DNA of 64,000 nucleotides from Acidimicrobiaceae bacterium (GTDB taxonomy: Bacteria > Actinomycetota > Acidimicrobiia > Acidimicrobiales > Poriferisodalaceae): the NCBI GenBank assembly GCA_905182565.1, contig CAJJCB010000022.1:1-64000 (forward strand), in the 5' to 3' direction. A program made the position numbers and the translations under genes. Under the pieces are notes generated by a model. That model searched no databases. It saw only the letters and a list, made by a program, of their open reading frames with translations, and was not told where the DNA came from. Shown in pieces: positions 1 through 64,000 of the stretch; the stretch's first letter is position 1, and each line of letters starts with the position of its first letter.

Positions 1-118
1 ATTTATTCAACCACCGGTTATTAAAAGACTCATGAGTTAGTAGAGAGGTCCTGAAGTAATTAATTAAGTTCAGATCTTATGTCGGCACTGTTGTATTCAC
101 CGGTTTAGATTTAATTGT

Positions 119-1033
119 ATGGAATTTGGTGTTCATCTACCGCATTTAGGTCATAGCACAGGACGCGAACCTCTAATCGAGTTCGCTCAAGAAGCAGAGC
201 GACTAGGGGTCCATTCAGGTTGGGTAAGCGATCACGTTTGCCTACCGGCGGAATTCAACTCAAAGTACCCTTATAGCGATGACGGTTCTTTCCCTGGAAC
301 AGAGTTAGCGTGGCTCGATGCAATCGGTACGTTACTTTTCATTGCCGGTTGCACTGAAAATATTCGCCTCGGTTTTACGGTTCTTATTTTGCCCTATCGG
401 CCTCCAGTTGCGACAGCGAAGCAGTTAGCAACGCTAGATATCCTTTCGAATGGTCGTCTTGTTCTCGGTGTAGGAGTTGGATGGAATCGTGAGGAAGCAG
501 AAGTTCTGGGTATGCCTTGGGATAACCGTGGTGCACGATCTGATGAGCAACTCCAAATTTTCAATGCGTTATTCACTCAAGAAGAACCTTCTTTCGAGGG
601 AACTTACTACTCATTTCCAAAGGTCGACTTTGAACCAAAACCAATTCAGAAACCGGTACCAATTTGGGTCGGCGGCCACAGCAAAGCAGCATTTCGTCGA
701 ACGGCACAATACGGGCACGCGTTCCACGCTGCTTTCCAATCGTTGGACGTAGTTGCCGATGAATGGAACGAAGTTAAAAAAGAATGTGAGTCAATCGGGC
801 GCGATCCAAATGAGCTCGAACTCTCGTTACGAGTATTTTTGGACCCTAATGAGAAAATGGAACCATACAAAAGTGTCGGCGGTAGCGAATCACAGATGAT
901 TGAAACGATAGGCCAAATACAAGAAATTGGAGCAAGCCATATCCTTCTCGATCCGGTAGCTCGCGGCGGTATACAAGGGCGACTAGAAGCGCTGCAAAAC
1001 TTTATGACCAATGTTGCACCTCAAGTTCACTGA
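119..1033 (+). CDS. LLM-class F420-dependent oxidoreductase
   Basis: A 304-residue TIM-barrel protein of the luciferase-like monooxygenase class. The N-terminus (MEFGVHLPHLGHS) and the early segment FAQEAERLGVHSGWVSDHV are typical of the F420-using subgroup (TIGR03619-like), as is GVGVGWNREEAEVLG near residue 120, which lies by the cofactor phosphate. Expected role: hydride transfer between reduced F420 (or FMN) and an unknown substrate in the cytoplasm. The ATG start has no strong ribosome site. It leads a same-strand run with the S4 protein and the FAH hydratase. F420 versus FMN cannot be settled by eye. Confidence 0.85.
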   Translation: MEFGVHLPHLGHSTGREPLIEFAQEAERLGVHSGWVSDHVCLPAEFNSKYPYSDDGSFPGTELAWLDAIGTLLFIAGCTENIRLGFTVLILPYRPPVATAKQLATLDILSNGRLVLGVGVGWNREEAEVLGMPWDNRGARSDEQLQIFNALFTQEEPSFEGTYYSFPKVDFEPKPIQKPVPIWVGGHSKAAFRRTAQYGHAFHAAFQSLDVVADEWNEVKKECESIGRDPNELELSLRVFLDPNEKMEPYKSVGGSESQMIETIGQIQEIGASHILLDPVARGGIQGRLEALQNFMTNVAPQVH

Positions 1034-1042
1034 TTTTCTGAA

Positions 1043-1441
1043 ATGAATACCCACATCAATCCTGGATCTCCAACCCAACGTATTGATAAATGGCTATGGT
1101 GCACACGCATTTTTCGAACCCGAACTAACGCTAAAAATGCGTGCCTTTCCGGTGCAATCAGAATTAACAGCGAGGTTGCGAAACCCTCTACTCCCGTACA
1201 CATTAGTGATGAGGTATCGGTACGTCTCCATGGGCAAGAGCGAAAACTTGATGTCCTTCTCCTCCTCGAAAAAAGAGTTGGAGCGCCAATTGCAAGCGCT
1301 GCCTATGTTGACAAAACTCCTCAAGTCATAGCATCAGCAAAGCAAATTTCTAGTGCTAGAGATGGTGAGCGTGACCAGGGGTCAGGTCGCCCAACTAAAA
1401 AAGATCGAAGACGAATAGAGCAGTTTCGTCGCCCAAATTGA
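1043..1441 (+). CDS. S4-domain RNA-binding protein (Hsp15-like)
   Basis: A 132-residue protein with an S4 RNA-binding fold at about residues 13-60: QRIDKWLWCTRIFRTR opens the domain and GAIRINSEV is the second half of the S4 hairpin. The basic tail (KKDRRRIEQFRR) and the length match the Hsp15/RNA-binding S4 family, which in E. coli rescues stalled 50S subunits carrying nascent chains. It starts 9 bases after the LLM gene, so the two are probably cotranscribed. The family is clear; the ribosome-rescue role is carried over from the family. Confidence 0.85.
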   Translation: MNTHINPGSPTQRIDKWLWCTRIFRTRTNAKNACLSGAIRINSEVAKPSTPVHISDEVSVRLHGQERKLDVLLLLEKRVGAPIASAAYVDKTPQVIASAKQISSARDGERDQGSGRPTKKDRRRIEQFRRPN

Positions 1442-1457
1442 GCAGTTAACAGGTACC

Positions 1458-2240
1458 TTGCGTGTAGTGAGTGTTCCCCTAGCCGTGGCCTTAGCCCATG
1501 CAAGAATGGCCATGCAGAGTTTATCTCTAGACGACGTTGTTATACCGGACTCCGCTAGCAGCTCATACGCTGTCCAAGATCAGCTGATTTCACTTTTAGC
1601 CTCTCCGCAGATTGGTTGGAAAGTAGGAGCTACTGGGCCAACATCGCAACAAAAACTAGGTGTTAAAACCCCACTCGTTGGCCCCGTCTTTGCAACGACA
1701 CTTTTCAGTTCTGGTACCACTGTTCAGCTAACGGGCTTCCATCATCAACCAGGCATAGAGTCTGAGATAGCTTTTAAAATTTCTACTACGTTACGGCCAG
1801 GTGGTAAGCCACTGAACGCTATATCAGTTCGTGAAATAGTCTCAGCCGCATATCCTGCTATAGAACTCGTATGTACCCGTTTCGAAACTAATTTCGCTGT
1901 TCCGCCTGCTCTTCTAGTTGCTGATGGAGTAGCCCACGCCGGTCTGATTCTCGGGGATGAAGTTCCCACAAATAAACTTGGCGATCTAAGCCGGCTAGCT
2001 ATTTCTACCTTAATTGACGGCACGGAAGTTAGCTCCGGCACCGGAGCAGAAGTTCTTGGTGATCCCTTCGAGTCACTCGCATGGCTTTGCAACCATCTAT
2101 CTGGTCGCGGTATCGAACTACCCCAAGGTTCAATCGTTACTACTGGCGCATGCACTGGCATTAACGAAAGTCAAGCAAACGAACTGGTGGCTACAGATGC
2201 GGGTCCGTTGGGCAGCGTAAGCATCCATCTCAGTGAATAA
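1458..2240 (+). CDS. Fumarylacetoacetase-fold hydratase (2-keto-4-pentenoate hydratase family)
   Basis: A 260-residue protein of the MhpD/HpcG branch of the FAH superfamily. The metal-binding pattern is visible as E101 and E103 (GIESEIAF), E136 (AIELVCTRFE) and D156 (VADGVAH); TTGACTG near residue 230 is the usual C-terminal signature. Such enzymes hydrate 2-oxo-4-pentenoates or decarboxylate 4-oxalocrotonate after aromatic ring cleavage. The frame opens with TTG; a GTG at 1467 is an equally good start. Its end overlaps the next gene, an MFS carrier, by 8 bases, suggesting uptake and degradation of one compound. Confidence 0.8.
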   Translation: MRVVSVPLAVALAHARMAMQSLSLDDVVIPDSASSSYAVQDQLISLLASPQIGWKVGATGPTSQQKLGVKTPLVGPVFATTLFSSGTTVQLTGFHHQPGIESEIAFKISTTLRPGGKPLNAISVREIVSAAYPAIELVCTRFETNFAVPPALLVADGVAHAGLILGDEVPTNKLGDLSRLAISTLIDGTEVSSGTGAEVLGDPFESLAWLCNHLSGRGIELPQGSIVTTGACTGINESQANELVATDAGPLGSVSIHLSE

Positions 2241-3492
2241 TGCCTCCGAAAAATCAGCTTTTCGTGGTTGGTGGATCCTCGCCCTTAGCACCGTTGCCAT
2301 CGCACTTACAGGGCCAGGTCAAACTATTGGTGTTTCCTCTTTCATAGATGAAATAACAACTGATTTAAGACTTACCGATACAACAGTCTCTACTGCCTAC
2401 CTTGTAGGGACCATCACCGGATCATTGGCGATGCCAGCCATCGGCCGTTGGATTGATCGTCGAGGCGTTAAGTTCACGATGATTATTATTGCCACTTTGT
2501 TTTCTGCTGCTGTAGTTCACATGGGTTTAGTCCAAAATCTTACTGGCTTAATTTTTGGATTCATAGGCATTCGTATGCTCGGCCAAGGAGCACTTAGTCT
2601 GGTTAGCCAAACAAGTATCGCTCTATGGTTTGACCAGCGCCGTGGTCTCGCTTTTGGTATCTCAATGACTATTTCAGCCGGGATGATGGCCACCGCACCC
2701 ATACTTTTAACTGCATTGATTGAGGCGGTCGGCTGGCGTTGGGCCTGGGCGATCGCCGGTTCCGTAGTCTTTATTTTGATTGTGCCAGCAACAGCAATTT
2801 TTATGGCCGACCGTCCAGAAAGCCTCGGTCAGCATCCAGATGGTCGAGCAACTTCTAATACTGATTCGGGGATTAAAAAGCCGCAGTACACAGTTGTTGA
2901 AGCTCTGCATACCTCAGCTTTTTGGGTTCTAACCCTTGTAATGGTTGTCTCATCTCTTCTGATAACTGGATTAACATTTCATCATTTCGCTTTGATGACC
3001 TCATCAGGACTTACTACATCTCAGGCCGCAGCAATTTTTATTCCTCAAATTGTAGGCACCATCGGAGCGGGATTTATTTGGGCATCGTTATCCGATAAAT
3101 TATCGGCACGATTTCTATTAATTACCTGTCAGCTTTCCCTAGCCGCTGCCCACATCTCATATATCTGGGTTAGCCCAGGATTTACAGCAGCTTTGTATTC
3201 TCTTCTTTTAGGGGTTAATGGTGGCTCAATTCGAGCACTAACATCAGTTCTCTACCCTAAATGGTTTGGTACCGCCAACATCGGAGCGATTAGAGGCGTG
3301 GCTACAGCATTTGGTGTGGGGGCTTCAGCTATGGGGCCACTTGTGATAGCCGTCGGGTTCAATCTGACAGCCTCCTACAGCCAACTCAACGCGCTATTGT
3401 CAATAGTTCCAGTATGCGCCATGGTTGCCGCCGCGTTTATTGTTGCGCCTAACTCACGAGCAGAACGTATCTCCAGCGGTCCTCACCGATAG
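2233..3492 (+). CDS. MFS transporter
   Basis: A 419-residue protein with about 12 hydrophobic segments. The cytoplasmic loop motif between TM2 and TM3 is present (GRWIDRRGVK near residue 75), and the equivalent loop in the second half reads WASLSDKLSARF. The GTG start lies 8 bases inside the end of the FAH hydratase gene, so translation is probably coupled. Likely a proton-linked carrier in the inner membrane for an organic acid; the substrate cannot be read from sequence. Confidence 0.85.
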   Translation: MNNASEKSAFRGWWILALSTVAIALTGPGQTIGVSSFIDEITTDLRLTDTTVSTAYLVGTITGSLAMPAIGRWIDRRGVKFTMIIIATLFSAAVVHMGLVQNLTGLIFGFIGIRMLGQGALSLVSQTSIALWFDQRRGLAFGISMTISAGMMATAPILLTALIEAVGWRWAWAIAGSVVFILIVPATAIFMADRPESLGQHPDGRATSNTDSGIKKPQYTVVEALHTSAFWVLTLVMVVSSLLITGLTFHHFALMTSSGLTTSQAAAIFIPQIVGTIGAGFIWASLSDKLSARFLLITCQLSLAAAHISYIWVSPGFTAALYSLLLGVNGGSIRALTSVLYPKWFGTANIGAIRGVATAFGVGASAMGPLVIAVGFNLTASYSQLNALLSIVPVCAMVAAAFIVAPNSRAERISSGPHR

Positions 3493-3503
3493 GGTTCTCA
3501 GAC

Positions 3504-5441
3504 GTGCTAACCGCCACTGGTCTGACAAAAAAATATGAACCTAGGACACTGTTTCGCGACGTCAGCATTCAGCTGTCAAATGGACGCCGAATCGCTCTAG
3601 TCGGTGGGAACGGTGTAGGAAAAACAACGCTGATTGAAATCTTAATTGGAAGTAGAGAACCTGATAGCGGTCAGGTACACCGACCAAAAGAAATGACAAT
3701 TGGGTACTTACCTCAGGAACTGGACGATGAGCTTAACGGGACAATTCTTGCAGTCACGCTTGAAGGAGCCAAGCAAATAAATGAAGCTGCCAACAAACTC
3801 AGCAAATTGGAACTTCAGCTAGGTTCAACAGATGCATCAGACCACGAGCAAATTCTTGCTGAGTACGGTGAAGTTCAATCTCGCTTTCAGCAATTAGGTG
3901 GTTACTCGATAGAAGCCGAAGCCCACCGCGTTCTTGCCGGCTTAGGTTTTAGCGGCGATAGCACAGACCGCCAGGTCCGAGAACTATCGGGCGGTTGGCG
4001 CATGAGAGTATCACTCGCTCGTCTTTTATTATCGCGCCCGGATATTCTGATTCTTGACGAACCTACAAACCATCTTGACGTCGACTCCGTGGCATGGTTA
4101 GAAGATCAACTTTCTGATTGGCATGGTTCTCTACTATTTGTTAGTCATGACCGAGACTTCATAGACAACGTAGCTAATCGAGTTATCGAAATCGACAGCG
4201 ACGGCAGCCATGAATACGTCGGTGGATTCGCTGAGTTTGTAATAGCTCGAGAAGAACGTCTAGCGCAGATAGAAGCCGCAGCTGCGCAGCAATCTCGTCG
4301 ACTAGCGCACACAGAAAAGTTTATTGAGCGCTTTCGATACAAAGCAACCAAGGCAAGACAAGTCCAGAGTCGAGTAAAAGCTCTTGAAAAAATTGATCGG
4401 ATTAAGGTCCCCGAAAAAAAAGAACTCCGAGCACGTTTTGAGTTTCCTGCGCCTCAGCGGTCCTCGCGAATCGTGGCAGAGATAACAGATGCATCGGTCG
4501 GTTACGGCGGAAAAGCTGTACTCGACAATCTTAATTTCGTCATTGAAAGAGGCAACAAAATTGCTCTCGTGGGCCCAAATGGTGCTGGAAAAACAACACT
4601 ATTAAAACTACTGACCGGCGAACTCTCTGCATCTAACGGAAAAGTCGAATTAGGCAACAACGTTGACTACGCAACTTTTTCTCAGCACCTCACTGAAGTG
4701 ATGGACTTAGATAATACAGTTCTCGGTGAATTTAAGTCATCAATTGGCGATCCAGGCACTCGCAACCTTCGCACCATTCTTGGCGGATTCGGGTTTCGTG
4801 GAGAAATGGTTGATCGCAGAATCGCAGATCTTTCCGGTGGTGAAAGAACCAGACTCGCCCTCGCAGAAGTGATGGCTAACCCTGTAAATCTTTTAATCTT
4901 AGACGAACCGACAAATCATCTTGATTTACCTAGCTGCGATCTCCTAGAAGATGCTCTTTCTGTTTATCCCGGGACTGTTCTACTCGTTACCCACGACCGT
5001 CACCTCATTCGAAATGTGGCGGACGCGCTTATTGTTGTTCGTAATGGCCAGGCAACTTGGCATCAAGGCGTTGAAGAGGATCTACTTCGTCCAGGAAATT
5101 CATCGAATACACCCTCAAGGTCCAACAGTAGTAATTCGCGCAAAACAAAAGCCGCTCCCGTTAAACAAGAACGTCGATCTGCTGCAGAACACAGAAATGA
5201 GCGTCACCAAGCAACGAGGGACCTTAAAAAACAACTCAACCGAGTTGAAATGAATTGGGAAAAAGTGGAGAAAAGAGTAACTGAAATTCAAACGCAACTT
5301 GCAGATCCAAAGACCTACGAGGATGCGGAAGTTCTCCGGACTCTGACAAGAGAACATGAAGAGACAAGCAAGCAAGCTGCAAAACTTATGGAAAATTATG
5401 AACATTTGACAAGTAAGATTGCCACAATCGAGGAGCAATAA
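3504..5441 (+). CDS. ABC-F family ATPase (Uup/EttA-like)
   Basis: A 645-residue soluble protein with two ABC ATPase domains and no membrane segments. Domain 1 has Walker A GGNGVGKT at residues 34-41, signature LSGGWRMRVSLA and Walker B ILILDEPTNHLD. Domain 2 has GPNGAGKTT, LSGGERTRLALA and LLILDEPTNHLD. A charged linker (KFIERFRYKATKARQVQSR) separates them, and the last 80 or so residues form a Lys/Glu-rich coiled coil as in Uup. ABC-F proteins act on the ribosome (E-site translation factors or antibiotic protection). GTG start 11 bases after the MFS stop. Confidence 0.9.
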   Translation: MLTATGLTKKYEPRTLFRDVSIQLSNGRRIALVGGNGVGKTTLIEILIGSREPDSGQVHRPKEMTIGYLPQELDDELNGTILAVTLEGAKQINEAANKLSKLELQLGSTDASDHEQILAEYGEVQSRFQQLGGYSIEAEAHRVLAGLGFSGDSTDRQVRELSGGWRMRVSLARLLLSRPDILILDEPTNHLDVDSVAWLEDQLSDWHGSLLFVSHDRDFIDNVANRVIEIDSDGSHEYVGGFAEFVIAREERLAQIEAAAAQQSRRLAHTEKFIERFRYKATKARQVQSRVKALEKIDRIKVPEKKELRARFEFPAPQRSSRIVAEITDASVGYGGKAVLDNLNFVIERGNKIALVGPNGAGKTTLLKLLTGELSASNGKVELGNNVDYATFSQHLTEVMDLDNTVLGEFKSSIGDPGTRNLRTILGGFGFRGEMVDRRIADLSGGERTRLALAEVMANPVNLLILDEPTNHLDLPSCDLLEDALSVYPGTVLLVTHDRHLIRNVADALIVVRNGQATWHQGVEEDLLRPGNSSNTPSRSNSSNSRKTKAAPVKQERRSAAEHRNERHQATRDLKKQLNRVEMNWEKVEKRVTEIQTQLADPKTYEDAEVLRTLTREHEETSKQAAKLMENYEHLTSKIATIEEQ

Positions 5442-5453
5442 AGCTTTACGCCC

Positions 5454-6209
5454 TTAGCAACCTTGCTCAGACGGGTTTACCGCTACACACTCGACTGAAA
5501 CAGATTCACCGAAAACAACTAGATTTGCTGACCCGTTACCAGGTTTACCCATCGGTGCTCCGGGATACCAGGCCTTCACTCCGCCGTGACTAGCATCAGT
5601 CAGCACATGCCAATGACCTAACGCCACATAATCTGCGTCAGTATCTAAAATCTCTTGATATGTGATCGGCGAAGATCGATGTGCATCATCACTAGTCAAG
5701 TTCAAATGTCCGTGCCCTGCTACCACGTACCAACCACTGGTCGGTCTTTTCGGAGAGTTGCTTAATGGTCTATAACCGGGCTCATGTTCAGCCATCGCTC
5801 GTCCCCAAATCGTCAAATCCCCGCCTAGCAATTCAAGCTGAGATCCTTCTATGTTTTGCAACAAGAGAACTCCGGAGCGAGAGACTTCTTCATGGCAACG
5901 CTCCCACAGTGAAGCCTGGTCATGCACATCATGATTACCCGGAATAATTACAACAGGTATTTCAGTTCTAGTTAAAATTTCTAAGGTTTCTAAAACAACT
6001 TGGCTCTCAAGCCGGCCATGATCAAATAAGTCACCTGCGACCATTATCACATCAACGTTATGAGTTACCGCTGCCATCGCTAAGGCATGTGCGACACATT
6101 GGCAAACGGCTCGGTGTTCGAGACCTGGGCCTTTTACATATCCGATATGGACATCAGAAGTGTGCAGCATTCGCACTGCGTTCGTACTGGTTATATTGTG
6201 AGTGCCCAT
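5454..6209 (-). CDS. Metallophosphoesterase (calcineurin-like, SbcD/Mre11-type fold)
   Basis: The protein carries all metallophosphoesterase blocks in order: LHTSDVHIGY, VAGDLFDHG, IPGNHDVHD, GHGHLN and ALGHWH, which supply the Asp/His/Asn ligands of the two-metal site. The start block resembles SbcD-type DNA nucleases, but the protein is short (251 aa, or 238 from the later ATG at 6170) and no SbcC-like ATPase adjoins it, so the substrate is open. The frame extends upstream to 6287 but that part looks unrelated; I chose the ATG at 6209. Its 5' end overlaps the divergent PPOX gene. It converges on the ABC-F gene with a 12-base gap. Confidence 0.75.
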   Translation of the reverse strand: MGTHNITSTNAVRMLHTSDVHIGYVKGPGLEHRAVCQCVAHALAMAAVTHNVDVIMVAGDLFDHGRLESQVVLETLEILTRTEIPVVIIPGNHDVHDQASLWERCHEEVSRSGVLLLQNIEGSQLELLGGDLTIWGRAMAEHEPGYRPLSNSPKRPTSGWYVVAGHGHLNLTSDDAHRSSPITYQEILDTDADYVALGHWHVLTDASHGGVKAWYPGAPMGKPGNGSANLVVFGESVSVECVAVNPSEQGC

Positions 6210-6672
6210 GACTCGAAATATTGCCACCAACCGGAGCGTTGAGCGAGACGAATTGCTTAATTTTATTCGACCGCGCCACAGAGGCATCCTCTCTACTCAA
6301 AAACGAGACAAAAAACCTCAGATGTCATTAGTCACTATGGGGGTTAGCGCCAGCGGCAAAATTCTAATTGCCAGCTACCCAGAACGAGTGAAAGTCAGTA
6401 ACGCTAGACGTAACCCAGAAGCTTCCATATGTGTGATGGGAGAAGAATTCAACTCTGAATGGGTTCAAGTTGATGGACATATTGAAGTTCTCGATCTGCC
6501 TGCGGCCCTTGATGGACTTTGCGAATACTTTCAAGTTATTAGTGGCGACCACTCCGACTGGGAAGAATACAGATCAGCAATGGTTAAACAAGGCAAAGTG
6601 TTACTTGAGTTGTCTGTCAAACGTTGGAGTCCAATATCGCAAGGTGGTTTCCCGGCCCGACTCGTTGAGTAA
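6202..6672 (+). CDS. PPOX-class F420-dependent enzyme
   Basis: A 156-residue split-barrel flavin/F420-binding protein. The opening (DELLNFIRPRHRGILSTQKR) followed by PQMSLVTMGVSASGKILIAS is typical of the F420-dependent PPOX/Rv1155 family, as is the later VQVDGHIEVLDLP strand. Members reduce substrates with F420H2 or bind F420. The frame opens with GTG at 6202; ATG at 6208 is as likely. Its start overlaps the start of the divergent phosphoesterase, leaving no free promoter region between them. Confidence 0.8.
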   Translation: MPMTRNIATNRSVERDELLNFIRPRHRGILSTQKRDKKPQMSLVTMGVSASGKILIASYPERVKVSNARRNPEASICVMGEEFNSEWVQVDGHIEVLDLPAALDGLCEYFQVISGDHSDWEEYRSAMVKQGKVLLELSVKRWSPISQGGFPARLVE

Positions 6673-6740
6673 ACGCTTCTATTTCCGTTCAGTTAGCTGC
6701 AAGCAACCACTTGTTTACTTGCACCAGCTAAGTTAATTGC

Positions 6741-7568
6741 GTGAAGATTTTAGTGACGAATGATGATGGAATCGACTCTGAAGGTCTGCACGTCCTAGCG
6801 CATCACATGAGCGGGTTCGGTGAAGTAATAGTGGTCGCTCCCGACAGTGAATACTCCGGAGCAGGAGCTGCACTAGGACCGATACATCTAACTACCCCTG
6901 AAGTGAGACGTCGCAAAATCGAAGGTCTTAACGAAGTTTGGACGGTCGCTGGTCCTCCAGCTTTGTGCGCAATGTTTGCCCGATTAGGCACTTTCGGTGA
7001 AATAGACTTCATCGTTTCTGGAATCAACCCCGGCGCTAATGTCGGCCGCTCGGTCTACCACTCGGGAACAGTTGGCGCCACCTTAACAGGCAGAAATGCG
7101 GGTATCCCAGGGTTAGCGGTTAGTCAAAGTGTTCGAGGACTCGGAGCTGGAGATCAATCCTGGGCAGACGCGATTGTTGGCCAAAAATGGCATTCTGCTG
7201 CACAGGTTGCAGGTCATGTTTTTGAAGCTATGACTTCTGACATTCATCTAGATACGCCTGTAGTGAATTTGAACGTACCGAATCTAGAAATTTCGGAAAT
7301 GAAAGGATGGAAATTTACTGAACTTGGAGAAGAGCCACCTAGAGGTATCAGCAAGATTGAGCTTCAAAAAGTTCCAACAGATCCTGATTTATACACGGTT
7401 GACATGACTTGGTCAGATGCGCCTCTCAAAGAGTTTCCAACAACGTCCGACACAGGAGCCATTCTTCACGATTTTATTTCGGTTTCATACCTTTCTCGGA
7501 TCAAAGCCATAGCTTCGCCAGACTCCTCGTCTATGCCTCATACGCTAAATAGTCTTTTCCAAGATTAG
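6741..7568 (+). CDS. surE: 5'/3'-nucleotidase SurE
   Basis: A 275-residue SurE homologue. The four metal ligands of the family are visible: D8 and D9 (VTNDDGIDSEG), S39 (EYSGAG) and N96 (SGINPGANVGR), followed by the family block YHSGTVGAT. It should remove phosphate from nucleoside 5'- and 3'-monophosphates in the cytoplasm. GTG start. The 68-base gap upstream includes a weak inverted repeat but no clear promoter. Its TAG stop overlaps the TAA stop of the convergent hydrolase. Confidence 0.93.
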   Translation: MKILVTNDDGIDSEGLHVLAHHMSGFGEVIVVAPDSEYSGAGAALGPIHLTTPEVRRRKIEGLNEVWTVAGPPALCAMFARLGTFGEIDFIVSGINPGANVGRSVYHSGTVGATLTGRNAGIPGLAVSQSVRGLGAGDQSWADAIVGQKWHSAAQVAGHVFEAMTSDIHLDTPVVNLNVPNLEISEMKGWKFTELGEEPPRGISKIELQKVPTDPDLYTVDMTWSDAPLKEFPTTSDTGAILHDFISVSYLSRIKAIASPDSSSMPHTLNSLFQD

Positions 7569-8701
7569 CCGCGAGATTTAATCCAATCGGCAAGTAAATC
7601 AGCCACAGAGTCCCTCGTTTTTTTGCCATCTAAAAGGTAATGGTCAGTATGGAAAGTAACTGCTGTCAGGTCTTCTGATGCTAAGTCTTTGATAATGGCG
7701 GCTGTATCGCTTGGGTAGACGCCTGTATCTCGATCTGCATCAATCACCAGCGCTGGAACTTTAATCCGTTCTAAATGTCTCTCTGCACTACATTGAGAAT
7801 CTCTTAGACTCCACATAGAAAGCCAGGTTCGGCAGGTGCTCACCGTGCCCACCCCATAAACACCGTAGTTAGCTTTTCGCGGATCTCCTAAGTAACAACT
7901 TGGTGTTTCTCTCTGGCTTGGGTCTATGTTTCCATCGATCATTCTAAGGTCTGCCCATAAACGGCTTGTCGTAAAAAGTCGATCGTGGGCTCTTTGTCCT
8001 GACAGTCGATCAATTTCATCTCTACACCATTGGCTTATACGTTCATTACGTGCCCTTTGTCCTTTGCGATACGAAGTGATGAAAGAGGAAGTGAATGGGA
8101 TCTCTCTAGATTCCGAATAAGGATCTAAACTTACATCGAGACTCAACGGATCATTTTCATCTAAGATCGATGGATCCATCCAATTAGTCAGAACGGTTGG
8201 TCGCCCCGGGTGGGCGGTTAACGATACATAAAGGTCAGCTGGCAACAAGTGGTACGCAGAGTCAACGATGTTCTTCCTGCCATACTCAGGCTTTAGATTT
8301 GGCTCTACTGCCTGCGACTGATAAGCAGCCATCAATGACCCGCCACCTGAGTTTCCCAACAACACTATTTTTTCTACTTTTTTAACCTCTCGTAGCCAAC
8401 GGATCCCAACACCAATTTCAGCAACCGCATGATCAAGTAAGAAGTAAGGTTCGGCTCCTCGGAATCGTGTGTTCCATCCAAGGAACCCAAGTCCTCTCGC
8501 TGCACAGTATTCAGCTAGATAATGCTCACTAAAATCAATATTGTAATGAGTAGCGATGACAGCGACCTTGGGTTGCAGCTCGCTGGGCTGATAATAGATG
8601 CCCTGGCATGGGTGCCCTCCGGCGCCCGAGCGACCAATTATTGGTGACTCTAATCCGATAAATTCGCGAGCAACAGTCAACGTTCTATTCTTTCTGTCCA
8701 A
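7565..8701 (-). CDS. Alpha/beta hydrolase
   Basis: A 378-residue alpha/beta hydrolase. The nucleophile elbow is GNSGGGS with Ser118. Near the C-terminus VIDADRDTGVYPSDTAA holds a candidate acid and FHTDHYLLDG a candidate catalytic His. The family resembles large hydrolases with an insertion between strands 6 and 7. Its 5' end overlaps the VOC gene by 17 bases, so it is the last gene of a four-gene operon with an acyl-CoA ligase, MFS carrier and VOC protein. Substrate unknown; an ester or C-C bond in the imported compound is an inference. Confidence 0.75.
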   Translation of the reverse strand: MDRKNRTLTVAREFIGLESPIIGRSGAGGHPCQGIYYQPSELQPKVAVIATHYNIDFSEHYLAEYCAARGLGFLGWNTRFRGAEPYFLLDHAVAEIGVGIRWLREVKKVEKIVLLGNSGGGSLMAAYQSQAVEPNLKPEYGRKNIVDSAYHLLPADLYVSLTAHPGRPTVLTNWMDPSILDENDPLSLDVSLDPYSESREIPFTSSFITSYRKGQRARNERISQWCRDEIDRLSGQRAHDRLFTTSRLWADLRMIDGNIDPSQRETPSCYLGDPRKANYGVYGVGTVSTCRTWLSMWSLRDSQCSAERHLERIKVPALVIDADRDTGVYPSDTAAIIKDLASEDLTAVTFHTDHYLLDGKKTRDSVADLLADWIKSRG

Positions 8702-9161
8702 TCGGCTTGCTCAACAACCGTCGAGCGGTTTTCTCATCTCGAGTGATTCCTGGAGTGTCTCGACATAGCTCAACGAGCACTCCGTTAGGATCTAAGTAAT
8801 ATAACGATGCACACCAGCCATGATCTATATCCATGGTTGGTGAAATTCCCTCTATTTCCATTCGTGCTCGAGTTCGGTCTTGTTGGTCTTTCGAGGCCCT
8901 GAAGGCTACATGATTGACCCAAACCGGTAATCCGACTGTACTGCTGACATCTGAAGCCCAGTGCCTTTGCTCGCCAATATTTTCGAAGGCAAAAAAAGCG
9001 ATGCATTCCTCGTTACCGGAATCAAAGAAAACATGTTTCATCCAAGAATCACCATTATCTACAACTTCAGTGTGGATTAAAGGAAACCCAAAAAGATCCT
9101 CATAAAAGTGGCGAGTAGCTTCGAGATCTTTTGTTGCATATGCAACGTGATGAAAACTCAT
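8685..9161 (-). CDS. VOC family protein (glyoxalase/dioxygenase fold)
   Basis: A 158-residue protein with two beta-alpha-beta-beta-beta modules. Metal-binding candidates are His4/His5 (MSFHHVAYATKDL), His85-type residue in VNHVAFRASK, and the late Glu in NGVLVELCRDTPG, the pattern of type I extradiol dioxygenases and glyoxalases. In the operon between an MFS carrier and a hydrolase it could be a ring-cleaving or isomerising enzyme. Precise activity is not readable. Confidence 0.8.
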   Translation of the reverse strand: MSFHHVAYATKDLEATRHFYEDLFGFPLIHTEVVDNGDSWMKHVFFDSGNEECIAFFAFENIGEQRHWASDVSSTVGLPVWVNHVAFRASKDQQDRTRARMEIEGISPTMDIDHGWCASLYYLDPNGVLVELCRDTPGITRDEKTARRLLSKPIGQKE

Positions 9162-9177
9162 TTCTATTTCCCTCTAG

Positions 9178-10443
9178 TCAGATAGCCGGAACCTCATCAT
9201 TTTTTACTATTTTGTGTCGGCGAACAACAGAACTTGTAGTTATAACTGCTAACGCTAATCCAACAAACATTGCCCAATGAGCAAGATCATGAAAACTTCG
9301 CCGCTCAACTGCCAAACCTGAAGAAATACCAGCGATGGCGCCAGTGGCAGTCATGAGAACATCAGCGCTTGCCTGAGTAGCAACCCGAATATCAGGTTCA
9401 AATGCACTAACTATTAAAGATCCTGCGGCGACAATACAGAAATTCCACCCTACCCCAACTAAGAAGAGTCCAACAATGTGGCCCATCGCGTCAGGTGCAC
9501 TGGTGTGGCTAGCTACTTCCGCACCCAGGGCCAACATCAAGGCCCCAAGCCCAATCATTACTTCGCAGCCAAGGCGGTCTGTTAATTTGCCCACCAGAGG
9601 GGAGAAAGCGTACATACCGACAATATGTAGAGAAATCATTAGCCCGATGAACGTAGTAGATTGCCCCCCATCTTTCATATGAAGCGGAGTGACAGTCATG
9701 ACACCGACCATCACTGCTTGAGAAAGCATCATGCCCAACAATCCGAGCCGAGCCGTCGGATGGGAAACAAGTTTTTTAAGCGCCGAGAGACTAGGGGGCT
9801 TAATATCGCTTACCCCTCCAAATTTAGCTGCAATGTGCAGTGGGTCCGGCTTTAATGATTTGAAAATTATCGATGCTGCTACAGCAAACAAGACAGTTGA
9901 GAAAACGTAAGGCAAAGCAAATCGAGCCGTCGAATTTTCCGAACCGAGTGAAGTTAAACCAAGCCCTATCGTCGGACCAAGTACCGAGCCAACCGTATTC
10001 GCCCACATCACAAGGCTTATACTCTCAGCCCGGTCTTGATCACTTGCCAAATCGGCGCCGGTATAACGAGCAGCCAAGTTAGATGCTTGCCCAGACCCAA
10101 TCAGGATCATCCCTAATACTAATAATATGTACGTTCCGGTTAAAGCTGCTACCGAAGCTAAGCATCCTCCCAGGACTCCCGAGAGGTATCCGATTCCGAG
10201 ACCTACCCGGCGGCCCTTTCGCGCCATGATGACTCCCAAAGGAAGACCCAATAGGGTTCCCCCAAGGCTCAAACACATCGCCGCCAATGCGCCCTTGGTC
10301 TCGCTACCGGTTATCTCATTACCAAGCAAGGCGGCAGCCGCATAGCCCGATGTCATTGCCAGTCCACCCGGAATAACGCCTAGCTGCAAAACGCGTAATA
10401 TGCGTTTTTGAAGCCGTCGACGCTCAGTTTCTAAATCGCTCAA
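9178..10443 (-). CDS. MFS transporter
   Basis: A 421-residue membrane protein with 12 predicted hydrophobic segments; the first loop motif reads GVIMARKGRRVGLG and the second-half loop VGKLTDRLGCEV. The start overlaps the stop of the acyl-CoA ligase gene by 4 bases, indicating translational coupling. Likely imports the substrate activated by that ligase. Confidence 0.85.
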   Translation of the reverse strand: MSDLETERRRLQKRILRVLQLGVIPGGLAMTSGYAAAALLGNEITGSETKGALAAMCLSLGGTLLGLPLGVIMARKGRRVGLGIGYLSGVLGGCLASVAALTGTYILLVLGMILIGSGQASNLAARYTGADLASDQDRAESISLVMWANTVGSVLGPTIGLGLTSLGSENSTARFALPYVFSTVLFAVAASIIFKSLKPDPLHIAAKFGGVSDIKPPSLSALKKLVSHPTARLGLLGMMLSQAVMVGVMTVTPLHMKDGGQSTTFIGLMISLHIVGMYAFSPLVGKLTDRLGCEVMIGLGALMLALGAEVASHTSAPDAMGHIVGLFLVGVGWNFCIVAAGSLIVSAFEPDIRVATQASADVLMTATGAIAGISSGLAVERRSFHDLAHWAMFVGLALAVITTSSVVRRHKIVKNDEVPAI

Positions 10444-12140
10444 GTATTGCCTTCAATCGCAACTGATGCCGCCCAACGATAATCAGGCTTCCCGGCGGGG
10501 CTACGCAAGACCTCACTTACAAACTTAACAACTTTCGGTAACTTGTAACGAGCAATATGATTTTCGCAGTGTTGTATCAAAGCTGCACTATCTAAGCTTA
10601 CATCCGCTACAAGCTGCACAATCGCTACCACTTCGCTACCCCACCGTTCGCTTGGTCTACCGCAAACAACTGCGTCATAAACTGCTTCGTGAACTTTGAT
10701 AGCATTTTCTACTTCTTCAGCAAAAATTTTCTCTCCGCCCGAGTTAATAGTTACTGAATCACGCCCGAGAACCTCAATCCGACCATCGGCTAGTAATCGT
10801 GCTCTGTCCCCCGGCACTGACATTCTCACTTGTTCTATCACTGGAAAGGTTTTTGATGTCTTAGCTGCATCACCGAAATATCCCAATGGGACTCTCCCGG
10901 ACATAGCAAACCAACCGATTTCGTTACTTCCTGGAGTTAATTTCTGATCCATATCAGCACTAATAACTGTTGATCCTGGCGCCGGTTCAAAATCTCCGGT
11001 ACTAACTTTTTCGCCTTCCCCGCTTACGTTGCTTCCTTGGACGCCAGTTTCGCTCGAACCTATAGAATCTCGAATCGTCACTCCCTTAAAAGTGGTTTTC
11101 AACTGTGCCTTTAATCCAGCATTTAGAACTGCGCCGCCGCTAATGATTGATCGTAAGTTTGCTGGGATGGGTGCGCCGGCAGCGACGGCATCTAGTAACG
11201 GCCGAGCGAATGCGTCACCAACAATTTGTAGAAACTCGACTGCATCACGGTCACAAGCTTCCAAAACACTCGCTGCATCGTAGCGATCGGTCACATCGGG
11301 AAGCACCACGGTGTGCCCCATTGACAAGGCTTGTAAGGCAATCCACTGTGCCGCTCCATGCATAAAGGGTGCACTTGTCATCCATCGCAGTGTCCCTCGT
11401 GAAGCTGCCTCGGCTATTTCCTCATATGACTCGTACTCTCTACCTTCTTTTCGATTAGAACCCCCAAGAGCTCCAACAAAAAAATCAGCGTTCCTCCATA
11501 GAACACCTTTGGGCATTCCCGTAGTGCCACCTGTGTACAGAACATAAAGGTCATCGGGTGAACAATCAGTGAGCTGGCGTGGTTCGCTAGAAGATAGAAA
11601 CGTTTCGTAATCTATCGCCCCAGGAATAAGTCCATTTCCAGAATCATCTGGGATTTGTATTATTAACTCAATATTAGAAAGACCAGGAAGAACCTCTAGC
11701 AAATTAGGTGCATACATCGAATGAACTATGACCACGCGTGCTTGGCTATCCTCAAATAAATATTTGAGCTCTTCAGATACGTACCGGTGGTTGACATTGA
11801 AGGTAGCTGCACGAGCTGACCAGGCGCCCAACATCGCTTCTAAATATTCTGGACCGTTATTCAAGTACAAAGCAATATGGTCTTGGCCGCTCTCATGGCC
11901 TTGTAAATTTAGCCGCTCAACTCGACAGCCATATCCTGCTGCTTCGAAAGCTCCACCTAAACGGCGGAATCGTTCTACCAAGGTCGGAAATTTTGTTTCG
12001 TTTCCTCGATGAATCAGAGCAACACGGTCAGGTTGCTTTTCAGCAATAGTTGCAATTATTCGAGCTAAGTTGAATTCCACTGGGCAAACAGTAACGAATT
12101 GCGCAGGTCTTTGCCTCGTCAAACCTAATCTGATTTTCAT
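10440..12140 (-). CDS. Acyl-CoA synthetase (AMP-forming, FadD-like)
   Basis: A 566-residue ANL-superfamily adenylating enzyme. The AMP-binding P-loop is YTGGTTGMPKG at residues 202-212; later blocks include DSIGSSETG and a C-terminal hinge region (LADGRIEVLGRDSVTINSGGEKI) with the catalytic lysine region at the end (SPAGKPDYRW). It activates a carboxylic acid to its CoA ester. The first 20 residues look atypical; the GTG at 12080 (VEFNLARI) is a plausible alternative start. First gene of the minus operon running down to 7565. Confidence 0.88.
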   Translation of the reverse strand: MKIRLGLTRQRPAQFVTVCPVEFNLARIIATIAEKQPDRVALIHRGNETKFPTLVERFRRLGGAFEAAGYGCRVERLNLQGHESGQDHIALYLNNGPEYLEAMLGAWSARAATFNVNHRYVSEELKYLFEDSQARVVIVHSMYAPNLLEVLPGLSNIELIIQIPDDSGNGLIPGAIDYETFLSSSEPRQLTDCSPDDLYVLYTGGTTGMPKGVLWRNADFFVGALGGSNRKEGREYESYEEIAEAASRGTLRWMTSAPFMHGAAQWIALQALSMGHTVVLPDVTDRYDAASVLEACDRDAVEFLQIVGDAFARPLLDAVAAGAPIPANLRSIISGGAVLNAGLKAQLKTTFKGVTIRDSIGSSETGVQGSNVSGEGEKVSTGDFEPAPGSTVISADMDQKLTPGSNEIGWFAMSGRVPLGYFGDAAKTSKTFPVIEQVRMSVPGDRARLLADGRIEVLGRDSVTINSGGEKIFAEEVENAIKVHEAVYDAVVCGRPSERWGSEVVAIVQLVADVSLDSAALIQHCENHIARYKLPKVVKFVSEVLRSPAGKPDYRWAASVAIEGNT

Positions 12141-12419
12141 AAATAGGATTTAAGATTAAACTCGAGTCCTATTGGGCTTAGCTAGAGCCATTAAATAGTA
12201 AATAATGAAACTTAAATTTCATTATTTAAATTAGGCGAAACATCTAAAGTTTCTCATAATCGGTACCGCTTCGAGCTCATTAGCTATCGACAATCCAATA
12301 AATTTCCGTCAACTAGCTTAAATTTAACTGGCTAACAAAACTTTGCTCGGTGGTTGGTACCCAGTGACACATTAATCAATTTTCGTCACCGTTAAAAGAA
12401 TGATTTTACGCTCCTTGTC
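12141..12419. other. AT-rich divergent intergenic region
   Basis: This 279-base gap separates the acyl-CoA ligase operon (minus) from the maf operon (plus), so it should hold promoters for both. The only clear structure is a perfect AT-rich inverted repeat at 12200-12227, listed separately. I see no coding remnant and no RNA gene. Confidence 0.6.
12200..12227. promoter_or_regulatory. Perfect 11-bp inverted repeat, candidate operator
   Basis: The arms aaataatgaaa and tttcattattt are exact reverse complements separated by the six bases cttaaa. Position is 60 bases upstream of the acyl-CoA ligase start. There is no GC stem or T-run in the manner of a terminator, so a dimeric repressor site for the ligase/MFS operon is the likeliest reading. 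It could also be a chance AT-rich palindrome. Confidence 0.4.
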
Positions 12420-13040
12420 TTGGCATCAAAGCGTTCAGCCGGCCAAACTATCATTGTGCAACCTTTTTTGACTCTTGCGTCAAGTTCTCCTCGCCGCAAA
12501 GCTCTACTTCAATCTCTCGGAATTAAATTTTGTGTAATCAACCCCAACATTGATGAATCAGTTTCCCAATTTGAGTCAGCAGTCGCTTATGTGAAACGAA
12601 TATCTGCGGAGAAAGCAGCAACCCAGACTCCAAAGAACACCGCCGTGATTTTAGCGGCTGATACATGTGTTTCTCTCGACGGAGATATTCTTGGAAAACC
12701 ATCTAATGCGAGAGATGCCTGTGAGATGTTAACGCGTTTATCCGGGAAAGTTCATGAGGTTCATACCGCCGTTACTATCAAGTCAGAAACTAGAATTGAG
12801 ACTTTGCTAGTTACTACTGCCGTGAAATTCGTTGAGTTAGACCAGCCAACAATTGCTTGGTATTTATCAACAGCTGAATTTCAAGGAAAAGCAGGTGCAT
12901 ATGCGATCCAAGGCCTTGGCGGAACCTTAGTCCGCTCTATTAACGGCAGTTACACTAACGTCGTAGGACTTCCAATTACTGAAACTGTCGAAACCCTTTC
13001 CAATTTCGGAGTACTTCTTCCTGGCAGAGAGACGCCATGA
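12420..13040 (+). CDS. maf: Maf-family nucleoside triphosphate pyrophosphatase
   Basis: A 206-residue Maf protein. The substrate loop LASSSPRRKALLQSLG is near the N-terminus, AADTCVSLDGDILGKP carries the catalytic Asp and QGKAGAYAIQGLGG is the diagnostic third block. It hydrolyses non-canonical or modified nucleotides to monophosphates. The frame opens with TTG; the GTG at about residue 13 (VQPFLTLASSS) is a plausible alternative. Its stop overlaps the dusB start (ATGA), forming an operon with dusB and the cyclo-ligase. Confidence 0.9.
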   Translation: MASKRSAGQTIIVQPFLTLASSSPRRKALLQSLGIKFCVINPNIDESVSQFESAVAYVKRISAEKAATQTPKNTAVILAADTCVSLDGDILGKPSNARDACEMLTRLSGKVHEVHTAVTIKSETRIETLLVTTAVKFVELDQPTIAWYLSTAEFQGKAGAYAIQGLGGTLVRSINGSYTNVVGLPITETVETLSNFGVLLPGRETP

Positions 13041-14227
13041 CGGGTCCCTATCGAAGCCCTCTTAACGAGGGGGTTTCCGTTGCCGCTGAAAACGAAATCA
13101 AGCCTGTAGAACTGGGTCCTATTCGTTTAGACACACCCGTTGTCCTTGCTCCCATGGCTGGCGTTACTGATTGGCCTTTCCGTTCTCTTTGCTTGGATTG
13201 GGGTGCAGGTCTATATGTCAATCAGATGATCACAGCCCGTGCCCTCGTGGAAGAAAATGCGCTCACTTGGAGGCTTGCTGAATTTGGAGCAAATGAGCCC
13301 ATTAAATCTATTCAGCTATACGGAACTGATCCCAAGTACGTCGCGCTCTCAGTGCGATTACTCCGAGAACGCCTCGATATTGATCACTTAGATATGAACT
13401 TTGGATGCCCTGCTCCTAAAGTAACTCGCAATGGCGGTGGGGCTGCAATTCCTGCCAAAAGAAAGCTCTTGTACAGCATTGTGAAAGCAGCTGTCGACGC
13501 AGCTGAGGATGTCCCTGTCACGATCAAGTTTCGCAAAGGTATCGATGATAATCATCTTACTTTTCTCGATAGCGGGAAAATAGCTGAAGATGCGGGATGC
13601 GTCGGCGTTACCCTTCACGCACGAACTGCTTACGATCTTTATTCTGACCATGCCGACTGGGATGCTATTCGGCTTTTAGTTGAGCACATCGATATTCCGG
13701 TTTTCGGAAATGGTGATATTTGGGAACCTTGGGATGCATTACGAATGCTTAGACATACGGGCGCTGCAGGGATTGAGATTGGTCGAGGTTGTTTAGGGCG
13801 ACCTTGGCTTTTCAACGACTTAGTATCTGTACTAAGTGGACGCGAGCCGTCTTATACCAGACCTACATTAGGTCTCGTAGCCAATACCATGCTGACGCAT
13901 CTAGATAAGCTCATAGACTTTTATTGCGAAGATCCTGAGGAAAGCATTGTTCGCAGATTTCGAAAACATGCCGGCTGGTACGTCGCTGGATATCCAGTTG
14001 GTAGAGAAACTAGGCGTCTTCTTCACGCCGTTTCTTCTAAAGATGAATTGCAAGCGGTTACCAATAAGTTTGACTTTGATCAAGTACTCCCCTCAGAAGG
14101 AGTTCGTGTTAAACGAAGCCACACCGGAGGACCTCGTAAGGTCTCTCTGCCAGATGGTTGGCTCCAAGACCCTGACGCCGACGTAAAGCTAAGCCCTGAC
14201 GCTGAGGTAAATGTGAGTGGAGGTTAA
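13037..14227 (+). CDS. dusB: tRNA-dihydrouridine synthase (DusB type)
   Basis: A 396-residue FMN-dependent tRNA-dihydrouridine synthase. Early block LAPMAGVTDWPFRSLC binds FMN; the catalytic cysteine is Cys124 in MNFGCPAPKV; VTIKFRKGID and ITLHARTAYDLYSDHADW follow, with GIEIGRGCLGRPW binding FMN phosphate. It reduces uridines in the tRNA D-loop. The protein has a C-terminal helical domain plus an extra acidic tail of about 40 residues. ATGA overlap with maf upstream; overlaps the cyclo-ligase frame downstream. Confidence 0.92.
   Translation: MTGPYRSPLNEGVSVAAENEIKPVELGPIRLDTPVVLAPMAGVTDWPFRSLCLDWGAGLYVNQMITARALVEENALTWRLAEFGANEPIKSIQLYGTDPKYVALSVRLLRERLDIDHLDMNFGCPAPKVTRNGGGAAIPAKRKLLYSIVKAAVDAAEDVPVTIKFRKGIDDNHLTFLDSGKIAEDAGCVGVTLHARTAYDLYSDHADWDAIRLLVEHIDIPVFGNGDIWEPWDALRMLRHTGAAGIEIGRGCLGRPWLFNDLVSVLSGREPSYTRPTLGLVANTMLTHLDKLIDFYCEDPEESIVRRFRKHAGWYVAGYPVGRETRRLLHAVSSKDELQAVTNKFDFDQVLPSEGVRVKRSHTGGPRKVSLPDGWLQDPDADVKLSPDAEVNVSGG
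14219..14223 (+). promoter_or_regulatory. Shine-Dalgarno GGAGG that fixes a TTG start
   Basis: GGAGG lies within the last codons of dusB, five bases before the TTG at 14229. This favours the TTG over the GTG at 14217, which would itself overlap the site, as the start of the 5-formyl-THF cyclo-ligase gene. Confidence 0.65.
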
Positions 14228-14228
14228 C

Positions 14229-14792
14229 TTGTCACCACTCACTCACCTTTCTAGTAAATCTGACTGGCGACTATTTTTACGTTCTATGCAATACTCACCA
14301 TCAAAGAATTCAGGAAATATAATAATTGAACACCTCAAAAAATTTCTGGAACCAACACCCGGAACTTTTCTTTTTTATAGAGCATTCGGAACTGAAATTT
14401 CTTTGGACCCTCTTGCCGACGCATTAGGTTGGAGCAACTTCGCTGTTACTCGAACCCCAGAAGTTGGTTCCCTAACAGTGCACCTCGCTACCGATACGAC
14501 TGAAGTTCATCGATTTGGATTCTTACAACCAAAAGAGAACTCAGAAAAAATTGAACTAGATGAAATCACTGTCAGTCTGGTCCCTGGTATCGCATTCGAT
14601 AAATTGGGGAATCGACTCGGTCATGGTTCAGGATATTATGATCGGCTACTCCCGAGGCTAAACCCCAGATGTCTCGTGATTGGCGTAACCACTGAAGACC
14701 TTACTTTCGAACAGCTGCCTTCTGAATCTCACGACATTCCGATGACTCATCTAGTTACAGAATTAGGGATTCGTCAAGTTAACAATTATTGA
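14229..14792 (+). CDS. 5-formyltetrahydrofolate cyclo-ligase
   Basis: A protein of 187 residues that converts 5-formyl-THF to 5,10-methenyl-THF using ATP. The C-terminal signature is clear: SLVPGIAFDKLGNRLGHG followed by SGYYDRLLPRL, the nucleotide-binding GxGxGYYDR loop. The N-terminal region is less conserved (YSPSKNSGNIII). I start it at the TTG at 14229 because of the GGAGG five bases upstream; the frame is open back to a GTG at 14217. Third gene of the maf-dusB operon. Confidence 0.87.
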   Translation: MSPLTHLSSKSDWRLFLRSMQYSPSKNSGNIIIEHLKKFLEPTPGTFLFYRAFGTEISLDPLADALGWSNFAVTRTPEVGSLTVHLATDTTEVHRFGFLQPKENSEKIELDEITVSLVPGIAFDKLGNRLGHGSGYYDRLLPRLNPRCLVIGVTTEDLTFEQLPSESHDIPMTHLVTELGIRQVNNY

Positions 14793-14798
14793 AGGCCC

Positions 14799-15257
14799 TT
14801 AAGATCGTAGCTGCCTCCATCGAGATACTGCAGACGTTAATTCCGCACCATCTACACCGTAGATAGCTCCTGAAACATGAATATCCCTGCCCTCAATTTC
14901 GACAACTTTAGCTCGCGCTACCACTTCGAGAGACATTGGTACAGGTCGCCTGTATGTGAGATGCATTTCAGCCGTAACGCATGCCGCATCAGAGGTCGAG
15001 GTTTGGATGGACGTCTGAGCCGCCACACCCATTACTTCGTCTAAGATTGTTGCTTGGATACCGCCATGCACCACGGTCTCGAGTCCGCAATGATGAAACG
15101 CTACGCTGTGCTTAGTTTCAATCGTTCCATCTATGTATTGAGAAAACTTTAATCGAAGGCCTTGCTGGTTTTGGGCTCCGCATCCAAAGCAGACACTAAA
15201 TGCTTGACGATCTCCTTCATATGGAAGTGGGACCTCATTTATTTCATCAACATTCAC
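14799..15257 (-). CDS. Hotdog-fold thioesterase (PaaI-like)
   Basis: A 152-residue single hotdog domain. CFGCGAQNQQGLRLKF opens it, as in the cysteine-containing PaaI/YiiD group, and HGGIQATILDEVMGVAA holds the conserved HGG and the Asp/Glu of the active-site helix. Expected to hydrolyse acyl-CoA thioesters. It converges on the cyclo-ligase with a six-base gap. Substrate not readable. Confidence 0.85.
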   Translation of the reverse strand: MNVDEINEVPLPYEGDRQAFSVCFGCGAQNQQGLRLKFSQYIDGTIETKHSVAFHHCGLETVVHGGIQATILDEVMGVAAQTSIQTSTSDAACVTAEMHLTYRRPVPMSLEVVARAKVVEIEGRDIHVSGAIYGVDGAELTSAVSRWRQLRS

Positions 15258-15352
15258 GTTAATGATAATACGCTTTTGAAATCTTTTTGACTGGTTTGTT
15301 TAGATTTAGAATTTTCACCAAGGGCTATGACTTGGAAAGGGTTTAAACAAGA

Positions 15353-15976
15353 TTATGTTCGTGGCAATACGCTACGTAGCTTTTCTATTTCTGACCATCG
15401 GTAGCAATCGAGAAGGTGATCATTGACAATACCATCTGCCTGCATCAGAGAATAACAGGTGGTCGGTCCAACGAATTTCCAACCTAATTTCTTTAAAGCT
15501 CTACTCATTTCAGTCGACTCCTCACTAACTGATCTACTTAGTTGAGCAGCGTTAACAACATTTGTTTTCACATTGTCTGGTTCGAAACTCCACAAAAAAG
15601 AAGACAAACTGCCATATCTTTCAATTACCCGCAGAGCTCCCTGAGCATTGACAATCGTTGCTTCTATCTTGCCACGATGTCGAACAATTCCAGCGTCTTC
15701 CATCAGACGCACTACATCGGTATCGGTAAATCCGGCTACTTTTTCAATATCAAAGTTCAAAAAAGCCGCTCGAAAATTTTCTCTCTTTCTCAGAATCGTT
15801 AGCCATGACAAGCCTGCCTGGAAACCTTCTAAACAGACCTTCTCGTAAAGTCGAAAGTCGTTGAACTCTGGAACACCCCACTCTTGGTCGTGGTAATCAG
15901 CATAATCTGCATGGCCTTCTCCCCATGGGCAGACCTTCGTTCCATCATCTCTGTTTAGAACATCGAACGGCTCCAT
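15353..15976 (-). CDS. tag: DNA-3-methyladenine glycosylase I
   Basis: A 207-residue Tag enzyme that excises 3-methyladenine from alkylated DNA. The zinc-snap ligands are present: Cys16 (VCPWGEGH), His29 (ADYHDQEWG) and, near the C-terminus, His and Cys of NDHLLDC. The block FQAGLSWLTILRKRENFR carries the base-binding aromatic residues. Monocistronic by position, with about 95 bases to the thioesterase gene. Confidence 0.95.
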   Translation of the reverse strand: MEPFDVLNRDDGTKVCPWGEGHADYADYHDQEWGVPEFNDFRLYEKVCLEGFQAGLSWLTILRKRENFRAAFLNFDIEKVAGFTDTDVVRLMEDAGIVRHRGKIEATIVNAQGALRVIERYGSLSSFLWSFEPDNVKTNVVNAAQLSRSVSEESTEMSRALKKLGWKFVGPTTCYSLMQADGIVNDHLLDCYRWSEIEKLRSVLPRT

Positions 15977-16052
15977 GAACCAATACTCTCACCATCAGGC
16001 TTTTTTTGGGTAGCTACCAGTAAAAATATGACTTACGAGTCCATAAGGTCAG

Positions 16053-16277
16053 CTATATCTTTAATTTAGTTCTACTTCCTTCAGCCATCTGAGTATGCAA
16101 ATCTGTAATTTTTGTACTTGCAGTCGTTCTGAATAAGTTTGGAATTACTGCGTGCACAGCGCACGCACCAGCAGCGAGAAACAGTTGCGCACTGTATCGC
16201 GTAGCGGCGCGCAAATGCTGGCGGTAAGACTCACCGATCGACGCTGGGTGCTCCGTGAAATAATTTCGGATCTTCAT
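16053..16277 (-). CDS. DUF6356-like small protein
   Basis: A 74-residue protein. The pattern TEHPASIGESYRQHLRAATRY, a hydrophobic stretch LFLAAGACAVHAVIPNLF and a terminal LHTQM match the DUF6356 family as I remember it, mostly known from alphaproteobacteria. The central segment (about residues 30-48) is probably one membrane helix. No function is known. It is transcribed away from the Lrp/AsnC gene and could be under its control. Confidence 0.6.
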   Translation of the reverse strand: MKIRNYFTEHPASIGESYRQHLRAATRYSAQLFLAAGACAVHAVIPNLFRTTASTKITDLHTQMAEGSRTKLKI

Positions 16278-16362
16278 GATTTCAAAATTAGAGGATACGG
16301 TACGAAGTTGTTTTGTTTTTTTTACTGACTTAATCTTATTTTTAGCAATATTTAACTATTAT

Positions 16363-16382
16363 TTATATTATCATTAATATAA
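16363..16382. promoter_or_regulatory. Inverted repeat, candidate Lrp/AsnC operator
   Basis: TTATATTA and TAATATAA are perfect 8-base arms around TCAT, ending ten bases before the GTG of the Lrp/AsnC gene and lying in the divergent region shared with the DUF6356-like gene. Lrp/AsnC regulators often repress their own gene through AT-rich dyads of this kind. That this one does is an inference. Confidence 0.45.
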
Positions 16383-16391
16383 TATTTTATT

Positions 16392-16865
16392 GTGGACCTT
16401 ATTGATCGGGAAATCCTGCATATCCTACAAACAGATGTGTCTATCTCAGCACGCGAACTTGGGGAACAGGTTGGGCTAACAGCCACACCCTGCTGGAGAA
16501 GAGTGCAAAATCTAATGAAAGAAGGAGTGATCCTTAACCGAGTTGCATTACTCGATCCTGAGTTACTTAATCTTGGAATCAATGCTCTAGTTCAAATTAG
16601 AACTAATGATCACTCAGCCTTATGGTTGCAAGACTTCCAAACGGCCATCGGAGAATTTCCTGAGATCATCGAAGCGATCCGCACCTCCGGCGAAATCGAC
16701 TACATGCTTCGAGTCATAGTTCCCGATATTCGGACCTACGACAGTTTCTACAAGCGGCTTATAAATCGCGTTTCGTTATACGACGTCAGGACTATTTTTG
16801 AAATGGAGAGTTTAAAGAAAACCACTGCCTTGCCTCTCGATTACGCCCGGTTTGAAAATATCTAA
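16392..16865 (+). CDS. Lrp/AsnC family transcriptional regulator
   Basis: A 157-residue regulator: N-terminal helix-turn-helix (DREILHILQTDVSISAREL then GLTATPCWRRVQNLMKEGVI) and a C-terminal RAM domain (EIIEAIRTSGEIDYMLRVIV, with the conserved GxxDY). It binds amino acids or related metabolites and acts as an octamer or dimer on DNA. GTG start. It converges on the UGSC selenoprotein gene, their 3' ends overlapping by four bases. Confidence 0.93.
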   Translation: MDLIDREILHILQTDVSISARELGEQVGLTATPCWRRVQNLMKEGVILNRVALLDPELLNLGINALVQIRTNDHSALWLQDFQTAIGEFPEIIEAIRTSGEIDYMLRVIVPDIRTYDSFYKRLINRVSLYDVRTIFEMESLKKTTALPLDYARFENI

Positions 16866-17380
16866 CTGATCAAAACCACTTCTGCGAAAACAGCAGCTGC
16901 GAGTTCGGCTCGCTCTCGCAAACCGGCCATGTCAGCGCTTGCAATCGGATGTTCTATGACGGCAAATTGATGATCCGGTACGCCCTGAACTCGCGCCATC
17001 AACTCAGCTGCGTCTACGAAGGCACTAGTCATAATACTCATAGCCGGCACTCCATAACGCTCGGCTACAACTGCGTCATGCAAACTGCATGACGAACAGC
17101 TGCCTCAATCCCCCACCCCGCTTAGCACAGCGTCCCAGCCAACAATTTCTGCCATAAGCTCATCTTCAGCGGGAGCACTGTAGTTGCTCTTAATCCTTTG
17201 CACTACCTTTTGAACGCCATATTTATCTTCTAAAATTTGGGATAAATATTCAAAAAATGGCGCAGTATTTTCTTTACCATTCGAAATAATACCAACTGTT
17301 TTTCCGCGTAATTCAAGCAGCCGATCTGCCGGTCTCTGGTTTATTTTTGTTTCTTCATAGCTTGGGTTTAGAAGCTCCAT
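16862..17380 (-). CDS. UGSC-family selenoprotein (in-frame TGA = selenocysteine)
   Basis: One continuous reading frame of 172 codons interrupted only by a TGA at 17105-17107. Residues 1-91 (ending VLSGVGD) and the part after the TGA are in the same frame and together read GVGD-U-GSCSSCSLHDAVV, the hallmark of the UGSC family, whose Cys homologues have CGSC at this site. The start segment LRGKTVGIISNGKENTAPF and the tail VIEHP also fit the family. U92 with the following Cys suggests a thiol/selenol redox or reductive role; the reaction is unknown. A SECIS-like stem-loop sits just behind the TGA. The ATG is two bases after the stop of the 350-aa partner gene, so the two are translationally coupled. 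An ordinary gene caller would report two short ORFs (17105-17380 and 16862-17083). Confidence 0.88.
17063..17104 (-). promoter_or_regulatory. Bacterial SECIS-like stem-loop after the TGA
   Basis: On the minus strand, 18 bases separate the TGA from a 5-base apical loop AGTTT (17082-17086) closed by a perfect 8-bp stem, CGTCATGC with GCATGACG (17074-17094). A weaker lower stem (GGC with GCC plus G-U pairs, one bulge) can extend it back to the base after the TGA. A G in the first two loop positions and a UGA-to-loop distance of roughly 16-37 bases are, as I recall, the rules for bacterial SECIS elements; both are met. Confidence 0.8.
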
Positions 17381-17382
17381 CC

Positions 17383-18435
17383 TTACAACACCTCACAATC
17401 AACACATGCACCAACAGCAGCTGTCGATGCGCGACTTTTTGAACCTAGCCAAGGGGGTATGATCGCAGCAAAACCGCCAGCTGGGCCACCGGCTGCAACG
17501 ATCATCAGGTCATCTGGCTCGTTTAACGCAGGGTACTCACGGTCAGCGCGATCTTTCACAACCGAGCCTTTCCCCACGTTTGCCCACTCTCCACGAAGCA
17601 CTCGGGCACGTTCAAAAACACATTCTTTGATATCACTCTTTGTCCATTTTGCTGTTTCGAAATGTGCTCTGAGTTGCGGCGGAATTATCAGCACATAATT
17701 ACCCGGCCAAATCGAATAATTTAATTGGTTCGACCTAATCTCTGCGGAAAATGTCTCACAAATCTCTCTTGGATCTGTAGTCCATTCGTTCATTACCTGC
17801 CGAGGGGCCATAGCTGCCATCGCTGTAACGGCAGATACATTTGAGTCGCCCAGCCGTTCAAAGGCTAGTGACTCCCAACAAGAATTCTCTTCGTCTTCAG
17901 CTAAGCAATAACTAAATTTACCCGGATGCCCAAGGGTTGAACGATCAATTTCTCCAGGTCGAACATTTAGGAGATTTATTAAAGCTAGCCGGATGCTTCG
18001 GCCAACCGTTGCAGATGCTCGATCGCTGTTACCTAAAACGTTAAACTCGGTTGTCATTCCAAGCTCACGGCGAATTGGCCCATTAACAATCAGCAATACT
18101 GCTGACCCTCCGGTCGATGCCGTTGCCCCGTGAAGTAGGAAATCTTTATGCAACATCGCTGTCATTGCTGTGACGACTAATGGGAAATGCATAGGCAAGC
18201 AACCGGCCATGACGGAGTTAATCGCCAGTTTTTCTGCAGTTATAGCTCTCTCTCGCACTGGTTCAATGCCGACTACATGTTCAGAAGATAACATTGCCCA
18301 GTTAAGACAATCTTCAACTAGCGCTTTAGTTGGAGGAATAATCGGAAGCCCATCAGTCCAACCGTTTGCGTGATAGATCTCTTGAGCAGCACAAAAATCG
18401 CTTACATCAAGCCGAGATGAAACTACTTCCATCAA
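17383..18435 (-). CDS. Conserved partner of the UGSC protein, function unknown
   Basis: A 350-residue protein opening MMEVVSSRLDVSDFCAAQEIYHANGWTDGLPIIPPT. I recognise the WTDGLPIIPPT block as typical of large proteins found next to or fused to UGSC domains, but know no reaction for it. Visible features: GATASTGGSAVLLIVNGPIR (glycine-rich middle), EFNVLGNSDRASATVGRSIRLALINL, and a C-terminal CVDCEVL with two cysteines. No signal peptide or membrane segment. Two bases separate its TAA from the UGSC ATG; joint function is the natural inference. Confidence 0.7.
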   Translation of the reverse strand: MMEVVSSRLDVSDFCAAQEIYHANGWTDGLPIIPPTKALVEDCLNWAMLSSEHVVGIEPVRERAITAEKLAINSVMAGCLPMHFPLVVTAMTAMLHKDFLLHGATASTGGSAVLLIVNGPIRRELGMTTEFNVLGNSDRASATVGRSIRLALINLLNVRPGEIDRSTLGHPGKFSYCLAEDEENSCWESLAFERLGDSNVSAVTAMAAMAPRQVMNEWTTDPREICETFSAEIRSNQLNYSIWPGNYVLIIPPQLRAHFETAKWTKSDIKECVFERARVLRGEWANVGKGSVVKDRADREYPALNEPDDLMIVAAGGPAGGFAAIIPPWLGSKSRASTAAVGACVDCEVL

Positions 18436-18518
18436 ATGAGTTTATCCCCTATTAGCCTTTTGCTACTTCATTTTCTTGTGACACATGCCGCAACCGCTAG
18501 TTCGAACTAACAAACTAG

Positions 18519-19667
18519 CTATGAAGCAGCCGCTACAAGCTGATCGCCACCAATAGGGAGAGTGGAAAGATCGATATCGTAAAGCTCGGCAACGTTGTTA
18601 CACAAGATATCTATACGCTGCTCAGCCGAAAGGTTAGCTGCATGTTTGTCCAGAAGATCTTGACTCCAGGGCCAGGTGCTATCACTATGTGGAAAATCAT
18701 TCGCCCATAGAAGTCTTTTGTGATTAACATCGTTAACCATTTTGAAGGCAACCCAATCATCCTGAAATGTGGTGTAGATATGCTCGCTAAAATACTCACT
18801 TGGTAATTTAGACAGCTCTTGTCCCGGCGGCAACCAAAATCGATGCCTGTTATACGCATGGTCCATTCTGTACATGTAGTGAGGGACCCATCCTGCATCT
18901 GCTTCCACACAGACGACTTTAAGACCAGGGTTTCGTTCAAAAACTCCACCAAAAACAAGAGTTCCCATGATGTCTTGATTCGCCCGGATGATAGTCATAA
19001 AGGAATTAGCCTTTGGGCCTCTGGGTTTACCTGACTCTCGAGTCGTAAGGATGTGCCAGGAAACAGGCATTTTCAAATCAGTCGCTGCTTCCCAAAAGGG
19101 ATCCCATTGAGGGTCATCAAAATCGAACTCAGTACAAGGATTCCCTGGCATCATCACACCGCGCAATCCTGCATTTTTCATTCTTTCAAGATCTGAAATA
19201 CCTTCGGCTACTGAACGAAGAGGCGTTTGTCCTATGCCCAGTAATCGGTTTGTATCAACAGAGCAGTAATCGCTAATCCAACGATTGTATGCATCCATTG
19301 TTGCTTGTTTGTAATCCTCATCAGGGTGGTTGCACAGAACCATTCCGACTGATGGGTAAATAACTTCTGCAGATACTCCATCTTTATTTTGATCAGCAAT
19401 TCTGTAGTCGGAATCCCAACTGCTTCTAGGAAGCTCGTGCCATTTCGCTTTTGGGTTCAGATCTTCAGGAGCTTGACCTGCAGCTGCTATCAAACCCATA
19501 TTGATTGTTCGTTTCATCCCATCGATAACGTACAAGTCGCCTTTATCTTCGGTTTCCACAACATGGGGAGCTACATCACGCCATTTCGGATCGATATAAT
19601 CCGTATACGTATTGGGGGCTTCAGCTATGTGGGAATCTGCTGAAATAATTGGATGGTCAACCTGCAT
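18519..19667 (-). CDS. Amidohydrolase 2 family metal-dependent hydrolase
   Basis: A 382-residue TIM-barrel amidohydrolase of the ACMSD/5-carboxyvanillate decarboxylase type. The N-terminal metal pattern appears as ISADSHIAE (DSH in place of the common DxH), a barrel His in PVSWHILTT, and the late metal Asp in WANDFPHSDSTWPWS. Such enzymes decarboxylate or hydrolyse small aromatic or heterocyclic acids. It lies 83 bases upstream of the UGSC partner gene on the same strand, so it may belong to that operon. Confidence 0.85.
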   Translation of the reverse strand: MQVDHPIISADSHIAEAPNTYTDYIDPKWRDVAPHVVETEDKGDLYVIDGMKRTINMGLIAAAGQAPEDLNPKAKWHELPRSSWDSDYRIADQNKDGVSAEVIYPSVGMVLCNHPDEDYKQATMDAYNRWISDYCSVDTNRLLGIGQTPLRSVAEGISDLERMKNAGLRGVMMPGNPCTEFDFDDPQWDPFWEAATDLKMPVSWHILTTRESGKPRGPKANSFMTIIRANQDIMGTLVFGGVFERNPGLKVVCVEADAGWVPHYMYRMDHAYNRHRFWLPPGQELSKLPSEYFSEHIYTTFQDDWVAFKMVNDVNHKRLLWANDFPHSDSTWPWSQDLLDKHAANLSAEQRIDILCNNVAELYDIDLSTLPIGGDQLVAAAS

Positions 19668-19762
19668 GGAACACTCCTATTGCCTTGCACCCATCGTAGT
19701 AAGATCCATCGATCTTCGCCTTTAGAACTGAATACTTGTTCAGTTACTGGTAACAAGAGAAG

Positions 19763-20968
19763 GTGCATGAACCAGGTGAGCAGCCTCACCGCTCAGAGAA
19801 ATTAGTGGTTCTTTGTTGCGCAACTTTTCTTGTTATGGCCGGTCAAGGCGTAGTCGGACCGGTCCTGCCTATCTATGCAGTCAACTTTGGTGCTAGCGCA
19901 ACAGTCGTTGGACTAACTCTTACTATCTTTGCGTTTGCTCGGCTTATCTTAAATATTCCTGCCGGGTTGCTTGCTGATCGTTTCGGTCGGAAGATACTAC
20001 TCGTCGGTGGCCCAGCGATCACTGCAATCGGGATGTTTGGGTCCGGTTGGGCAGACAGCATTTTATCTTTACTCGCATGGCGTTTTGTTGCGGGTGCGGG
20101 CTCAGCTTTCTACATGAGTGGAGCGCTAATTTACTTAATCGATATCGCACCGCCAGACAAAAGAGCTCGGTACATAGCGACTAACCAATGGGCACTCAGC
20201 GTTGGGATCGCATTGGGCCCAGGTATCGGCGGAATAGTTGCTGAACGGTATGGTCTCGCCTCACCGTTTTATTTAGTTGGAGCTATGTCGATTCTGACTT
20301 CTATTTACGCCATATGGAGGTTACCTGAAACACGAAAAACAGCAGCGCCTAAAGACCTGACCCGATTAAGCCTTAAGGACGGAGAGATACAGAAAATAGT
20401 TTTCAGTCGACAATTTGTAGCTATCGCCTTAGTCACGAGCACAATATTTATGACCCGTGCTGGCACACGTGCAACCTTGGTTCCCTTATACGCAAATAAT
20501 TCTTTCGGTTGGGGTCCCGGGGAGATAGGCATCGTTTTTACCATTACCGGAATGATGACGCTAATAACGCTTTGGCCCGCTACGTGGGCAGTTGAGAATA
20601 TCGGCAAGCGTCAAGTAATTTTGTTCTCCGGATTAGCTGCTGGGCTAGGAGCTTTCTTAATCGCAATCGGATCTTCACCGACCTGGTTCGTTGTTGGCAA
20701 CATAATTATGACCTTAGGAACTGGAACCGCAGGGCCTGCTCCAGCTGCTTATATCGCGGACCTTTTCCCTGAACATTTAAGGGGTTTAGGAATTGGTATT
20801 TACCGATCTGCAGGAGATCTTGGATTTGTGTTGGCGCCTCCTGGGCTAGGCTTAATAAGCGAGGTGGCATCAATGTCTGTTGCTTTATATGTGGCTAGTT
20901 TTCTGGTTATTTTAGCTGGAGTTTGGTTTGTAATTGTAGATCGCACATCGACCCTGAAAGACTCTTAG
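19763..20968 (+). CDS. MFS transporter
   Basis: A 401-residue carrier with 12 hydrophobic segments. The TM2-TM3 loop reads GLLADRFGRKI, close to the MFS consensus, and GALIYLIDIAPPDKRARY matches the TM4-TM5 region of drug/proton antiporters. GTG start with AGAAGG five bases before it. It diverges from the amidohydrolase and is followed two bases later by an oxidoreductase gene. Confidence 0.87.
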   Translation: MHEPGEQPHRSEKLVVLCCATFLVMAGQGVVGPVLPIYAVNFGASATVVGLTLTIFAFARLILNIPAGLLADRFGRKILLVGGPAITAIGMFGSGWADSILSLLAWRFVAGAGSAFYMSGALIYLIDIAPPDKRARYIATNQWALSVGIALGPGIGGIVAERYGLASPFYLVGAMSILTSIYAIWRLPETRKTAAPKDLTRLSLKDGEIQKIVFSRQFVAIALVTSTIFMTRAGTRATLVPLYANNSFGWGPGEIGIVFTITGMMTLITLWPATWAVENIGKRQVILFSGLAAGLGAFLIAIGSSPTWFVVGNIIMTLGTGTAGPAPAAYIADLFPEHLRGLGIGIYRSAGDLGFVLAPPGLGLISEVASMSVALYVASFLVILAGVWFVIVDRTSTLKDS

Positions 20969-20970
20969 TT

Positions 20971-21927
20971 ATGGAACACTCTGTCGGCATAATCGGACTA
21001 GGAACGGTTGGATCAAGGTTTGTCGAGCAGTTCAATTTGCATGAAAGTTTTGATTTGGTAGCAGCGTGGGATCCTGACTCAGCAGCGTGCAAGGCCAATG
21101 AGAAAGAAGTCCACATTGCAGGAAGTGCCTCTGCAGTCATCGAAGCTGCTGACTTGGTTTATATAGCGGTACCTCCACTTTTCCATGACGAGTACGTGCG
21201 AAAGTGCGTTGCGGCAGATTCAGCTATTTTCTGCGAAAAGCCGCTCGGTATTGATATTACTCAAAGTCGCGAATTGGTGGCGTTAGTGAATAACGCCGGA
21301 ACTCCGGCTGGGGTTAATTTTGTATTTAGCGCTGCGCCATCAGCTACAAAAATGTCTGAAATAGTAGGCCAACCTGAATTTGGGAAAATAATACGATGTG
21401 ACTTAGATTTACATTTTCAAGATTGGCCTAGACCCTGGCATGTGAATGCTCAGTGGCTTCGCGATCGTGATCAAGGTGGTTGGGTTCGTGAAGTCGTATC
21501 TCATTTTCTCTTCATTATCAATCGATCTCTTGGTACCACTTCAGTGAATGACGTTTTAATCTCGTATCCCGATGGACCTGAAGGCAAGTTGGCTGAGACG
21601 GATCTTCTAGCGTCGCTAGATTCAGGAGGGAAACCTTTAGCTATAAAGGGGACTAGCGGAGGAGCGGGTCCAGATATCGTCAATTTAACGATCAGAGGAA
21701 CTAACAGCGCTGTTCGAATTTGGGATTGGTACCGGCTGCAAGTATGCGAAGACGGTGACTGGAGAGATTTACTAGGAACCGACCGAGCCGAGCTAGGCAT
21801 GAACGCATATGTAGACCAACTTGACCAACTTGCACTCATGATCGAGGGCGAAACTAGTCTGATTGCTTCTTTTGATGAAGCTCTGGCCGTTCAAGAAATA
21901 GTTGAAGAAATTCTTTCTAGCCAATAG
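20971..21927 (+). CDS. Gfo/Idh/MocA family oxidoreductase
   Basis: A protein of 318 residues from the ATG at 20971 (MEHSVGIIGLGTVGSRFVEQ), which begins two bases after the MFS stop; the frame extends further upstream only inside the MFS gene. GIIGLGTVGS is the dinucleotide-binding loop and FCEKPLGID the EKP motif with the active-site lysine. NAD(P)-dependent dehydrogenase of a sugar, inositol or similar polyol is usual for the family. Substrate unknown. Confidence 0.85.
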   Translation: MEHSVGIIGLGTVGSRFVEQFNLHESFDLVAAWDPDSAACKANEKEVHIAGSASAVIEAADLVYIAVPPLFHDEYVRKCVAADSAIFCEKPLGIDITQSRELVALVNNAGTPAGVNFVFSAAPSATKMSEIVGQPEFGKIIRCDLDLHFQDWPRPWHVNAQWLRDRDQGGWVREVVSHFLFIINRSLGTTSVNDVLISYPDGPEGKLAETDLLASLDSGGKPLAIKGTSGGAGPDIVNLTIRGTNSAVRIWDWYRLQVCEDGDWRDLLGTDRAELGMNAYVDQLDQLALMIEGETSLIASFDEALAVQEIVEEILSSQ

Positions 21928-21945
21928 CTCGCAGAGAACTTTACC

Positions 21946-22743
21946 TCAATAAATTTTTGAGTCACCATCACCGTCGCCGCCACTTCTTGCAGCTTTTAAA
22001 TCATTCCGGCTTCCTTTTCCTAATGCAACCATGTCACCAGAAATAGTTTGCATAGAGAATCCTTTTGCTCTGCGATTAGCTGCTAATCCTGCCGTCGAAT
22101 GAATCCCTGCTACCTTGCCATGAGCAGCGCAACGTTCAGCAATATGCTCTAGAACTTCCTTATATCCTGCATTGTCATCGCTATATGCGTTACTAAAACC
22201 ATAGCTAATTGATAGATCCGCCGGCCCGACGTATATCGCATCAACACCCTCAACTTGGAGAATGTCATCGATGGACTCTACAGCTTGTCGCGTTTCTATC
22301 ATCGGGATACATGCCGTTTCGCTATTAGCAACTTCGAAGTAATTTTCTCCACGGTCAGCGGCTCGCGCCCCAATTAATATCGGTCCGTAGCTTCGTGCCC
22401 CAAGTGGCGGGTACTTAACGGCGTTAACAGCTGATTTAGCTTCGGCCACAGAATTCACCATAGGAATAATAATTCCTCGAGCGCCTGCATCCAGCATTCG
22501 GCCGATGATTCCAGGTTCATTCCACGGAACTCGACATATAGGTGTTCCCTGACCACCTAATTCGATTGCTTGGATTATTGTCGTAGCTATCTGATAGTCC
22601 GCAACTCCGTGCTGCATGTCCACGCAAACGTAATCAAATCCTATCCTTGACAATGCTTCGGCTGAATGCGAGTTAGGAATAGAAAGCCAAGTCCCGAGGG
22701 TTTCTATACTCTCACTCCACTTGTTCATAAGTTCGTTAGACAT
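21946..22743 (-). CDS. HpcH/HpaI aldolase family protein
   Basis: A 265-residue TIM-barrel class II aldolase. YVCVDMQHGVADY carries the conserved Asp/His region, ICRVPWNEPGIIGRMLDAGARG the catalytic Arg and substrate loop, CIPMIETRQAVE the metal Glu and DAIYVGPADLSISYG the metal Asp block. It should cleave 4-hydroxy-2-oxo acids to pyruvate and an aldehyde, or act on 2-oxo-3-deoxy acids. Next gene on the strand upstream is NIPSNAP. Confidence 0.88.
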   Translation of the reverse strand: MSNELMNKWSESIETLGTWLSIPNSHSAEALSRIGFDYVCVDMQHGVADYQIATTIIQAIELGGQGTPICRVPWNEPGIIGRMLDAGARGIIIPMVNSVAEAKSAVNAVKYPPLGARSYGPILIGARAADRGENYFEVANSETACIPMIETRQAVESIDDILQVEGVDAIYVGPADLSISYGFSNAYSDDNAGYKEVLEHIAERCAAHGKVAGIHSTAGLAANRRAKGFSMQTISGDMVALGKGSRNDLKAARSGGDGDGDSKIY

Positions 22744-22772
22744 AAGGATTCACTTTCGTTTGGTAGACACTC

Positions 22773-23078
22773 TCAACTTAGAACATCAAAAAGAAACATG
22801 TTTTTCTGTTTGAGTACCATCGGGCCGACTTTCGCTACATACGCCAGCCAAACCGGGTCGGCGAACAACGCAGTTCTTTTTTCTGTTCGCTCTTCAAAAC
22901 TCTCATATTTCCACATGTGAATTATTTGGTTCAATTCACCAACTTCAGTGACGTAGTAACCGACGGGCTCGCCAAGGTGACCACTTTGAATCGCATAACC
23001 TTCATTGCGATAAAGTTCTCCGTACTGCCCAGCAGAGCCAACCTTTAAATCATAAGTTCGCATTTCAACAAAACTCAT
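22773..23078 (-). CDS. NIPSNAP family protein
   Basis: A 101-residue ferredoxin-like (dimeric alpha-beta barrel) protein. MSFVEMRTYDLKVGSAGQY and the repeated pattern LNQIIHMWKYESFEER, LFADPVWLAYV are characteristic of NIPSNAP. The cellular function is not established; it is often found in catabolic clusters. It sits 29 bases upstream of the HpcH aldolase and 15 bases downstream of a nitrilase relic. Confidence 0.85.
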   Translation of the reverse strand: MSFVEMRTYDLKVGSAGQYGELYRNEGYAIQSGHLGEPVGYYVTEVGELNQIIHMWKYESFEERTEKRTALFADPVWLAYVAKVGPMVLKQKNMFLFDVLS

Positions 23079-23093
23079 ACAACTTCCTGTCTG

Positions 23094-23371
23094 TTAAAGA
23101 ATTCGGCGTCGATCTTGAATAACCGGGAAACTCGTTCGTGTCTCAGTCACAAAACTACTCTCAATATCTGCGACAAGTATGTCTGGGCCTACCGAGCAGG
23201 ATGCTATCGCTTCGCTCCAAGGGTCACCAACTATGCAATTAAGACCAACTCGCTGAGCACCACTAACTGAGATTTTGCTTCAATGGCGCACTCGACTTTT
23301 GGCGTTATTAACTGAAAGTTAGGCTTAGGGTCTTCCCAGACAAGGTCATGTTGTATGCATGCAAGCCTCAT
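23094..23371 (-). pseudogene. Nitrilase/omega-amidase-type hydrolase, internal deletion relic
   Basis: The minus strand reads MRLACIQHDLVWEDP and on to KSQLVVL (about 39 residues), a normal nitrilase N-terminus up to the strand before the catalytic Glu. It then jumps, with a change of frame near 23260, to a normal nitrilase C-terminus (QRVGLNCIVGDPWSEAIA, later TSFPVIQDRR and a TAA at 23094-23096). The middle, about 190 residues with the whole Glu-Lys-Cys triad, is gone. Its ATG overlaps the TGA of the aminotransferase (ATGA), so the intact gene was in operon with that enzyme. Confidence 0.8.
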
Positions 23372-24555
23372 CGCAAACCATGCATGCGGTCAACAGCCTC
23401 GCTTAGAACGTCCATGCTTTTACAAAAGGTAAAACGTACTAATGATTTTCCTTCGCTTTTGTTGTCATAGAACACAACATTTGGGACAGCTACCACTCCA
23501 ACTTTTTCTGGTAATTTCCAACAAAAATCAAGACCGTCGTCATAACCAACTGATCTAACATCGGTTGTAACGAAATACGTACCTTGTGAATCAAAAACTT
23601 CTAGACCGGCTGCTCTAAGTCCTTCGGATAAAAAATCTCTTTTCTTTCGCATATGATTAGCCAATTCTTGAAAGTAACTATCATCAAGACGAAGGCCCAC
23701 CGCTATGGCGTATTGAAATGGTCCGCCGCTGACGTACGTTAAAAACTGTTTCGCAGTTCTGACCGCAGTCAATAACTCCGGCGGCGCCACAGCCCATCCT
23801 ATTTTCCATCCTGTAAATGAAAACGTTTTCCCTCCGGAAGAAATAGTTATTGTTCTTTCACGCATCCCAGGCAATGACGCTATGGCAATGTGTTCTCCGT
23901 CGAACACTAGATGCTCATACACCTCATCAGTAACAACTATTAAGTCATGCTCCACTGCTACACGAGCAATGAACTCTAGTTCCTCTCGAATAAAAACTTT
24001 TCCGGTTGGATTGTGCGGAGTGTTAAGCAAAATCATTCTCGTTTTTGGCGTAATCGCAGCCAAAAATTCTTGCTCATCAAAACCATAATTCGGAGGGCGA
24101 AGTGTCACAACTTTTTTAACCGCTCCGGCCATTGCAATATTGGCACCGTAAATGTCATACCAGGGCTCAAAAGTAACTACCTCATCACCAGTTTCACACA
24201 AAGCTAAAACTGCCGCAGCCAGGGCTTCACTTGCCCCAGCCGTAACTAGAATTTCTGTGTCAGGATTAAATTTCAAACTATAGAAACGATCCTGATGCTC
24301 GGCGATTGCTTTACGTAGCTCAGGAATACCAAGACCAGGCGGATATTGATTACCTCGACCATCGCGTATAGCTGCTATCGCCGCTTCAGCAACTTCTGCA
24401 GGACCATCCGTGTCTGGGAATCCTTGCCCTAAATTCACTGATTGTGTTTGTTCTGCTAGAGCAGACATTTCCGCAAAAATTGTTGCGCCGAAACCTTGCA
24501 ATCGTGAATTCAGAAAATTTTGCCGTCGGCTCACGAAACACACATTAGGACGCAT
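23368..24555 (-). CDS. PLP-dependent aminotransferase (class I/II; methionine/glutamine-kynurenine type)
   Basis: A 395-residue fold-type I aminotransferase. NTPHNPTGKV holds the Asn that contacts PLP O3', VVTDEVYEHLVF the Asp that pairs with the ring nitrogen, and SSGGKTFSFTGWKIGW the Schiff-base lysine. VNLGQGFPDTDGP at the N-terminal end is typical of the YbdL/glutamine transaminase K group. Such enzymes often pair with a nitrilase-type omega-amidase that hydrolyses the 2-oxoglutaramate or ketomethylthiobutyrate by-product; the partner here is a relic directly downstream. True start may be a little inside. Confidence 0.88.
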   Translation of the reverse strand: MRPNVCFVSRRQNFLNSRLQGFGATIFAEMSALAEQTQSVNLGQGFPDTDGPAEVAEAAIAAIRDGRGNQYPPGLGIPELRKAIAEHQDRFYSLKFNPDTEILVTAGASEALAAAVLALCETGDEVVTFEPWYDIYGANIAMAGAVKKVVTLRPPNYGFDEQEFLAAITPKTRMILLNTPHNPTGKVFIREELEFIARVAVEHDLIVVTDEVYEHLVFDGEHIAIASLPGMRERTITISSGGKTFSFTGWKIGWAVAPPELLTAVRTAKQFLTYVSGGPFQYAIAVGLRLDDSYFQELANHMRKKRDFLSEGLRAAGLEVFDSQGTYFVTTDVRSVGYDDGLDFCWKLPEKVGVVAVPNVVFYDNKSEGKSLVRFTFCKSMDVLSEAVDRMHGLR

Positions 24556-24584
24556 TTACCCAACAAAGCGGCTTAAATGTTAGA

Positions 24585-25787
24585 ATGGCTCTTCATTCCC
24601 TGAATCAAAATATCCCGCAACGATACGACGCCGTCGATGCAGACCTCGCTTCCATCGACGGAGTCCTATCAACTACCCGTTCTGTAAGACTCCGACTTGA
24701 TTTCGATCGACATGTTGACAACGAAACAATTCTTGACTGTATTGATCTAGCGGAGCAAGGGCCAGGTGGCGGGAATCAGTCAAGTAGACGTTGGCTAGTA
24801 ATCCGTGACCCCAAGGTCAAAACTAAACTGGCTGAGCTCTACTATGAAAATGCTGGCAAGTGGATGGTTTCGGCAAGAGATAAACTTGCCGGAACAGATC
24901 ATCGAAATCGATCTATCATGAACTCGGCGGCACACTTGGCAGAAAACATACCCAACGTTCCAGCTCTTGTCATTCCTTGCATTTGGGGGCGTCATGATGA
25001 CAGCAAGAAACCGGGATTGTTTGATTCGGTACTTCAATCAGCCTGGAGTTTCTGTTTAGCAGCCAGAGCAAGGGGACTTGCTACGGCTTGGACATCAGCA
25101 ATTTTGACTGCGGAAGATGAGATGCGAGAGATTTTAGATATTCCAATTGGAGTAACTCCAGTAGCAATGCTGCCGTTGGCCTATAGCAAAGGAACAGCTT
25201 TCAACTCCGTTCCAAAACGCCGAGCAGCAGAGGTGACTTACTATGATTCTTGGGGTCGCACGTGGGAAAAGCGAGATGATGCATCGCCACGAAAAGTCAG
25301 CGAAGGTCCCGGAGCCATTTGTGAAATCGAAATAGAAGCGCCACCTGAAATTGTTTGGAAATTTGTTTCCGACATTAATATCAGCGCAGAGTATTCCGAA
25401 GAGTTCCAAGGCGCAGAATGGGCACCGGGATACACCAAACCGGAGCTAGGAGCCAAATTCATAGGTACCAATAAACACAAACACATAGGCGAGTGGCAAA
25501 CCACTTCTACGATTACCGAATTTGAAGATAATGTGCTCTTTGGCTGGGCAGTTGGCGACAACGAAGAAACGGCCGGTGCACGTTGGCGGTGGGAAATAGA
25601 CGAGCTGCATGGCAAACGAAGTCGCCTCCGTCATACTCTGAGGCTTGGCCCTGGTGCTTCGGGGCTTACCCCTGCTATCGAGTCAATGCCTGACAAAGAA
25701 GAACTTATTATAAGTCGCCGACAAGAAGAGCATTTATCTAATATGCGAAAGTGCCTATCAGCCATCAAGGTCCTTGCAGAGAGTTAA
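24585..25787 (+). CDS. Nitroreductase-SRPBCC fusion protein
   Basis: A 400-residue two-domain protein. Residues about 25-220 are a nitroreductase fold: TTRSVRLRLDFDRHVD with the phosphate-binding Arg run, LAEQGPGGGNQSSRRW with the substrate loop, and ARARGLATAWTS plus GVTPVAMLPLAYSKG near its end. Residues about 240-395 are an SRPBCC (START-like) lipid or hydrophobic ligand domain: GAICEIEIEAPPEIVWKFV, then WQTTSTITEFEDNVLFGW. Joining these two domains is unusual and suggests that the enzyme holds a hydrophobic substrate. Its TAA overlaps the ATG of gluQ. Confidence 0.82.
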   Translation: MALHSLNQNIPQRYDAVDADLASIDGVLSTTRSVRLRLDFDRHVDNETILDCIDLAEQGPGGGNQSSRRWLVIRDPKVKTKLAELYYENAGKWMVSARDKLAGTDHRNRSIMNSAAHLAENIPNVPALVIPCIWGRHDDSKKPGLFDSVLQSAWSFCLAARARGLATAWTSAILTAEDEMREILDIPIGVTPVAMLPLAYSKGTAFNSVPKRRAAEVTYYDSWGRTWEKRDDASPRKVSEGPGAICEIEIEAPPEIVWKFVSDINISAEYSEEFQGAEWAPGYTKPELGAKFIGTNKHKHIGEWQTTSTITEFEDNVLFGWAVGDNEETAGARWRWEIDELHGKRSRLRHTLRLGPGASGLTPAIESMPDKEELIISRRQEEHLSNMRKCLSAIKVLAES

Positions 25788-26707
25788 TGGCATCGAGGTT
25801 GCGAGAAGCTACTGGTCGCTGGGCACCCAGCCCGACAGGACACTTGCATCTTGGGAACCTTAGGACTGCCCTCCTGGCCTGGCTATTCGCAAGATCACAA
25901 AACGGTAATTTTTTTTGGCGCTTTGAAGATCTCGGCGATGCTTCGAAACCAACTTTTTGCAATAGTCAACTCGCTGACGTAGCTCTGATAGGTATTGACT
26001 GGGACAATGAACCGATTAAGCAAAGTGACCGTCTCGACTACTATTTAGATTCGCTAAATGACTTAAAACAACGAGGCCTAACGTATCGATGCTGGTGCAG
26101 TAGACGCGAAATCCGCGATGCTCTAGAAGCACCGCATGGTCTTTTACCTGAAGATGCTTATCCAGGTACATGTCGTCGTCTTAGTCAAAAAAAAATTAAA
26201 GAATATGTCAATTCTGGTAAGCCGCCGTCGGTTCGATTGGCTAGCAACCATGAACAGGTAGATTTTCTGGATAGGCAAACAGGCCGTTATGTCGGCACTG
26301 TAGATGACTTTGTTTTACAGCGTAGCGACGGCATGCCTGCATACAACTTGACTGTGATCGTCGACGATCATCTTCAAAACATTCAGGAAGTAGTACGTGG
26401 AAATGACCTATTGTCTTCTACTCCACGCCAAATATTTCTCTGCTCGCTTCTTGGTCTGAATCAGCCACGATACGCGCACGTTCCTTTAGTACTAGGACCA
26501 TCTTCGAAACGATTATCTAAACGAGATGGAGCGATAACGTTATCAGAACAAATGAATCTCGGTCTGAAACCTCTAGATATCACGAACATGCTTTTAGAAA
26601 GCCTGAATCTTCCAACTATCGGCCAGATAGATGAGCTCTACGATATTCCAAAGGAGTTTCGCTCCCAAGACTTACCAAAAGATCCGTGGATCCTGGACCT
26701 CGGTTAG
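25787..26707 (+). CDS. gluQ: Glutamyl-Q tRNA(Asp) synthetase
   Basis: A 306-residue truncated glutamyl-tRNA synthetase-like enzyme that attaches glutamate to queuosine in tRNA(Asp). Early block RWAPSPTGHLHLGNLRTAL is the HIGH motif; the zinc site CWCSRREI and later Y-P-G-T-C are typical of GluQ; LSKRDGA replaces KMSKS. No anticodon-binding domain follows. ATG at 25787 chosen because it overlaps the upstream TAA and the family begins there; the frame is open 36 bases more. QueF is encoded 27 kb away, consistent with queuosine use. Confidence 0.9.
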   Translation: MASRLREATGRWAPSPTGHLHLGNLRTALLAWLFARSQNGNFFWRFEDLGDASKPTFCNSQLADVALIGIDWDNEPIKQSDRLDYYLDSLNDLKQRGLTYRCWCSRREIRDALEAPHGLLPEDAYPGTCRRLSQKKIKEYVNSGKPPSVRLASNHEQVDFLDRQTGRYVGTVDDFVLQRSDGMPAYNLTVIVDDHLQNIQEVVRGNDLLSSTPRQIFLCSLLGLNQPRYAHVPLVLGPSSKRLSKRDGAITLSEQMNLGLKPLDITNMLLESLNLPTIGQIDELYDIPKEFRSQDLPKDPWILDLG

Positions 26708-27786
26708 CGCCAGGGCTCAACAATAACTTTGGCATGTAATTCTGGATCAGCTAAGTCATCGAAGGCTTGAGCGATTCCATTAATTCCTACTTTGCCAGTA
26801 ATAAGGTTTTCCACGTTTAACTCGCCTTCGGCTATGGCCCGTAACGTATCTCGAAACTCGTTGGCCGAATAACCTAAAACAAACTGCAAGTTGAGCTCTT
26901 TCCCAATTGCTATCATCGGGTGGAAGCTGTCTTGTTGCATGCAGACTCCGACAACCACAACACTTGTGCCTCTCATAGCGCCAGTCATTATTTCTTCTAT
27001 GACACCCGGCAGACCCACACATTCGAAGATGATTCCTCCCGCTTTTGGACGTAAACCATCATGAGAAGAAGATTTATCGATGGTCTTCTTGGCTGAGGTA
27101 GAAATCGCTCGCCATGAATCATACGGAGATAGATCAGCGGGATTGATGACCTCGTCTGCGCCGAGCATTTCAGCTAGTTCGCGACGTTTCGGCGAAAAAT
27201 CACTTGCTACTATTGGACCACAGCCTTTTTGCTTTAGAGCAGCAATTACTGCAAGACCAACAGGTCCACAGCCAATGACGAGACAGCTACCGCCAAGCGA
27301 GCCCGCAGCCTTTTCAACTGCATGGCGGCCAACAGCCATCGGTTCGGTCAATGCAGCTAGTTCAGCAGAAAGCCCATTAGGAATTTGAAGTAATAGAGAT
27401 GAAGTAAGTAACATATTTTCGGCGTAGCCACCAGGAACATCGTTGGAGAAACCGATGGCTTTCGCCTCGCCACCGCTCATAAGTACTGGATACGAACAAA
27501 CTAAATCTCCAGTTTTTAAATGAGTGGGTGCTCCTCGCCCGAGCTCTAAAATCTCTGCGCTGAATTCATGCCCCAAAACAACATCTCGTGAAGTGTCATA
27601 AACTAACGGACCGCCAGACTCTCTCTGTGCTTCTACCATTGCTTCTCCGTGGTGCAGTGCATGAAGATCACTTCCACAAATGCCACATGCCAAAGTTTTT
27701 ACAAGTGCCTCGCCTTGACCCGGTGATAGATCAGCCACCTCCGTTACAATAATTTCCTTATTTCGCATTACTGCTGCCCGCATCAT
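26704..27786 (-). CDS. Zinc-dependent alcohol dehydrogenase family protein (no structural zinc)
   Basis: A medium-chain dehydrogenase of about 360 residues from the ATG at 27786 (MMRAAVMRNKEIIVTEV). Catalytic zinc ligands: Cys in ACGICGSDLHALHHGE and the His-Glu pair in VLGHEFSAEI. The four-cysteine structural zinc lobe is missing (the region reads GDLVCSYPVLMSGGEAKA). Rossmann loop CLVIGCGPVGLAVIAA. The frame runs on to 27894 inside the carboxyltransferase gene, but AAGGGTGG just before 27786 supports the shorter form. Its stop overlaps the gluQ stop. Confidence 0.85.
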   Translation of the reverse strand: MMRAAVMRNKEIIVTEVADLSPGQGEALVKTLACGICGSDLHALHHGEAMVEAQRESGGPLVYDTSRDVVLGHEFSAEILELGRGAPTHLKTGDLVCSYPVLMSGGEAKAIGFSNDVPGGYAENMLLTSSLLLQIPNGLSAELAALTEPMAVGRHAVEKAAGSLGGSCLVIGCGPVGLAVIAALKQKGCGPIVASDFSPKRRELAEMLGADEVINPADLSPYDSWRAISTSAKKTIDKSSSHDGLRPKAGGIIFECVGLPGVIEEIMTGAMRGTSVVVVGVCMQQDSFHPMIAIGKELNLQFVLGYSANEFRDTLRAIAEGELNVENLITGKVGINGIAQAFDDLADPELHAKVIVEPWR

Positions 27787-27817
27787 CGCCACCCTTCGAT
27801 ATGTAAATTTTTTAACA

Positions 27818-29371
27818 TTAACAAGTCGGCCAATAGCTAAGTGGTCGATCTTCGGGCTTAGGAACTGGTCTATTGGCGAGCATTTCCAAGTCATTAGCTA
27901 ACACGATTCGAGTGGTTCCTGGATCAATCATTTCATCAATTCTCATTGTCCCAGCAGCTTCGTAGGGGTCTGTTGACTCACCAACTTCGTTAACTAAGCG
28001 AACTCGTTCAGCTTCACGTTCATCTGGATCAATAATCTTCGACAACTTTGACCCAAACGCAACATTTACTCCGACCTCCGGATCCATAAAGCCAATTTCT
28101 GCGCCAGGCCAGGAATAAACACCATGCGCTGGCATTTGAGAACCATTCATTGCTTGCCATGCCAATCCAAACGCTTTACGAATACATACCGTCAAAGTTG
28201 GCGTTGAAGCATTTTGCAGAGCGTGCATCATTCGCATACCCCAGTGAAGCATTAACTCGTGCTCTACTCGTTCCCCAACCATAAACCCGGGAACATCAAC
28301 TAAAAAAACCATCGGAATGTTATACGAATCGCACACTGTTGCTAGTCGAATTATTTTGTGACACGCCTGAGGATCTAATGTCCCGGCCTGAAACATAGGA
28401 TTATTAGCTATAACACCAACAGAAAAACCATTTATTCGAGCCAACCCACACACAACGTTTCGCGCATACAAAGGCTGAATTTCTAGCAGGGAGTCCGGAT
28501 CGACAATTTGTTCTACGAGCAGGCGCATGTCATATCCGCGCGTTCTCTTTTCAGGAACCAGATCACTTATTTTTGAATCAAATTCAAGATTTCCTTTTGG
28601 TTCATTTCGCGGAGCGACTTCCCAAGCATTACCTGGTAGATACGAAAGCCATTTACGAATCGCTGCGTACCCGTCTTCATCGTTATCAACTCCAAGATCA
28701 ATCTGGCCGGTCTTTCGAGCGTGGACATCCACTCCACCCACATCTTCAAACGAAATAATTTCACCAGTCGCCACTTCGAAAACTTTCGGCGAAGTAACAG
28801 CGAGACAGGAACCCCTAACCATAACTACATAGTCAGATAAGGCTGAAAGAAACGAAGAGCCACCAAACGATTGACCGGTAATCATTGTGGCCATAGGCAC
28901 CCGGTGGCGTCGCTTCGCCAGTTCGAAAAGGCCGCCAGGCTCACTTATTCCTTCAGAACCCATAATGTCGGGGATACGAGCTCCTCCAGTCTCGCCAAAA
29001 TGAACGATCGGTATCCCCATTGCGAGTGACCGCTCATAAAGACGGTGTTCTTTTCGTGTTCCAACAATTGATGATGAACCTCTCAGAACACTTATGTCAT
29101 CGCCGAAGACAGTAACTGGTCTATTTTCCACGTTGCCGTGACCACCAATCTTTCCATCGCCAGGCGTATGTTCTCGGTCTTCGACTCGAAGAGAACGACT
29201 GAATGTTCCTATTTCGCGAAACGTCCCACTATCAAGAAACCCTTCTATGTGTTGGCGCACAGTCCGGTCGCCCTCTTCGTGCATACGAACAATTTTTTCT
29301 GCCCCACCCATATCTCGCCTAATTTTTTCGGCACGAGCATGTAAGTCAGAAGTGCGTTCAGGATCGGTCAT
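27818..29371 (-). CDS. Acyl-CoA carboxylase carboxyltransferase (beta) subunit
   Basis: A 517-residue crotonase-fold carboxyltransferase (AccD/PccB type). The N-terminal half has TRKEHRLYERSLAMGIPIVHFGETGGARIPD, with the oxyanion-hole glycines, and the C-terminal half VPGFMVGERVEHELMLHWGMRM and IRKAFGLAWQAM. It transfers carboxyl from biotin to an acyl-CoA such as propionyl-CoA. No biotin carboxylase adjoins it; the only one in the window is at 43987. The frame opens at a TTG (29374), with ATG next at 29371, chosen as start. Confidence 0.88.
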   Translation of the reverse strand: MTDPERTSDLHARAEKIRRDMGGAEKIVRMHEEGDRTVRQHIEGFLDSGTFREIGTFSRSLRVEDREHTPGDGKIGGHGNVENRPVTVFGDDISVLRGSSSIVGTRKEHRLYERSLAMGIPIVHFGETGGARIPDIMGSEGISEPGGLFELAKRRHRVPMATMITGQSFGGSSFLSALSDYVVMVRGSCLAVTSPKVFEVATGEIISFEDVGGVDVHARKTGQIDLGVDNDEDGYAAIRKWLSYLPGNAWEVAPRNEPKGNLEFDSKISDLVPEKRTRGYDMRLLVEQIVDPDSLLEIQPLYARNVVCGLARINGFSVGVIANNPMFQAGTLDPQACHKIIRLATVCDSYNIPMVFLVDVPGFMVGERVEHELMLHWGMRMMHALQNASTPTLTVCIRKAFGLAWQAMNGSQMPAHGVYSWPGAEIGFMDPEVGVNVAFGSKLSKIIDPDEREAERVRLVNEVGESTDPYEAAGTMRIDEMIDPGTTRIVLANDLEMLANRPVPKPEDRPLSYWPTC

Positions 29372-29444
29372 CAATTCCCCGCTTTACTTGATATCGAAAC
29401 GTTAGCTTGTGTGTATAACAAAAATCTTTTGGAACAACTTTTAA

Positions 29445-30572
29445 TTAGCTGGGGACTATCACTCCATGAACTGGAGCGGCGACCTTAGCTATGCCTGCCA
29501 TTCGACTCAAAAGTCCACCCGCTTCTTCTAGCGGCACTTCTTCACGGCTCAGCACATCAAATGGGAAACGTTTAGTTGCAAGAATGTCTAAGGCTTGGCG
29601 GTAAACCGGAGCGTCAACTCCTAACGCCCCCTTTATCGTCAGCTCTTTCCATACGATTGCGTCAGTGTGAAGATCAGGCACTCCCCGGGCGCCTTTCATA
29701 CCTGCAACCACGATCGTCGCGTTAACCGCCGCTAACTGAACAGCTTGAGCGAATGCACTCGGCGCATTAGCAGTCACATCCACAACCACATCTGCTAGAC
29801 GACCATCAGTAGCCTCTCGCAACTTTCGAGATGGACTCTCCTCCGATACATCTACGACTAAGTCTGCACCTAAAGCCATAGCCATTTGAAGTCGCTCGTG
29901 ATCATTCGCTCCGTGTCCTGTAACCATTATGAAACCTGCCCCTGCTTCGCGCGCTGCGAACGCAGCACACAATCCCCTAATACCGGGACCTAGAATTGCT
30001 ACAACATCACCGTTTTTTGTTTGAGGAATCTCCACACCCCATTTAATCCCTGCACCAAGTGGATTAAACAGTGTGGCGTCAACCGCACTTAAACCAGATG
30101 GAACCGGTAAGACCAAAGAATCAGGTGAAAGATAATGATGGGTCGCGTAACCTCCATACAGCGCAGGAATTCGAGCTGTCGGAATCATTCCATATAGATC
30201 AGTTTGTCCGTGAGCTCTACATTGACGGTAGATACCTTGAGCACATTCATCGCATCTTTGACAGGATTGCCAACACTCTAGAGCTACGCGATCTCCTTTG
30301 CTCACCCCCCAACGCTCTGCTGCTTTCTCACCAATTTGTTCAATAACTCCCACTGACTCATGTCCGGGAATCATCGGATATGTAGCTTTTATGTGGCCCG
30401 TGAAGAGTTCGTGGTCAGTACCACAGAGACCACACGCTTCCACGCGCATCAGGGCATCATCTTCTTGAATTTCAGGAATAGAAAATTCTGCTATTCGTAT
30501 ATCTTCAATGCCATACAGAACTGCGGCTCTAGCTTTCCCCATAACTAAGACGTTAGTTCTTTCCAGCTGCAT
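29445..30572 (-). CDS. Zinc-binding alcohol dehydrogenase family protein
   Basis: A 375-residue medium-chain dehydrogenase. Catalytic zinc ligands in ACGLCGTDHELFTGH and PGHESVGVIEQIG; structural zinc ligands are the four cysteines of CWQSCQRCDECAQGIYRQC. Nucleotide-binding loop VVAILGPGIRGLCAAFAA. The true start may be the ATG at about residue 11 (MGKARAAVLY). It lies 73 bases upstream of the carboxyltransferase and 14 bases downstream of the kinase-like gene on the same strand. Confidence 0.87.
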   Translation of the reverse strand: MQLERTNVLVMGKARAAVLYGIEDIRIAEFSIPEIQEDDALMRVEACGLCGTDHELFTGHIKATYPMIPGHESVGVIEQIGEKAAERWGVSKGDRVALECWQSCQRCDECAQGIYRQCRAHGQTDLYGMIPTARIPALYGGYATHHYLSPDSLVLPVPSGLSAVDATLFNPLGAGIKWGVEIPQTKNGDVVAILGPGIRGLCAAFAAREAGAGFIMVTGHGANDHERLQMAMALGADLVVDVSEESPSRKLREATDGRLADVVVDVTANAPSAFAQAVQLAAVNATIVVAGMKGARGVPDLHTDAIVWKELTIKGALGVDAPVYRQALDILATKRFPFDVLSREEVPLEEAGGLLSRMAGIAKVAAPVHGVIVPS

Positions 30573-30586
30573 TCACTATTGAAGAC

Positions 30587-31651
30587 TCACGACAAGAGGT
30601 TAAAAGCATCAAGCTGCACAACTTGATCTGCATGCCGTTCCAACATCGCTAAAAACATCTGATCTCCTCTTTGAGTACGTTCTACGAGCATCGCTGCGAC
30701 AATAGCCATCAGATACCCACCAAAAGATTGCCTCCTGTATCCATTCCAACATTCTGAAAAGGTGTAGGTGTACGGATCTAGATAGCTTTTCAAAACTTCG
30801 TAGTATTCCTGTACGAGGATTTTTTCATGTTGACTACGGAGCGCTGGAAGTAAACCGCTTCCCAGGAAATATGAGATATCGCTTATCCCTAGTCCGAAAC
30901 TAACTGTTTGCCAATCAACTACTACTAGAGCGCGTTCTGCTTCCATATCAAACATCAAATTATCTAAACGGAAATCACCGTGTGTTAGGCAAATCGGATC
31001 TGGCGCTGCGTGCAGCCACTGGTGGAGCAGAGGAAGAAAGTTATTTCCGACTTCAATAGCTAATTTCGACAAGTCACTTTTGTAACGACTAAGAAAAGAA
31101 GAAAACAATTGGTGAGCTAGATCAACAAAATCCTCGATATCTGAACTTTTGCGCTTTATTAGCCAATCTTTTGAGCTTAAGGAATCACTGCCCCAGGTTG
31201 ATCCGTGCAAACTAGCTGCTTCTCTGACTGCTATTTGCGCTTGTTCAAAAGTACTGCCGACTAACTGATCGCCTTGCTCCCTCGGAGCAAGATCTTCCAT
31301 TACAAGAACCATGTCTGCTGTACCAGGAATAATTTCTGCTCTGTAGATCTTTGGTAACGCCACATCTACTAGATGAGCGACTTCGCTATAAAAGCGAACC
31401 TCCTTTTCATAGGCACCAGTTTGGATGCCAGTTATTCGCGTTTTTTTGTCATTAGACGCAAACTTCATAATTACCGTTGTTGGAACAGATCCACTCTTCC
31501 AATCTAATTCGACACGAATGTTGGTTCCCATTTGCCCGGTTCCCACTGGATTACAACGAAACCCAACTATCTGATCGGATGACTCATCAAACATAGAGTT
31601 CAGCCATTCAATCGAAATGTCTTCTAATTTGAATACTGATATTGCACTCAT
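30587..31651 (-). CDS. Phosphotransferase, aminoglycoside/ecdysteroid kinase-like
   Basis: A protein kinase-like fold of 354 residues from the ATG at 31651 (MSAISVFKLEDISIEWL). The ATP Lys lies in VPTTVIMKFASNDKKTR, the catalytic loop is CLTHGDFRLDNLMFD (HGDxxxxN) and the metal-binding Asp is in VVVDWQTVSFGLGISD. The closest groups in my memory are the APH and EcKL/DUF1679-type small-molecule kinases found with acyl-CoA dehydrogenases. Substrate unknown; antibiotic resistance is not implied. The frame is open back to 31717 but that overlaps the divergent FKBP region. Confidence 0.8.
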   Translation of the reverse strand: MSAISVFKLEDISIEWLNSMFDESSDQIVGFRCNPVGTGQMGTNIRVELDWKSGSVPTTVIMKFASNDKKTRITGIQTGAYEKEVRFYSEVAHLVDVALPKIYRAEIIPGTADMVLVMEDLAPREQGDQLVGSTFEQAQIAVREAASLHGSTWGSDSLSSKDWLIKRKSSDIEDFVDLAHQLFSSFLSRYKSDLSKLAIEVGNNFLPLLHQWLHAAPDPICLTHGDFRLDNLMFDMEAERALVVVDWQTVSFGLGISDISYFLGSGLLPALRSQHEKILVQEYYEVLKSYLDPYTYTFSECWNGYRRQSFGGYLMAIVAAMLVERTQRGDQMFLAMLERHADQVVQLDAFNLLS

Positions 31652-31813
31652 TTCTGAAAATCTGTATCCGTAAATACTAATACGAAAACAGCCGCTAATT
31701 GTCGCTTGTCTACCCATCTACCTATCTGCATCGACACCCCACGACACGACGGACTGAATAACCTAACCTTATCTAAAGAGACGGTCAGAAAAGGTGAAAT
31801 TATCCATACGCTC

Positions 31814-32755
31814 ATGTCCATGGTTAGAATTCTTACTTGTCTAATTAGCGTGTTCCTATTTGCGACTGCCTGTTCTCCTGGCACATCAACTGTTGATTCA
31901 TCCGTATCTTCGACTGAGACGACGCTTGATATCAAAGACTCTTCAGAATCTCAGGAAAACAGTTCAAATCTTTCTGAATCAGTTTTTGATTACGCTTCGT
32001 CTACAGCGGACAACAGTCGACCAGTAATAAGCGTCACCGAAAGCAAGTCAACACCTTCAAAGCTCCTATTCTCTGATATTAAATCCGGTGATGGGCCTCA
32101 GGTCGAAGCAGGGGACTTAATAGAAGTCCAGTATGTCGGAGCGCTTCTCGATAGCGGTTTAGAGTTCGATACCTCGTGGGACAGAGGCCAAAGTTTTTTT
32201 GTCTTAATCGGTGTTGGTGCGGTAATACAAGGATGGGACCAAGGAATCGTTGGGATGCAAGCAGGGAGTCGCCGTCTACTAATTATTCCGCCTGAGTTGG
32301 CTTACGGAGAACAGGGAGCAGGCGAAGATATCGGACCAGACTCATCATTGGCGTTTGTCGTTGACCTATTGCAGATTGTGAATATCTCGCCGCCAGAAAT
32401 TACAGTAGTCGACCCTCTAGATAATGACTCATTGCTCATGGTTGATGAAACCGTAGGAACAAGCGATAGAGCCGTTGAACCTGGCGACACGATTACGGTT
32501 CATTATCTCGGCACACTCGAAGATGGAACCATTTTTGATGCGTCTTGGAGACGTGGACAACCATTCACAACGCAGATTGGTGTAGGTCGCGTTATCCCCG
32601 GGTGGGATCAAGGGATGATTGGTATGAAAGAAGGCGGGAGAAGATTACTTCACATACCCAGCGATCTTGCTTATGGAAAAAATGGTTCAGGATCAACAAT
32701 CGGTCCTGATACTCCGCTCGTGTTTATTGTGGACCTACTCAGAATTCACAGCTGA
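31814..32755 (+). CDS. Double-domain FKBP-type peptidyl-prolyl isomerase lipoprotein
   Basis: From the ATG at 31814 a signal peptide (VRILTCLISVFLFATACSPG) ends in a lipobox with Cys20, so the protein is a lipid-anchored envelope protein. A Ser/Thr-rich spacer is followed by two FKBP domains at about residues 90-190 and 215-313. Each has the YVGALLDSGLEFDTSWDRG or YLGTLEDGTIFDASWRRG block and VIQGWDQGIVGM or VIPGWDQGMIGM. They should assist folding of secreted proteins. Tandem FKBPs in one lipoprotein are uncommon. The frame extends upstream to 31706 but the signal peptide sets the start. Confidence 0.88.
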   Translation: MSMVRILTCLISVFLFATACSPGTSTVDSSVSSTETTLDIKDSSESQENSSNLSESVFDYASSTADNSRPVISVTESKSTPSKLLFSDIKSGDGPQVEAGDLIEVQYVGALLDSGLEFDTSWDRGQSFFVLIGVGAVIQGWDQGIVGMQAGSRRLLIIPPELAYGEQGAGEDIGPDSSLAFVVDLLQIVNISPPEITVVDPLDNDSLLMVDETVGTSDRAVEPGDTITVHYLGTLEDGTIFDASWRRGQPFTTQIGVGRVIPGWDQGMIGMKEGGRRLLHIPSDLAYGKNGSGSTIGPDTPLVFIVDLLRIHS

Positions 32756-32760
32756 TCTCT

Positions 32761-32940
32761 CTAAGCATTCGACGCTGCAAGACCTACTGGCGGAGAGTCC
32801 CATTCCTTAAGAACTGGCAATACTTCTTTAGCGAAAAGATCCCGATTGCGTCGAGTCTCACTATAGGACATTCCGGCGTTTATCAGTGCGAGCGTAGGTC
32901 CGAGAACATCCAACTCCAACGGCCGTGGAATTAACAAATG
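32761..32940 (-). pseudogene. C-terminal relic of an LLM-class flavin monooxygenase
   Basis: The minus strand encodes 59 residues ending in TAG: HLLIPRPLELDVLGPTLALI, then NAGMSYSETRRNRDLFAKEV and LPVLKEW. This is the usual C-terminus of limonene-monooxygenase-like LLM proteins. Nothing of the preceding 300 or so residues is present; at 32937-32940 the sequence passes directly into the truncated acyl-CoA dehydrogenase on the other strand. It lies head to head with that gene, as expected if both faced a shared promoter that has been deleted. Confidence 0.7.
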
Positions 32941-33966
32941 CCGGATTTGTTTGTCCTCATTGGCCTGAACCTTATGGTCTTAACGCAGACCCGCTTTTTC
33001 AACTAACTATCGACGAAGAGTTATGTGCTGCTGGAATACGCCGTCCGGTTAACACAGTAGGAACGGGTATCGCTGGTCCAACGATTCTGCACGCCGGTAC
33101 CGCAGCTCAAATTGAAACTCTTATACCAAAGATTCTGACCGCTGAAGAAATATGGTGCCAACTCTTTTCAGAGCCAAATGCGGGATCTGACTTAGCGTCT
33201 ATATCCACAACGGCTACCAAAGATGGCAATGACTACATCGTCAATGGCCCAAAAGTGTGGACTTCGTTCGGACACATCGCTAAATTTGGAGTGCTTCTGG
33301 CGCGCACTGATGCTCATACGAAAGCACGACAGAGCGGAATTTCATACTTCATTTGTCCCATAGATTTACCAGGTATCGAAATACGACCCTTGACAGAAAT
33401 GACCGGGCAACAAAGTTTTAATGAAGTTTTTTTAACGACGTTCGATTGCCTGCTCACCATCTAATCGGCGAAGAAAATGATGGTTGGAACCTAGCCAAAA
33501 TCACCTTAGCTAATGAACGCGTTGCTCTAAGCCGCGAAGGAGCTCTATGGGGTCGAGGCCCCACGGCACGAAACCTGATTGATATTGTGAAAGCTTCTAA
33601 AGTAACAATTTCTGCCACACTAAAAAACGAACAATAGATTTACACATCGAATCAGAAATCCTCAGAATTTTAAGGCTTCGAGTACTTGATGCGAAGCTTC
33701 GAGGTGTGCAACCCGGACCTGAAGCAAGCGTCACTAAAGCTATTGGAGATGACCATGGCCAGCGGGTAATGAACCTTGCCAAAGACCTTTCTGGAGCCAA
33801 TGGTATGCTCCCCGATGTCGGGCCTCTAGGGACCAATGTGAAACTATGGCATTATGGTTTTCTCTATTCAAGAGCATTAACAATCGGGGGCGGTACTTCT
33901 CAGATACAGCGCGCAATTATCGCAGAACGAGCCTTGGGTCTACCTGCTGAGCCAAAGCTGCTATAA
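32925..33966 (+). pseudogene. Acyl-CoA dehydrogenase, N-terminally truncated with two -1 frameshifts
   Basis: Three consecutive frames encode one acyl-CoA dehydrogenase. 32925-33434: PHWPEPYGLNADPLFQL, then LFSEPNAGSDLASISTTA (FAD region). 33435-33628: DVRLPAHHLIGEENDGWNLA. 33628-33966: DLHIESEILRILRLR, PGPEASVTK, and GGGTSQIQRAIIAERALGLP at the end. The shifts sit on a run of seven T (33427-33433) and six A (33622-33627); adding one base to each gives an unbroken frame with the family's EVFFNDVRLP. The first 50-60 residues of a normal enzyme are missing upstream, where an LLM relic begins. Assembly error could explain the shifts but not the truncation. Confidence 0.85.
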
Positions 33967-33985
33967 ATATTTTTTCTTGAATGCT

Positions 33986-34759
33986 ATGGTCGAATGCATG
34001 GACAGTATTTCAGCAGCAAGAAGCATGCGAGGGTCTCTCGGAATGTTGGCGATGTCATGGCTTATGGCACCGTCAACTCGGGAAAAGGCTAAAGCAGCAG
34101 GAATGGGTGATGGCATGGGAGCCTACGCCGTTGGTCGCCTCGGAGTACTCGGGTATTGCCCAGTAGACAATGTTGTCGCTGCAGCATTTTTTTGGGATCC
34201 TTCACGTATGAGGTCAATGGTTGCTGAAGGTAGGTCAGCCTTTGACCCAATCGAGGGTGGAAAAGTATGGGCAAAAATTTGTCAAGAGTACGGAGCTGAA
34301 GCCTTAGCTGAGATGCCTGACGTTGAGCGTCTTGGGGAACTGTTGGAACGAATCGTTGATAATGCTCAGCCGCAAGGAGTTCCTACTTTTGTTGGCTGGC
34401 GGGACCAAGAGCTTCCATCAGTGCCAGGTCCAGCCAGAACGTTTCAATTAGCTCAATGCATGAGAGAACTCCGTTTCGGACGCCATGCCGTAGCAGTTCA
34501 GTCAATGGAGATGGGGCCGTTGGAAGCCATTCTCAGTGGTCCAACAGGTGAATGGAACGCTGAGTTCTTTGGATGGCAAAAGCCTTACCCAGATGTTTCC
34601 CATCTTAGTGATTCACGAAACGAAATCGAAAGCTTGACAGATCGTCTTCACTCAGCCGACTTTGAGTGCCTGACCGATGAAGAACGAGACGAAGTTAGAA
34701 ATTTATCGAAGGCAGCTCGCGCCCATGCTAGCCACCTTGAACAAACACCAAATAGTTAA
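33986..34759 (+). CDS. SCO6745-like protein
   Basis: A helical protein of about 257 residues. Features that recall the actinobacterial SCO6745 family: GMGDGMGAYAVGRLGVLG near the N-terminus, a FFWDPSRMRSMV segment, and FQLAQCMRELRFGRHAVAVQ, a helix with the conserved Arg/His pattern. Function unknown; the family was once annotated as MarR-like but no helix-turn-helix is evident. The frame opens at TTG 33977; ATG at 33986 is preferred. It follows the broken acyl-CoA dehydrogenase by 19 bases and may have been its operon partner. Confidence 0.6.
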   Translation: MVECMDSISAARSMRGSLGMLAMSWLMAPSTREKAKAAGMGDGMGAYAVGRLGVLGYCPVDNVVAAAFFWDPSRMRSMVAEGRSAFDPIEGGKVWAKICQEYGAEALAEMPDVERLGELLERIVDNAQPQGVPTFVGWRDQELPSVPGPARTFQLAQCMRELRFGRHAVAVQSMEMGPLEAILSGPTGEWNAEFFGWQKPYPDVSHLSDSRNEIESLTDRLHSADFECLTDEERDEVRNLSKAARAHASHLEQTPNS

Positions 34760-34791
34760 CGATCCAGAAGATTTTGCATTCTAAGTATCCG

Positions 34792-36006
34792 TTACAAATC
34801 GTCATTTATGATTACGTTTTGATGCTCTCCTAGCTCAGGGCTGCGGTACGCAGACCATGGCGTCTTACTAAATCGATATGGAGCACCGGGATAAAGATAA
34901 CTTTCTCCTCGGTTCTCATGAGGAATTTTAGTCGGGAATTGACGCTCAATGAAATGAGGATCTTTCAGCATCTCATCCGGTGAATAAACAATTCCACATG
35001 CAATACCTCGTTGCTGTAAACCTGTGAACAATTCATAGGCATCAAGACGCGAACCTAAAAATGTGATCGCGTCCCTCCCAGCTTGAAAAACTTCGCCGGC
35101 TAACGGGTCTTCATCTAATTCAAATAGTCCTATTTTTTCGAATTGATCGCCAAGCTTCAGAATTTCGTATGGAGCACACTCTTCGACCAGATCCAATTCC
35201 TCTATCCAGCTTCGCAACGCAACAAATTCGGTCTTAGTGCGAGGAGGAACTCCCGTATTAAACCATAAGCCATCCTTGCATTGAATCTGTGTCCACTCGG
35301 TAGGGCTATGGTGAGCGTGTCGACCAGTCTGACGCTGGACTTCGCGACTACTGTTTAACCACCATAAAGTAGCCATTTCTGTTGTTGTGTTTGCTACGCC
35401 CAACATAGAAACGTCTATTAACTGGCCTTTTCCGGATGTTTCTCTCCAAAGAAGAGCTACTAAAGTTCCAGCAACCGCATATTGACATGCCCCGTGAAAT
35501 GCTTGGTTTCCACCTCCCCTGATCGGCGGTAATTCTTGATCGTCATAGCCACAGGACCAAACAGGCCCGCCCTCTGCCATGATTGTTAGATCAGTAGCTG
35601 CAGGGTCTAAACCATTTCTTCCGTGATGAGTAACTGAAACCCAAATCAAATCACTTCGTTTATTCGAAAAGTCATCCCAGTCGATACCAAGATCAGATAA
35701 TGATCCTAAAGGCTCAGCTTCAATCACAACATCCGCAGAATTAATTAAGCTTCTAAGATCACTCACTCCAGTTAATGTTCCCAAATCAACCACTACCGAT
35801 CTTTTGGAAGTGTTGTAATGCCACCAGTGCAATGAATCTTTCATCTCACCAGAGTCATCTGCAAATGGTTCATACCTTCGCGTAGGTGATCCTCCCGGTG
35901 GCTCAACTACAATAACGTCCGCACCCATATCGCCGAGAAGTTTTCCGGCAAGTGCGCATCGTTCGGATGTGAGTTCGACAACTCGGATTCCTGTTAGAGC
36001 ACCCAT
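34792..36006 (-). CDS. CaiB/BaiF family CoA transferase (second of a tandem pair)
   Basis: A 404-residue class III CoA transferase. MGALTGIRVVELTSERCALAG and GADVIVVEPPGGSPTRRYEP are the family N-terminal blocks; GKGQLIDVSMLGVANTT is the interdomain block. In many members an acidic residue follows SM-L in this block and forms an anhydride with the substrate; here that place looks to be Gly, so this chain may not be catalytic by itself. Its ATG overlaps the stop of the preceding CaiB gene (TAATG), so the two may form a heteromer. Confidence 0.85.
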   Translation of the reverse strand: MGALTGIRVVELTSERCALAGKLLGDMGADVIVVEPPGGSPTRRYEPFADDSGEMKDSLHWWHYNTSKRSVVVDLGTLTGVSDLRSLINSADVVIEAEPLGSLSDLGIDWDDFSNKRSDLIWVSVTHHGRNGLDPAATDLTIMAEGGPVWSCGYDDQELPPIRGGGNQAFHGACQYAVAGTLVALLWRETSGKGQLIDVSMLGVANTTTEMATLWWLNSSREVQRQTGRHAHHSPTEWTQIQCKDGLWFNTGVPPRTKTEFVALRSWIEELDLVEECAPYEILKLGDQFEKIGLFELDEDPLAGEVFQAGRDAITFLGSRLDAYELFTGLQQRGIACGIVYSPDEMLKDPHFIERQFPTKIPHENRGESYLYPGAPYRFSKTPWSAYRSPELGEHQNVIINDDL

Positions 36007-37262
36007 TAAATAACTCCTGACTCAGCAAGGTCATCTAGCTCACTGTTACTAATGCCAAGCAGGTCTCCAAGCACATAAGAATTATGTTCTCCAAGACATG
36101 GCGCCCCACGACTTAAATGCCAATTTGTTTCTGATAGCTCCAGAGGTAAGCCTTCGACTTTGCTGACTCCAACCTTTGAATGTTCAACTTCGACCCAAAG
36201 CTTTTCAGTTCGCTGATCAGCTTCAATTCGTTCTATCGGTTTCAGAACAGCTCCGCAGGGTATTCCTGCGGAGCGAAGCATTTCACTGACTTCAAATTTC
36301 GTAAATTCTTGGACCCAGCTAGCTATTAGTTTTTCTAATTCGCTTTCGCTTGCGAGTCGCCCAACTAGCCTTTTCCAACGTTCATCGTGCGCCCAAGGTT
36401 GATCAACTACTTCTGCGAATATCTCCCAGTCAATGTCATCTCGAATCGCTATAGAAACCCATTCGTTGTTTCCTTTAGCTCGCCAAATCCCATGCGGGGC
36501 CATAGCAGGAGACTGCGATCTATTACTGTTTGGCATCCCACTGCGCCTTATCGGCCGTTCGTTAACAGTGGCGTCAAGACTTGCAGCTCCGTGTAAAGTA
36601 CCAGCGCTCTCAATGCAGGCAATGTCCACCCATTGTCCTTCGCCCGTTTTTTGACGATGGAAAAGCGCCATTAAGGTCGCTATGGCCATGTAGTAAGCGC
36701 CGGTATGGTCCATAAAGGAATAGCCCCATCCAGCAGGGGGTTCGTCTGGTAAACCTGAAGAAAAAGTTAGACCTGAAACCGCTTGAGCTATCGGCCCCCA
36801 AGATTTAAAAGATTTATATGGACCGGTGGCACCAAAACCACTATTCGATACATACACAATATTTTCGCGAATTGACCTTAGCGACTCGTACCCAAAACCG
36901 AGACGATCTAATACTCCTGCTGCGAAGTTTTCAGTAACAGCATCACTTATTGAAACAAGGTTTTTCAGAATCTCGCGAGCTCGTGGCTCGCGCAAATTAA
37001 GGGTTATACCAAGCTTACCAGCGTTGTGATTGTTGAATGCCCCCCCTGCTTCTAGACCTCGATTCGAACCAACGAAAGGCGGGACGCCTCTGAGAATATC
37101 CCATTTACCTCTATTGCTTGGATCTTCGATTCTGATTACCTCCGCCCCAAAAGCCGCCAATATTTTTGTGGCGCCTGCTCCAGCAAGCTGACCGGTGAAA
37201 TCACAGATTCGGATACCTGCTAATGGCCCATCATTTTCTGAATTCCATACTGGTGATTGCAT
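36006..37262 (-). CDS. CaiB/BaiF family CoA transferase (first of a tandem pair)
   Basis: A 418-residue class III CoA transferase from the ATG at 37262. DGPLAGIRICDFTGQLAGAG, then AAFGAEVIRIEDPSNRGKWD; substrate block TGEGQWVDIACIESAGTLHG with Glu where the family's acidic residue is expected; C-terminal SRGAPCLGEHNSYVLGDLLG. It moves CoA between a donor such as succinyl-CoA and a carboxylic acid. The frame opens at GTG 37280, but GGGGGAG five bases before 37262 supports the ATG. Coupled to the next CaiB gene by TAATG overlap. Confidence 0.87.
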   Translation of the reverse strand: MQSPVWNSENDGPLAGIRICDFTGQLAGAGATKILAAFGAEVIRIEDPSNRGKWDILRGVPPFVGSNRGLEAGGAFNNHNAGKLGITLNLREPRAREILKNLVSISDAVTENFAAGVLDRLGFGYESLRSIRENIVYVSNSGFGATGPYKSFKSWGPIAQAVSGLTFSSGLPDEPPAGWGYSFMDHTGAYYMAIATLMALFHRQKTGEGQWVDIACIESAGTLHGAASLDATVNERPIRRSGMPNSNRSQSPAMAPHGIWRAKGNNEWVSIAIRDDIDWEIFAEVVDQPWAHDERWKRLVGRLASESELEKLIASWVQEFTKFEVSEMLRSAGIPCGAVLKPIERIEADQRTEKLWVEVEHSKVGVSKVEGLPLELSETNWHLSRGAPCLGEHNSYVLGDLLGISNSELDDLAESGVI

Positions 37263-37292
37263 AGACACTCCCCCATTCACAGCGACTAGTTG

Positions 37293-37769
37293 TTAGCAGC
37301 TATCACGATCGGTTACCCATTCCCGTTGAGCAGTGGTTTCCGGGACTCTTAAACCCCTAGCTTTCTCAATGTGATGCAAAGCATCATTACTCTTAACTCC
37401 AAGGCTGGTCAAAATCGCTGACACAACCATTGATGAACGGCCAATGCCTCCACGGCAATGGACAACTAAAGAGCCTCCTGTCTCAAGATATCTAGCCATA
37501 TCTAGAACAACCGAATCTATTTCAGAACCATTTTCAGGAACGCCAAAGTCTGCAATAGGAATCTGCGCAAACTTTATTCCAGCAGCTTCCAAAATTAGTT
37601 TCTCATTGGTAAGCCCAATTTGTAGAGCTTCGTCTGCTTCCAAAAGAGAAAGAACAAACTCAACTTTTTCTTCTTGCATATCAGCAATTTCTTGAATCAT
37701 ATTGTCCGCATCCGGAGCCGCTGCAGTGGCGATTCTTCCTACCGGCGATTGCACCCAATAAAAGCGCAT
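37293..37769 (-). CDS. Dual-specificity/tyrosine phosphatase
   Basis: A 158-residue cysteine phosphatase. The P-loop is HCRGGIGRSSMV (HCxxGxxRSS), and the upstream VEFVLSLLEADEALQIGL with IPIADFGVPE supplies the general-acid loop, as in the CDKN3-like group. It may act on phosphotyrosine, lipids or other small phosphates. Its ATG overlaps the stop of the upstream acyltransferase gene (TAATG), so it is cotranscribed with plsC-like 37769-38449. Confidence 0.85.
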   Translation of the reverse strand: MRFYWVQSPVGRIATAAAPDADNMIQEIADMQEEKVEFVLSLLEADEALQIGLTNEKLILEAAGIKFAQIPIADFGVPENGSEIDSVVLDMARYLETGGSLVVHCRGGIGRSSMVVSAILTSLGVKSNDALHHIEKARGLRVPETTAQREWVTDRDSC

Positions 37770-38449
37770 TAGGTAGACTTAGTAGCGAGCGCCCGAGCTT
37801 CTCGCTGGCAGTCTTCGAGAGCTTTTCTTAACTCAGCAGTCCAACTAGTCATGTCAGATCTTTTTGCGGGACCGCCTTCTGTGTTACTAGGAGGATCGAG
37901 CGCCTCACCCACAAAAGCAAAAACTGGAATTCTTCTCGGGAATTTAGCGCCCGAAGGCATAGCTTCATAAGTCCCAACTATCCCTACCGGTACTACAGGA
38001 GCACCAGTTTTTGCTGACAGCCAAGCTGTTCCATCAAAAATTTCGCCAATCTCATCGCCATCTTGTCGTGTCCCTTCTGGAAAAATTAACATGGCGTCAC
38101 CTTCATCAAGCATTGACTTGGCAACCCTCATTGCATCGAGGTCTGCTTCGCCTCGCCGCACCGGGAAGCAACCCAACGATCGCATTGACCAGCCAGCGAC
38201 CCGAGAACGAAATAAAGATTCCTTAGCTAAATATCTGACGCGACGGTGACTGCTACTTCCAATTAGAGGTCCATCAAGATTTGACCGATGAACTGGAGCG
38301 ATAATTACGTTTCCATCAACTTGTAGCCGTTCCAAGCCAACAACGTTTAATCTCAGCCAGCGAAAAATAAAAATTCTTATAGTTCCCCTAACTAATCTAA
38401 AAAATGCTTCGCCGGCCACGCCGCTGGAAGAAAAGAATTTTGACATCAA
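37769..38449 (-). CDS. 1-acyl-sn-glycerol-3-phosphate acyltransferase (PlsC-like)
   Basis: A 226-residue membrane-associated acyltransferase. The catalytic HX4D motif is in PVHRSNLDGPLIG, the second block reads GCFPVRRGEADLDA and the third LIFPEGTRQDGDEIG, all as in PlsC. It acylates lysophosphatidate to phosphatidate or a related lipid. An N-terminal hydrophobic segment (IRIFIFRWLRLNVVGL) lies near the membrane. First gene of a short operon with the phosphatase and perhaps the CaiB pair. Confidence 0.88.
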   Translation of the reverse strand: MMSKFFSSSGVAGEAFFRLVRGTIRIFIFRWLRLNVVGLERLQVDGNVIIAPVHRSNLDGPLIGSSSHRRVRYLAKESLFRSRVAGWSMRSLGCFPVRRGEADLDAMRVAKSMLDEGDAMLIFPEGTRQDGDEIGEIFDGTAWLSAKTGAPVVPVGIVGTYEAMPSGAKFPRRIPVFAFVGEALDPPSNTEGGPAKRSDMTSWTAELRKALEDCQREARALATKST

Positions 38450-38609
38450 ATTAGAAACTAGCGGTTACTAGATAAGAAATACCGGACGGGCTCCGGAAAC
38501 CTCTTCTCTTTAGTAGCCGCAGTTATAAACGGCGTGAGCCACACATACGCCAAACTCGAGCCGAGCAGACTATTGTCACAATTAGCTCTAGCATTCGAGA
38601 GGTAAATAG

Positions 38610-39506
38610 ATGCCAATTCCATCGGACATGGTCGGAGACAGTATTGGTCCTCTCATTCACCATATAGATGAGCGATGGATAATGGCTTACGCAGCTTCGC
38701 TGGGTGATACTGAAGATTGCTACTTCAACACGCGTAGCCAAAATCATATAGTTGCTCACCCAATGTTCGCTGTGTGCCCCGAGTGGCCAGTCATAGTCGC
38801 TGGAAGGGAATTAGCGGAGAAGTGGGGAATCACGAGAGACGAGACTAGACAAAGTGTTCATGCCTCGCATGATCTTATTATTCACCGCCTAGTGAAACCT
38901 GGCGACGTGTTGAGTACCTCCTTGACATACACCGGGCTTGAACAAAAAAAACCTGGTGCCTACTCCACAATGCGAATTGACACGATTGATGGTGATGGCT
39001 GTCCGGTGGCTACTACTTACCAGGGGGGAATATATTTGGGTGTAAGCGTTTCTGGATTGGAGACGCCTGATCCTGAGACACCCGCAGAACCAATACTCGG
39101 ACCTATGCCTAAAACTTCAATTCATGAGGTGTCTATTCCGATAGCACATGGATCTGCACATACCTACACCGAGTCGGCGAGAATATGGAATCCGATTCAT
39201 ACCGACTCCAAAGTCGCACATAGCGCTGGTTTACCGGGAATAATTTTACATGGCACGGCAACCTTAGCCCTCGGAGTTAGCGCCGTCATTAAGCACGTAG
39301 CTCACGGCGAACCGGAACGAGTGCGAAGGATTCGAGGAAGGATGGCTTCAATGGTGCTCATGCCTTCAACTATCAGTGTACAAATCCTTGATTCAACCCC
39401 AATAGCCGACAACACACAAATGGCAGTGCGTTTTCAAGTACTAACCGAAGATGGACAGATCGCGATTAGCGCCGGACTCGTCATAATCGACAACGTCAAC
39501 GTTTAA
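38610..39506 (+). CDS. MaoC-like dehydratase (double hotdog)
   Basis: A 298-residue protein with two hotdog folds. The N-terminal fold begins GDSIGPLIHHIDERWIMAYA; the C-terminal fold carries the catalytic block ARIWNPIHTDSKVAHSAGLP and ends ILHGTATLALG, the MaoC hydratase pattern. It probably hydrates enoyl-CoA esters to (R)-3-hydroxyacyl-CoA. GAGAGG lies six to eight bases before the ATG. It diverges from the acyltransferase across a 160-base gap. Confidence 0.85.
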   Translation: MPIPSDMVGDSIGPLIHHIDERWIMAYAASLGDTEDCYFNTRSQNHIVAHPMFAVCPEWPVIVAGRELAEKWGITRDETRQSVHASHDLIIHRLVKPGDVLSTSLTYTGLEQKKPGAYSTMRIDTIDGDGCPVATTYQGGIYLGVSVSGLETPDPETPAEPILGPMPKTSIHEVSIPIAHGSAHTYTESARIWNPIHTDSKVAHSAGLPGIILHGTATLALGVSAVIKHVAHGEPERVRRIRGRMASMVLMPSTISVQILDSTPIADNTQMAVRFQVLTEDGQIAISAGLVIIDNVNV

Positions 39507-39540
39507 GAATTTTGTATAGCGCCAGTTAGGAAACCTTGAA

Positions 39541-40215
39541 TTAAATATGCTCAGCGAAAAGAGACAAAGTTCGTTCTAACGCAAGTTGGGCAGAGTTTTG
39601 TTCATAGCTTCCTCTTGCATCACAATTAAATCCATGGTCAGCGCCCTCGTACACATGCACATCAATGTGTTCCCATCGCTCCTCAATAATTTTCACTCTT
39701 TCAAGAGGAATCCCATGGTCTTTTTCCCCGAAATGAAGCACTAAAGGAACAACCGGACGTTCTTCTAGATACGGCAAAATCTGACCGCCGTAGTAGCCCG
39801 CAGCAGCAGAAATCTTTGTACCTAACCGAGCCGAAGCTACATAACATATTGAACCACCCCAACAGTAACCAACGATGCCAACCCGACCGGCCTCTGAAAC
39901 AAAATCTACAGCGGCTTCGATATCGTTTAGAACCTCGTCCATCGTCACGTCATCAAACGCTATCGCTCGGCCTATCTCAATTCCCTCGGCATCATAGCCA
40001 AGCTCAACACCTTTTTGAGCCCGGTCAAATAACGCCGGCGCTATGGATAAATAACCTTGGGATGCGTAGCCATCGGCAACACTTCTGATGTGATCATTAA
40101 CCCCAAATATCTCTTGGACTACTACCACAGCGCCTTTGGGCGCTACTTCCGGTCGCGCTACATAGGCACTAAAGACATTGCCATCAGCCGCGTTTAACTC
40201 AATTGTTGACCCCAT
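39541..40215 (-). CDS. Dienelactone hydrolase family protein
   Basis: A 224-residue alpha/beta hydrolase of the dienelactone hydrolase family. The triad is Cys in GIVGYCWGGSICY, Asp in HFGEKDHGIP and His in EGADHGFNCD; the family Glu near residue 35 lies in VVVQEIFGVNDHI. It opens dienelactones from chloro- or methylaromatic breakdown to maleylacetate, or acts on carboxymethylenebutenolide. Same strand as the amidohydrolase 45 bases upstream. Confidence 0.9.
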   Translation of the reverse strand: MGSTIELNAADGNVFSAYVARPEVAPKGAVVVVQEIFGVNDHIRSVADGYASQGYLSIAPALFDRAQKGVELGYDAEGIEIGRAIAFDDVTMDEVLNDIEAAVDFVSEAGRVGIVGYCWGGSICYVASARLGTKISAAAGYYGGQILPYLEERPVVPLVLHFGEKDHGIPLERVKIIEERWEHIDVHVYEGADHGFNCDARGSYEQNSAQLALERTLSLFAEHI

Positions 40216-40260
40216 AACGCTCCCTATAAATATTAGAACCGGCTACTCAAAATCAGGTTC

Positions 40261-41406
40261 TCACTTAATTCCTAAAAACCGTCTTGCGTTTGTGTAAACA
40301 ATATCTTCTCGAAGATTTTCTCTATCGATTCGCTTCAATGTATCGTCTAGCTCCTGCAAAGCTCCGGGATACGTGCAGTCATAATGCGGGTAATCTGAGC
40401 CCCAAACAACGGTGTGCTGCAAACCCATGTCGGCAAGCTGAGCGAAGGCCTCACCTTCGCCAGCTTCCATTGTCACGAAACACTGTTCACTGAAAATTTC
40501 TGTTGGTTCTCGAGTCAGCCTTGGCACAAGGTGTCCCATAGATTCTTTGTGTTCATCTAATCGTTCCAACCAATAAGGTAACCACCCGAGTCCAGATTCA
40601 AAAAACCCAACCCTTAGTTTTGGGTGGTCATCCAGAATCCCACTCGCAATAATCTCCATAACAGAGGCCATCTGCTCGAAAGGATGGCAAACCATATGGA
40701 CATAAAATTGATTTTCGTATCTTGAACGAGCAAAGCTCGGCATTTTAGAACCGAAACTGCCGTGAATTGCTACCGTCAAATCATGGTCTTCCGCAGCAGA
40801 CCATACTCGGTCCATTTCTTCTGAGTACAACTCGAGCCCGCTATACCGTTCTGGTCGAAACGTGATTCCCGTTAGGCCAGCGTCAGCGATAAAAGCTATT
40901 TCCTCAACAGCTGCGTCAACGGACTGCAACGGGCACACTCCCATGCCGAATAGTCGTTCGCTGTCTTCGCTAACAAAATCTTTCATCCAGCGGTTATAAG
41001 CCCTAGCGTTAGCAGCAGCCACTTCACCATCTTGTATATCGCCAGACATTAAGTGCACAGACGGGAACATCAAACCAGCAGCTAGGCCTTCGGCATCCAT
41101 AACCTTTAGGCGTTCCCCAGGGTCATAGCTTCCCGGAACAATATCATCCCAGGTGACATCAGTTCCGTAAGCATCGGGTATACAAGCCGGCGCTGCGCTC
41201 ACGCCCATACTCTTGCCTTCAGCAAAAACAGCGTCGCGACCATTAGTCGTTGGTTGACATTGCATAACCAACTCTCGATATTTCGGATCTGCGTATTCTT
41301 CCCACACAGAGGATGGTTCAGCTATGTGGGCATCTGAATCGTAAACGGGTAAGTATGTTTCTGTCTTAAGAGGACCTTTCATGTTTACATTCTTGTCACT
41401 AAACAC
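40261..41406 (-). CDS. Amidohydrolase 2 family metal-dependent hydrolase
   Basis: A 381-residue TIM-barrel protein clearly related to the amidohydrolase at 18519-19667: PVYDSDAHIAEPSSVWEEYAD at the start, LTVAIHGSFGSK in the barrel and WGSDYPHYDCTYPGAL with the late metal Asp. Decarboxylase or hydrolase of a small acid is the family norm. It lies with a dienelactone hydrolase and an esterase on the same strand, suggesting a ring-breakdown operon. Confidence 0.85.
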   Translation of the reverse strand: MFSDKNVNMKGPLKTETYLPVYDSDAHIAEPSSVWEEYADPKYRELVMQCQPTTNGRDAVFAEGKSMGVSAAPACIPDAYGTDVTWDDIVPGSYDPGERLKVMDAEGLAAGLMFPSVHLMSGDIQDGEVAAANARAYNRWMKDFVSEDSERLFGMGVCPLQSVDAAVEEIAFIADAGLTGITFRPERYSGLELYSEEMDRVWSAAEDHDLTVAIHGSFGSKMPSFARSRYENQFYVHMVCHPFEQMASVMEIIASGILDDHPKLRVGFFESGLGWLPYWLERLDEHKESMGHLVPRLTREPTEIFSEQCFVTMEAGEGEAFAQLADMGLQHTVVWGSDYPHYDCTYPGALQELDDTLKRIDRENLREDIVYTNARRFLGIK

Positions 41407-41425
41407 AGACCCATGCTGAGAAACT

Positions 41426-42292
41426 CTACTTTTTTGAATGAAGCACCCTCAAGCCACGGTTAATCGCTGTTTGCACAACAGACAAATGCGACTCCCCTGG
41501 AAACTCTTTCCAATGCAAAACTAAGTCCTCGTAGTTTCGAGATTTCACTTGGTCATAGAACTCACGATGCGGCGAATATTCATCAGTTTCTAAAGAACCT
41601 TTTGACATAAAAACTTGAGCACCAAGCGCAGAATTATTCTCAAAATACTCTTCTTCTTTGCGAAACATAACTTGATCGTCCCACCAAACTGATGGACTCG
41701 CTAGTAGGTAATGGTCAAACATTTTTGGTGTGTTAAGAAGAATTTGAACCCCACACAAAGCACTAAAAGAATGACCAATCAAAGTCAACTCAGAGACACG
41801 ATATTGAGACTTAAGAGCAGGAAGAACTACAGATTGAATCCACTCCGCAAAAAGAGAAGCTCCTCCAAGTTCGGAACCTGGAACTCGAACGCCGGTCATT
41901 AACGGAGCGTCAACTTGCGTCGTCGTATAATCCATAGCTCTTTGCTGAACTAACTCTCTATAAACAGGTTCATCATGAACGATGCCAACAACTATTGCTT
42001 CCGGAACTTCGCGTGCAGGAGCAAGAAGACGAACGGTATCGACAGTTGACCCGAACGTCCATTGACCATCTAGGCAAAGAAAAAGATGATGATCTCGGTC
42101 TCCCGTCTGCTCATATCGAGGCGGGAGGTCTACAAGCACCTGATAGCTGCGGCCGACGTCATGCCTACTGAACTGCTGAATATGCGGTTGCCAAGGAAAG
42201 CGATTCACATAGAAGGATTTAGCAGAGATTAGAGCTTTATGGGTATTCTTAAAAAAACTATAACTATTAACCAACGATAGATAAGCATTCAC
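41426..42292 (-). CDS. Esterase, enterochelin-esterase-like alpha/beta hydrolase
   Basis: A 288-residue hydrolase. The nucleophile elbow is LIGHSFSALCGVQ (GHSFS), with YLLASPSVWWDD and a late GESHLSVV carrying the candidate catalytic His, as in the esterase D/IroE group. The opening blocks YQVLVDLPPRYEQTGDRDHH and VPEAIVVGIVHDE fit. The first 30 residues look unrelated, so the true start may be downstream. It diverges from the carboxylase operon with nine bases between the open frames. Confidence 0.8.
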   Translation of the reverse strand: MNAYLSLVNSYSFFKNTHKALISAKSFYVNRFPWQPHIQQFSRHDVGRSYQVLVDLPPRYEQTGDRDHHLFLCLDGQWTFGSTVDTVRLLAPAREVPEAIVVGIVHDEPVYRELVQQRAMDYTTTQVDAPLMTGVRVPGSELGGASLFAEWIQSVVLPALKSQYRVSELTLIGHSFSALCGVQILLNTPKMFDHYLLASPSVWWDDQVMFRKEEEYFENNSALGAQVFMSKGSLETDEYSPHREFYDQVKSRNYEDLVLHWKEFPGESHLSVVQTAINRGLRVLHSKK

Positions 42293-42349
42293 CTAGTAAG
42301 CATGATCAATGTTCAACAACTAGGGATCCTAGTTAAGAAGGAGCACTTG

Positions 42350-43975
42350 GTGGCAATACTCCAATCACACATAGACACCTCAGCTGCATGGTTCGACGAG
42401 AATCGCAGAGACATGTTGGAACAAATATCAATAATTCAGGATTTACACGATGAGGCAGCAGCTGGCGGTGGCCAGGTAGCTATGGATCGCATGCGCAGCC
42501 GAGAAAAAATGCCAATTCGAGAACGCATATCATTAGTTCTTGATCCTGACTCACCATTTTTTGAAATAAGCTCTCTAGCTGGTTACTGCTCTAAATATTC
42601 AGTGGGTGGCGGCCTAGTAATGGGAATCGGAGTTATCAACGGCGTCGAATGCATGATCGAAGGTAACGACCCAACAGTTCTAGGTGGAGCAATTACATCT
42701 TTCGCCGGTCGAAAGATAATGCGAGCTATTCAAATCGCTCGCGAGAATCGAATGCCTTACGTTCAGTTTGTAGAATCTGCCGGCGGTGACCTTCGAGGTG
42801 ATGATGATCCACAAAGACAGATGCTTGAACAAACGGACCACTTCGCCGAATCTGGGCGTCTTTTCTACGACGTGACAGAACTTTCAAAGATGCGGATTCC
42901 GTCAATCACAGTGGTGTTTGGCAGTTCTACTGCCGGGGGTGCCTACCAACCGGGCATGAGCGACTACAACATCTTCATTCGAAACCAATCAAAAGTTTTT
43001 TTAGGAGGTCCCCCACTGGTCAAAATGGCAACGGGCGAAGATAGCGATGACGAGACGCTCGGTGGCGCTCAGATGCACGCCGAAATTTCAGGTTTAGCTG
43101 ATTATCTAGCTGAAGATGAAGCAGATGCAATTCGTATGTGCCGAGAGGTTGTCTCACATCTGAACTGGCGAAAACTCGGACCTGGCCCTTCTATGGCTGC
43201 AGATGAACCTATCTACAGCTCAGAGGATTTACTAAGTTTGATGCCGCGTGATCTTCAAGCTCTAATTGACTGCCGAGAAGTCATTGCCCGAATCGTAGAC
43301 GGTTCACGCTTCGAAGAATTCAAAGCCAGATATGGGACTACAGCTATTTGCGGCTGGGCTTCTATCCATGGTTTCCCTATCGCTATTATTGGGAACAACG
43401 GTCCGCTTTTTAGCGAGAGCGCAGAAAAATGTGCACAGTTCATTCAGCTTTGTAATCAGCAGGACATACCTATACTTTTCCTGCAGAATATCACCGGGTA
43501 CATGGTTGGTAAAGATTTCGAACACAGCGGTATCGTCAAAAATGGCTCCAAAATGATTAACGCTGTTTCTAACTCCACGGTTCCTCATATCACGGTAATT
43601 CTTGGTAACAGTTATGGAGCTGGGAACTACGGTATGTCCGGACGTGCTTTCAACACAAGGTTCACTTATCTATGGCCGACGGCAAAAATTGCGATCATGG
43701 GACCCAAACAAATAGCGGGAGTCATGTCTCTCGTTCGGCGAGGCCAAGCTGCGCGCAAAGGACTTGAGTTCGATGAAGAAGCAGATCGTAAGACAACAGA
43801 ACAAGTTGAGTATTACCACGAACAAAAATCATTAGCTCTATACGCCACTGGTCGAGTTACCGATGATGGGATAATCGACCCCCGAGATACAAGAGATATT
43901 GTCGCAATGTCTCTTTCCGCATGCCACAACAACGCAATTGAAGGTGCCGAAGGCTTCGGCGTCTTCCGGATGTAA
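42350..43975 (+). CDS. Acyl-CoA carboxylase carboxyltransferase subunit (methylcrotonyl/propionyl type)
   Basis: A carboxyltransferase of 541 residues. Features: MRSREKMPIRERISLVLD, GIGVINGVECMIEGNDPTVLGG, FVESAGGDLRGDDD (the methylcrotonyl-CoA type uses a similar ESAGA block), VFGSSTAGGAYQPGMSDY and NITGYMVGKDFEHSGIV with GNSYGAGNYGMSGRAF. Acts with the biotinylated alpha subunit 12 bases downstream. The frame is open to 42302, but AAGGAG at 42338-42343 sits six bases before the GTG at 42350, which I chose. Confidence 0.9.
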   Translation: MAILQSHIDTSAAWFDENRRDMLEQISIIQDLHDEAAAGGGQVAMDRMRSREKMPIRERISLVLDPDSPFFEISSLAGYCSKYSVGGGLVMGIGVINGVECMIEGNDPTVLGGAITSFAGRKIMRAIQIARENRMPYVQFVESAGGDLRGDDDPQRQMLEQTDHFAESGRLFYDVTELSKMRIPSITVVFGSSTAGGAYQPGMSDYNIFIRNQSKVFLGGPPLVKMATGEDSDDETLGGAQMHAEISGLADYLAEDEADAIRMCREVVSHLNWRKLGPGPSMAADEPIYSSEDLLSLMPRDLQALIDCREVIARIVDGSRFEEFKARYGTTAICGWASIHGFPIAIIGNNGPLFSESAEKCAQFIQLCNQQDIPILFLQNITGYMVGKDFEHSGIVKNGSKMINAVSNSTVPHITVILGNSYGAGNYGMSGRAFNTRFTYLWPTAKIAIMGPKQIAGVMSLVRRGQAARKGLEFDEEADRKTTEQVEYYHEQKSLALYATGRVTDDGIIDPRDTRDIVAMSLSACHNNAIEGAEGFGVFRM

Positions 43976-43986
43976 GGGCTCAACCA

Positions 43987-45966
43987 ATGAACATTTCAAG
44001 AGTTCTCGTCGCTAATCGAGGAGAAATAGCTCGCAGAGTATTCCAATCAGCAAAAAAGATGGGGCTCTCAACTATCGCCATTCATTCTGATGGTGATGAA
44101 CATGAAGCTTTCGTTAGTGACGCTGATTTTGCTTTCAATATCGGTGGCACGACTGCAACTGAGTCGTATCTAGATATGGACAAAGTGCTCAATGCAGCTA
44201 TAGCAACTGGAGCAGACGCAATACACCCTGGCTACGGTTTTCTATCAGAGAACGCAGAGTTTGCTGAAAAGGTCCAAAAAGCCGGGATTACATGGGTTGG
44301 GCCACCTCCCGAAGCCATTAGCGCTATGGGAGACAAACTCGCTGCGAAGCGAATGATGGTAGCCGCTGGCGTGCCCACGCTGCCTTCAGCAGAAATTGAT
44401 CCGAGCAGCGATCTCACTGCCATAAGTAGGGACATCGGTTTCCCGCTTCTTGTGAAAGCGAGCGCAGGCGGAGGCGGGAAAGGCATGCGAGTCGTAGAAA
44501 CTAGAGATGATTTAGAAGATGCTATCGCTAGCTCAAAAAGAGAGGCTAGTGCAGCTTTCGGAAACGATACGGTTTTTTTAGAACGTTATCTACCTGCCCC
44601 TCGCCATGTGGAAATTCAAGTCTTAGGTGACCAGCATGGTAATGTGCTCCATTGTTTCGAGCGAGAGTGCTCGATCCAGCGTCGCCATCAAAAGGTTATC
44701 GAAGAGGCACCTTCACCAGCGATGAGCATAAATTTACGCCAACGCATGGGGGCTGCTGCTGTTACAGCGGTAGAAGCAATGGGTTACTATTCGGTAGGTA
44801 CAGTAGAATTTTTACTTGACGGCGAAGGCGACGAAGCTCAGTTTTTCTTCTTGGAGATCAACACAAGATTACAAGTTGAACATCCAGTTACAGAAGCAGT
44901 GACCGGAATCGACCTAGTACGCGAACAAATTTTAGTGGCAGCTAAGAATCGTTTAAGTTTTACACAATCTGATTTATCGATAACTGGTCATGCTATTGAA
45001 GCAAGACTCTACGCCGAAGACCCAAGCAATAACTTCTTGCCAGCCACGGGAACACTTCACGTTTGGAAACCTGCGACTGAACCCAAAGTGCGTTTTGACT
45101 CTGGCATTGAGCAGGGATCTGTAGTCAGCGTTGAGTTCGACCCAATGCTTGCGAAAGTTATTGCACATGCTCCTACCCGAACAGAGGCTTCACTAAAACT
45201 AGCTCTAGCACTAGAGCGAACCCATCTACACGGCGTTACAACGAACAGAGATTTCTTAGTATCTACATTGCGAAGTGAAGAATTTTTGGCCGGAAACACA
45301 ACTACAGATTTTATTGAAAGAGTTGACTTAGTTAGACAGCGAGAAGCTGAGCAAGCCGAAATTCATACGGCGGCAATCTCGGCGGCTCTTTTGTCTCAAG
45401 CAGCAAATAGGACTCATAGTAAAATTTTGCAGTTCATGCCTTCCGGTTTCAGAAATAGTTCGATGCCTGATGAAGAAATACTTTTTAATTTTGCAGAAAC
45501 CTCAGTGAAAGTCACCTATCGCCGAAATCGCAATGGCTCTTTTAAAATGTCGGTGGACGATGGGCAAGAGCAAACAGTGCGACTTCTTTCTAATACCGAA
45601 GAGTCATTTGAAATAGCAGTCGGCGATATGAGATGGAGTGCTACCGCAACAAAAGTATCGGATCGTTGGTACATAGATTCTCCACATGGCGGCATCTGTC
45701 TAGTCGAAAAAAGTAGGTTTCCTGAGCTCGAAGTCGGAGAAGTCGAGGGAGGTCTCGTAGCTCCAATGCCGGGAAAAATATTGGCCTTACATGTCGCAAA
45801 TGGTGATCAGGTAAAGTCCGGACAGGTACTAGTTCTCATGGAAGCCATGAAGATGGAACATCAGATTACAGCGCCCCTAGACGGCACTGTCACCGAGGTT
45901 CTAGCTTCTGAGGGAGATCAAGTTGACAACGGGCAATTATTAGTCGTTGTTAGCACCGAAGAATAA
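43987..45966 (+). CDS. Acyl-CoA carboxylase alpha subunit (biotin carboxylase plus BCCP)
   Basis: A 659-residue protein. Biotin carboxylase region at residues 1-445: VLVANRGEIARRVFQSAKKM, then the ATP-grasp loop ASAGGGGKGMRVV, and EINTRLQVEHPVTE. A middle BT-like segment follows, and the C-terminal biotinyl domain ends in VLMEAMKMEHQITAPLDG with the biotinylated Lys. With the beta subunit 12 bases upstream it forms a complete methylcrotonyl-, propionyl- or acetyl-CoA carboxylase. It converges on an MFS gene one base away. Confidence 0.95.
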   Translation: MNISRVLVANRGEIARRVFQSAKKMGLSTIAIHSDGDEHEAFVSDADFAFNIGGTTATESYLDMDKVLNAAIATGADAIHPGYGFLSENAEFAEKVQKAGITWVGPPPEAISAMGDKLAAKRMMVAAGVPTLPSAEIDPSSDLTAISRDIGFPLLVKASAGGGGKGMRVVETRDDLEDAIASSKREASAAFGNDTVFLERYLPAPRHVEIQVLGDQHGNVLHCFERECSIQRRHQKVIEEAPSPAMSINLRQRMGAAAVTAVEAMGYYSVGTVEFLLDGEGDEAQFFFLEINTRLQVEHPVTEAVTGIDLVREQILVAAKNRLSFTQSDLSITGHAIEARLYAEDPSNNFLPATGTLHVWKPATEPKVRFDSGIEQGSVVSVEFDPMLAKVIAHAPTRTEASLKLALALERTHLHGVTTNRDFLVSTLRSEEFLAGNTTTDFIERVDLVRQREAEQAEIHTAAISAALLSQAANRTHSKILQFMPSGFRNSSMPDEEILFNFAETSVKVTYRRNRNGSFKMSVDDGQEQTVRLLSNTEESFEIAVGDMRWSATATKVSDRWYIDSPHGGICLVEKSRFPELEVGEVEGGLVAPMPGKILALHVANGDQVKSGQVLVLMEAMKMEHQITAPLDGTVTEVLASEGDQVDNGQLLVVVSTEE

Positions 45967-45967
45967 G

Positions 45968-47359
45968 TTACCGTCTGAGTTTCGGTCGATAAAATAGAAC
46001 AAACAAAACCGACTGAGCACAAAACAGTACTGCTGAAATAATCCAAATTCTTTGCATCGAGTAGAGCAAGGTATCAACGCTCTGATTATCTCCCACTATC
46101 GTGATAGCTAGACCGACTCCTAAAGCTGTGCTTAGCTGGAAAACCGTTGTACGGCCAGCTCCGCCCATACCAAAACGCGCAGGTGGGATCTCACTCATTG
46201 CAGCACCTATTAGCATCGCGAAGCTGCATCCAGCGGCGATTCCCATAAACACGCCGGGAATCAGAATACCTACCACGTAAGCGGGAGTTGAGGTCGTGAA
46301 AATAAAATGCAACAGACATGAAATAAAACCTGCTGCTCCTCCAATTATGACTATTGGACGGTTACCTATTCTGTCGGCTAGACGACCATTGGTTGCAGAT
46401 AATATAGCGGAGATAACTGGCCCTGGTGCTATTGCAAACCCAGACTTAAGAACTGACCAGCCCCATACTCTCTGCAAAAACTCAGGTAGAACTATTAACC
46501 AACCAAAAAATGCCACTATGAAAAACACGGAGCCAATATTGGCTACGGTAAATGACCGCAGTTGGAACAATCTGAGATCAAATAATGGCTCCTGATGTGT
46601 AAGAGACCGCCTCACAAAAACAGTAAGCATCACCAAACCAACTGATATTGCGACTAGTGAGCCCACCAAACCAATTTGCTTTCCTTGTACCATCGCAAAG
46701 AGCAGTGCGCCTATTCCTAAAGATGCCATCGGTACGCTAACTAGATCTACTCGGTTACTAACTCCTTCACCTTTACTTTCCGATAACCAAAAACGGCCAG
46801 CAACAAAAGCGAATGCAGCTACTGGGACATTGACCAAGAACACAGCACGCCAGCCAAAAACATCTACAAGTAACGCACCTATTGAAGGAGCTAAAGCAGC
46901 AGCAAGACCGCTAACTGCGGCCCAAATTCCTATGGCAGATTGTCGACGTTCGGCCGGAACTGCCATAAGCAAAAGAGCAAGGCCAGCCGGGAATTGGGCT
47001 GCACCTCCGATGGATTGAAGCACACGGGCGGCGATAAGTAAGCCTGATGTTGGGGCTACACCCGAAAGTAGCGATCCAATCATAAACGTAGCGAGACCCC
47101 AGAGAAATATACGCTTTCGTCCATAACGATCAGCCAGCCATCCAGCAGGCAGCAACAACGATGCGACGCCAATGTTGTATGCCGTGATAGTCCAAGACAA
47201 CGTTGCTGCAGAGGCAGACGGGAAAGCGGCTGCCATTTCCTCTCGCGCTACCGAAATAATAGTTATCTCCATAGCAACCATGAAGCCGACTAAAGATGTG
47301 ATGCACAATGTGCGCATCGCTACGCGATCGATTTTTGAGCTAACGCTAGATTCACTCAT
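45968..47359 (-). CDS. MFS transporter, DHA2 (14-TM, EmrB/QacA) type
   Basis: A 463-residue membrane protein. The TM2 loop motif is GWLADRYGRKRIFLWG, and GGAAQFPAGLALLLMAVP with FLVNVPVAAFAFVAG is typical of the 14-helix DHA2 group (antiseptic/drug export). Export of toxic products or amino acid-like compounds is plausible; substrate unknown. Its start is two bases from the stop of the enoyl-CoA hydratase gene on the same strand. Confidence 0.87.
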   Translation of the reverse strand: MSESSVSSKIDRVAMRTLCITSLVGFMVAMEITIISVAREEMAAAFPSASAATLSWTITAYNIGVASLLLPAGWLADRYGRKRIFLWGLATFMIGSLLSGVAPTSGLLIAARVLQSIGGAAQFPAGLALLLMAVPAERRQSAIGIWAAVSGLAAALAPSIGALLVDVFGWRAVFLVNVPVAAFAFVAGRFWLSESKGEGVSNRVDLVSVPMASLGIGALLFAMVQGKQIGLVGSLVAISVGLVMLTVFVRRSLTHQEPLFDLRLFQLRSFTVANIGSVFFIVAFFGWLIVLPEFLQRVWGWSVLKSGFAIAPGPVISAILSATNGRLADRIGNRPIVIIGGAAGFISCLLHFIFTTSTPAYVVGILIPGVFMGIAAGCSFAMLIGAAMSEIPPARFGMGGAGRTTVFQLSTALGVGLAITIVGDNQSVDTLLYSMQRIWIISAVLFCAQSVLFVLFYRPKLRR

Positions 47360-47361
47360 AA

Positions 47362-48075
47362 TCAGTTTGAAAGACCCGCCGCAGTTCTATCTGATGCAAT
47401 ACCAGAATCCATTTCATTAAGAACCGAACCCCGCATCGCTTTGACAGTCATCTCATAAGACTTTGAGTCTAAATCCATCGCAAAACCTTGAGCTACTTCG
47501 ACCGCTCGTTCCACAACCTTGCCTGCTGCCACAACTTCATCAAGGAAACCAGCATCAACTGCTACGTCCGAAGTCATTAATTTTGCATTAACAACAGCTA
47601 CCTGAAGGTACCGCGTGGCAATCCGCTCGTTAGCTATTGCTAACGCCCATTTCGGTAACATAAGACCAATGGCTACTTCGTTAAGCCCTATCTTTACAAG
47701 AGCATCAGTACCTACTCGGTAGTCACAACCAAGCAGCATTAACGCTCCCGCAGCTACTGCATGTCCGGTACACGCAGCAACAACTGGAATCTTGGATCCA
47801 TATGCTTGCCGAATCAAAGAACCGCCAGCCGAAGTCATTTCCACGATTTTTTTGCGATCCCCTGTTCTAATTATACCCAAATCAAATCCAGCGAAAAAAG
47901 CCTTCTGGTTTCCGGCTATTACGACTGCACCAATTTCCTCGTCAACTTCAGCCATAGCTATCTCTTCGCTGAGAGTTTGAACCAGAGCAGTAGAAAATGC
48001 ATTTGCGCGTTCATCATCGACTTTTATAAGACAAACAGCTTCGATTCGTTCAACCTGTACATGCGGATGGCCCAT
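47362..48075 (-). CDS. Enoyl-CoA hydratase/isomerase family protein
   Basis: A crotonase-fold protein of about 237 residues from the ATG at 48075 (MGHPHVQVERIEAVCLIKVD); the frame is open to 48099. The oxyanion-hole blocks are KAFFAGFDLGIIRTG and TGHAVAAGALMLLGCDYRVG. Glu in the second block position (LNEVAIGLMLP) could serve as the catalytic acid. Function within fatty or aromatic acid beta-oxidation is likely. It precedes the DHA2 transporter by two bases. Confidence 0.87.
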   Translation of the reverse strand: MGHPHVQVERIEAVCLIKVDDERANAFSTALVQTLSEEIAMAEVDEEIGAVVIAGNQKAFFAGFDLGIIRTGDRKKIVEMTSAGGSLIRQAYGSKIPVVAACTGHAVAAGALMLLGCDYRVGTDALVKIGLNEVAIGLMLPKWALAIANERIATRYLQVAVVNAKLMTSDVAVDAGFLDEVVAAGKVVERAVEVAQGFAMDLDSKSYEMTVKAMRGSVLNEMDSGIASDRTAAGLSN

Positions 48076-48182
48076 AAGACAACATCGTAGCTTGAACAAA
48101 ACAAGCTAATTAATAAGGTTCCGAAATTATTTCTGCGCGTCCTCTTCCATACTCTCTTCCGAACCATCGCTAGAATTTAGCT

Positions 48183-49400
48183 ATGGCTACTTTAGTTTCA
48201 GACATTGAAATGGAAACAATCAATGTTGATCTTGCTCAATCAGAATCCGAGCGGCGAGACGGTGCAAGACTTCTAAGCAACGGCGATTGGATTGCGCGCG
48301 CAGATGGTGGCTATGCAATCACGTATCACGATGACTGCACGAGCATGCTACGCGATAAGCGCTGGTTCAGTGCACTAGCTCTTATCTCACAGATGCAAAA
48401 TTACGTTGACGAAGAATGGGCGAAAAGAGGACGGAAAAGTATTCTCTCCACCGAGGGTTTAGAACATCAACGAATTCGGAGGATTGTTAGTCCGGCATTT
48501 ACGCCCAAGTCTGCGGATCGTTTACGACCATTCATGAATACAGTGATTAATGAACTACTCGACCCGATATGTAAGGTCGGAGAGACCGAATTTGTTAGCA
48601 ATATCTGCGAACCATACCCAATTCCAATTATCTGCGAACTGCTAGGCGCCCCAAAGGAAGACTGGGAACTTTTTAGTCGACTAGCGGAAGACATATTCAG
48701 GATTTTTAATGGAAACCTTGCCGAAGATGCCCCCAAAATTATGGCGGCACAAGACGAGATGGATGCATACATGCGCTCTCTCATCGCAAAACGAAGAAGC
48801 CATCCTCAAGAAGATTTACTTACAGATCTAATTCGCGCCGAAGAAGATGGAGACCGCCTCTCAACAGACGAGCTGCTTTCTATGGCAAATGCCTTGCTTC
48901 TGGCTGGAACTGACACCACACGCAACCAATTAGCCTGCGCTGTCTCGCTATTTGCCGAACACCCAGTTGAATTTCAAAAAATTCGAGACGATCTTTCTCT
49001 AGCACCCCAAGCGGTTGAAGAAACAATGCGATATTTGGGCGCCGTAAGGGGTACGGGTCGTTATGCAAGTGAAGATATTGAATATCGTGGCATTCTGTTT
49101 CCCAAAGATACGCTTATTTTTCCTAGTTTCGTAGCGGCAAACCACGACCAAAAAAAGTTCATTCACCCAAACGAGTTCAATATCACGCGAGAAGACAAAG
49201 TTCCCCATCTCACTTTTGGAAGCGGTATCCATTTTTGCTTAGGTGCTTTTCTAGCAAGAGCAGAACTTCAAGAGGCATTTATAGCTATCGCTAATCGAAT
49301 GCCCGGACTAAGAAATTCTGGCCAAGTGAAATGGAAGCCAATGAGGACCGGGATCTGGGGACCAAAGGAACTCCCACTTACTTTTGACCCAGGCTTTTAA
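48183..49400 (+). CDS. Cytochrome P450
   Basis: A 405-residue soluble bacterial P450. The I-helix oxygen-activating motif is LLLAGTDTTRNQLA, the K-helix ExxR is in VEETMRYLGAVRG and the heme ligand loop is FGSGIHFCLGAFLARAEL. No membrane anchor. It hydroxylates an unknown substrate; no ferredoxin gene is near. A shared 83-base divergent region separates it from the crotonase gene. Confidence 0.93.
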   Translation: MATLVSDIEMETINVDLAQSESERRDGARLLSNGDWIARADGGYAITYHDDCTSMLRDKRWFSALALISQMQNYVDEEWAKRGRKSILSTEGLEHQRIRRIVSPAFTPKSADRLRPFMNTVINELLDPICKVGETEFVSNICEPYPIPIICELLGAPKEDWELFSRLAEDIFRIFNGNLAEDAPKIMAAQDEMDAYMRSLIAKRRSHPQEDLLTDLIRAEEDGDRLSTDELLSMANALLLAGTDTTRNQLACAVSLFAEHPVEFQKIRDDLSLAPQAVEETMRYLGAVRGTGRYASEDIEYRGILFPKDTLIFPSFVAANHDQKKFIHPNEFNITREDKVPHLTFGSGIHFCLGAFLARAELQEAFIAIANRMPGLRNSGQVKWKPMRTGIWGPKELPLTFDPGF

Positions 49401-49817
49401 AAATCTAATTAGTGCCTGCGTTGCTTAAGCTTTGAAGATACGCAACGCTCCCAATTTTAGAAACTGTGACCCACGTGAGTTTCATTTCGTTCGAGTCAGT
49501 TTCAACAACACTTAAAGAGTTATGTAACTAAGGCCAGCTAAAATTGCAATTTCAGCGAGGCAAAAAAACTAAAGCTAAAGCTGCAAAGATGATTTCCGTT
49601 GATCTTCGACAGTTATTTAGTACAGACAATTTCGGACGACGTTTTGACTCTTTTTAGCTGGCACGCCCTAGACATCATTTCGGCACAACGACTAAATACT
49701 CCATATCATTAGCAGTCAGCCCTCCAACCCCTAATGCTGGTTAAATTTCGAGATTCGCTGACTCACAAGACCAAGCGCTCACATAATTTATTCTTAACTA
49801 CTTCTTAGGAGGCCAGA
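49401..49817. other. Long intergenic region without recognisable gene
   Basis: A 417-base stretch between the P450 and an MFS gene. Its start holds an inverted repeat, gcgttgc at 49419-49425 and gcaacgc at about 49443-49449, with a 17-base loop and no T-run, perhaps a weak terminator for the P450. I find no conserved reading frame, tRNA or remnant in six frames. The rest is plain AT-rich sequence ending in a strong ribosome binding site. Confidence 0.55.
49807..49812 (+). promoter_or_regulatory. Strong Shine-Dalgarno site AGGAGG
   Basis: AGGAGG lies five bases before the GTG at 49818 and sets the start of the MFS gene. It is the most complete such site seen in the window, pointing to strong translation. 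Confidence 0.75.
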
Positions 49818-51095
49818 GTGCCAAACGATTCGATTCGATGGGGGCGAATCATTGCTGTCGCGTCCGCCGGAATAGTTTCACACTCATTCGGGAGAGCAAC
49901 TCTCCCCCTTCTTCTACCAGCTATTTCAGATGAGCTAGGGATCAGCAGCACCACCGCCGGAATCGTCGGGTCTACCAACATGGCATCATATTTCTTAGGC
50001 GTGATTATTGTCACTTATTTAGCCGGCAAAATGCACCCCATTCGATTACTCAGATTGGGAATGGGAATAGTGATCACCGGTCTTGTAATTTTAGGCACTA
50101 CATCGTCTCAGGCACAGCTGATAGCAGGAACAGCTCTTACCGGTCTAGGAGGCGCCGGGATTTGGTTAACTGCGCCCCTGATCGCTACGACCAATGTTCC
50201 CGTTCATAGACGTGGCGCTGCGATGGGGACACTGACCGCTTGTATGGGCGTAGCAAGCATCGCTATTCCAATAATTACTACAATCACTCGTAATCTAATT
50301 AGTAACCAAGATGCGTGGCGCCCAGTCTGGATAATCGAAGTTTTCATAGCAGTAATACTCTTTGTAGCGATTTCGGCGGTAGTTCGAGTTGATAACGTGC
50401 AGAACCAGCTTTCAAGTTCCACTGGCATTTGCGCAGTTAGGAATCTGCGCAAATGGCGAACGGCTGTTATTTTCTATATGTCTTTCGCATTCATAGCAGC
50501 TACTTACTATCAATTTTTCGGATTAGCCCTCGAGAAAGACCATGGTTTTTCCCGTTCGTTCACGACACTAACGGCATCAATTCTTGGGATCGGGAGCGTT
50601 ATCGGCGCCTTAACATTCGGGCGTCTAAGCGACCGCCTAGGTCGACCAATCACAATGTCCATAACTATGTTGCTTACATCTCTTTCTTGTATCGCAATTC
50701 CAATCGGTTCTGAAAAAATCACGATTATAGCAATAGCCGTTTACGGCGCTGCATCTTTTTCAATTCCCGCGCTCATAGCGACTTTCGTTCGCGACCAAGT
50801 TTCTGATCAACAATTCACGGCTGTTTTCGGGGCGATGACTATTTTTTATGGTCCTGCGTCTATTTTAGGACCATTAGCTGGTGGCTACCTTGGTGATAGG
50901 ACAGGCAGCTATTCCAGTACGTATCTATTATTAGGTGCTATCTGTTTTGTGGCTGCTGTCGTAGCTTGCTGGCTTCCAAAACTTTCTGCCGAACAGTACG
51001 AAACCTCTCTGCGTAATTCGCCGCAGAATAAAGTCTTGAATTTATTAGACGAATTGGAAGAAAGTTTCGGCAACTTCAATAAAAGTAAGACATAA
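49818..51095 (+). CDS. MFS transporter
   Basis: A 425-residue carrier with 12 hydrophobic segments, similar in layout to sugar or organic-acid carriers of the MFS_1 group. GRLSDRLGRPITM is the central-loop repeat motif of the second half. A perfect ribosome binding site precedes the GTG start. The C-terminal 40 residues are soluble and acidic (LLDELEESFGNF). Substrate unknown; neighbours give no clue since the gene stands alone. Confidence 0.86.
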   Translation: MPNDSIRWGRIIAVASAGIVSHSFGRATLPLLLPAISDELGISSTTAGIVGSTNMASYFLGVIIVTYLAGKMHPIRLLRLGMGIVITGLVILGTTSSQAQLIAGTALTGLGGAGIWLTAPLIATTNVPVHRRGAAMGTLTACMGVASIAIPIITTITRNLISNQDAWRPVWIIEVFIAVILFVAISAVVRVDNVQNQLSSSTGICAVRNLRKWRTAVIFYMSFAFIAATYYQFFGLALEKDHGFSRSFTTLTASILGIGSVIGALTFGRLSDRLGRPITMSITMLLTSLSCIAIPIGSEKITIIAIAVYGAASFSIPALIATFVRDQVSDQQFTAVFGAMTIFYGPASILGPLAGGYLGDRTGSYSSTYLLLGAICFVAAVVACWLPKLSAEQYETSLRNSPQNKVLNLLDELEESFGNFNKSKT

Positions 51096-51158
51096 CGATG
51101 CCTCACAACTTTGAACCAAAAATCCAAATTTATTAAAACAAAGGTCTAAATCCACCAC

Positions 51159-51186
51159 TTGATAGCTTAAGTCTGGTGTCCTCTAC
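51159..51186 (+). promoter_or_regulatory. Possible promoter of the HU gene
   Basis: TTGATA at 51159-51164 is followed 16-18 bases later by a weak -10-like TCTACC around 51182-51187, about 25 bases upstream of the HU start. The HU gene has its own terminator, so a promoter in this 118-base gap is expected; the exact hexamers are a guess. Confidence 0.3.
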
Positions 51187-51213
51187 CTTTGCTGTCCATA
51201 AAGGAGAACCCCC

Positions 51214-51507
51214 ATGGCTACTAAGTCAGAAACCATCCAGGCTGTCGCAGATCGCGCTGGCGTAAGTAAGAAAGATGCCGAAAATATTCTTGGCGCTTTT
51301 TTTGATCACACTGCAGAACGAATCAAAAAAGGAGAAAAAATTGCATGGCCAGGCTTTGGGTCATTCTCCATGTCAGAGCGTGGTCCGCGTAAGGGAAGAA
51401 ATCCTCAAACCGGCGAGGCAATCAAAATCAAAAAAAGCCGATCAATAAAACTTTCTACATCTGCTCCGATGAAATTGTGGTTACTCGGAAAAGCTGGCAA
51501 GCGCTAA
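51214..51507 (+). CDS. HU family DNA-binding protein
   Basis: A 97-residue histone-like protein. KSETIQAVADRAGVSKKDAE is the N-terminal helix pair, GEKIAWPGFGSFSMSERGPR leads into the DNA-binding arm and RKGRNPQTGEAIKIKKS carries the conserved RNPxTGE at the arm. The start is ATG at 51214 with AAAGGAG seven bases before it. Compacts and bends chromosomal DNA. A strong terminator follows it. Confidence 0.95.
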   Translation: MATKSETIQAVADRAGVSKKDAENILGAFFDHTAERIKKGEKIAWPGFGSFSMSERGPRKGRNPQTGEAIKIKKSRSIKLSTSAPMKLWLLGKAGKR

Positions 51508-51527
51508 CTTATTTTAAGATCTAAAGC

Positions 51528-51580
51528 AAACGTAGCGGGCGACCAGGTTTTCACCTAACCGCCCGTTACGTTTACTTTTG
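51528..51580 (+). terminator. Rho-independent terminator after HU
   Basis: The arms aaacgtagcgggcg (51528-51541) and cgcccgttacgttt (51560-51573) pair over 14 bp with one G-T pair; inside, AGG pairs with CCT around a short loop. The stem is followed by tttacttttg. It lies 20 bases after the HU stop. This is the strongest hairpin between genes in the window. Confidence 0.85.
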
Positions 51581-51767
51581 CCAGACCTAACTTAAGTGCC
51601 TAATTACCGATTAATCAAGAATCGAACCGATAACGCCGCAACGATTTGTGCGAACTTAGCAAAAGTCACTTATTGTCTGGCTGACAGTCCACGCCAAGCA
51701 TTTCGCCCCAAATATTTAAGTATTTCAGCGAAGATAAGATATGCAACGAAGCAACACCGAAGCAGAT

Positions 51768-52544
51768 TCAATTCCGTGTTAGCAGCAACTGAAATTCGAT
51801 GATCCCAAAATCTTCAGCTGAAACAACAATAGGGGCTGACGGAACCTCAACTCCAAAATCAGAAAAAACTACTTTAGCTGAGCCGACAAGAACGATTTGA
51901 TTATTTACTAACTGAGCGTCAATACTAAAATTTGCTGGTTGAGAAATTGCATTAATAGTCAGCTGGCCTAAGGCTTCGGCCTGGATTGCTTGACCCTCGA
52001 TGCCGGCAATATCAAACTTTATAGTGTCCTGTAAAACAAACGAAGCAAACGGATTTTCTTTAACTTTTAAAGCATTACGTGCCGCTCGATCACGTCGTTT
52101 ATCATTCGTTACGATTGTTGACAAATCAGCTTCGATAATTGTTTCAACTAGCGAACTCCCATCAATCACTATTTTACCGGAGACGACATCAGTTCTTCCA
52201 ACGGCTGTAACTGACCCAATGCCGACTAGCTTTTCATCGATTCGAAAACCCACAAACGATCCACTTGCATCCTCGAAAGTGAAATTCCCACTTGTGTTAT
52301 CTATAACCCATTCCCCAGATGCTGATTCATTTTCTGCTGAATCTCCGCTTGAAATAGTTTTGTTATCTCCAGATTCTTCAGTCTGAGTCAACGTCGCAAC
52401 AGCGTCTTCGAGCGTTACAACACTCGGTGCGTTGCTGAGGATCCTCCAAATGCCATATGCGCCACTAAGCGCCACAATTAAAAAAACTAGGGAAAGCGTC
52501 AACCATATTTTTTTTCGACTTGTCACGAAGACTCTCCTTGGCAC
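51768..52544 (-). CDS. YceI family protein, membrane-anchored
   Basis: A 258-residue protein with an N-terminal membrane helix (IWLTLSLVFLIVALSGAYGI) and a Ser/Glu-rich stretch, then a YceI lipocalin-like barrel: GEWVIDNTSGNFTFEDAS, DLSTIVTNDKRRDRAARNAL, ENPFASFVLQ. The family binds long-chain isoprenoids or lipids; the anchor plus barrel layout resembles actinobacterial members. Its 5' end overlaps the GNAT gene by 22 bases, so they form an operon. Confidence 0.85.
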   Translation of the reverse strand: MPRRVFVTSRKKIWLTLSLVFLIVALSGAYGIWRILSNAPSVVTLEDAVATLTQTEESGDNKTISSGDSAENESASGEWVIDNTSGNFTFEDASGSFVGFRIDEKLVGIGSVTAVGRTDVVSGKIVIDGSSLVETIIEADLSTIVTNDKRRDRAARNALKVKENPFASFVLQDTIKFDIAGIEGQAIQAEALGQLTINAISQPANFSIDAQLVNNQIVLVGSAKVVFSDFGVEVPSAPIVVSAEDFGIIEFQLLLTRN

Positions 52545-53047
52545 TCAAAACTAAGTTGGAACCCGAGAACCTTTACAGGCGACTTACCTCCAATTTCGAA
52601 AGCAATGTTTGGGTACTCGACAAAACCCAGTTTTCGATATAGGCGCTGGGCCGCTTGCATATATTCGGTTGTATTTAAGACAATCGAGGCTTTACCTGTA
52701 TTCCTAGCCTCACGAATGCACCACTCTACAAGAGAGCGCCCCACTCCTCTACCTTGAACAGATGGCATGGTAGCTAAAACACGAAACCCAGCAGTACCTT
52801 TTTCTAGCGGCGCTTCAGTTTGACTTGAGTAATCATCGCAGTAAGACACCACTCCGACCAACTCACCTTTTATTTCAGCCACTAAAATTTTAGAATTAAC
52901 TGAACGGGCTTTGACATCTCTTAATTCCGCCCCATACCAACCTAAATCTTCGGGTAGCGACGTATCAGCGAATAGAGGCTTATAGGCATTAAAAGTGAGT
53001 TCGCCAAGTACCGCATATTCTTCGATTTGTGCCTCGCGTATACGCAT
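52523..53047 (-). CDS. GNAT family N-acetyltransferase
   Basis: A protein of about 174 residues from the ATG at 53047 (MRIREAQIEEYAVLGELTF). The acetyl-CoA loop is VQGRGVGRSLVEWCI (QxxGxG/A), and NTTEYMQAAQRLYRKLGFVE is the C-terminal block with the Tyr near the thiolate. Substrate unknown. The frame is open to 53131 but the family block begins at MRIREAQ. The following YceI gene overlaps its end. The start faces the IMPDH-like gene 73 bases away. Confidence 0.82.
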   Translation of the reverse strand: MRIREAQIEEYAVLGELTFNAYKPLFADTSLPEDLGWYGAELRDVKARSVNSKILVAEIKGELVGVVSYCDDYSSQTEAPLEKGTAGFRVLATMPSVQGRGVGRSLVEWCIREARNTGKASIVLNTTEYMQAAQRLYRKLGFVEYPNIAFEIGGKSPVKVLGFQLSFECQGESS

Positions 53048-53120
53048 TCGGCTAATCCTAGCTACGAAGCACCTATCAAACGGTAGCGTCATATCTAGAT
53101 TTACGTATCTGGAAAGAATA

Positions 53121-54179
53121 ATGAAACTCAATAACCTGCGAACTGGTCTTACATTTGATGATGTCCTTCTAGTTCCTCAAAAATCAACTATCCGTTCGAG
53201 GCACGATGTTTCTTTAGAAACTACATTTTCTAGAAACATTGAACTTGCAATTCCAATATCCGCAGCGAATATGGACACTGTCTGCGAATCAGAAATGGCT
53301 ATTGCTATGGCAAATTTAGGTGGAATTGGAGTAATCCACCGCTTTATGACCATGACGGCTCAAGCTAATCAAATACGTTTAGTTAAAGATCAAGGTGATC
53401 TTCTTGTTGGCGCTGCAATTGGTACAGATCACGACATGTTAGATAGATCAAGAGAATTAGTCGACTCCGGTGCTGATGCACTTGTACTTGACATAGCGCA
53501 CGGTCACGCAGATCATGCGATCCAAGCTGTTGTTGAACTAAAAAAGATGTTTAGTTCTATCGATGTCATAGCTGGCAACGTGGCAACTCGCAAAGGCGCA
53601 GAAGATCTCGTACGAGCAGGAGCTGATGCCATCAAAGTTGGAGTCGGTCCCGGCGGAGTTTGCACAACGAGGCTCGTGGCTGGAGTGGGAGTCCCTCAGC
53701 TAACAGCAATCGACGACATTACTGGCATCGATGTCCCAATAATTGCAGATGGGGGAATCCGAACCTCAGGTGATATCGCTAAGGCTCTAGCGATCGGCGC
53801 CAATAGCGTCATGATCGGGAGCCTCCTTGCTGGAACTAAGGAAAGCCCCGGTGAGATAGAGCAGGGTCCCACTGGATTGAGGAAACGTATACGAGGTATG
53901 GCGAGTTTTGAAGCTGTAGAAGCTAGAGCTGAGCGTCAAGGCGAAGATCTAGACGAACAATTTTTTGAACAACGAGCCGCTGAGGGTGTCGAAGGAACAG
54001 TCCCATACCGAGGGGAAGTTTCAAAACTAATATGGAACCTGCTTGCAGGTCTTCGAAGCTCAATGAGTTATAGCGATTCTACTACTTTGAAAGACTTCGC
54101 TAGAAAATCAGAGTTTATTCGTGTTACACCACTCGGATTTCCTGAGAACACTCCCCATGCAACCACCAGGACTACCTAA
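53121..54179 (+). CDS. IMP dehydrogenase/GMP reductase family enzyme lacking CBS domains
   Basis: A 352-residue TIM-barrel enzyme of the IMPDH/GMPR family, from the ATG at 53121. [13 protein letters not shown] opens it; the catalytic Cys is in [34 protein letters not shown] binds phosphate; [14 protein letters not shown] and [11 protein letters not shown] close it, resembling IMPDH more than GMPR. The CBS pair normally inserted near residue 95 is absent (the chain goes from IHRFM to LLVGAAIG in about 20 residues). Whether it oxidises IMP or reduces GMP is unsettled. Its TAA is directly followed by the queF ATG. Confidence 0.85.
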
Positions 54180-54533
54180 ATGACCCAAAATCAAGTCGAC
54201 GAGCTAATTGCTCTAAGTAACCCATACCCGAATCGTGACTATCAAGTGCAGTGCAGCACTCCTGAACTAACTTGCGTTTGCCCGGTGACCGGGCAGCCTG
54301 ACTTTGGGACAGTCACTATGACCTATGTCCCAGATCAAACAATAGTTGAGCTGAAATCTTTGAAAATATACTTAGGAAAATTTCGAGATCAAGGAATACA
54401 TCATGAAGGAATTACTAACAAAATCCTCGATGACCTTGTATCGCTTCTGTCTCCACGTTCGATGACTATCGAAACAGACTGGCTGGTTCGAGGTGGAATT
54501 AGGACGGTAGTCAAAGCTTCACATACTGCTTAA
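54180..54533 (+). CDS. queF: NADPH-dependent 7-cyano-7-deazaguanine reductase QueF (type I)
   Basis: A 117-residue unimodular QueF that reduces the nitrile preQ0 to the amine preQ1 in queuosine synthesis. The catalytic Cys is in LTCVCPVTGQPDFGT; VELKSLKIYLGKFRDQGIHHE is the QueF signature (ELKSLK with the HHE). Length and layout match the YkvM group. It begins on the base after the stop of the IMPDH-like gene, suggesting coupled production of purine nucleotide and preQ1. The gluQ gene elsewhere in the window fits a queuosine-using cell. Confidence 0.95.
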   Translation: MTQNQVDELIALSNPYPNRDYQVQCSTPELTCVCPVTGQPDFGTVTMTYVPDQTIVELKSLKIYLGKFRDQGIHHEGITNKILDDLVSLLSPRSMTIETDWLVRGGIRTVVKASHTA

Positions 54534-54534
54534 A

Positions 54535-55698
54535 CTAGAGATTCGGAAGAATACCCTCTGCAAATCGCTGAATCTGCTCAGTGGTTTTAGAATAATTATC
54601 TCCAGGCATATTTGGGAAAATAACTAAATTTTCTAAACCTCCAAGTTCTTCCCGGTAAGCCTCAATGCTTTCAAGAACGTCATCCGCAGTTCCAATGAGC
54701 CAAGTCCGGTTGTCGATAGACTGTTCAAGAGTCGGAATTAAACCAGCTGCGAACGGTTCATTATCTTCGCCCACGTACCCGCGACTCCACCCATACGGTC
54801 CTAAAAATTTCCAAAACTCATCATGCCCGGGTCGTACCGATGCCGCTGCAGCCTCATAACTATCTTCGATACACACGCTTACAACTAGCTTCCTATGCTG
54901 GCCTGGCTGAAGTTCAACTCCGTTAGCGTTCTGCCACAAATCCCCGAATCGTTTCCACCATTCAGCGAGCACGCGATAATTCTTCAGCCAAAAAACACCC
55001 CCATAACCTTTTTTAGGGACAGCCTCTAACGTCGGCGGGCTAGTCACCGCCTGCCAAATTTCGTATGGGTATATAGGGCGGGGTATTAACGAAAGAGTTT
55101 CAACAAACCCTCCGCGATCAGGTATCCCTGCTGGAGGGAACTCATAAACCGACCCATGATAACTAAACGTTTCATTGTCCAGAGCTAAACGAACTACTTC
55201 AACTGCTTCATCAAACTGTTTCCGATTGAATTCATCGGCGGACATTGCCTCTGGGTTATCAAAAGAACCTATTTTAGTTCCAAGAGACTCAGCTTCTCTG
55301 GGCACTGTGCCTCTGCCAAGGCCTAAAATACCCCGACCCCCGGATATGTTATGCATGGCCGAGAAATCTTCAGCTAGGCGCAGTGGGTGCCATTGGCCAA
55401 CCACATTAAACATTGTTCCTATTCGTATCTGTTCAGTTCTTTCTGCAAGGACGCTTCCAAACAACAATCCGTTGGGGATGACCTCATAACCTTCATGCTG
55501 GAAGTGGTGCTCAGTAAGCCAGTAGCTATCAAAACCCAGCCGATCTGCTTCTACTCCTATTTCTAGAAGTTGCTCAGTAGCTCTCCAGGCTTCGGCGGAA
55601 CTGTACCTTCGGTCCGTAGCTAGAGGCAGTCCAGCTCCAGCATCATCCATTTCGACACCGCCGAACAGGAAAACTCCAGTCTTCATGCTTTTACCCAA
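54535..55698 (-). CDS. LLM-class flavin-dependent oxidoreductase
   Basis: A 387-residue bacterial luciferase-like protein. Early blocks GVEADRLGFDSYWLTEHHF and TEQIRIGTMFNVVGQWHPLR, then the FMN loop GGRGILGLGRGTVPREAE. It probably oxidises a small organic compound with FMNH2 and O2. GKSMKTG at the start offers a second ATG at residue 5. It lies downstream of an NMT1-type ABC importer on the same strand (167-base gap), so it may act on the imported compound. It ends one base after the queF stop on the other strand. Confidence 0.85.
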   Translation of the reverse strand: MGKSMKTGVFLFGGVEMDDAGAGLPLATDRRYSSAEAWRATEQLLEIGVEADRLGFDSYWLTEHHFQHEGYEVIPNGLLFGSVLAERTEQIRIGTMFNVVGQWHPLRLAEDFSAMHNISGGRGILGLGRGTVPREAESLGTKIGSFDNPEAMSADEFNRKQFDEAVEVVRLALDNETFSYHGSVYEFPPAGIPDRGGFVETLSLIPRPIYPYEIWQAVTSPPTLEAVPKKGYGGVFWLKNYRVLAEWWKRFGDLWQNANGVELQPGQHRKLVVSVCIEDSYEAAAASVRPGHDEFWKFLGPYGWSRGYVGEDNEPFAAGLIPTLEQSIDNRTWLIGTADDVLESIEAYREELGGLENLVIFPNMPGDNYSKTTEQIQRFAEGILPNL

Positions 55699-55865
55699 TC
55701 ATTTTAGAAACACCACGTAGTGAAAGTAGCAGAATATTCAAAGACCAGAGCCTTTGGTACTGATCAGCACAAACAATGTCGGCTTGCTTAGAATCAACCG
55801 CTCGAGGCGAGTAGCTGCGATTGCTGCAACGCTAGCTACCCACCCTCAAACAATAAACTTTGGGC

Positions 55866-57038
55866 TCAACGACCAATCGTTGGGTCTATGAACCTATTTG
55901 TAACTAGATCAGATGCTGACAACCCCGCAGAAACCTTTATCGAAGGGACTTTCGAGTCAATAATAGAAATCACTTTATTTACTCGGTCCAAGTCAAAGTT
56001 ACCAAGAATGTCATCATCGCCGTTAGATACGATTCCTAATGAGTCCATCATCGATACGGTATTCGCTATTCCTTCGGCACTCAGTTGCCAGAACGTATCC
56101 AAATCAATTACCGCTTGCAGTATCGCTGCGCTTGTAGCTTCGGGATCGTTCTGAAAGTCAACAGCCGATTGCTGAACTAATGGAACCAAGGCGTGCAAGC
56201 AACTTTCAGCTTGAGCATCGAGGTCTTTGTCAAGAATCGCAAGAGGGCCTTGGTATATCGGATATCCGGCATCATGAATTAGTAGAAATTCGACTGGTGT
56301 ACCCCAGTCCGCAAAAGAATTTTCATAGTTATAAGGTTCTTGAGTAGCAAATCCTTGCTGAATTATTGCGCCGCCTTCAGCTATGAAACGAACCGGTCCG
56401 CCATCATATGAAGGATCCAGTTGCGACTCATCAACGATCCCTGCACCTACTAAGTACTCAGTATAGGAAGCGCCGCCAAAGTGATTAATGACTGCACCGG
56501 TTCCTTTTACGTCATCCCACGAAGAAATATCATAAGTCTGCGGATCCCACATAATGATTTGAGGATTGATTTCGAATGGGGTCATCACAGCCGTAGAAGG
56601 AAAATCTTCATAGTTCAGAATGGCTTCATCGCTATTGACATACCCAAGGAAAATACTTGGGTCAGTAGCCATTAAAGCCACGGTTGGTTGAAAGCCTATA
56701 AATGGTCCACCAGCTCGGATCTCAACGGTCATGCTTGGATCAGCTGCTAACACACCTGTAAAGCGACCAGACTCTGGATCAATACTGCCATCTCCAGCGG
56801 TTAAATTGTATAAAGCACCATGCTCAGCCTCAGGAAACCAATCTGTTTGGAACACTATTGGATTCGGGCAATCGCTCAGAGATCCCATAGCGTCATCTGA
56901 CGCTTCCTCAGTCACATTGTTAGATGCGGGCTCGGCAGACACTGCTGAGGATGAGGAATCATTACTATCTCCGCATGATGCGGCAAAAGCCCCAAAGGCA
57001 AGCAATAGCACAAAAGCAAACTGCGTTTTTTTAGTCAT
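55866..57038 (-). CDS. ABC transporter substrate-binding lipoprotein (NMT1/THI5-like)
   Basis: From the ATG at 57038 a signal peptide (FAFVLLLAFGAFAASCGD) has a lipobox with Cys22; the frame is open to 57119 but the signal sets the start. A Ser/Asn-rich linker leads to a periplasmic-binding fold beginning IVFQTDWFPEAEHGALYNLTA. This resembles NMT1/SsuA/TauA-type binding proteins for thiamine precursors, pyrimidines, sulfonates or nitrate. It delivers the ligand to the permease/ATPase encoded just upstream on the strand. Confidence 0.87.
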   Translation of the reverse strand: MTKKTQFAFVLLLAFGAFAASCGDSNDSSSSAVSAEPASNNVTEEASDDAMGSLSDCPNPIVFQTDWFPEAEHGALYNLTAGDGSIDPESGRFTGVLAADPSMTVEIRAGGPFIGFQPTVALMATDPSIFLGYVNSDEAILNYEDFPSTAVMTPFEINPQIIMWDPQTYDISSWDDVKGTGAVINHFGGASYTEYLVGAGIVDESQLDPSYDGGPVRFIAEGGAIIQQGFATQEPYNYENSFADWGTPVEFLLIHDAGYPIYQGPLAILDKDLDAQAESCLHALVPLVQQSAVDFQNDPEATSAAILQAVIDLDTFWQLSAEGIANTVSMMDSLGIVSNGDDDILGNFDLDRVNKVISIIDSKVPSIKVSAGLSASDLVTNRFIDPTIGR

Positions 57039-57177
57039 TAGGTCTTTAGCCCTCCTGAGGCTTAGCGTAGTTTTTGCCGAAATTGTCTCAGAAAAAAAAA
57101 CATCGGCATACAGATTCAAACAGAAACAAAGTTACAACGTTGTGATTTAATAATATGTTCTTAAAATTTCTTCAAAT

Positions 57178-57975
57178 TTAGGCACCGTCGTGCCATGCAC
57201 CAGTTATTACGCGTCCGATAAATCCAAACACTTGGAACATAGCTATTCCCAATAACGCAGATAATATTATGCCTCCAATTAACATTTCAGTTTCCAAAAA
57301 ATTGGTGTAGTCACGAATTTTTATTCCAAGGCCCTTCTGGCCCCTCCCAAAGAAAAAATCGCCAACGATCGCCCCAATAACCGACAGACCAGCCGAAATT
57401 CTGAAACCTGTAAACATTGCCGGCAGTGCTGCGGGAAAGTGCAATTTTCTCAGACGCGTCAGCCGAGGAGCGTTATGAAGCAGAAACAGATCTCCATGTC
57501 CGCGCTCGGTGGACTTTAGACCAAATAAGGTATTCGTAATTATTGGGAAAAGGCTAATTATTACGCAAACGATAACTCGACTCTTAAACCCGAAACCCCA
57601 CCTCAGACCAATCAACGGCACCAATGCAAGAATGGGAACAGTCTGCAACAAAACAGCATACGGATAAAAAGACCGTTCAATCCACTTAGCTTGGCTCATA
57701 AGAACTGCAAACAAAATTCCTACTGCCATGGCTATTACTAACCCAACACCGGCCACTTTCGTAGTAACCCATGTAGCTTTCAGCAGCTCAGTTAAATTCG
57801 ACAAATCACCAAATACAGTCTGAACTACGGCGTGTGGGTATGGGGAGGAAATATTTCTCTCCGTTGGTCCAACTAAAGCAGAATATCCATACCAAGCTCC
57901 AACGAACGTTAAAAACACTAAAGCTGGGGGGCCTCCCGTGCCTAGCCATCCATATCGTAAACTTGTCTTACTCAT
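57178..57975 (-). CDS. ABC transporter permease (SsuC/TauC/ThiX-like)
   Basis: A 265-residue inner-membrane permease with about six membrane segments. The cytoplasmic EAA-like loop lies around DLFLLHNAPRLTRLRKLHFP followed by AALPAMFTGFRISAGLS, the usual motif of the nitrate/taurine/pyrimidine importer group. Its start overlaps the ATPase gene by four bases, so the two are coupled. Confidence 0.9.
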   Translation of the reverse strand: MSKTSLRYGWLGTGGPPALVFLTFVGAWYGYSALVGPTERNISSPYPHAVVQTVFGDLSNLTELLKATWVTTKVAGVGLVIAMAVGILFAVLMSQAKWIERSFYPYAVLLQTVPILALVPLIGLRWGFGFKSRVIVCVIISLFPIITNTLFGLKSTERGHGDLFLLHNAPRLTRLRKLHFPAALPAMFTGFRISAGLSVIGAIVGDFFFGRGQKGLGIKIRDYTNFLETEMLIGGIILSALLGIAMFQVFGFIGRVITGAWHDGA

Positions 57976-58721
57976 GAATGCCCATCTCTCAAAGCCTGGG
58001 AGATGGTACCGCTGAGCTCTGCAAACAGCGGGTCGTATCGTAACTCTTCACTTCGGGGGTACTCGAAGGGAATTTCAAAGTCACCAACAATTCGTCCTGG
58101 CCGGTCGCTCATCACTAAGACTCGCGTCGACAAAAAAGTGGCTTCTGAGATTGAATGCGTTATAAACAAACCACCGAACCGCTCACGCAGAAATAATGCA
58201 ATTAGTTCATCGTTTAAACGCTCACGCGTAATTTCATCGAGTGCTCCGAATGGTTCGTCAAATAAGAATAAACCAGGGTGCAGCGTCAATGAGCGAGCCA
58301 AAGAAACTCTCATCTTCATTCCGCCGGAAAGACGAATCGGATGATGTTTCTCAAATCCTGAAAGTCCAACTAGTTCAATCGCCGCTGCAGCGTTCTCCCG
58401 TCGTGCCTGTTTATCAACACCTTCAAGCTCCATAAACAGCTCAATATTCTTCTGAACAGAACGCCAAGGTAAGAGAGTTGCGTCTTGAAACACATAACCA
58501 ATATTTTGGTCATCGAGTTCCACTTGCCCTTCAGACGGGCTTAAGAGTCCACTGGCAATACGTAGCACAGTAGATTTCCCGCAACCTGATGGTCCCACAA
58601 TGCTAACAAACTCACCTGGTCGCACAGTCAGCGAGACCTCATCCAGAGCCTTGGTCCCATCTGGAAATACCATGGAAACCTTGTCGAAGGTAAGAGCGGG
58701 AGCAGAAGTTAAACTAGTCAT
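57972..58721 (-). CDS. ABC transporter ATPase (SsuB/TauB/ThiZ-like)
   Basis: A 249-residue ABC ATPase. Walker A GPSGCGKST, Q-loop YVFQDATLLPWR, signature LSGGMKMRVSLARSL, Walker B LFLFDEPFGALD and the H-loop IFITHSISEATFLS all follow the family order, with the DATLLPW form typical of the nitrate/sulfonate/taurine group. It powers the adjacent permease. Cotranscribed with the deaminase upstream (86-base gap) and the permease (overlap). Confidence 0.93.
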   Translation of the reverse strand: MTSLTSAPALTFDKVSMVFPDGTKALDEVSLTVRPGEFVSIVGPSGCGKSTVLRIASGLLSPSEGQVELDDQNIGYVFQDATLLPWRSVQKNIELFMELEGVDKQARRENAAAAIELVGLSGFEKHHPIRLSGGMKMRVSLARSLTLHPGLFLFDEPFGALDEITRERLNDELIALFLRERFGGLFITHSISEATFLSTRVLVMSDRPGRIVGDFEIPFEYPRSEELRYDPLFAELSGTISQALRDGHS

Positions 58722-58807
58722 TAGTTCTCACTATCTAGTCCTAGTTCAAACCAGCCAGTAGTCATAATGAATCAGCAGATTTTTTATCATTATCATCAAT
58801 AATTCTA

Positions 58808-60073
58808 TTAAAAATCCCTAATCATCTCGGTAACAGACGTAGTCCTCACTACAACCTCGCCATCGCGTATAACAACTCTGTCGGTTGGAGCGGTCGCAAT
58901 CAACTCGCGAACCGTGCTCACAGGCGCAGCGACCAGGCTAGCTTTTAAACCAAGTTTGTATCCGCACAGGGGCAGGCCCATCACAATTCGAGAAGAATCT
59001 GTTACCAAATCCAGTCCACTTTCTACTGATTGGTGCGAAGCTACTACTGCAAGCGCCGCCGTTTCGAGAGCATCTGCTCGACCCATAGTATTAAAGGGAT
59101 CTTGAACATTGTCGCCTCCGGCCCCAACGACAACCCCTTCGTCACGTAGCAGACTTATAGGAGTGATTCCTCGAGGAGGAGCAGTAGGGCGATCGCGTGC
59201 CTGTAAAAATAAATTAGTTTGAGGTAACGAAACCACATTGATTGAGGCCTCTTTGAGCAAACTCGCTATAGATCGTTGTCGTTTTGGCTCCAGGACACTC
59301 AAACTTACGCAATGGCTAGCTGTAACCGCTTGATTAAAACCTTTTTCCAACACTGCTCGACCCAAGACAACGACAGAAAGCATTGCCGGATCCAAAGTCT
59401 CATCCATATGAAGATCTAAAGGTAGTTGAGCTTCAAGTGCTGCATCTATCGCAACAGCTATGGCCTTCTCGGGATCACTATCTAAATGCGGACAACCTCC
59501 CACAACATCCACACCTCTTTCGATCGCCTTCTGTAATGATTTCCTATTTTCTTTTCCTTCTTGGCCGCTAATTGGAGTAGCTACAAGTGCAACAATTTGC
59601 AGATCAATTAGCCCTGACAATTCTTCACGTAGCCGACACAAAGCATCGACGGCAACTAATCCTGCATTCGCGCCAACATCCACGTGTGTGCGAACTGAAA
59701 GAGTTCCGTTTGCTAACGCCATCCTTAAGACTTTTCGTGAGCGCTGATAAATTTCTTCTTCAGTACGATCTCCATAGCGGCTCTGCCAAGCCCTGATAGC
59801 TCCTTCGAGATCTCCTCGCTCGTTAGTGATTATGTCCGCTGTTAAGGCCTTATCAAGGTGTGCGTGAGGATCACAAAAAGCAGGAACAACAAGCTGTCCA
59901 CCTAAGTCGATATCAACCTTCGTTTTTCCTGGGCTCAGATGTTCTACAACCACACCATCAAGAACTTTAAGGTCCACTAGCTCCCCGCTAGGGAGCTTGC
60001 TATTTCCTATAACAGTAATCACACTAAGCACGGTAGCCGCATCATGTCTGCAGGCCGTATCATCTAATCGCAT
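58808..60073 (-). CDS. Cytosine-deaminase-like amidohydrolase (CodA-type)
   Basis: A 421-residue metal-dependent deaminase. Metal ligands: CDPHAHLDKAL (HxH), LDLHMDET and ASHCVSLS (His), and GGDNVQDPF (Asp), arranged as in CodA and related deaminases; DVVGGCPHLDSDP is the substrate loop. It probably deaminates cytosine, isoguanine or a similar heterocycle. The frame opens at the ATG 60073, but GTG codons at 60031 and 60022 are better placed before the family's start. Divergent from the flavoprotein gene, whose ATG overlaps this one (CATG). First gene of the ABC operon. Confidence 0.83.
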   Translation of the reverse strand: MRLDDTACRHDAATVLSVITVIGNSKLPSGELVDLKVLDGVVVEHLSPGKTKVDIDLGGQLVVPAFCDPHAHLDKALTADIITNERGDLEGAIRAWQSRYGDRTEEEIYQRSRKVLRMALANGTLSVRTHVDVGANAGLVAVDALCRLREELSGLIDLQIVALVATPISGQEGKENRKSLQKAIERGVDVVGGCPHLDSDPEKAIAVAIDAALEAQLPLDLHMDETLDPAMLSVVVLGRAVLEKGFNQAVTASHCVSLSVLEPKRQRSIASLLKEASINVVSLPQTNLFLQARDRPTAPPRGITPISLLRDEGVVVGAGGDNVQDPFNTMGRADALETAALAVVASHQSVESGLDLVTDSSRIVMGLPLCGYKLGLKASLVAAPVSTVRELIATAPTDRVVIRDGEVVVRTTSVTEMIRDF

Positions 60074-60662
60074 GAAGGCGCTAATTCTATATGCTAACCC
60101 CGACTCAGATAGCTATAGCGCCGACCTTAAAGCCTCAGCGAGTAAAGGTTTACTCGCAGCTGGACATGATGTTTCAGAAATAGATTTATATGCCATGAAT
60201 TTCCAGGCGGCCATGAGCCCGGAGGAAAGGCTTCGATACCATGATGCCGATCCAATTGTTGACCACCAGATTCAGGAACAAGCAGATCTTGTAGCAGCAT
60301 CACAAATCCTAGTTTTTGTCTACCCCACTTGGTGGTTCGGTATGCCGGCGGTTCTTAAGGGATGGTTCGATCGGGTAATGATTCCAACGGTGGCATTTGA
60401 TATCAACCCTGAAACAAAACTGATTGAGTCAAAGTTACGTCACGTGCGACGGCTAGTCGGGATAACTACAACAGGATCTCGTAAATGGCAAAGCTTCTTG
60501 ATAGCTGATACGGGCAGATGGCTGATCTGCAGAGCCATGCGGCTACTTTCCCATCCGAACGCTAGAAGTACCTGGCTACATTTTGATCGCGTAGACCAGA
60601 GATCTTTTCGACAAAGAGAAATGTTTCTGAAAAAAGTAGAAATTAAGCTCAGTCGCTTATGA
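60072..60662 (+). CDS. NAD(P)H-dependent quinone reductase/flavodoxin-fold oxidoreductase
   Basis: A 196-residue NQO1/MdaB/KefF-type flavoprotein from the ATG at 60072 (MKALILYANPDSDSYS); the frame extends upstream to 59997. FVYPTWWFGMPAVLKGWFDRV is the signature block around the flavin isoalloxazine; GITTTGSRKW lines the cofactor. The next gene overlaps by four bases and is a paralogue. Substrate unknown; quinone or azo compounds are typical. Confidence 0.87.
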   Translation: MKALILYANPDSDSYSADLKASASKGLLAAGHDVSEIDLYAMNFQAAMSPEERLRYHDADPIVDHQIQEQADLVAASQILVFVYPTWWFGMPAVLKGWFDRVMIPTVAFDINPETKLIESKLRHVRRLVGITTTGSRKWQSFLIADTGRWLICRAMRLLSHPNARSTWLHFDRVDQRSFRQREMFLKKVEIKLSRL

Positions 60663-61264
60663 GGTTTGGAAACACGTTAGGTAAAAAATGTTTGGTTGTG
60701 CATGCCCATCCGCTTCCAAGCTCATTTAACACAGCTCTTAGAGATGCAGTACTGGAGTCGCTCAGCCTCGAAAAACGAGAAGTGATCAGTATTGACCTCT
60801 ACGAAGAAGGGTTTCGACCCGAACTGAGTATCGAAGAAAAAATCGGGCATTTGAATCCAATAGCTAAAAAACCTCTTATCAACGATCACGCAGAAAAATT
60901 ACAGTGGGCTGATCATTTAATTTTAGTCCATCCAACTTGGTGGGGCGGAGCTCCCGCAATGTTGAAAGGATGGTTTGACAGGGTATGGGTTAACGAAGTT
61001 GCTTTCACTCTTCCTCCCGGTAAGGCCAACATCAAAGGTCTGTTGTCAAACATCCGCAGAATTTCAGTTGTCACAACCCATGGCTCTGGTCCTTTCAGAA
61101 ATAGGTTGCAGGGTCTTGGTAGCAAAAGAACACCGCTTCGAGGCCTTCGTCTCCTCTGCCATAAACGATGTAAGACAGATTGGTTGGCCATGTATTATTT
61201 GGACCGTTCTGACTTACTCAGAAGAGATGAATTTTTAGAACGAGTTCGAAAGCGTTTTAGCTAA
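60659..61264 (+). CDS. NAD(P)H-dependent quinone reductase/flavodoxin-fold oxidoreductase (paralogue)
   Basis: A 201-residue NQO-type flavoprotein clearly homologous to its upstream neighbour: CLVVHAHPLPSSFNTALRDA, LILVHPTWWGGAPAMLKGWF, then VVTTHGSGPF. The ATG lies inside the previous gene's stop region (ATGA overlap). The tandem pair may work as a heterodimer or serve two substrates. It converges on the creatininase gene 28 bases away. Confidence 0.87.
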   Translation: MRFGNTLGKKCLVVHAHPLPSSFNTALRDAVLESLSLEKREVISIDLYEEGFRPELSIEEKIGHLNPIAKKPLINDHAEKLQWADHLILVHPTWWGGAPAMLKGWFDRVWVNEVAFTLPPGKANIKGLLSNIRRISVVTTHGSGPFRNRLQGLGSKRTPLRGLRLLCHKRCKTDWLAMYYLDRSDLLRRDEFLERVRKRFS

Positions 61265-61292
61265 AAGTCTTTCTCTCTGAAATAAGACTGGT

Positions 61293-62066
61293 TTACAAAA
61301 ACGAAAATTTTGACACTTCTTCTAGTTGCTTACCTACGAACTCTATAGCCGCAGCAAAAAGCTCTTGTCCCGCTGCGCTCGTGGCCCCGGTCGGATCACC
61401 GATATGTCCATCTTTGCCAAAATCGCTCGCCAGCCAACCAAACGAAGTCGTACCTCCAAAACGCACGTACTGATTCTTACTCAACTCTTCGGGAATATTG
61501 CGTGAAGCACTCTTCATATCGACGAGCTCAGGACACAGATGCAGCATTACAGACGTTTCTTCGTACCCTCCATGAATTCCCATCCCCATTTCGTTCGAAG
61601 GTGAATGCCCTCCCTGATCTGGTGGAATGAATGGGTGCATCAAGAAAGTCATTAAGCCGTGTGCTGCTCGAAGATCACGGCACGCAACGTTCAGTAATGA
61701 AGAGTTGCCTCCATGGCCGTTAACAAAGACAACTTTTCGAATCGGGGTTTCTTTGATCCCATTTCCAAGATCATCAAGTACCGCAAGTAAAGTTTCTGCA
61801 CGAAGAGACAACGATCCAGCAAAGCCAACATGCTCATTAGATTTACTAACAGCTATCGGTGGAAGAGCCCATAGATCTAGTTCTTCGCCTCGCTCAGCGA
61901 TAATCCTGGACACAGTAGTTTCAGCAATGACCAAGTCAACGCTTAACGGTAAATGCGGGCCATGTTGCTCAATCGCCCCAACAGGAACGAGGAGAATAGA
62001 TGAAGAGCTAAGTCGATAACTGATATCAGTTGATTTCAAATCTGCGAAATTCCGAGACATTTTCAT
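61293..62066 (-). CDS. Creatininase family protein
   Basis: A 257-residue metal-dependent amidohydrolase of the creatininase fold. Metal and substrate residues appear in VPVGAIEQHGPHLPLSVDLV (E-Q-H and the Asp), FVNGHGGNSSLLNVA (HGGN) and GIHGGYEETSVML (Glu). The family opens lactams or cyclic amides, including creatinine, formamide-linked intermediates and the mycofactocin precursor. Beside a purine-type phosphoribosyltransferase and a deaminase, a heterocycle degradation role is plausible. Confidence 0.87.
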   Translation of the reverse strand: MKMSRNFADLKSTDISYRLSSSSILLVPVGAIEQHGPHLPLSVDLVIAETTVSRIIAERGEELDLWALPPIAVSKSNEHVGFAGSLSLRAETLLAVLDDLGNGIKETPIRKVVFVNGHGGNSSLLNVACRDLRAAHGLMTFLMHPFIPPDQGGHSPSNEMGMGIHGGYEETSVMLHLCPELVDMKSASRNIPEELSKNQYVRFGGTTSFGWLASDFGKDGHIGDPTGATSAAGQELFAAAIEFVGKQLEEVSKFSFL

Positions 62067-62093
62067 AAAAACTGCGCTCCCGATAGCTATTCG

Positions 62094-62597
62094 CTATGCA
62101 TCTAGAACAACAGACCCCTTTCTTGGGTTCACTAATGGTGTCTCCGTGGACCAAGGAAAGTTAATCCACTTATCTGTATGTTTCCACACATATTCACAGT
62201 CCACTACCGACTGAGGCTTTTGATAAAGAACGGCCGAACGCACATCAGCTACTTCACCTAAACAATGTTCACGCACCAAGGCCAATGTGTGCCCCGTATC
62301 TGCAACATCATCAGCAATTAACACTTTCAGATCTCTGAGATCAACCATGTCAACATATGGAGGAAGCATTACAGGAACTTCGAGGCGCTCGTCTACCCCC
62401 GTATAGTACTCCACGTTCATTACATACAAATTTTTCACCGATAGCGCGTAGCCAAGCGAACCAGCGATAAAGAGACCTCCTCGAGCAATGGCTAATACTA
62501 TGTCAGGTCGGTACTCATCATCCGCTACAATCTGAGCGAGTGCCCGAGCGGCAGAACCATATTTTTCCCAATTAAGTTCTTCACGGTCGCTATTCAT
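62094..62597 (-). CDS. Purine-type phosphoribosyltransferase (Gpt/Hpt-like)
   Basis: A 167-residue type I phosphoribosyltransferase from the ATG at 62597. The PRPP loop is VLIADDVADTGHTL (DDVADTGxTL) and the early loop IVLAIARGGLFIAGSLG the Gly-rich phosphate site; the layout resembles xanthine-guanine and related enzymes. GAGGAG lies four bases before the ATG; the frame is open to 62651. Likely transfers phosphoribose to a purine or analogue. Next on the strand is the creatininase (27-base gap). Confidence 0.87.
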   Translation of the reverse strand: MNSDREELNWEKYGSAARALAQIVADDEYRPDIVLAIARGGLFIAGSLGYALSVKNLYVMNVEYYTGVDERLEVPVMLPPYVDMVDLRDLKVLIADDVADTGHTLALVREHCLGEVADVRSAVLYQKPQSVVDCEYVWKHTDKWINFPWSTETPLVNPRKGSVVLDA

Positions 62598-62923
62598 AGG
62601 ACTCCTCGGGTAATAGTCACAATTATCTAAAATGAACCTAGAGATGCTCAATCGAGTAAGCAGGTAGATAGATCGAGCATTTGCAAATTAGCGGGCTCTT
62701 GGGCCAATGTTGGTTTTTAATTAGAAGTTTCCAAATCGTTCAGAACTGAAGTTGTCTCATCGACTCTCATGCACCCCTAGACACGCACTAGATTCACTCC
62801 TACGAAAACTATTAAGCAAGAAACAAAGTTGTCTATCGACTTAAAAGTTTTTAACTCGGTTAACAATCAAGTCAATCTTGTCTCAACTTCCTATCTCTGC
62901 GTTTACCGAACTAGCTTTAAGGC

Positions 62924-64000
62924 ATGCCACTTCTGGCGCTTAGCGACAAAAAAGTATTGCACCACATTTTGTCTCAAGGCAAAACGTGCGTAGTGTCCGA
63001 AGTTGCAACCGCGCTCGCTACAAGCGAGCAGGAAGTGATCCAAGCTTTTGACAATCTTCGGAGAACTGGACTAACAAAAGCCGCAATTGATACCCCAGGA
63101 TTTCAGACAAATCGTTGGACTTTAACAACCCGGGGCTATCAGGTTGGTCCTTCACTAGTACTGGACGTTGTTCCATCGGAAAATAATCCTGTAACTCCGG
63201 ACAGAGTTGATCCAGCAGATGGGTGGGGCTTTCCATGGAAACCAGTCAAAGCCGAAGCCCCTGTTTATGCCAACAACTTGTCAAAACGGGCACGCCGACG
63301 CGGAAACAAGACTTGGCGCCCGACGCTAGCTGTTTATGTTCCCGAGCGGCCGCCCAAACGCCGCAGGTGGGGGTTACTCTTTTTCGCTACAACTTTTACT
63401 CTTATTGGGATAGGACTTCTTTTCGTAACCATTCGGCAGGTAAATATAGAAATATCTGGAATAGATGACGCCGCTTCTCTCCAACCCCTGAATATCGAAG
63501 GTAAAGAAATTAGCTTCAACATAGATGGAACTAACGCCCGTTCTGCTCAAATTTTTTTAGATGATTCGCTTATCAGCGGATTTCAGCGCTATGGGAATCA
63601 AATTTTTTGGGTAGTACCTCCTTTACCTGAGGGGAAACACATTCTCCGTCTGACTGTAGATCGTCGGATTTATGGTGAAGTTTCACGAGAAATTAAATTT
63701 AATATTGATGGCACACCGCCAATTTTGATAATTCCAAATGTCTTGGATCCAGTTGAAATGGGACAAGCTGTAACTATTAGCGGAATTTCCGAATCAGATG
63801 CCACAGTTGTAGTTGGCGGCATTCCAGTGTCATCATCTGATGGGAAATTCCAGCTTCAGCTGGACCGTCCACCCGCTGGGCCTTTGAGCATTCTGGCTAT
63901 TGATGAAGCTGGTAATACTTCTTCGCTAGAGATTGTAGTGCCAATCAAGTACCCGAAAACGCACGCAGTCCACGTAAGCGCAGCAGCATGGGCTTACCCC
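62924..64000 (+). CDS. Membrane protein with N-terminal winged helix and extracellular domain (3' end outside window)
   Basis: An open frame from the ATG at 62924 to the window end (359 codons, no stop). Residues 5-75 form a winged-helix domain (SDKKVLHHILSQGKTCVVSE, then EVIQAFDNLRRTGL, RWTLTTRGYQV). A basic stretch KRARRRGNKTW, then a membrane helix WGLLFFATTFTLIGIGLLF at about 149-170. Outside follow a beta-rich domain and two Ig-like segments (FNIDGTNARSAQIFLDD; ITISGISESDATVVVGG). At the very end THAVHVSAAAWAYP resembles the opening of DUF4015-type glycoside-hydrolase-like domains, a weak match. Function unknown. Confidence 0.7.
   Translation, partial: MPLLALSDKKVLHHILSQGKTCVVSEVATALATSEQEVIQAFDNLRRTGLTKAAIDTPGFQTNRWTLTTRGYQVGPSLVLDVVPSENNPVTPDRVDPADGWGFPWKPVKAEAPVYANNLSKRARRRGNKTWRPTLAVYVPERPPKRRRWGLLFFATTFTLIGIGLLFVTIRQVNIEISGIDDAASLQPLNIEGKEISFNIDGTNARSAQIFLDDSLISGFQRYGNQIFWVVPPLPEGKHILRLTVDRRIYGEVSREIKFNIDGTPPILIIPNVLDPVEMGQAVTISGISESDATVVVGGIPVSSSDGKFQLQLDRPPAGPLSILAIDEAGNTSSLEIVVPIKYPKTHAVHVSAAAWAYP

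Follow-up and report, generated by a model that had tools for sequence, protein, structure and literature searches.

The window, the whole stretch of 64,000 nucleotides of acidimicrobial DNA that was analysed, contains a UGSC-family gene that almost beyond doubt encodes a selenoprotein and that, on sequence evidence, is accompanied by the gene of an obligate partner, a 350-aa protein newly reported here as such. The UGSC family has been on record since 2008 (PMC2398784) as an abundant environmental selenoprotein family without assigned function, and the protein of the window is a further member of it, found in Acidimicrobiales. The coordinates of the gene, its recoded codon and its neighbours are collected in Table 1.

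Table 1. Features of the UGSC locus in the window.
Feature	Coordinates	Strand	Basis or remark
UGSC-family selenoprotein gene (predicted), 172 aa with Sec92	16862..17380	-	Read-through translation; PF24696 match; AlphaFold2 model
TGA predicted to be read as selenocysteine (Sec92), residue 1 of the UGSC motif	17105..17107	-	TGA/Cys exchange in homologues
SECIS-like stem-loop directly 3' of the TGA	17067..17103 (conserved core 17076-17092)	-	Fold z; covariation
Partner gene, 350 aa	17383..18435	-	Upstream of UGSC; 2 nt separate its stop from the UGSC start
Amidohydrolase family 2 (PF04909)	18519..19667	-	Pfam match; first gene of a probable three-gene operon
Lrp/AsnC-type regulator	16392..16865	+	Pfam match; convergent with UGSC, overlaps its last codon

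The original prediction had joined two ORFs of a shared frame across a single TGA and assigned the product to the UGSC family, and both proposals were confirmed. An ATG at position 17380 opens a reading frame that reaches the TGA at 17107-17105 and then continues to a stop ending at 16862, this TGA, where standard gene callers split the gene, being the sole interruption; the lower ORF (16862-17083) drawn originally simply begins at the first possible start past it. Read-through yields a product of 172 aa with U92 embedded in GVGD-U-GSCSSCSLHD, which is matched by the Pfam UGSC profile (PF24696) over residues 3-168 (E 3.4e-47; 161.2 bits, cut-off 25) and scores 123.2 bits, marginally below the cut-off of 125, with the NCBIfam model NF041046 (UGSC_fam). 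The [U/C]-G-S-C motif is present as U92-G-S-C, and the positions invariant across 54 sequences were U/C92, G93, C95, H144, P145 and P6. The third cysteine of UGSCxxC was considered as a conserved third ligand and ruled out, being often replaced by Ala, Ser or Trp in homologues.

To judge the recoding we used 136 homologous stretches from relatives and named genomes, 135 of which could be scored at the Sec codon. In that column the set carried TGA in 52 cases and Cys in the other 83, so that, as foreseen, the cysteine of the Cys forms aligns to U92; no other in-frame TGA was found inside any of the 135 matches, and a tree of 129 sequences required a minimum of three Sec/Cys switches. The TGA is kept in a relative of the same genus (L063, apparently the same record as contig 226 of genome G001), and comparison of the window with it (NG86) gave dN/dS of 0.036/0.63 for the part preceding the TGA and 0.069/0.49 for the part that follows. 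This ratio remains low beyond the TGA, indicating that protein-level constraint persists in the downstream half.

The stem-loop that had been noticed downstream of the TGA also stood up to analysis, with a fold z of -3.0 against shuffled sequences. Its core consists of 7 bp closed by a 3-nt loop, GUU, whose first nucleotide is the 20th after the UGA. In bacterial SECIS elements the apical loop lies about 16-37 nt downstream of the UGA and starts with G, and the loop of the window, with a G at its first position, fits this range. Among 28 distinct Sec-type sequences, 94.9% of the cells of the seven-pair core were paired, compensatory changes on both sides had occurred in 5 of the 7 pairs, and the covariation score was reached by no shuffle. 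Between the window and L063, the substitutions C98S and H101V correspond to the two sides of G-C to C-G swaps by which the stem stays paired; at these positions the RNA stem overrides the protein sequence. Changes of the third cysteine in relatives (TGC to TGG or TCC) were likewise matched by changes on the opposite strand of the stem, which is thereby kept. Randomisation of synonymous codons in the stem region gave a mean z of -1.1 for Sec forms and -0.5 for Cys forms (p 0.001), a difference that holds on average only, few individual sequences being extreme; because this procedure separates the two forms only on average, the count of covarying pairs is the better evidence for the stem.

The genome (2.65 Mb, 95.6% complete) was searched for the Sec machinery and all four genes were found: selC, a tRNA-Sec with a TCA anticodon (UCA in RNA), at C22:115237; selA at C22:130700, directly followed by selB at C22:131824; and selD at C12:21547 (L146), itself a Sec form with GAGUACK at its catalytic site. 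Absence of selB and selC, which had been named as the outcome that would speak against recoding, was thus not encountered. Across the order Acidimicrobiales, a tally read from tables, which give no detailed match for two of the UGSC-positive genomes (G056 and G063), counted a TGA-form UGSC in 64 genomes out of 99. SelB exceeded its cut-off in 63 of these 64, the exception being a genome of 84% completeness (G039), in neither of the two Cys-only genomes (G057 and G091), and in 9 of the 31 genomes lacking UGSC.

That the TGA is instead a real stop, or that the gene is a pseudogene or an assembly error, is a reading to which we give practically no credence. The window does come from a contig-level assembly. 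However, TGA occurs at the same codon in dozens of genomes and is exchanged for Cys only, constraint persists past it, the stem is maintained by compensatory change and the genome holds the full Sec machinery, so that this reading is ruled out at the sequence level and the earlier judgement that a chance stop was unlikely is upheld. The gene can be taken with near certainty to encode a selenoprotein.

The nearest named record, an "uncultured Acidimicrobiales bacterium" 90% identical, agrees with the acidimicrobial lineage guessed originally. The accompanying idea that the group has few recorded selenoproteins is not supported: Sec use, Sec-type UGSC included, is common in Acidimicrobiales, and at least seven selenoproteins are predicted in this genome alone, namely three UGSC proteins, three PrdB-like UPxC proteins and SelD. 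The three PrdB/GrdB-like proteins, with an in-frame TGA in UPxC, lie on contig C26 of this genome (G000; L175-L177), and PrdB/GrdB-like selenoproteins are also encoded in many genomes of the family. Two UGSC modules, one of the Sec and one of the Cys form, lie a few kilobases from each other on another actinobacterial contig (L085).

The gene directly upstream of UGSC had no family match in Pfam or NCBIfam profile searches. Of the 83 loci with enough flank, 82 (64/64 Cys and 18/19 Sec loci) have a homologue of it immediately beside UGSC and in the same orientation, and in the single exception (L056) an ORF map places the partner just upstream. In L050/L036 partner and UGSC occupy one uninterrupted frame, and the two genes are also adjacent on RefSeq plasmids of Arthrobacter, Halorientalis, Natrinema and Roseovarius. 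The partner may come before or after UGSC; what is conserved is therefore the pair and not one gene order. A domain named "Unknown_1" was described as a fusion to UGSC in 2008 (PMC2398784), and the partner is probably this domain. Its invariant residues include Cys79, Thr108, Arg139, Arg146 and Glu180. It was modelled with a pLDDT of 89.9, and PDB fold searches returned weak matches only, none of them convincing.

Separately, we observed fused proteins of UGSC-like and partner regions on plasmids of Sporomusa and Vibrio (L170:8308-10032 and L173:8344-10029) in which MGTS replaces UGSC. They make up a branch of this architecture that lacks the thiols, and they adjoin genes for aconitase X and DUF126. 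As these fusions carry MGTS, the scaffold does not need the redox pair to function, and the chemistry of the fusions must differ from that of UGSC.

A thioredoxin fold was supposed for UGSC in 2008 (PMC2398784). The AlphaFold2 model obtained here (pLDDT 94.3, pTM 0.87) predicts a five-stranded Rossmann-like fold instead, with strands at residues 28-33, 58-63, 84-90, 113-118 and 139-142 and a helix after each. In the model Sec92 is placed between strand 84-90 and helix 93-108, at the N-terminus of the latter, and Cys95 lies in the first turn of that helix. The thioredoxin order beta-alpha-beta-alpha-beta-beta-alpha is absent, the model being five consecutive beta-alpha units with no paired beta3-beta4 hairpin; this high-confidence model, which is not a crystal structure, thus argues that UGSC lacks a thioredoxin fold, against the 2008 guess. 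Fold comparison with the PDB returned many unrelated and unspecific Rossmann- or flavodoxin-like chains, the best of which (Z 11.8; 8s7v_H, from the methyl-coenzyme M reductase activation complex) was only 1.2 above the next, and PDB sequence searches gave no credible relatives of UGSC, the partner or the PrdB-like proteins.

Comparison of UGSC with the PrdB/GrdB-like proteins by hhalign produced a weak match (score 33.6, P 4e-4, probability 34%, 68 columns), which sets Sec on Sec and extends over the following strand and the HP/FP region. As controls, 19 unrelated neighbour families scored at most 23.5 and the partner 17.0. The Pfam GRDB profile (PF07355) gave no UGSC match even at E 10; the partner, for its part, showed no similarity to known pyruvoyl subunits, its lack of any Pfam or NCBIfam match including the pyruvoyl-type GrdE/PrdA subunit. 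The likeness to GrdB/PrdB weakly suggests a common origin, as a lead and not as membership.

The surroundings of the pair were compared by neighbour clustering with GC-frame weighting and profile searches, the loci being of high GC and the gene labels of the ORF maps approximate. In the window the amidohydrolase, partner and UGSC genes form a probable operon, and the Lrp/AsnC-type gene, whose place is held by a convergent gene in L063 too, is a possible regulator of it. Homologues of the amidohydrolase gene occurred no farther than 6 kb from UGSC at 30/64 Cys loci and at 2/19 Sec loci. Around the pair, Cys-type actinobacteria carry ADH, ALDH, SDR, amidohydrolase, IclR and ABC transporter genes, and annotated plasmids carry CoA-transferases, C-C lyases and TTT/TRAP carboxylate transporters; these catabolic neighbours place UGSC in the catabolism of small organic acids or alcohols. 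Thioredoxin genes accompany some modules, in the orders trxB-trxA-partner-UGSC (Arthrobacter) and partner-UGSC-trxB (Roseovarius), with trxB close to the pair in Variovorax and trxA/trxB also near two further loci (L102 and L109). Single-sequence queries, which may miss distant thioredoxins, detected none beside UGSC in the window and one at only a few genomic loci. Other recurrent neighbours were a small CxEC protein of 75-90 aa (L085, L087, L090 and other Cys loci), which is resembled by a fused C-terminal CxxC extension of the Arthrobacter UGSC (L167:10054-10869), and a phosphosulfolactate-synthase-like gene near the pair in a bacterium and an archaeon (NZ_CP012477.1, L167; NZ_CP084884.1, L171).

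Adjacency of the partner and, in some loci, of thioredoxin genes suggests a two-subunit selenium-dependent reductase. The explanation that we favour, while giving it slightly less than an even chance, is accordingly worded as a thioredoxin-fed, two-subunit Sec/Cys reductase of carboxylate or alcohol catabolism. In this mechanism UGA is recoded, as the sequence evidence shows, by the cell's own SelB and tRNA-Sec, aided by the stem-loop just downstream, and UGSC would form one subunit of an enzyme whose other subunit is the 350-aa partner, a physical binding to which neighbourhood and fusion point. Sec92, predicted at the helix N-terminus of the Rossmann-like domain with Cys95 one turn on, or the Cys found there in other lineages, would attack, as nucleophile or reductant, a small substrate of carboxylic or alcohol type that the partner holds. 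A selenenyl-sulfide would then form with the resolving Cys95 and be reduced by thioredoxin as electron donor. Apart from its different partner subunit, such an enzyme would resemble glycine and proline reductase in its way of working. Several observations count against this explanation: thioredoxin genes were detected at only a few genomic loci and not in the window, the PrdB match is weak and the GRDB profile gives none, the partner has neither likeness to pyruvoyl subunits nor a clear fold match, and the MGTS fusions lack the redox pair.

The partner might itself be the catalytic subunit, lyase- or hydratase-like and perhaps remotely related to class I fumarases, with UGSC providing a metal- or substrate-binding thiol or selenol and not electrons. 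Its invariant Cys79 and charged residues are compatible with such a role, as is the position of the thiol-free fused relatives beside aconitase X, and its top Foldseek match was a fumarate hydratase subunit (E 2.6e-4); that match, however, has a TM-score of 0.26 and a Z of about 6, within the noise band of the tool, and redox turnover is favoured by the thioredoxin genes that accompany several modules, so that we regard catalysis by the partner as rather unlikely. Still less probable is that UGSC works as a general thiol-disulfide oxidoreductase of thioredoxin fold through its UxxC redox pair, the partner being a client or scaffold. The UxxC motif is indeed present, and a 2026 review counts UGSC among redox selenoproteins, but the repeated beta-alpha units of the model without the hairpin and the unspecific Rossmann/flavodoxin-like PDB matches do not agree with that fold, and obligate pairing with one specific partner would be unusual for such an enzyme.

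Extended beyond the window, the thioredoxin-fed reductase would make UGSC and its partner an unrecognised class of thioredoxin-dependent two-subunit selenoenzymes, in which small organic acids or alcohols are cleaved or reduced by a GrdB/PrdB-like Sec subunit together with a non-pyruvoyl substrate subunit; the class would serve organisms whose catabolic gene sets are of aerobic type and would be widespread among actinobacteria, proteobacteria and haloarchaea. We offer this generalisation as a speculative one, doubtful as a whole. The present analysis contributes the obligate partner, rejects the thioredoxin fold on the strength of a model and puts forward the Grd/Prd-like, thioredoxin-fed two-subunit enzyme as a working hypothesis; a literature search of partial coverage turned up no paper that states these points. 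Taken together, the partner, the fold, the Grd/Prd hint and the thioredoxin genes narrow the function of UGSC to a testable hypothesis, a thioredoxin-linked reductase, and Cys-form pairs from culturable actinobacteria make study of UGSC with its partner practical without Sec expression.

Compared with known systems, the protein of the window shows no essential difference from the UGSC family (PF24696 / NF041046; PMC2398784), with which it shares the whole-length profile match, the motif and the Sec/Cys exchange; some of the members described there have a fused partner domain, and the genome analysed holds three copies. With the Trx-like and Prx-like Sec proteins of thioredoxin fold UGSC has in common a UxxC-type motif at a helix N-terminus, but it differs in its predicted five-stranded Rossmann-like sandwich. 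The glycine and D-proline reductase subunits GrdB and PrdB (PF07355) share with it UxxC at a predicted strand-to-helix turn and a similar following segment. Thioredoxin genes adjoin grd operons, and the dedicated thioredoxin genes beside some UGSC modules are a further likeness. UGSC differs from GrdB/PrdB in lacking a GRDB profile match, in having the unrelated 350-aa partner in place of a GrdE/PrdA-like pyruvoyl subunit, and in residing in genomes full of aerobic-type catabolic genes.
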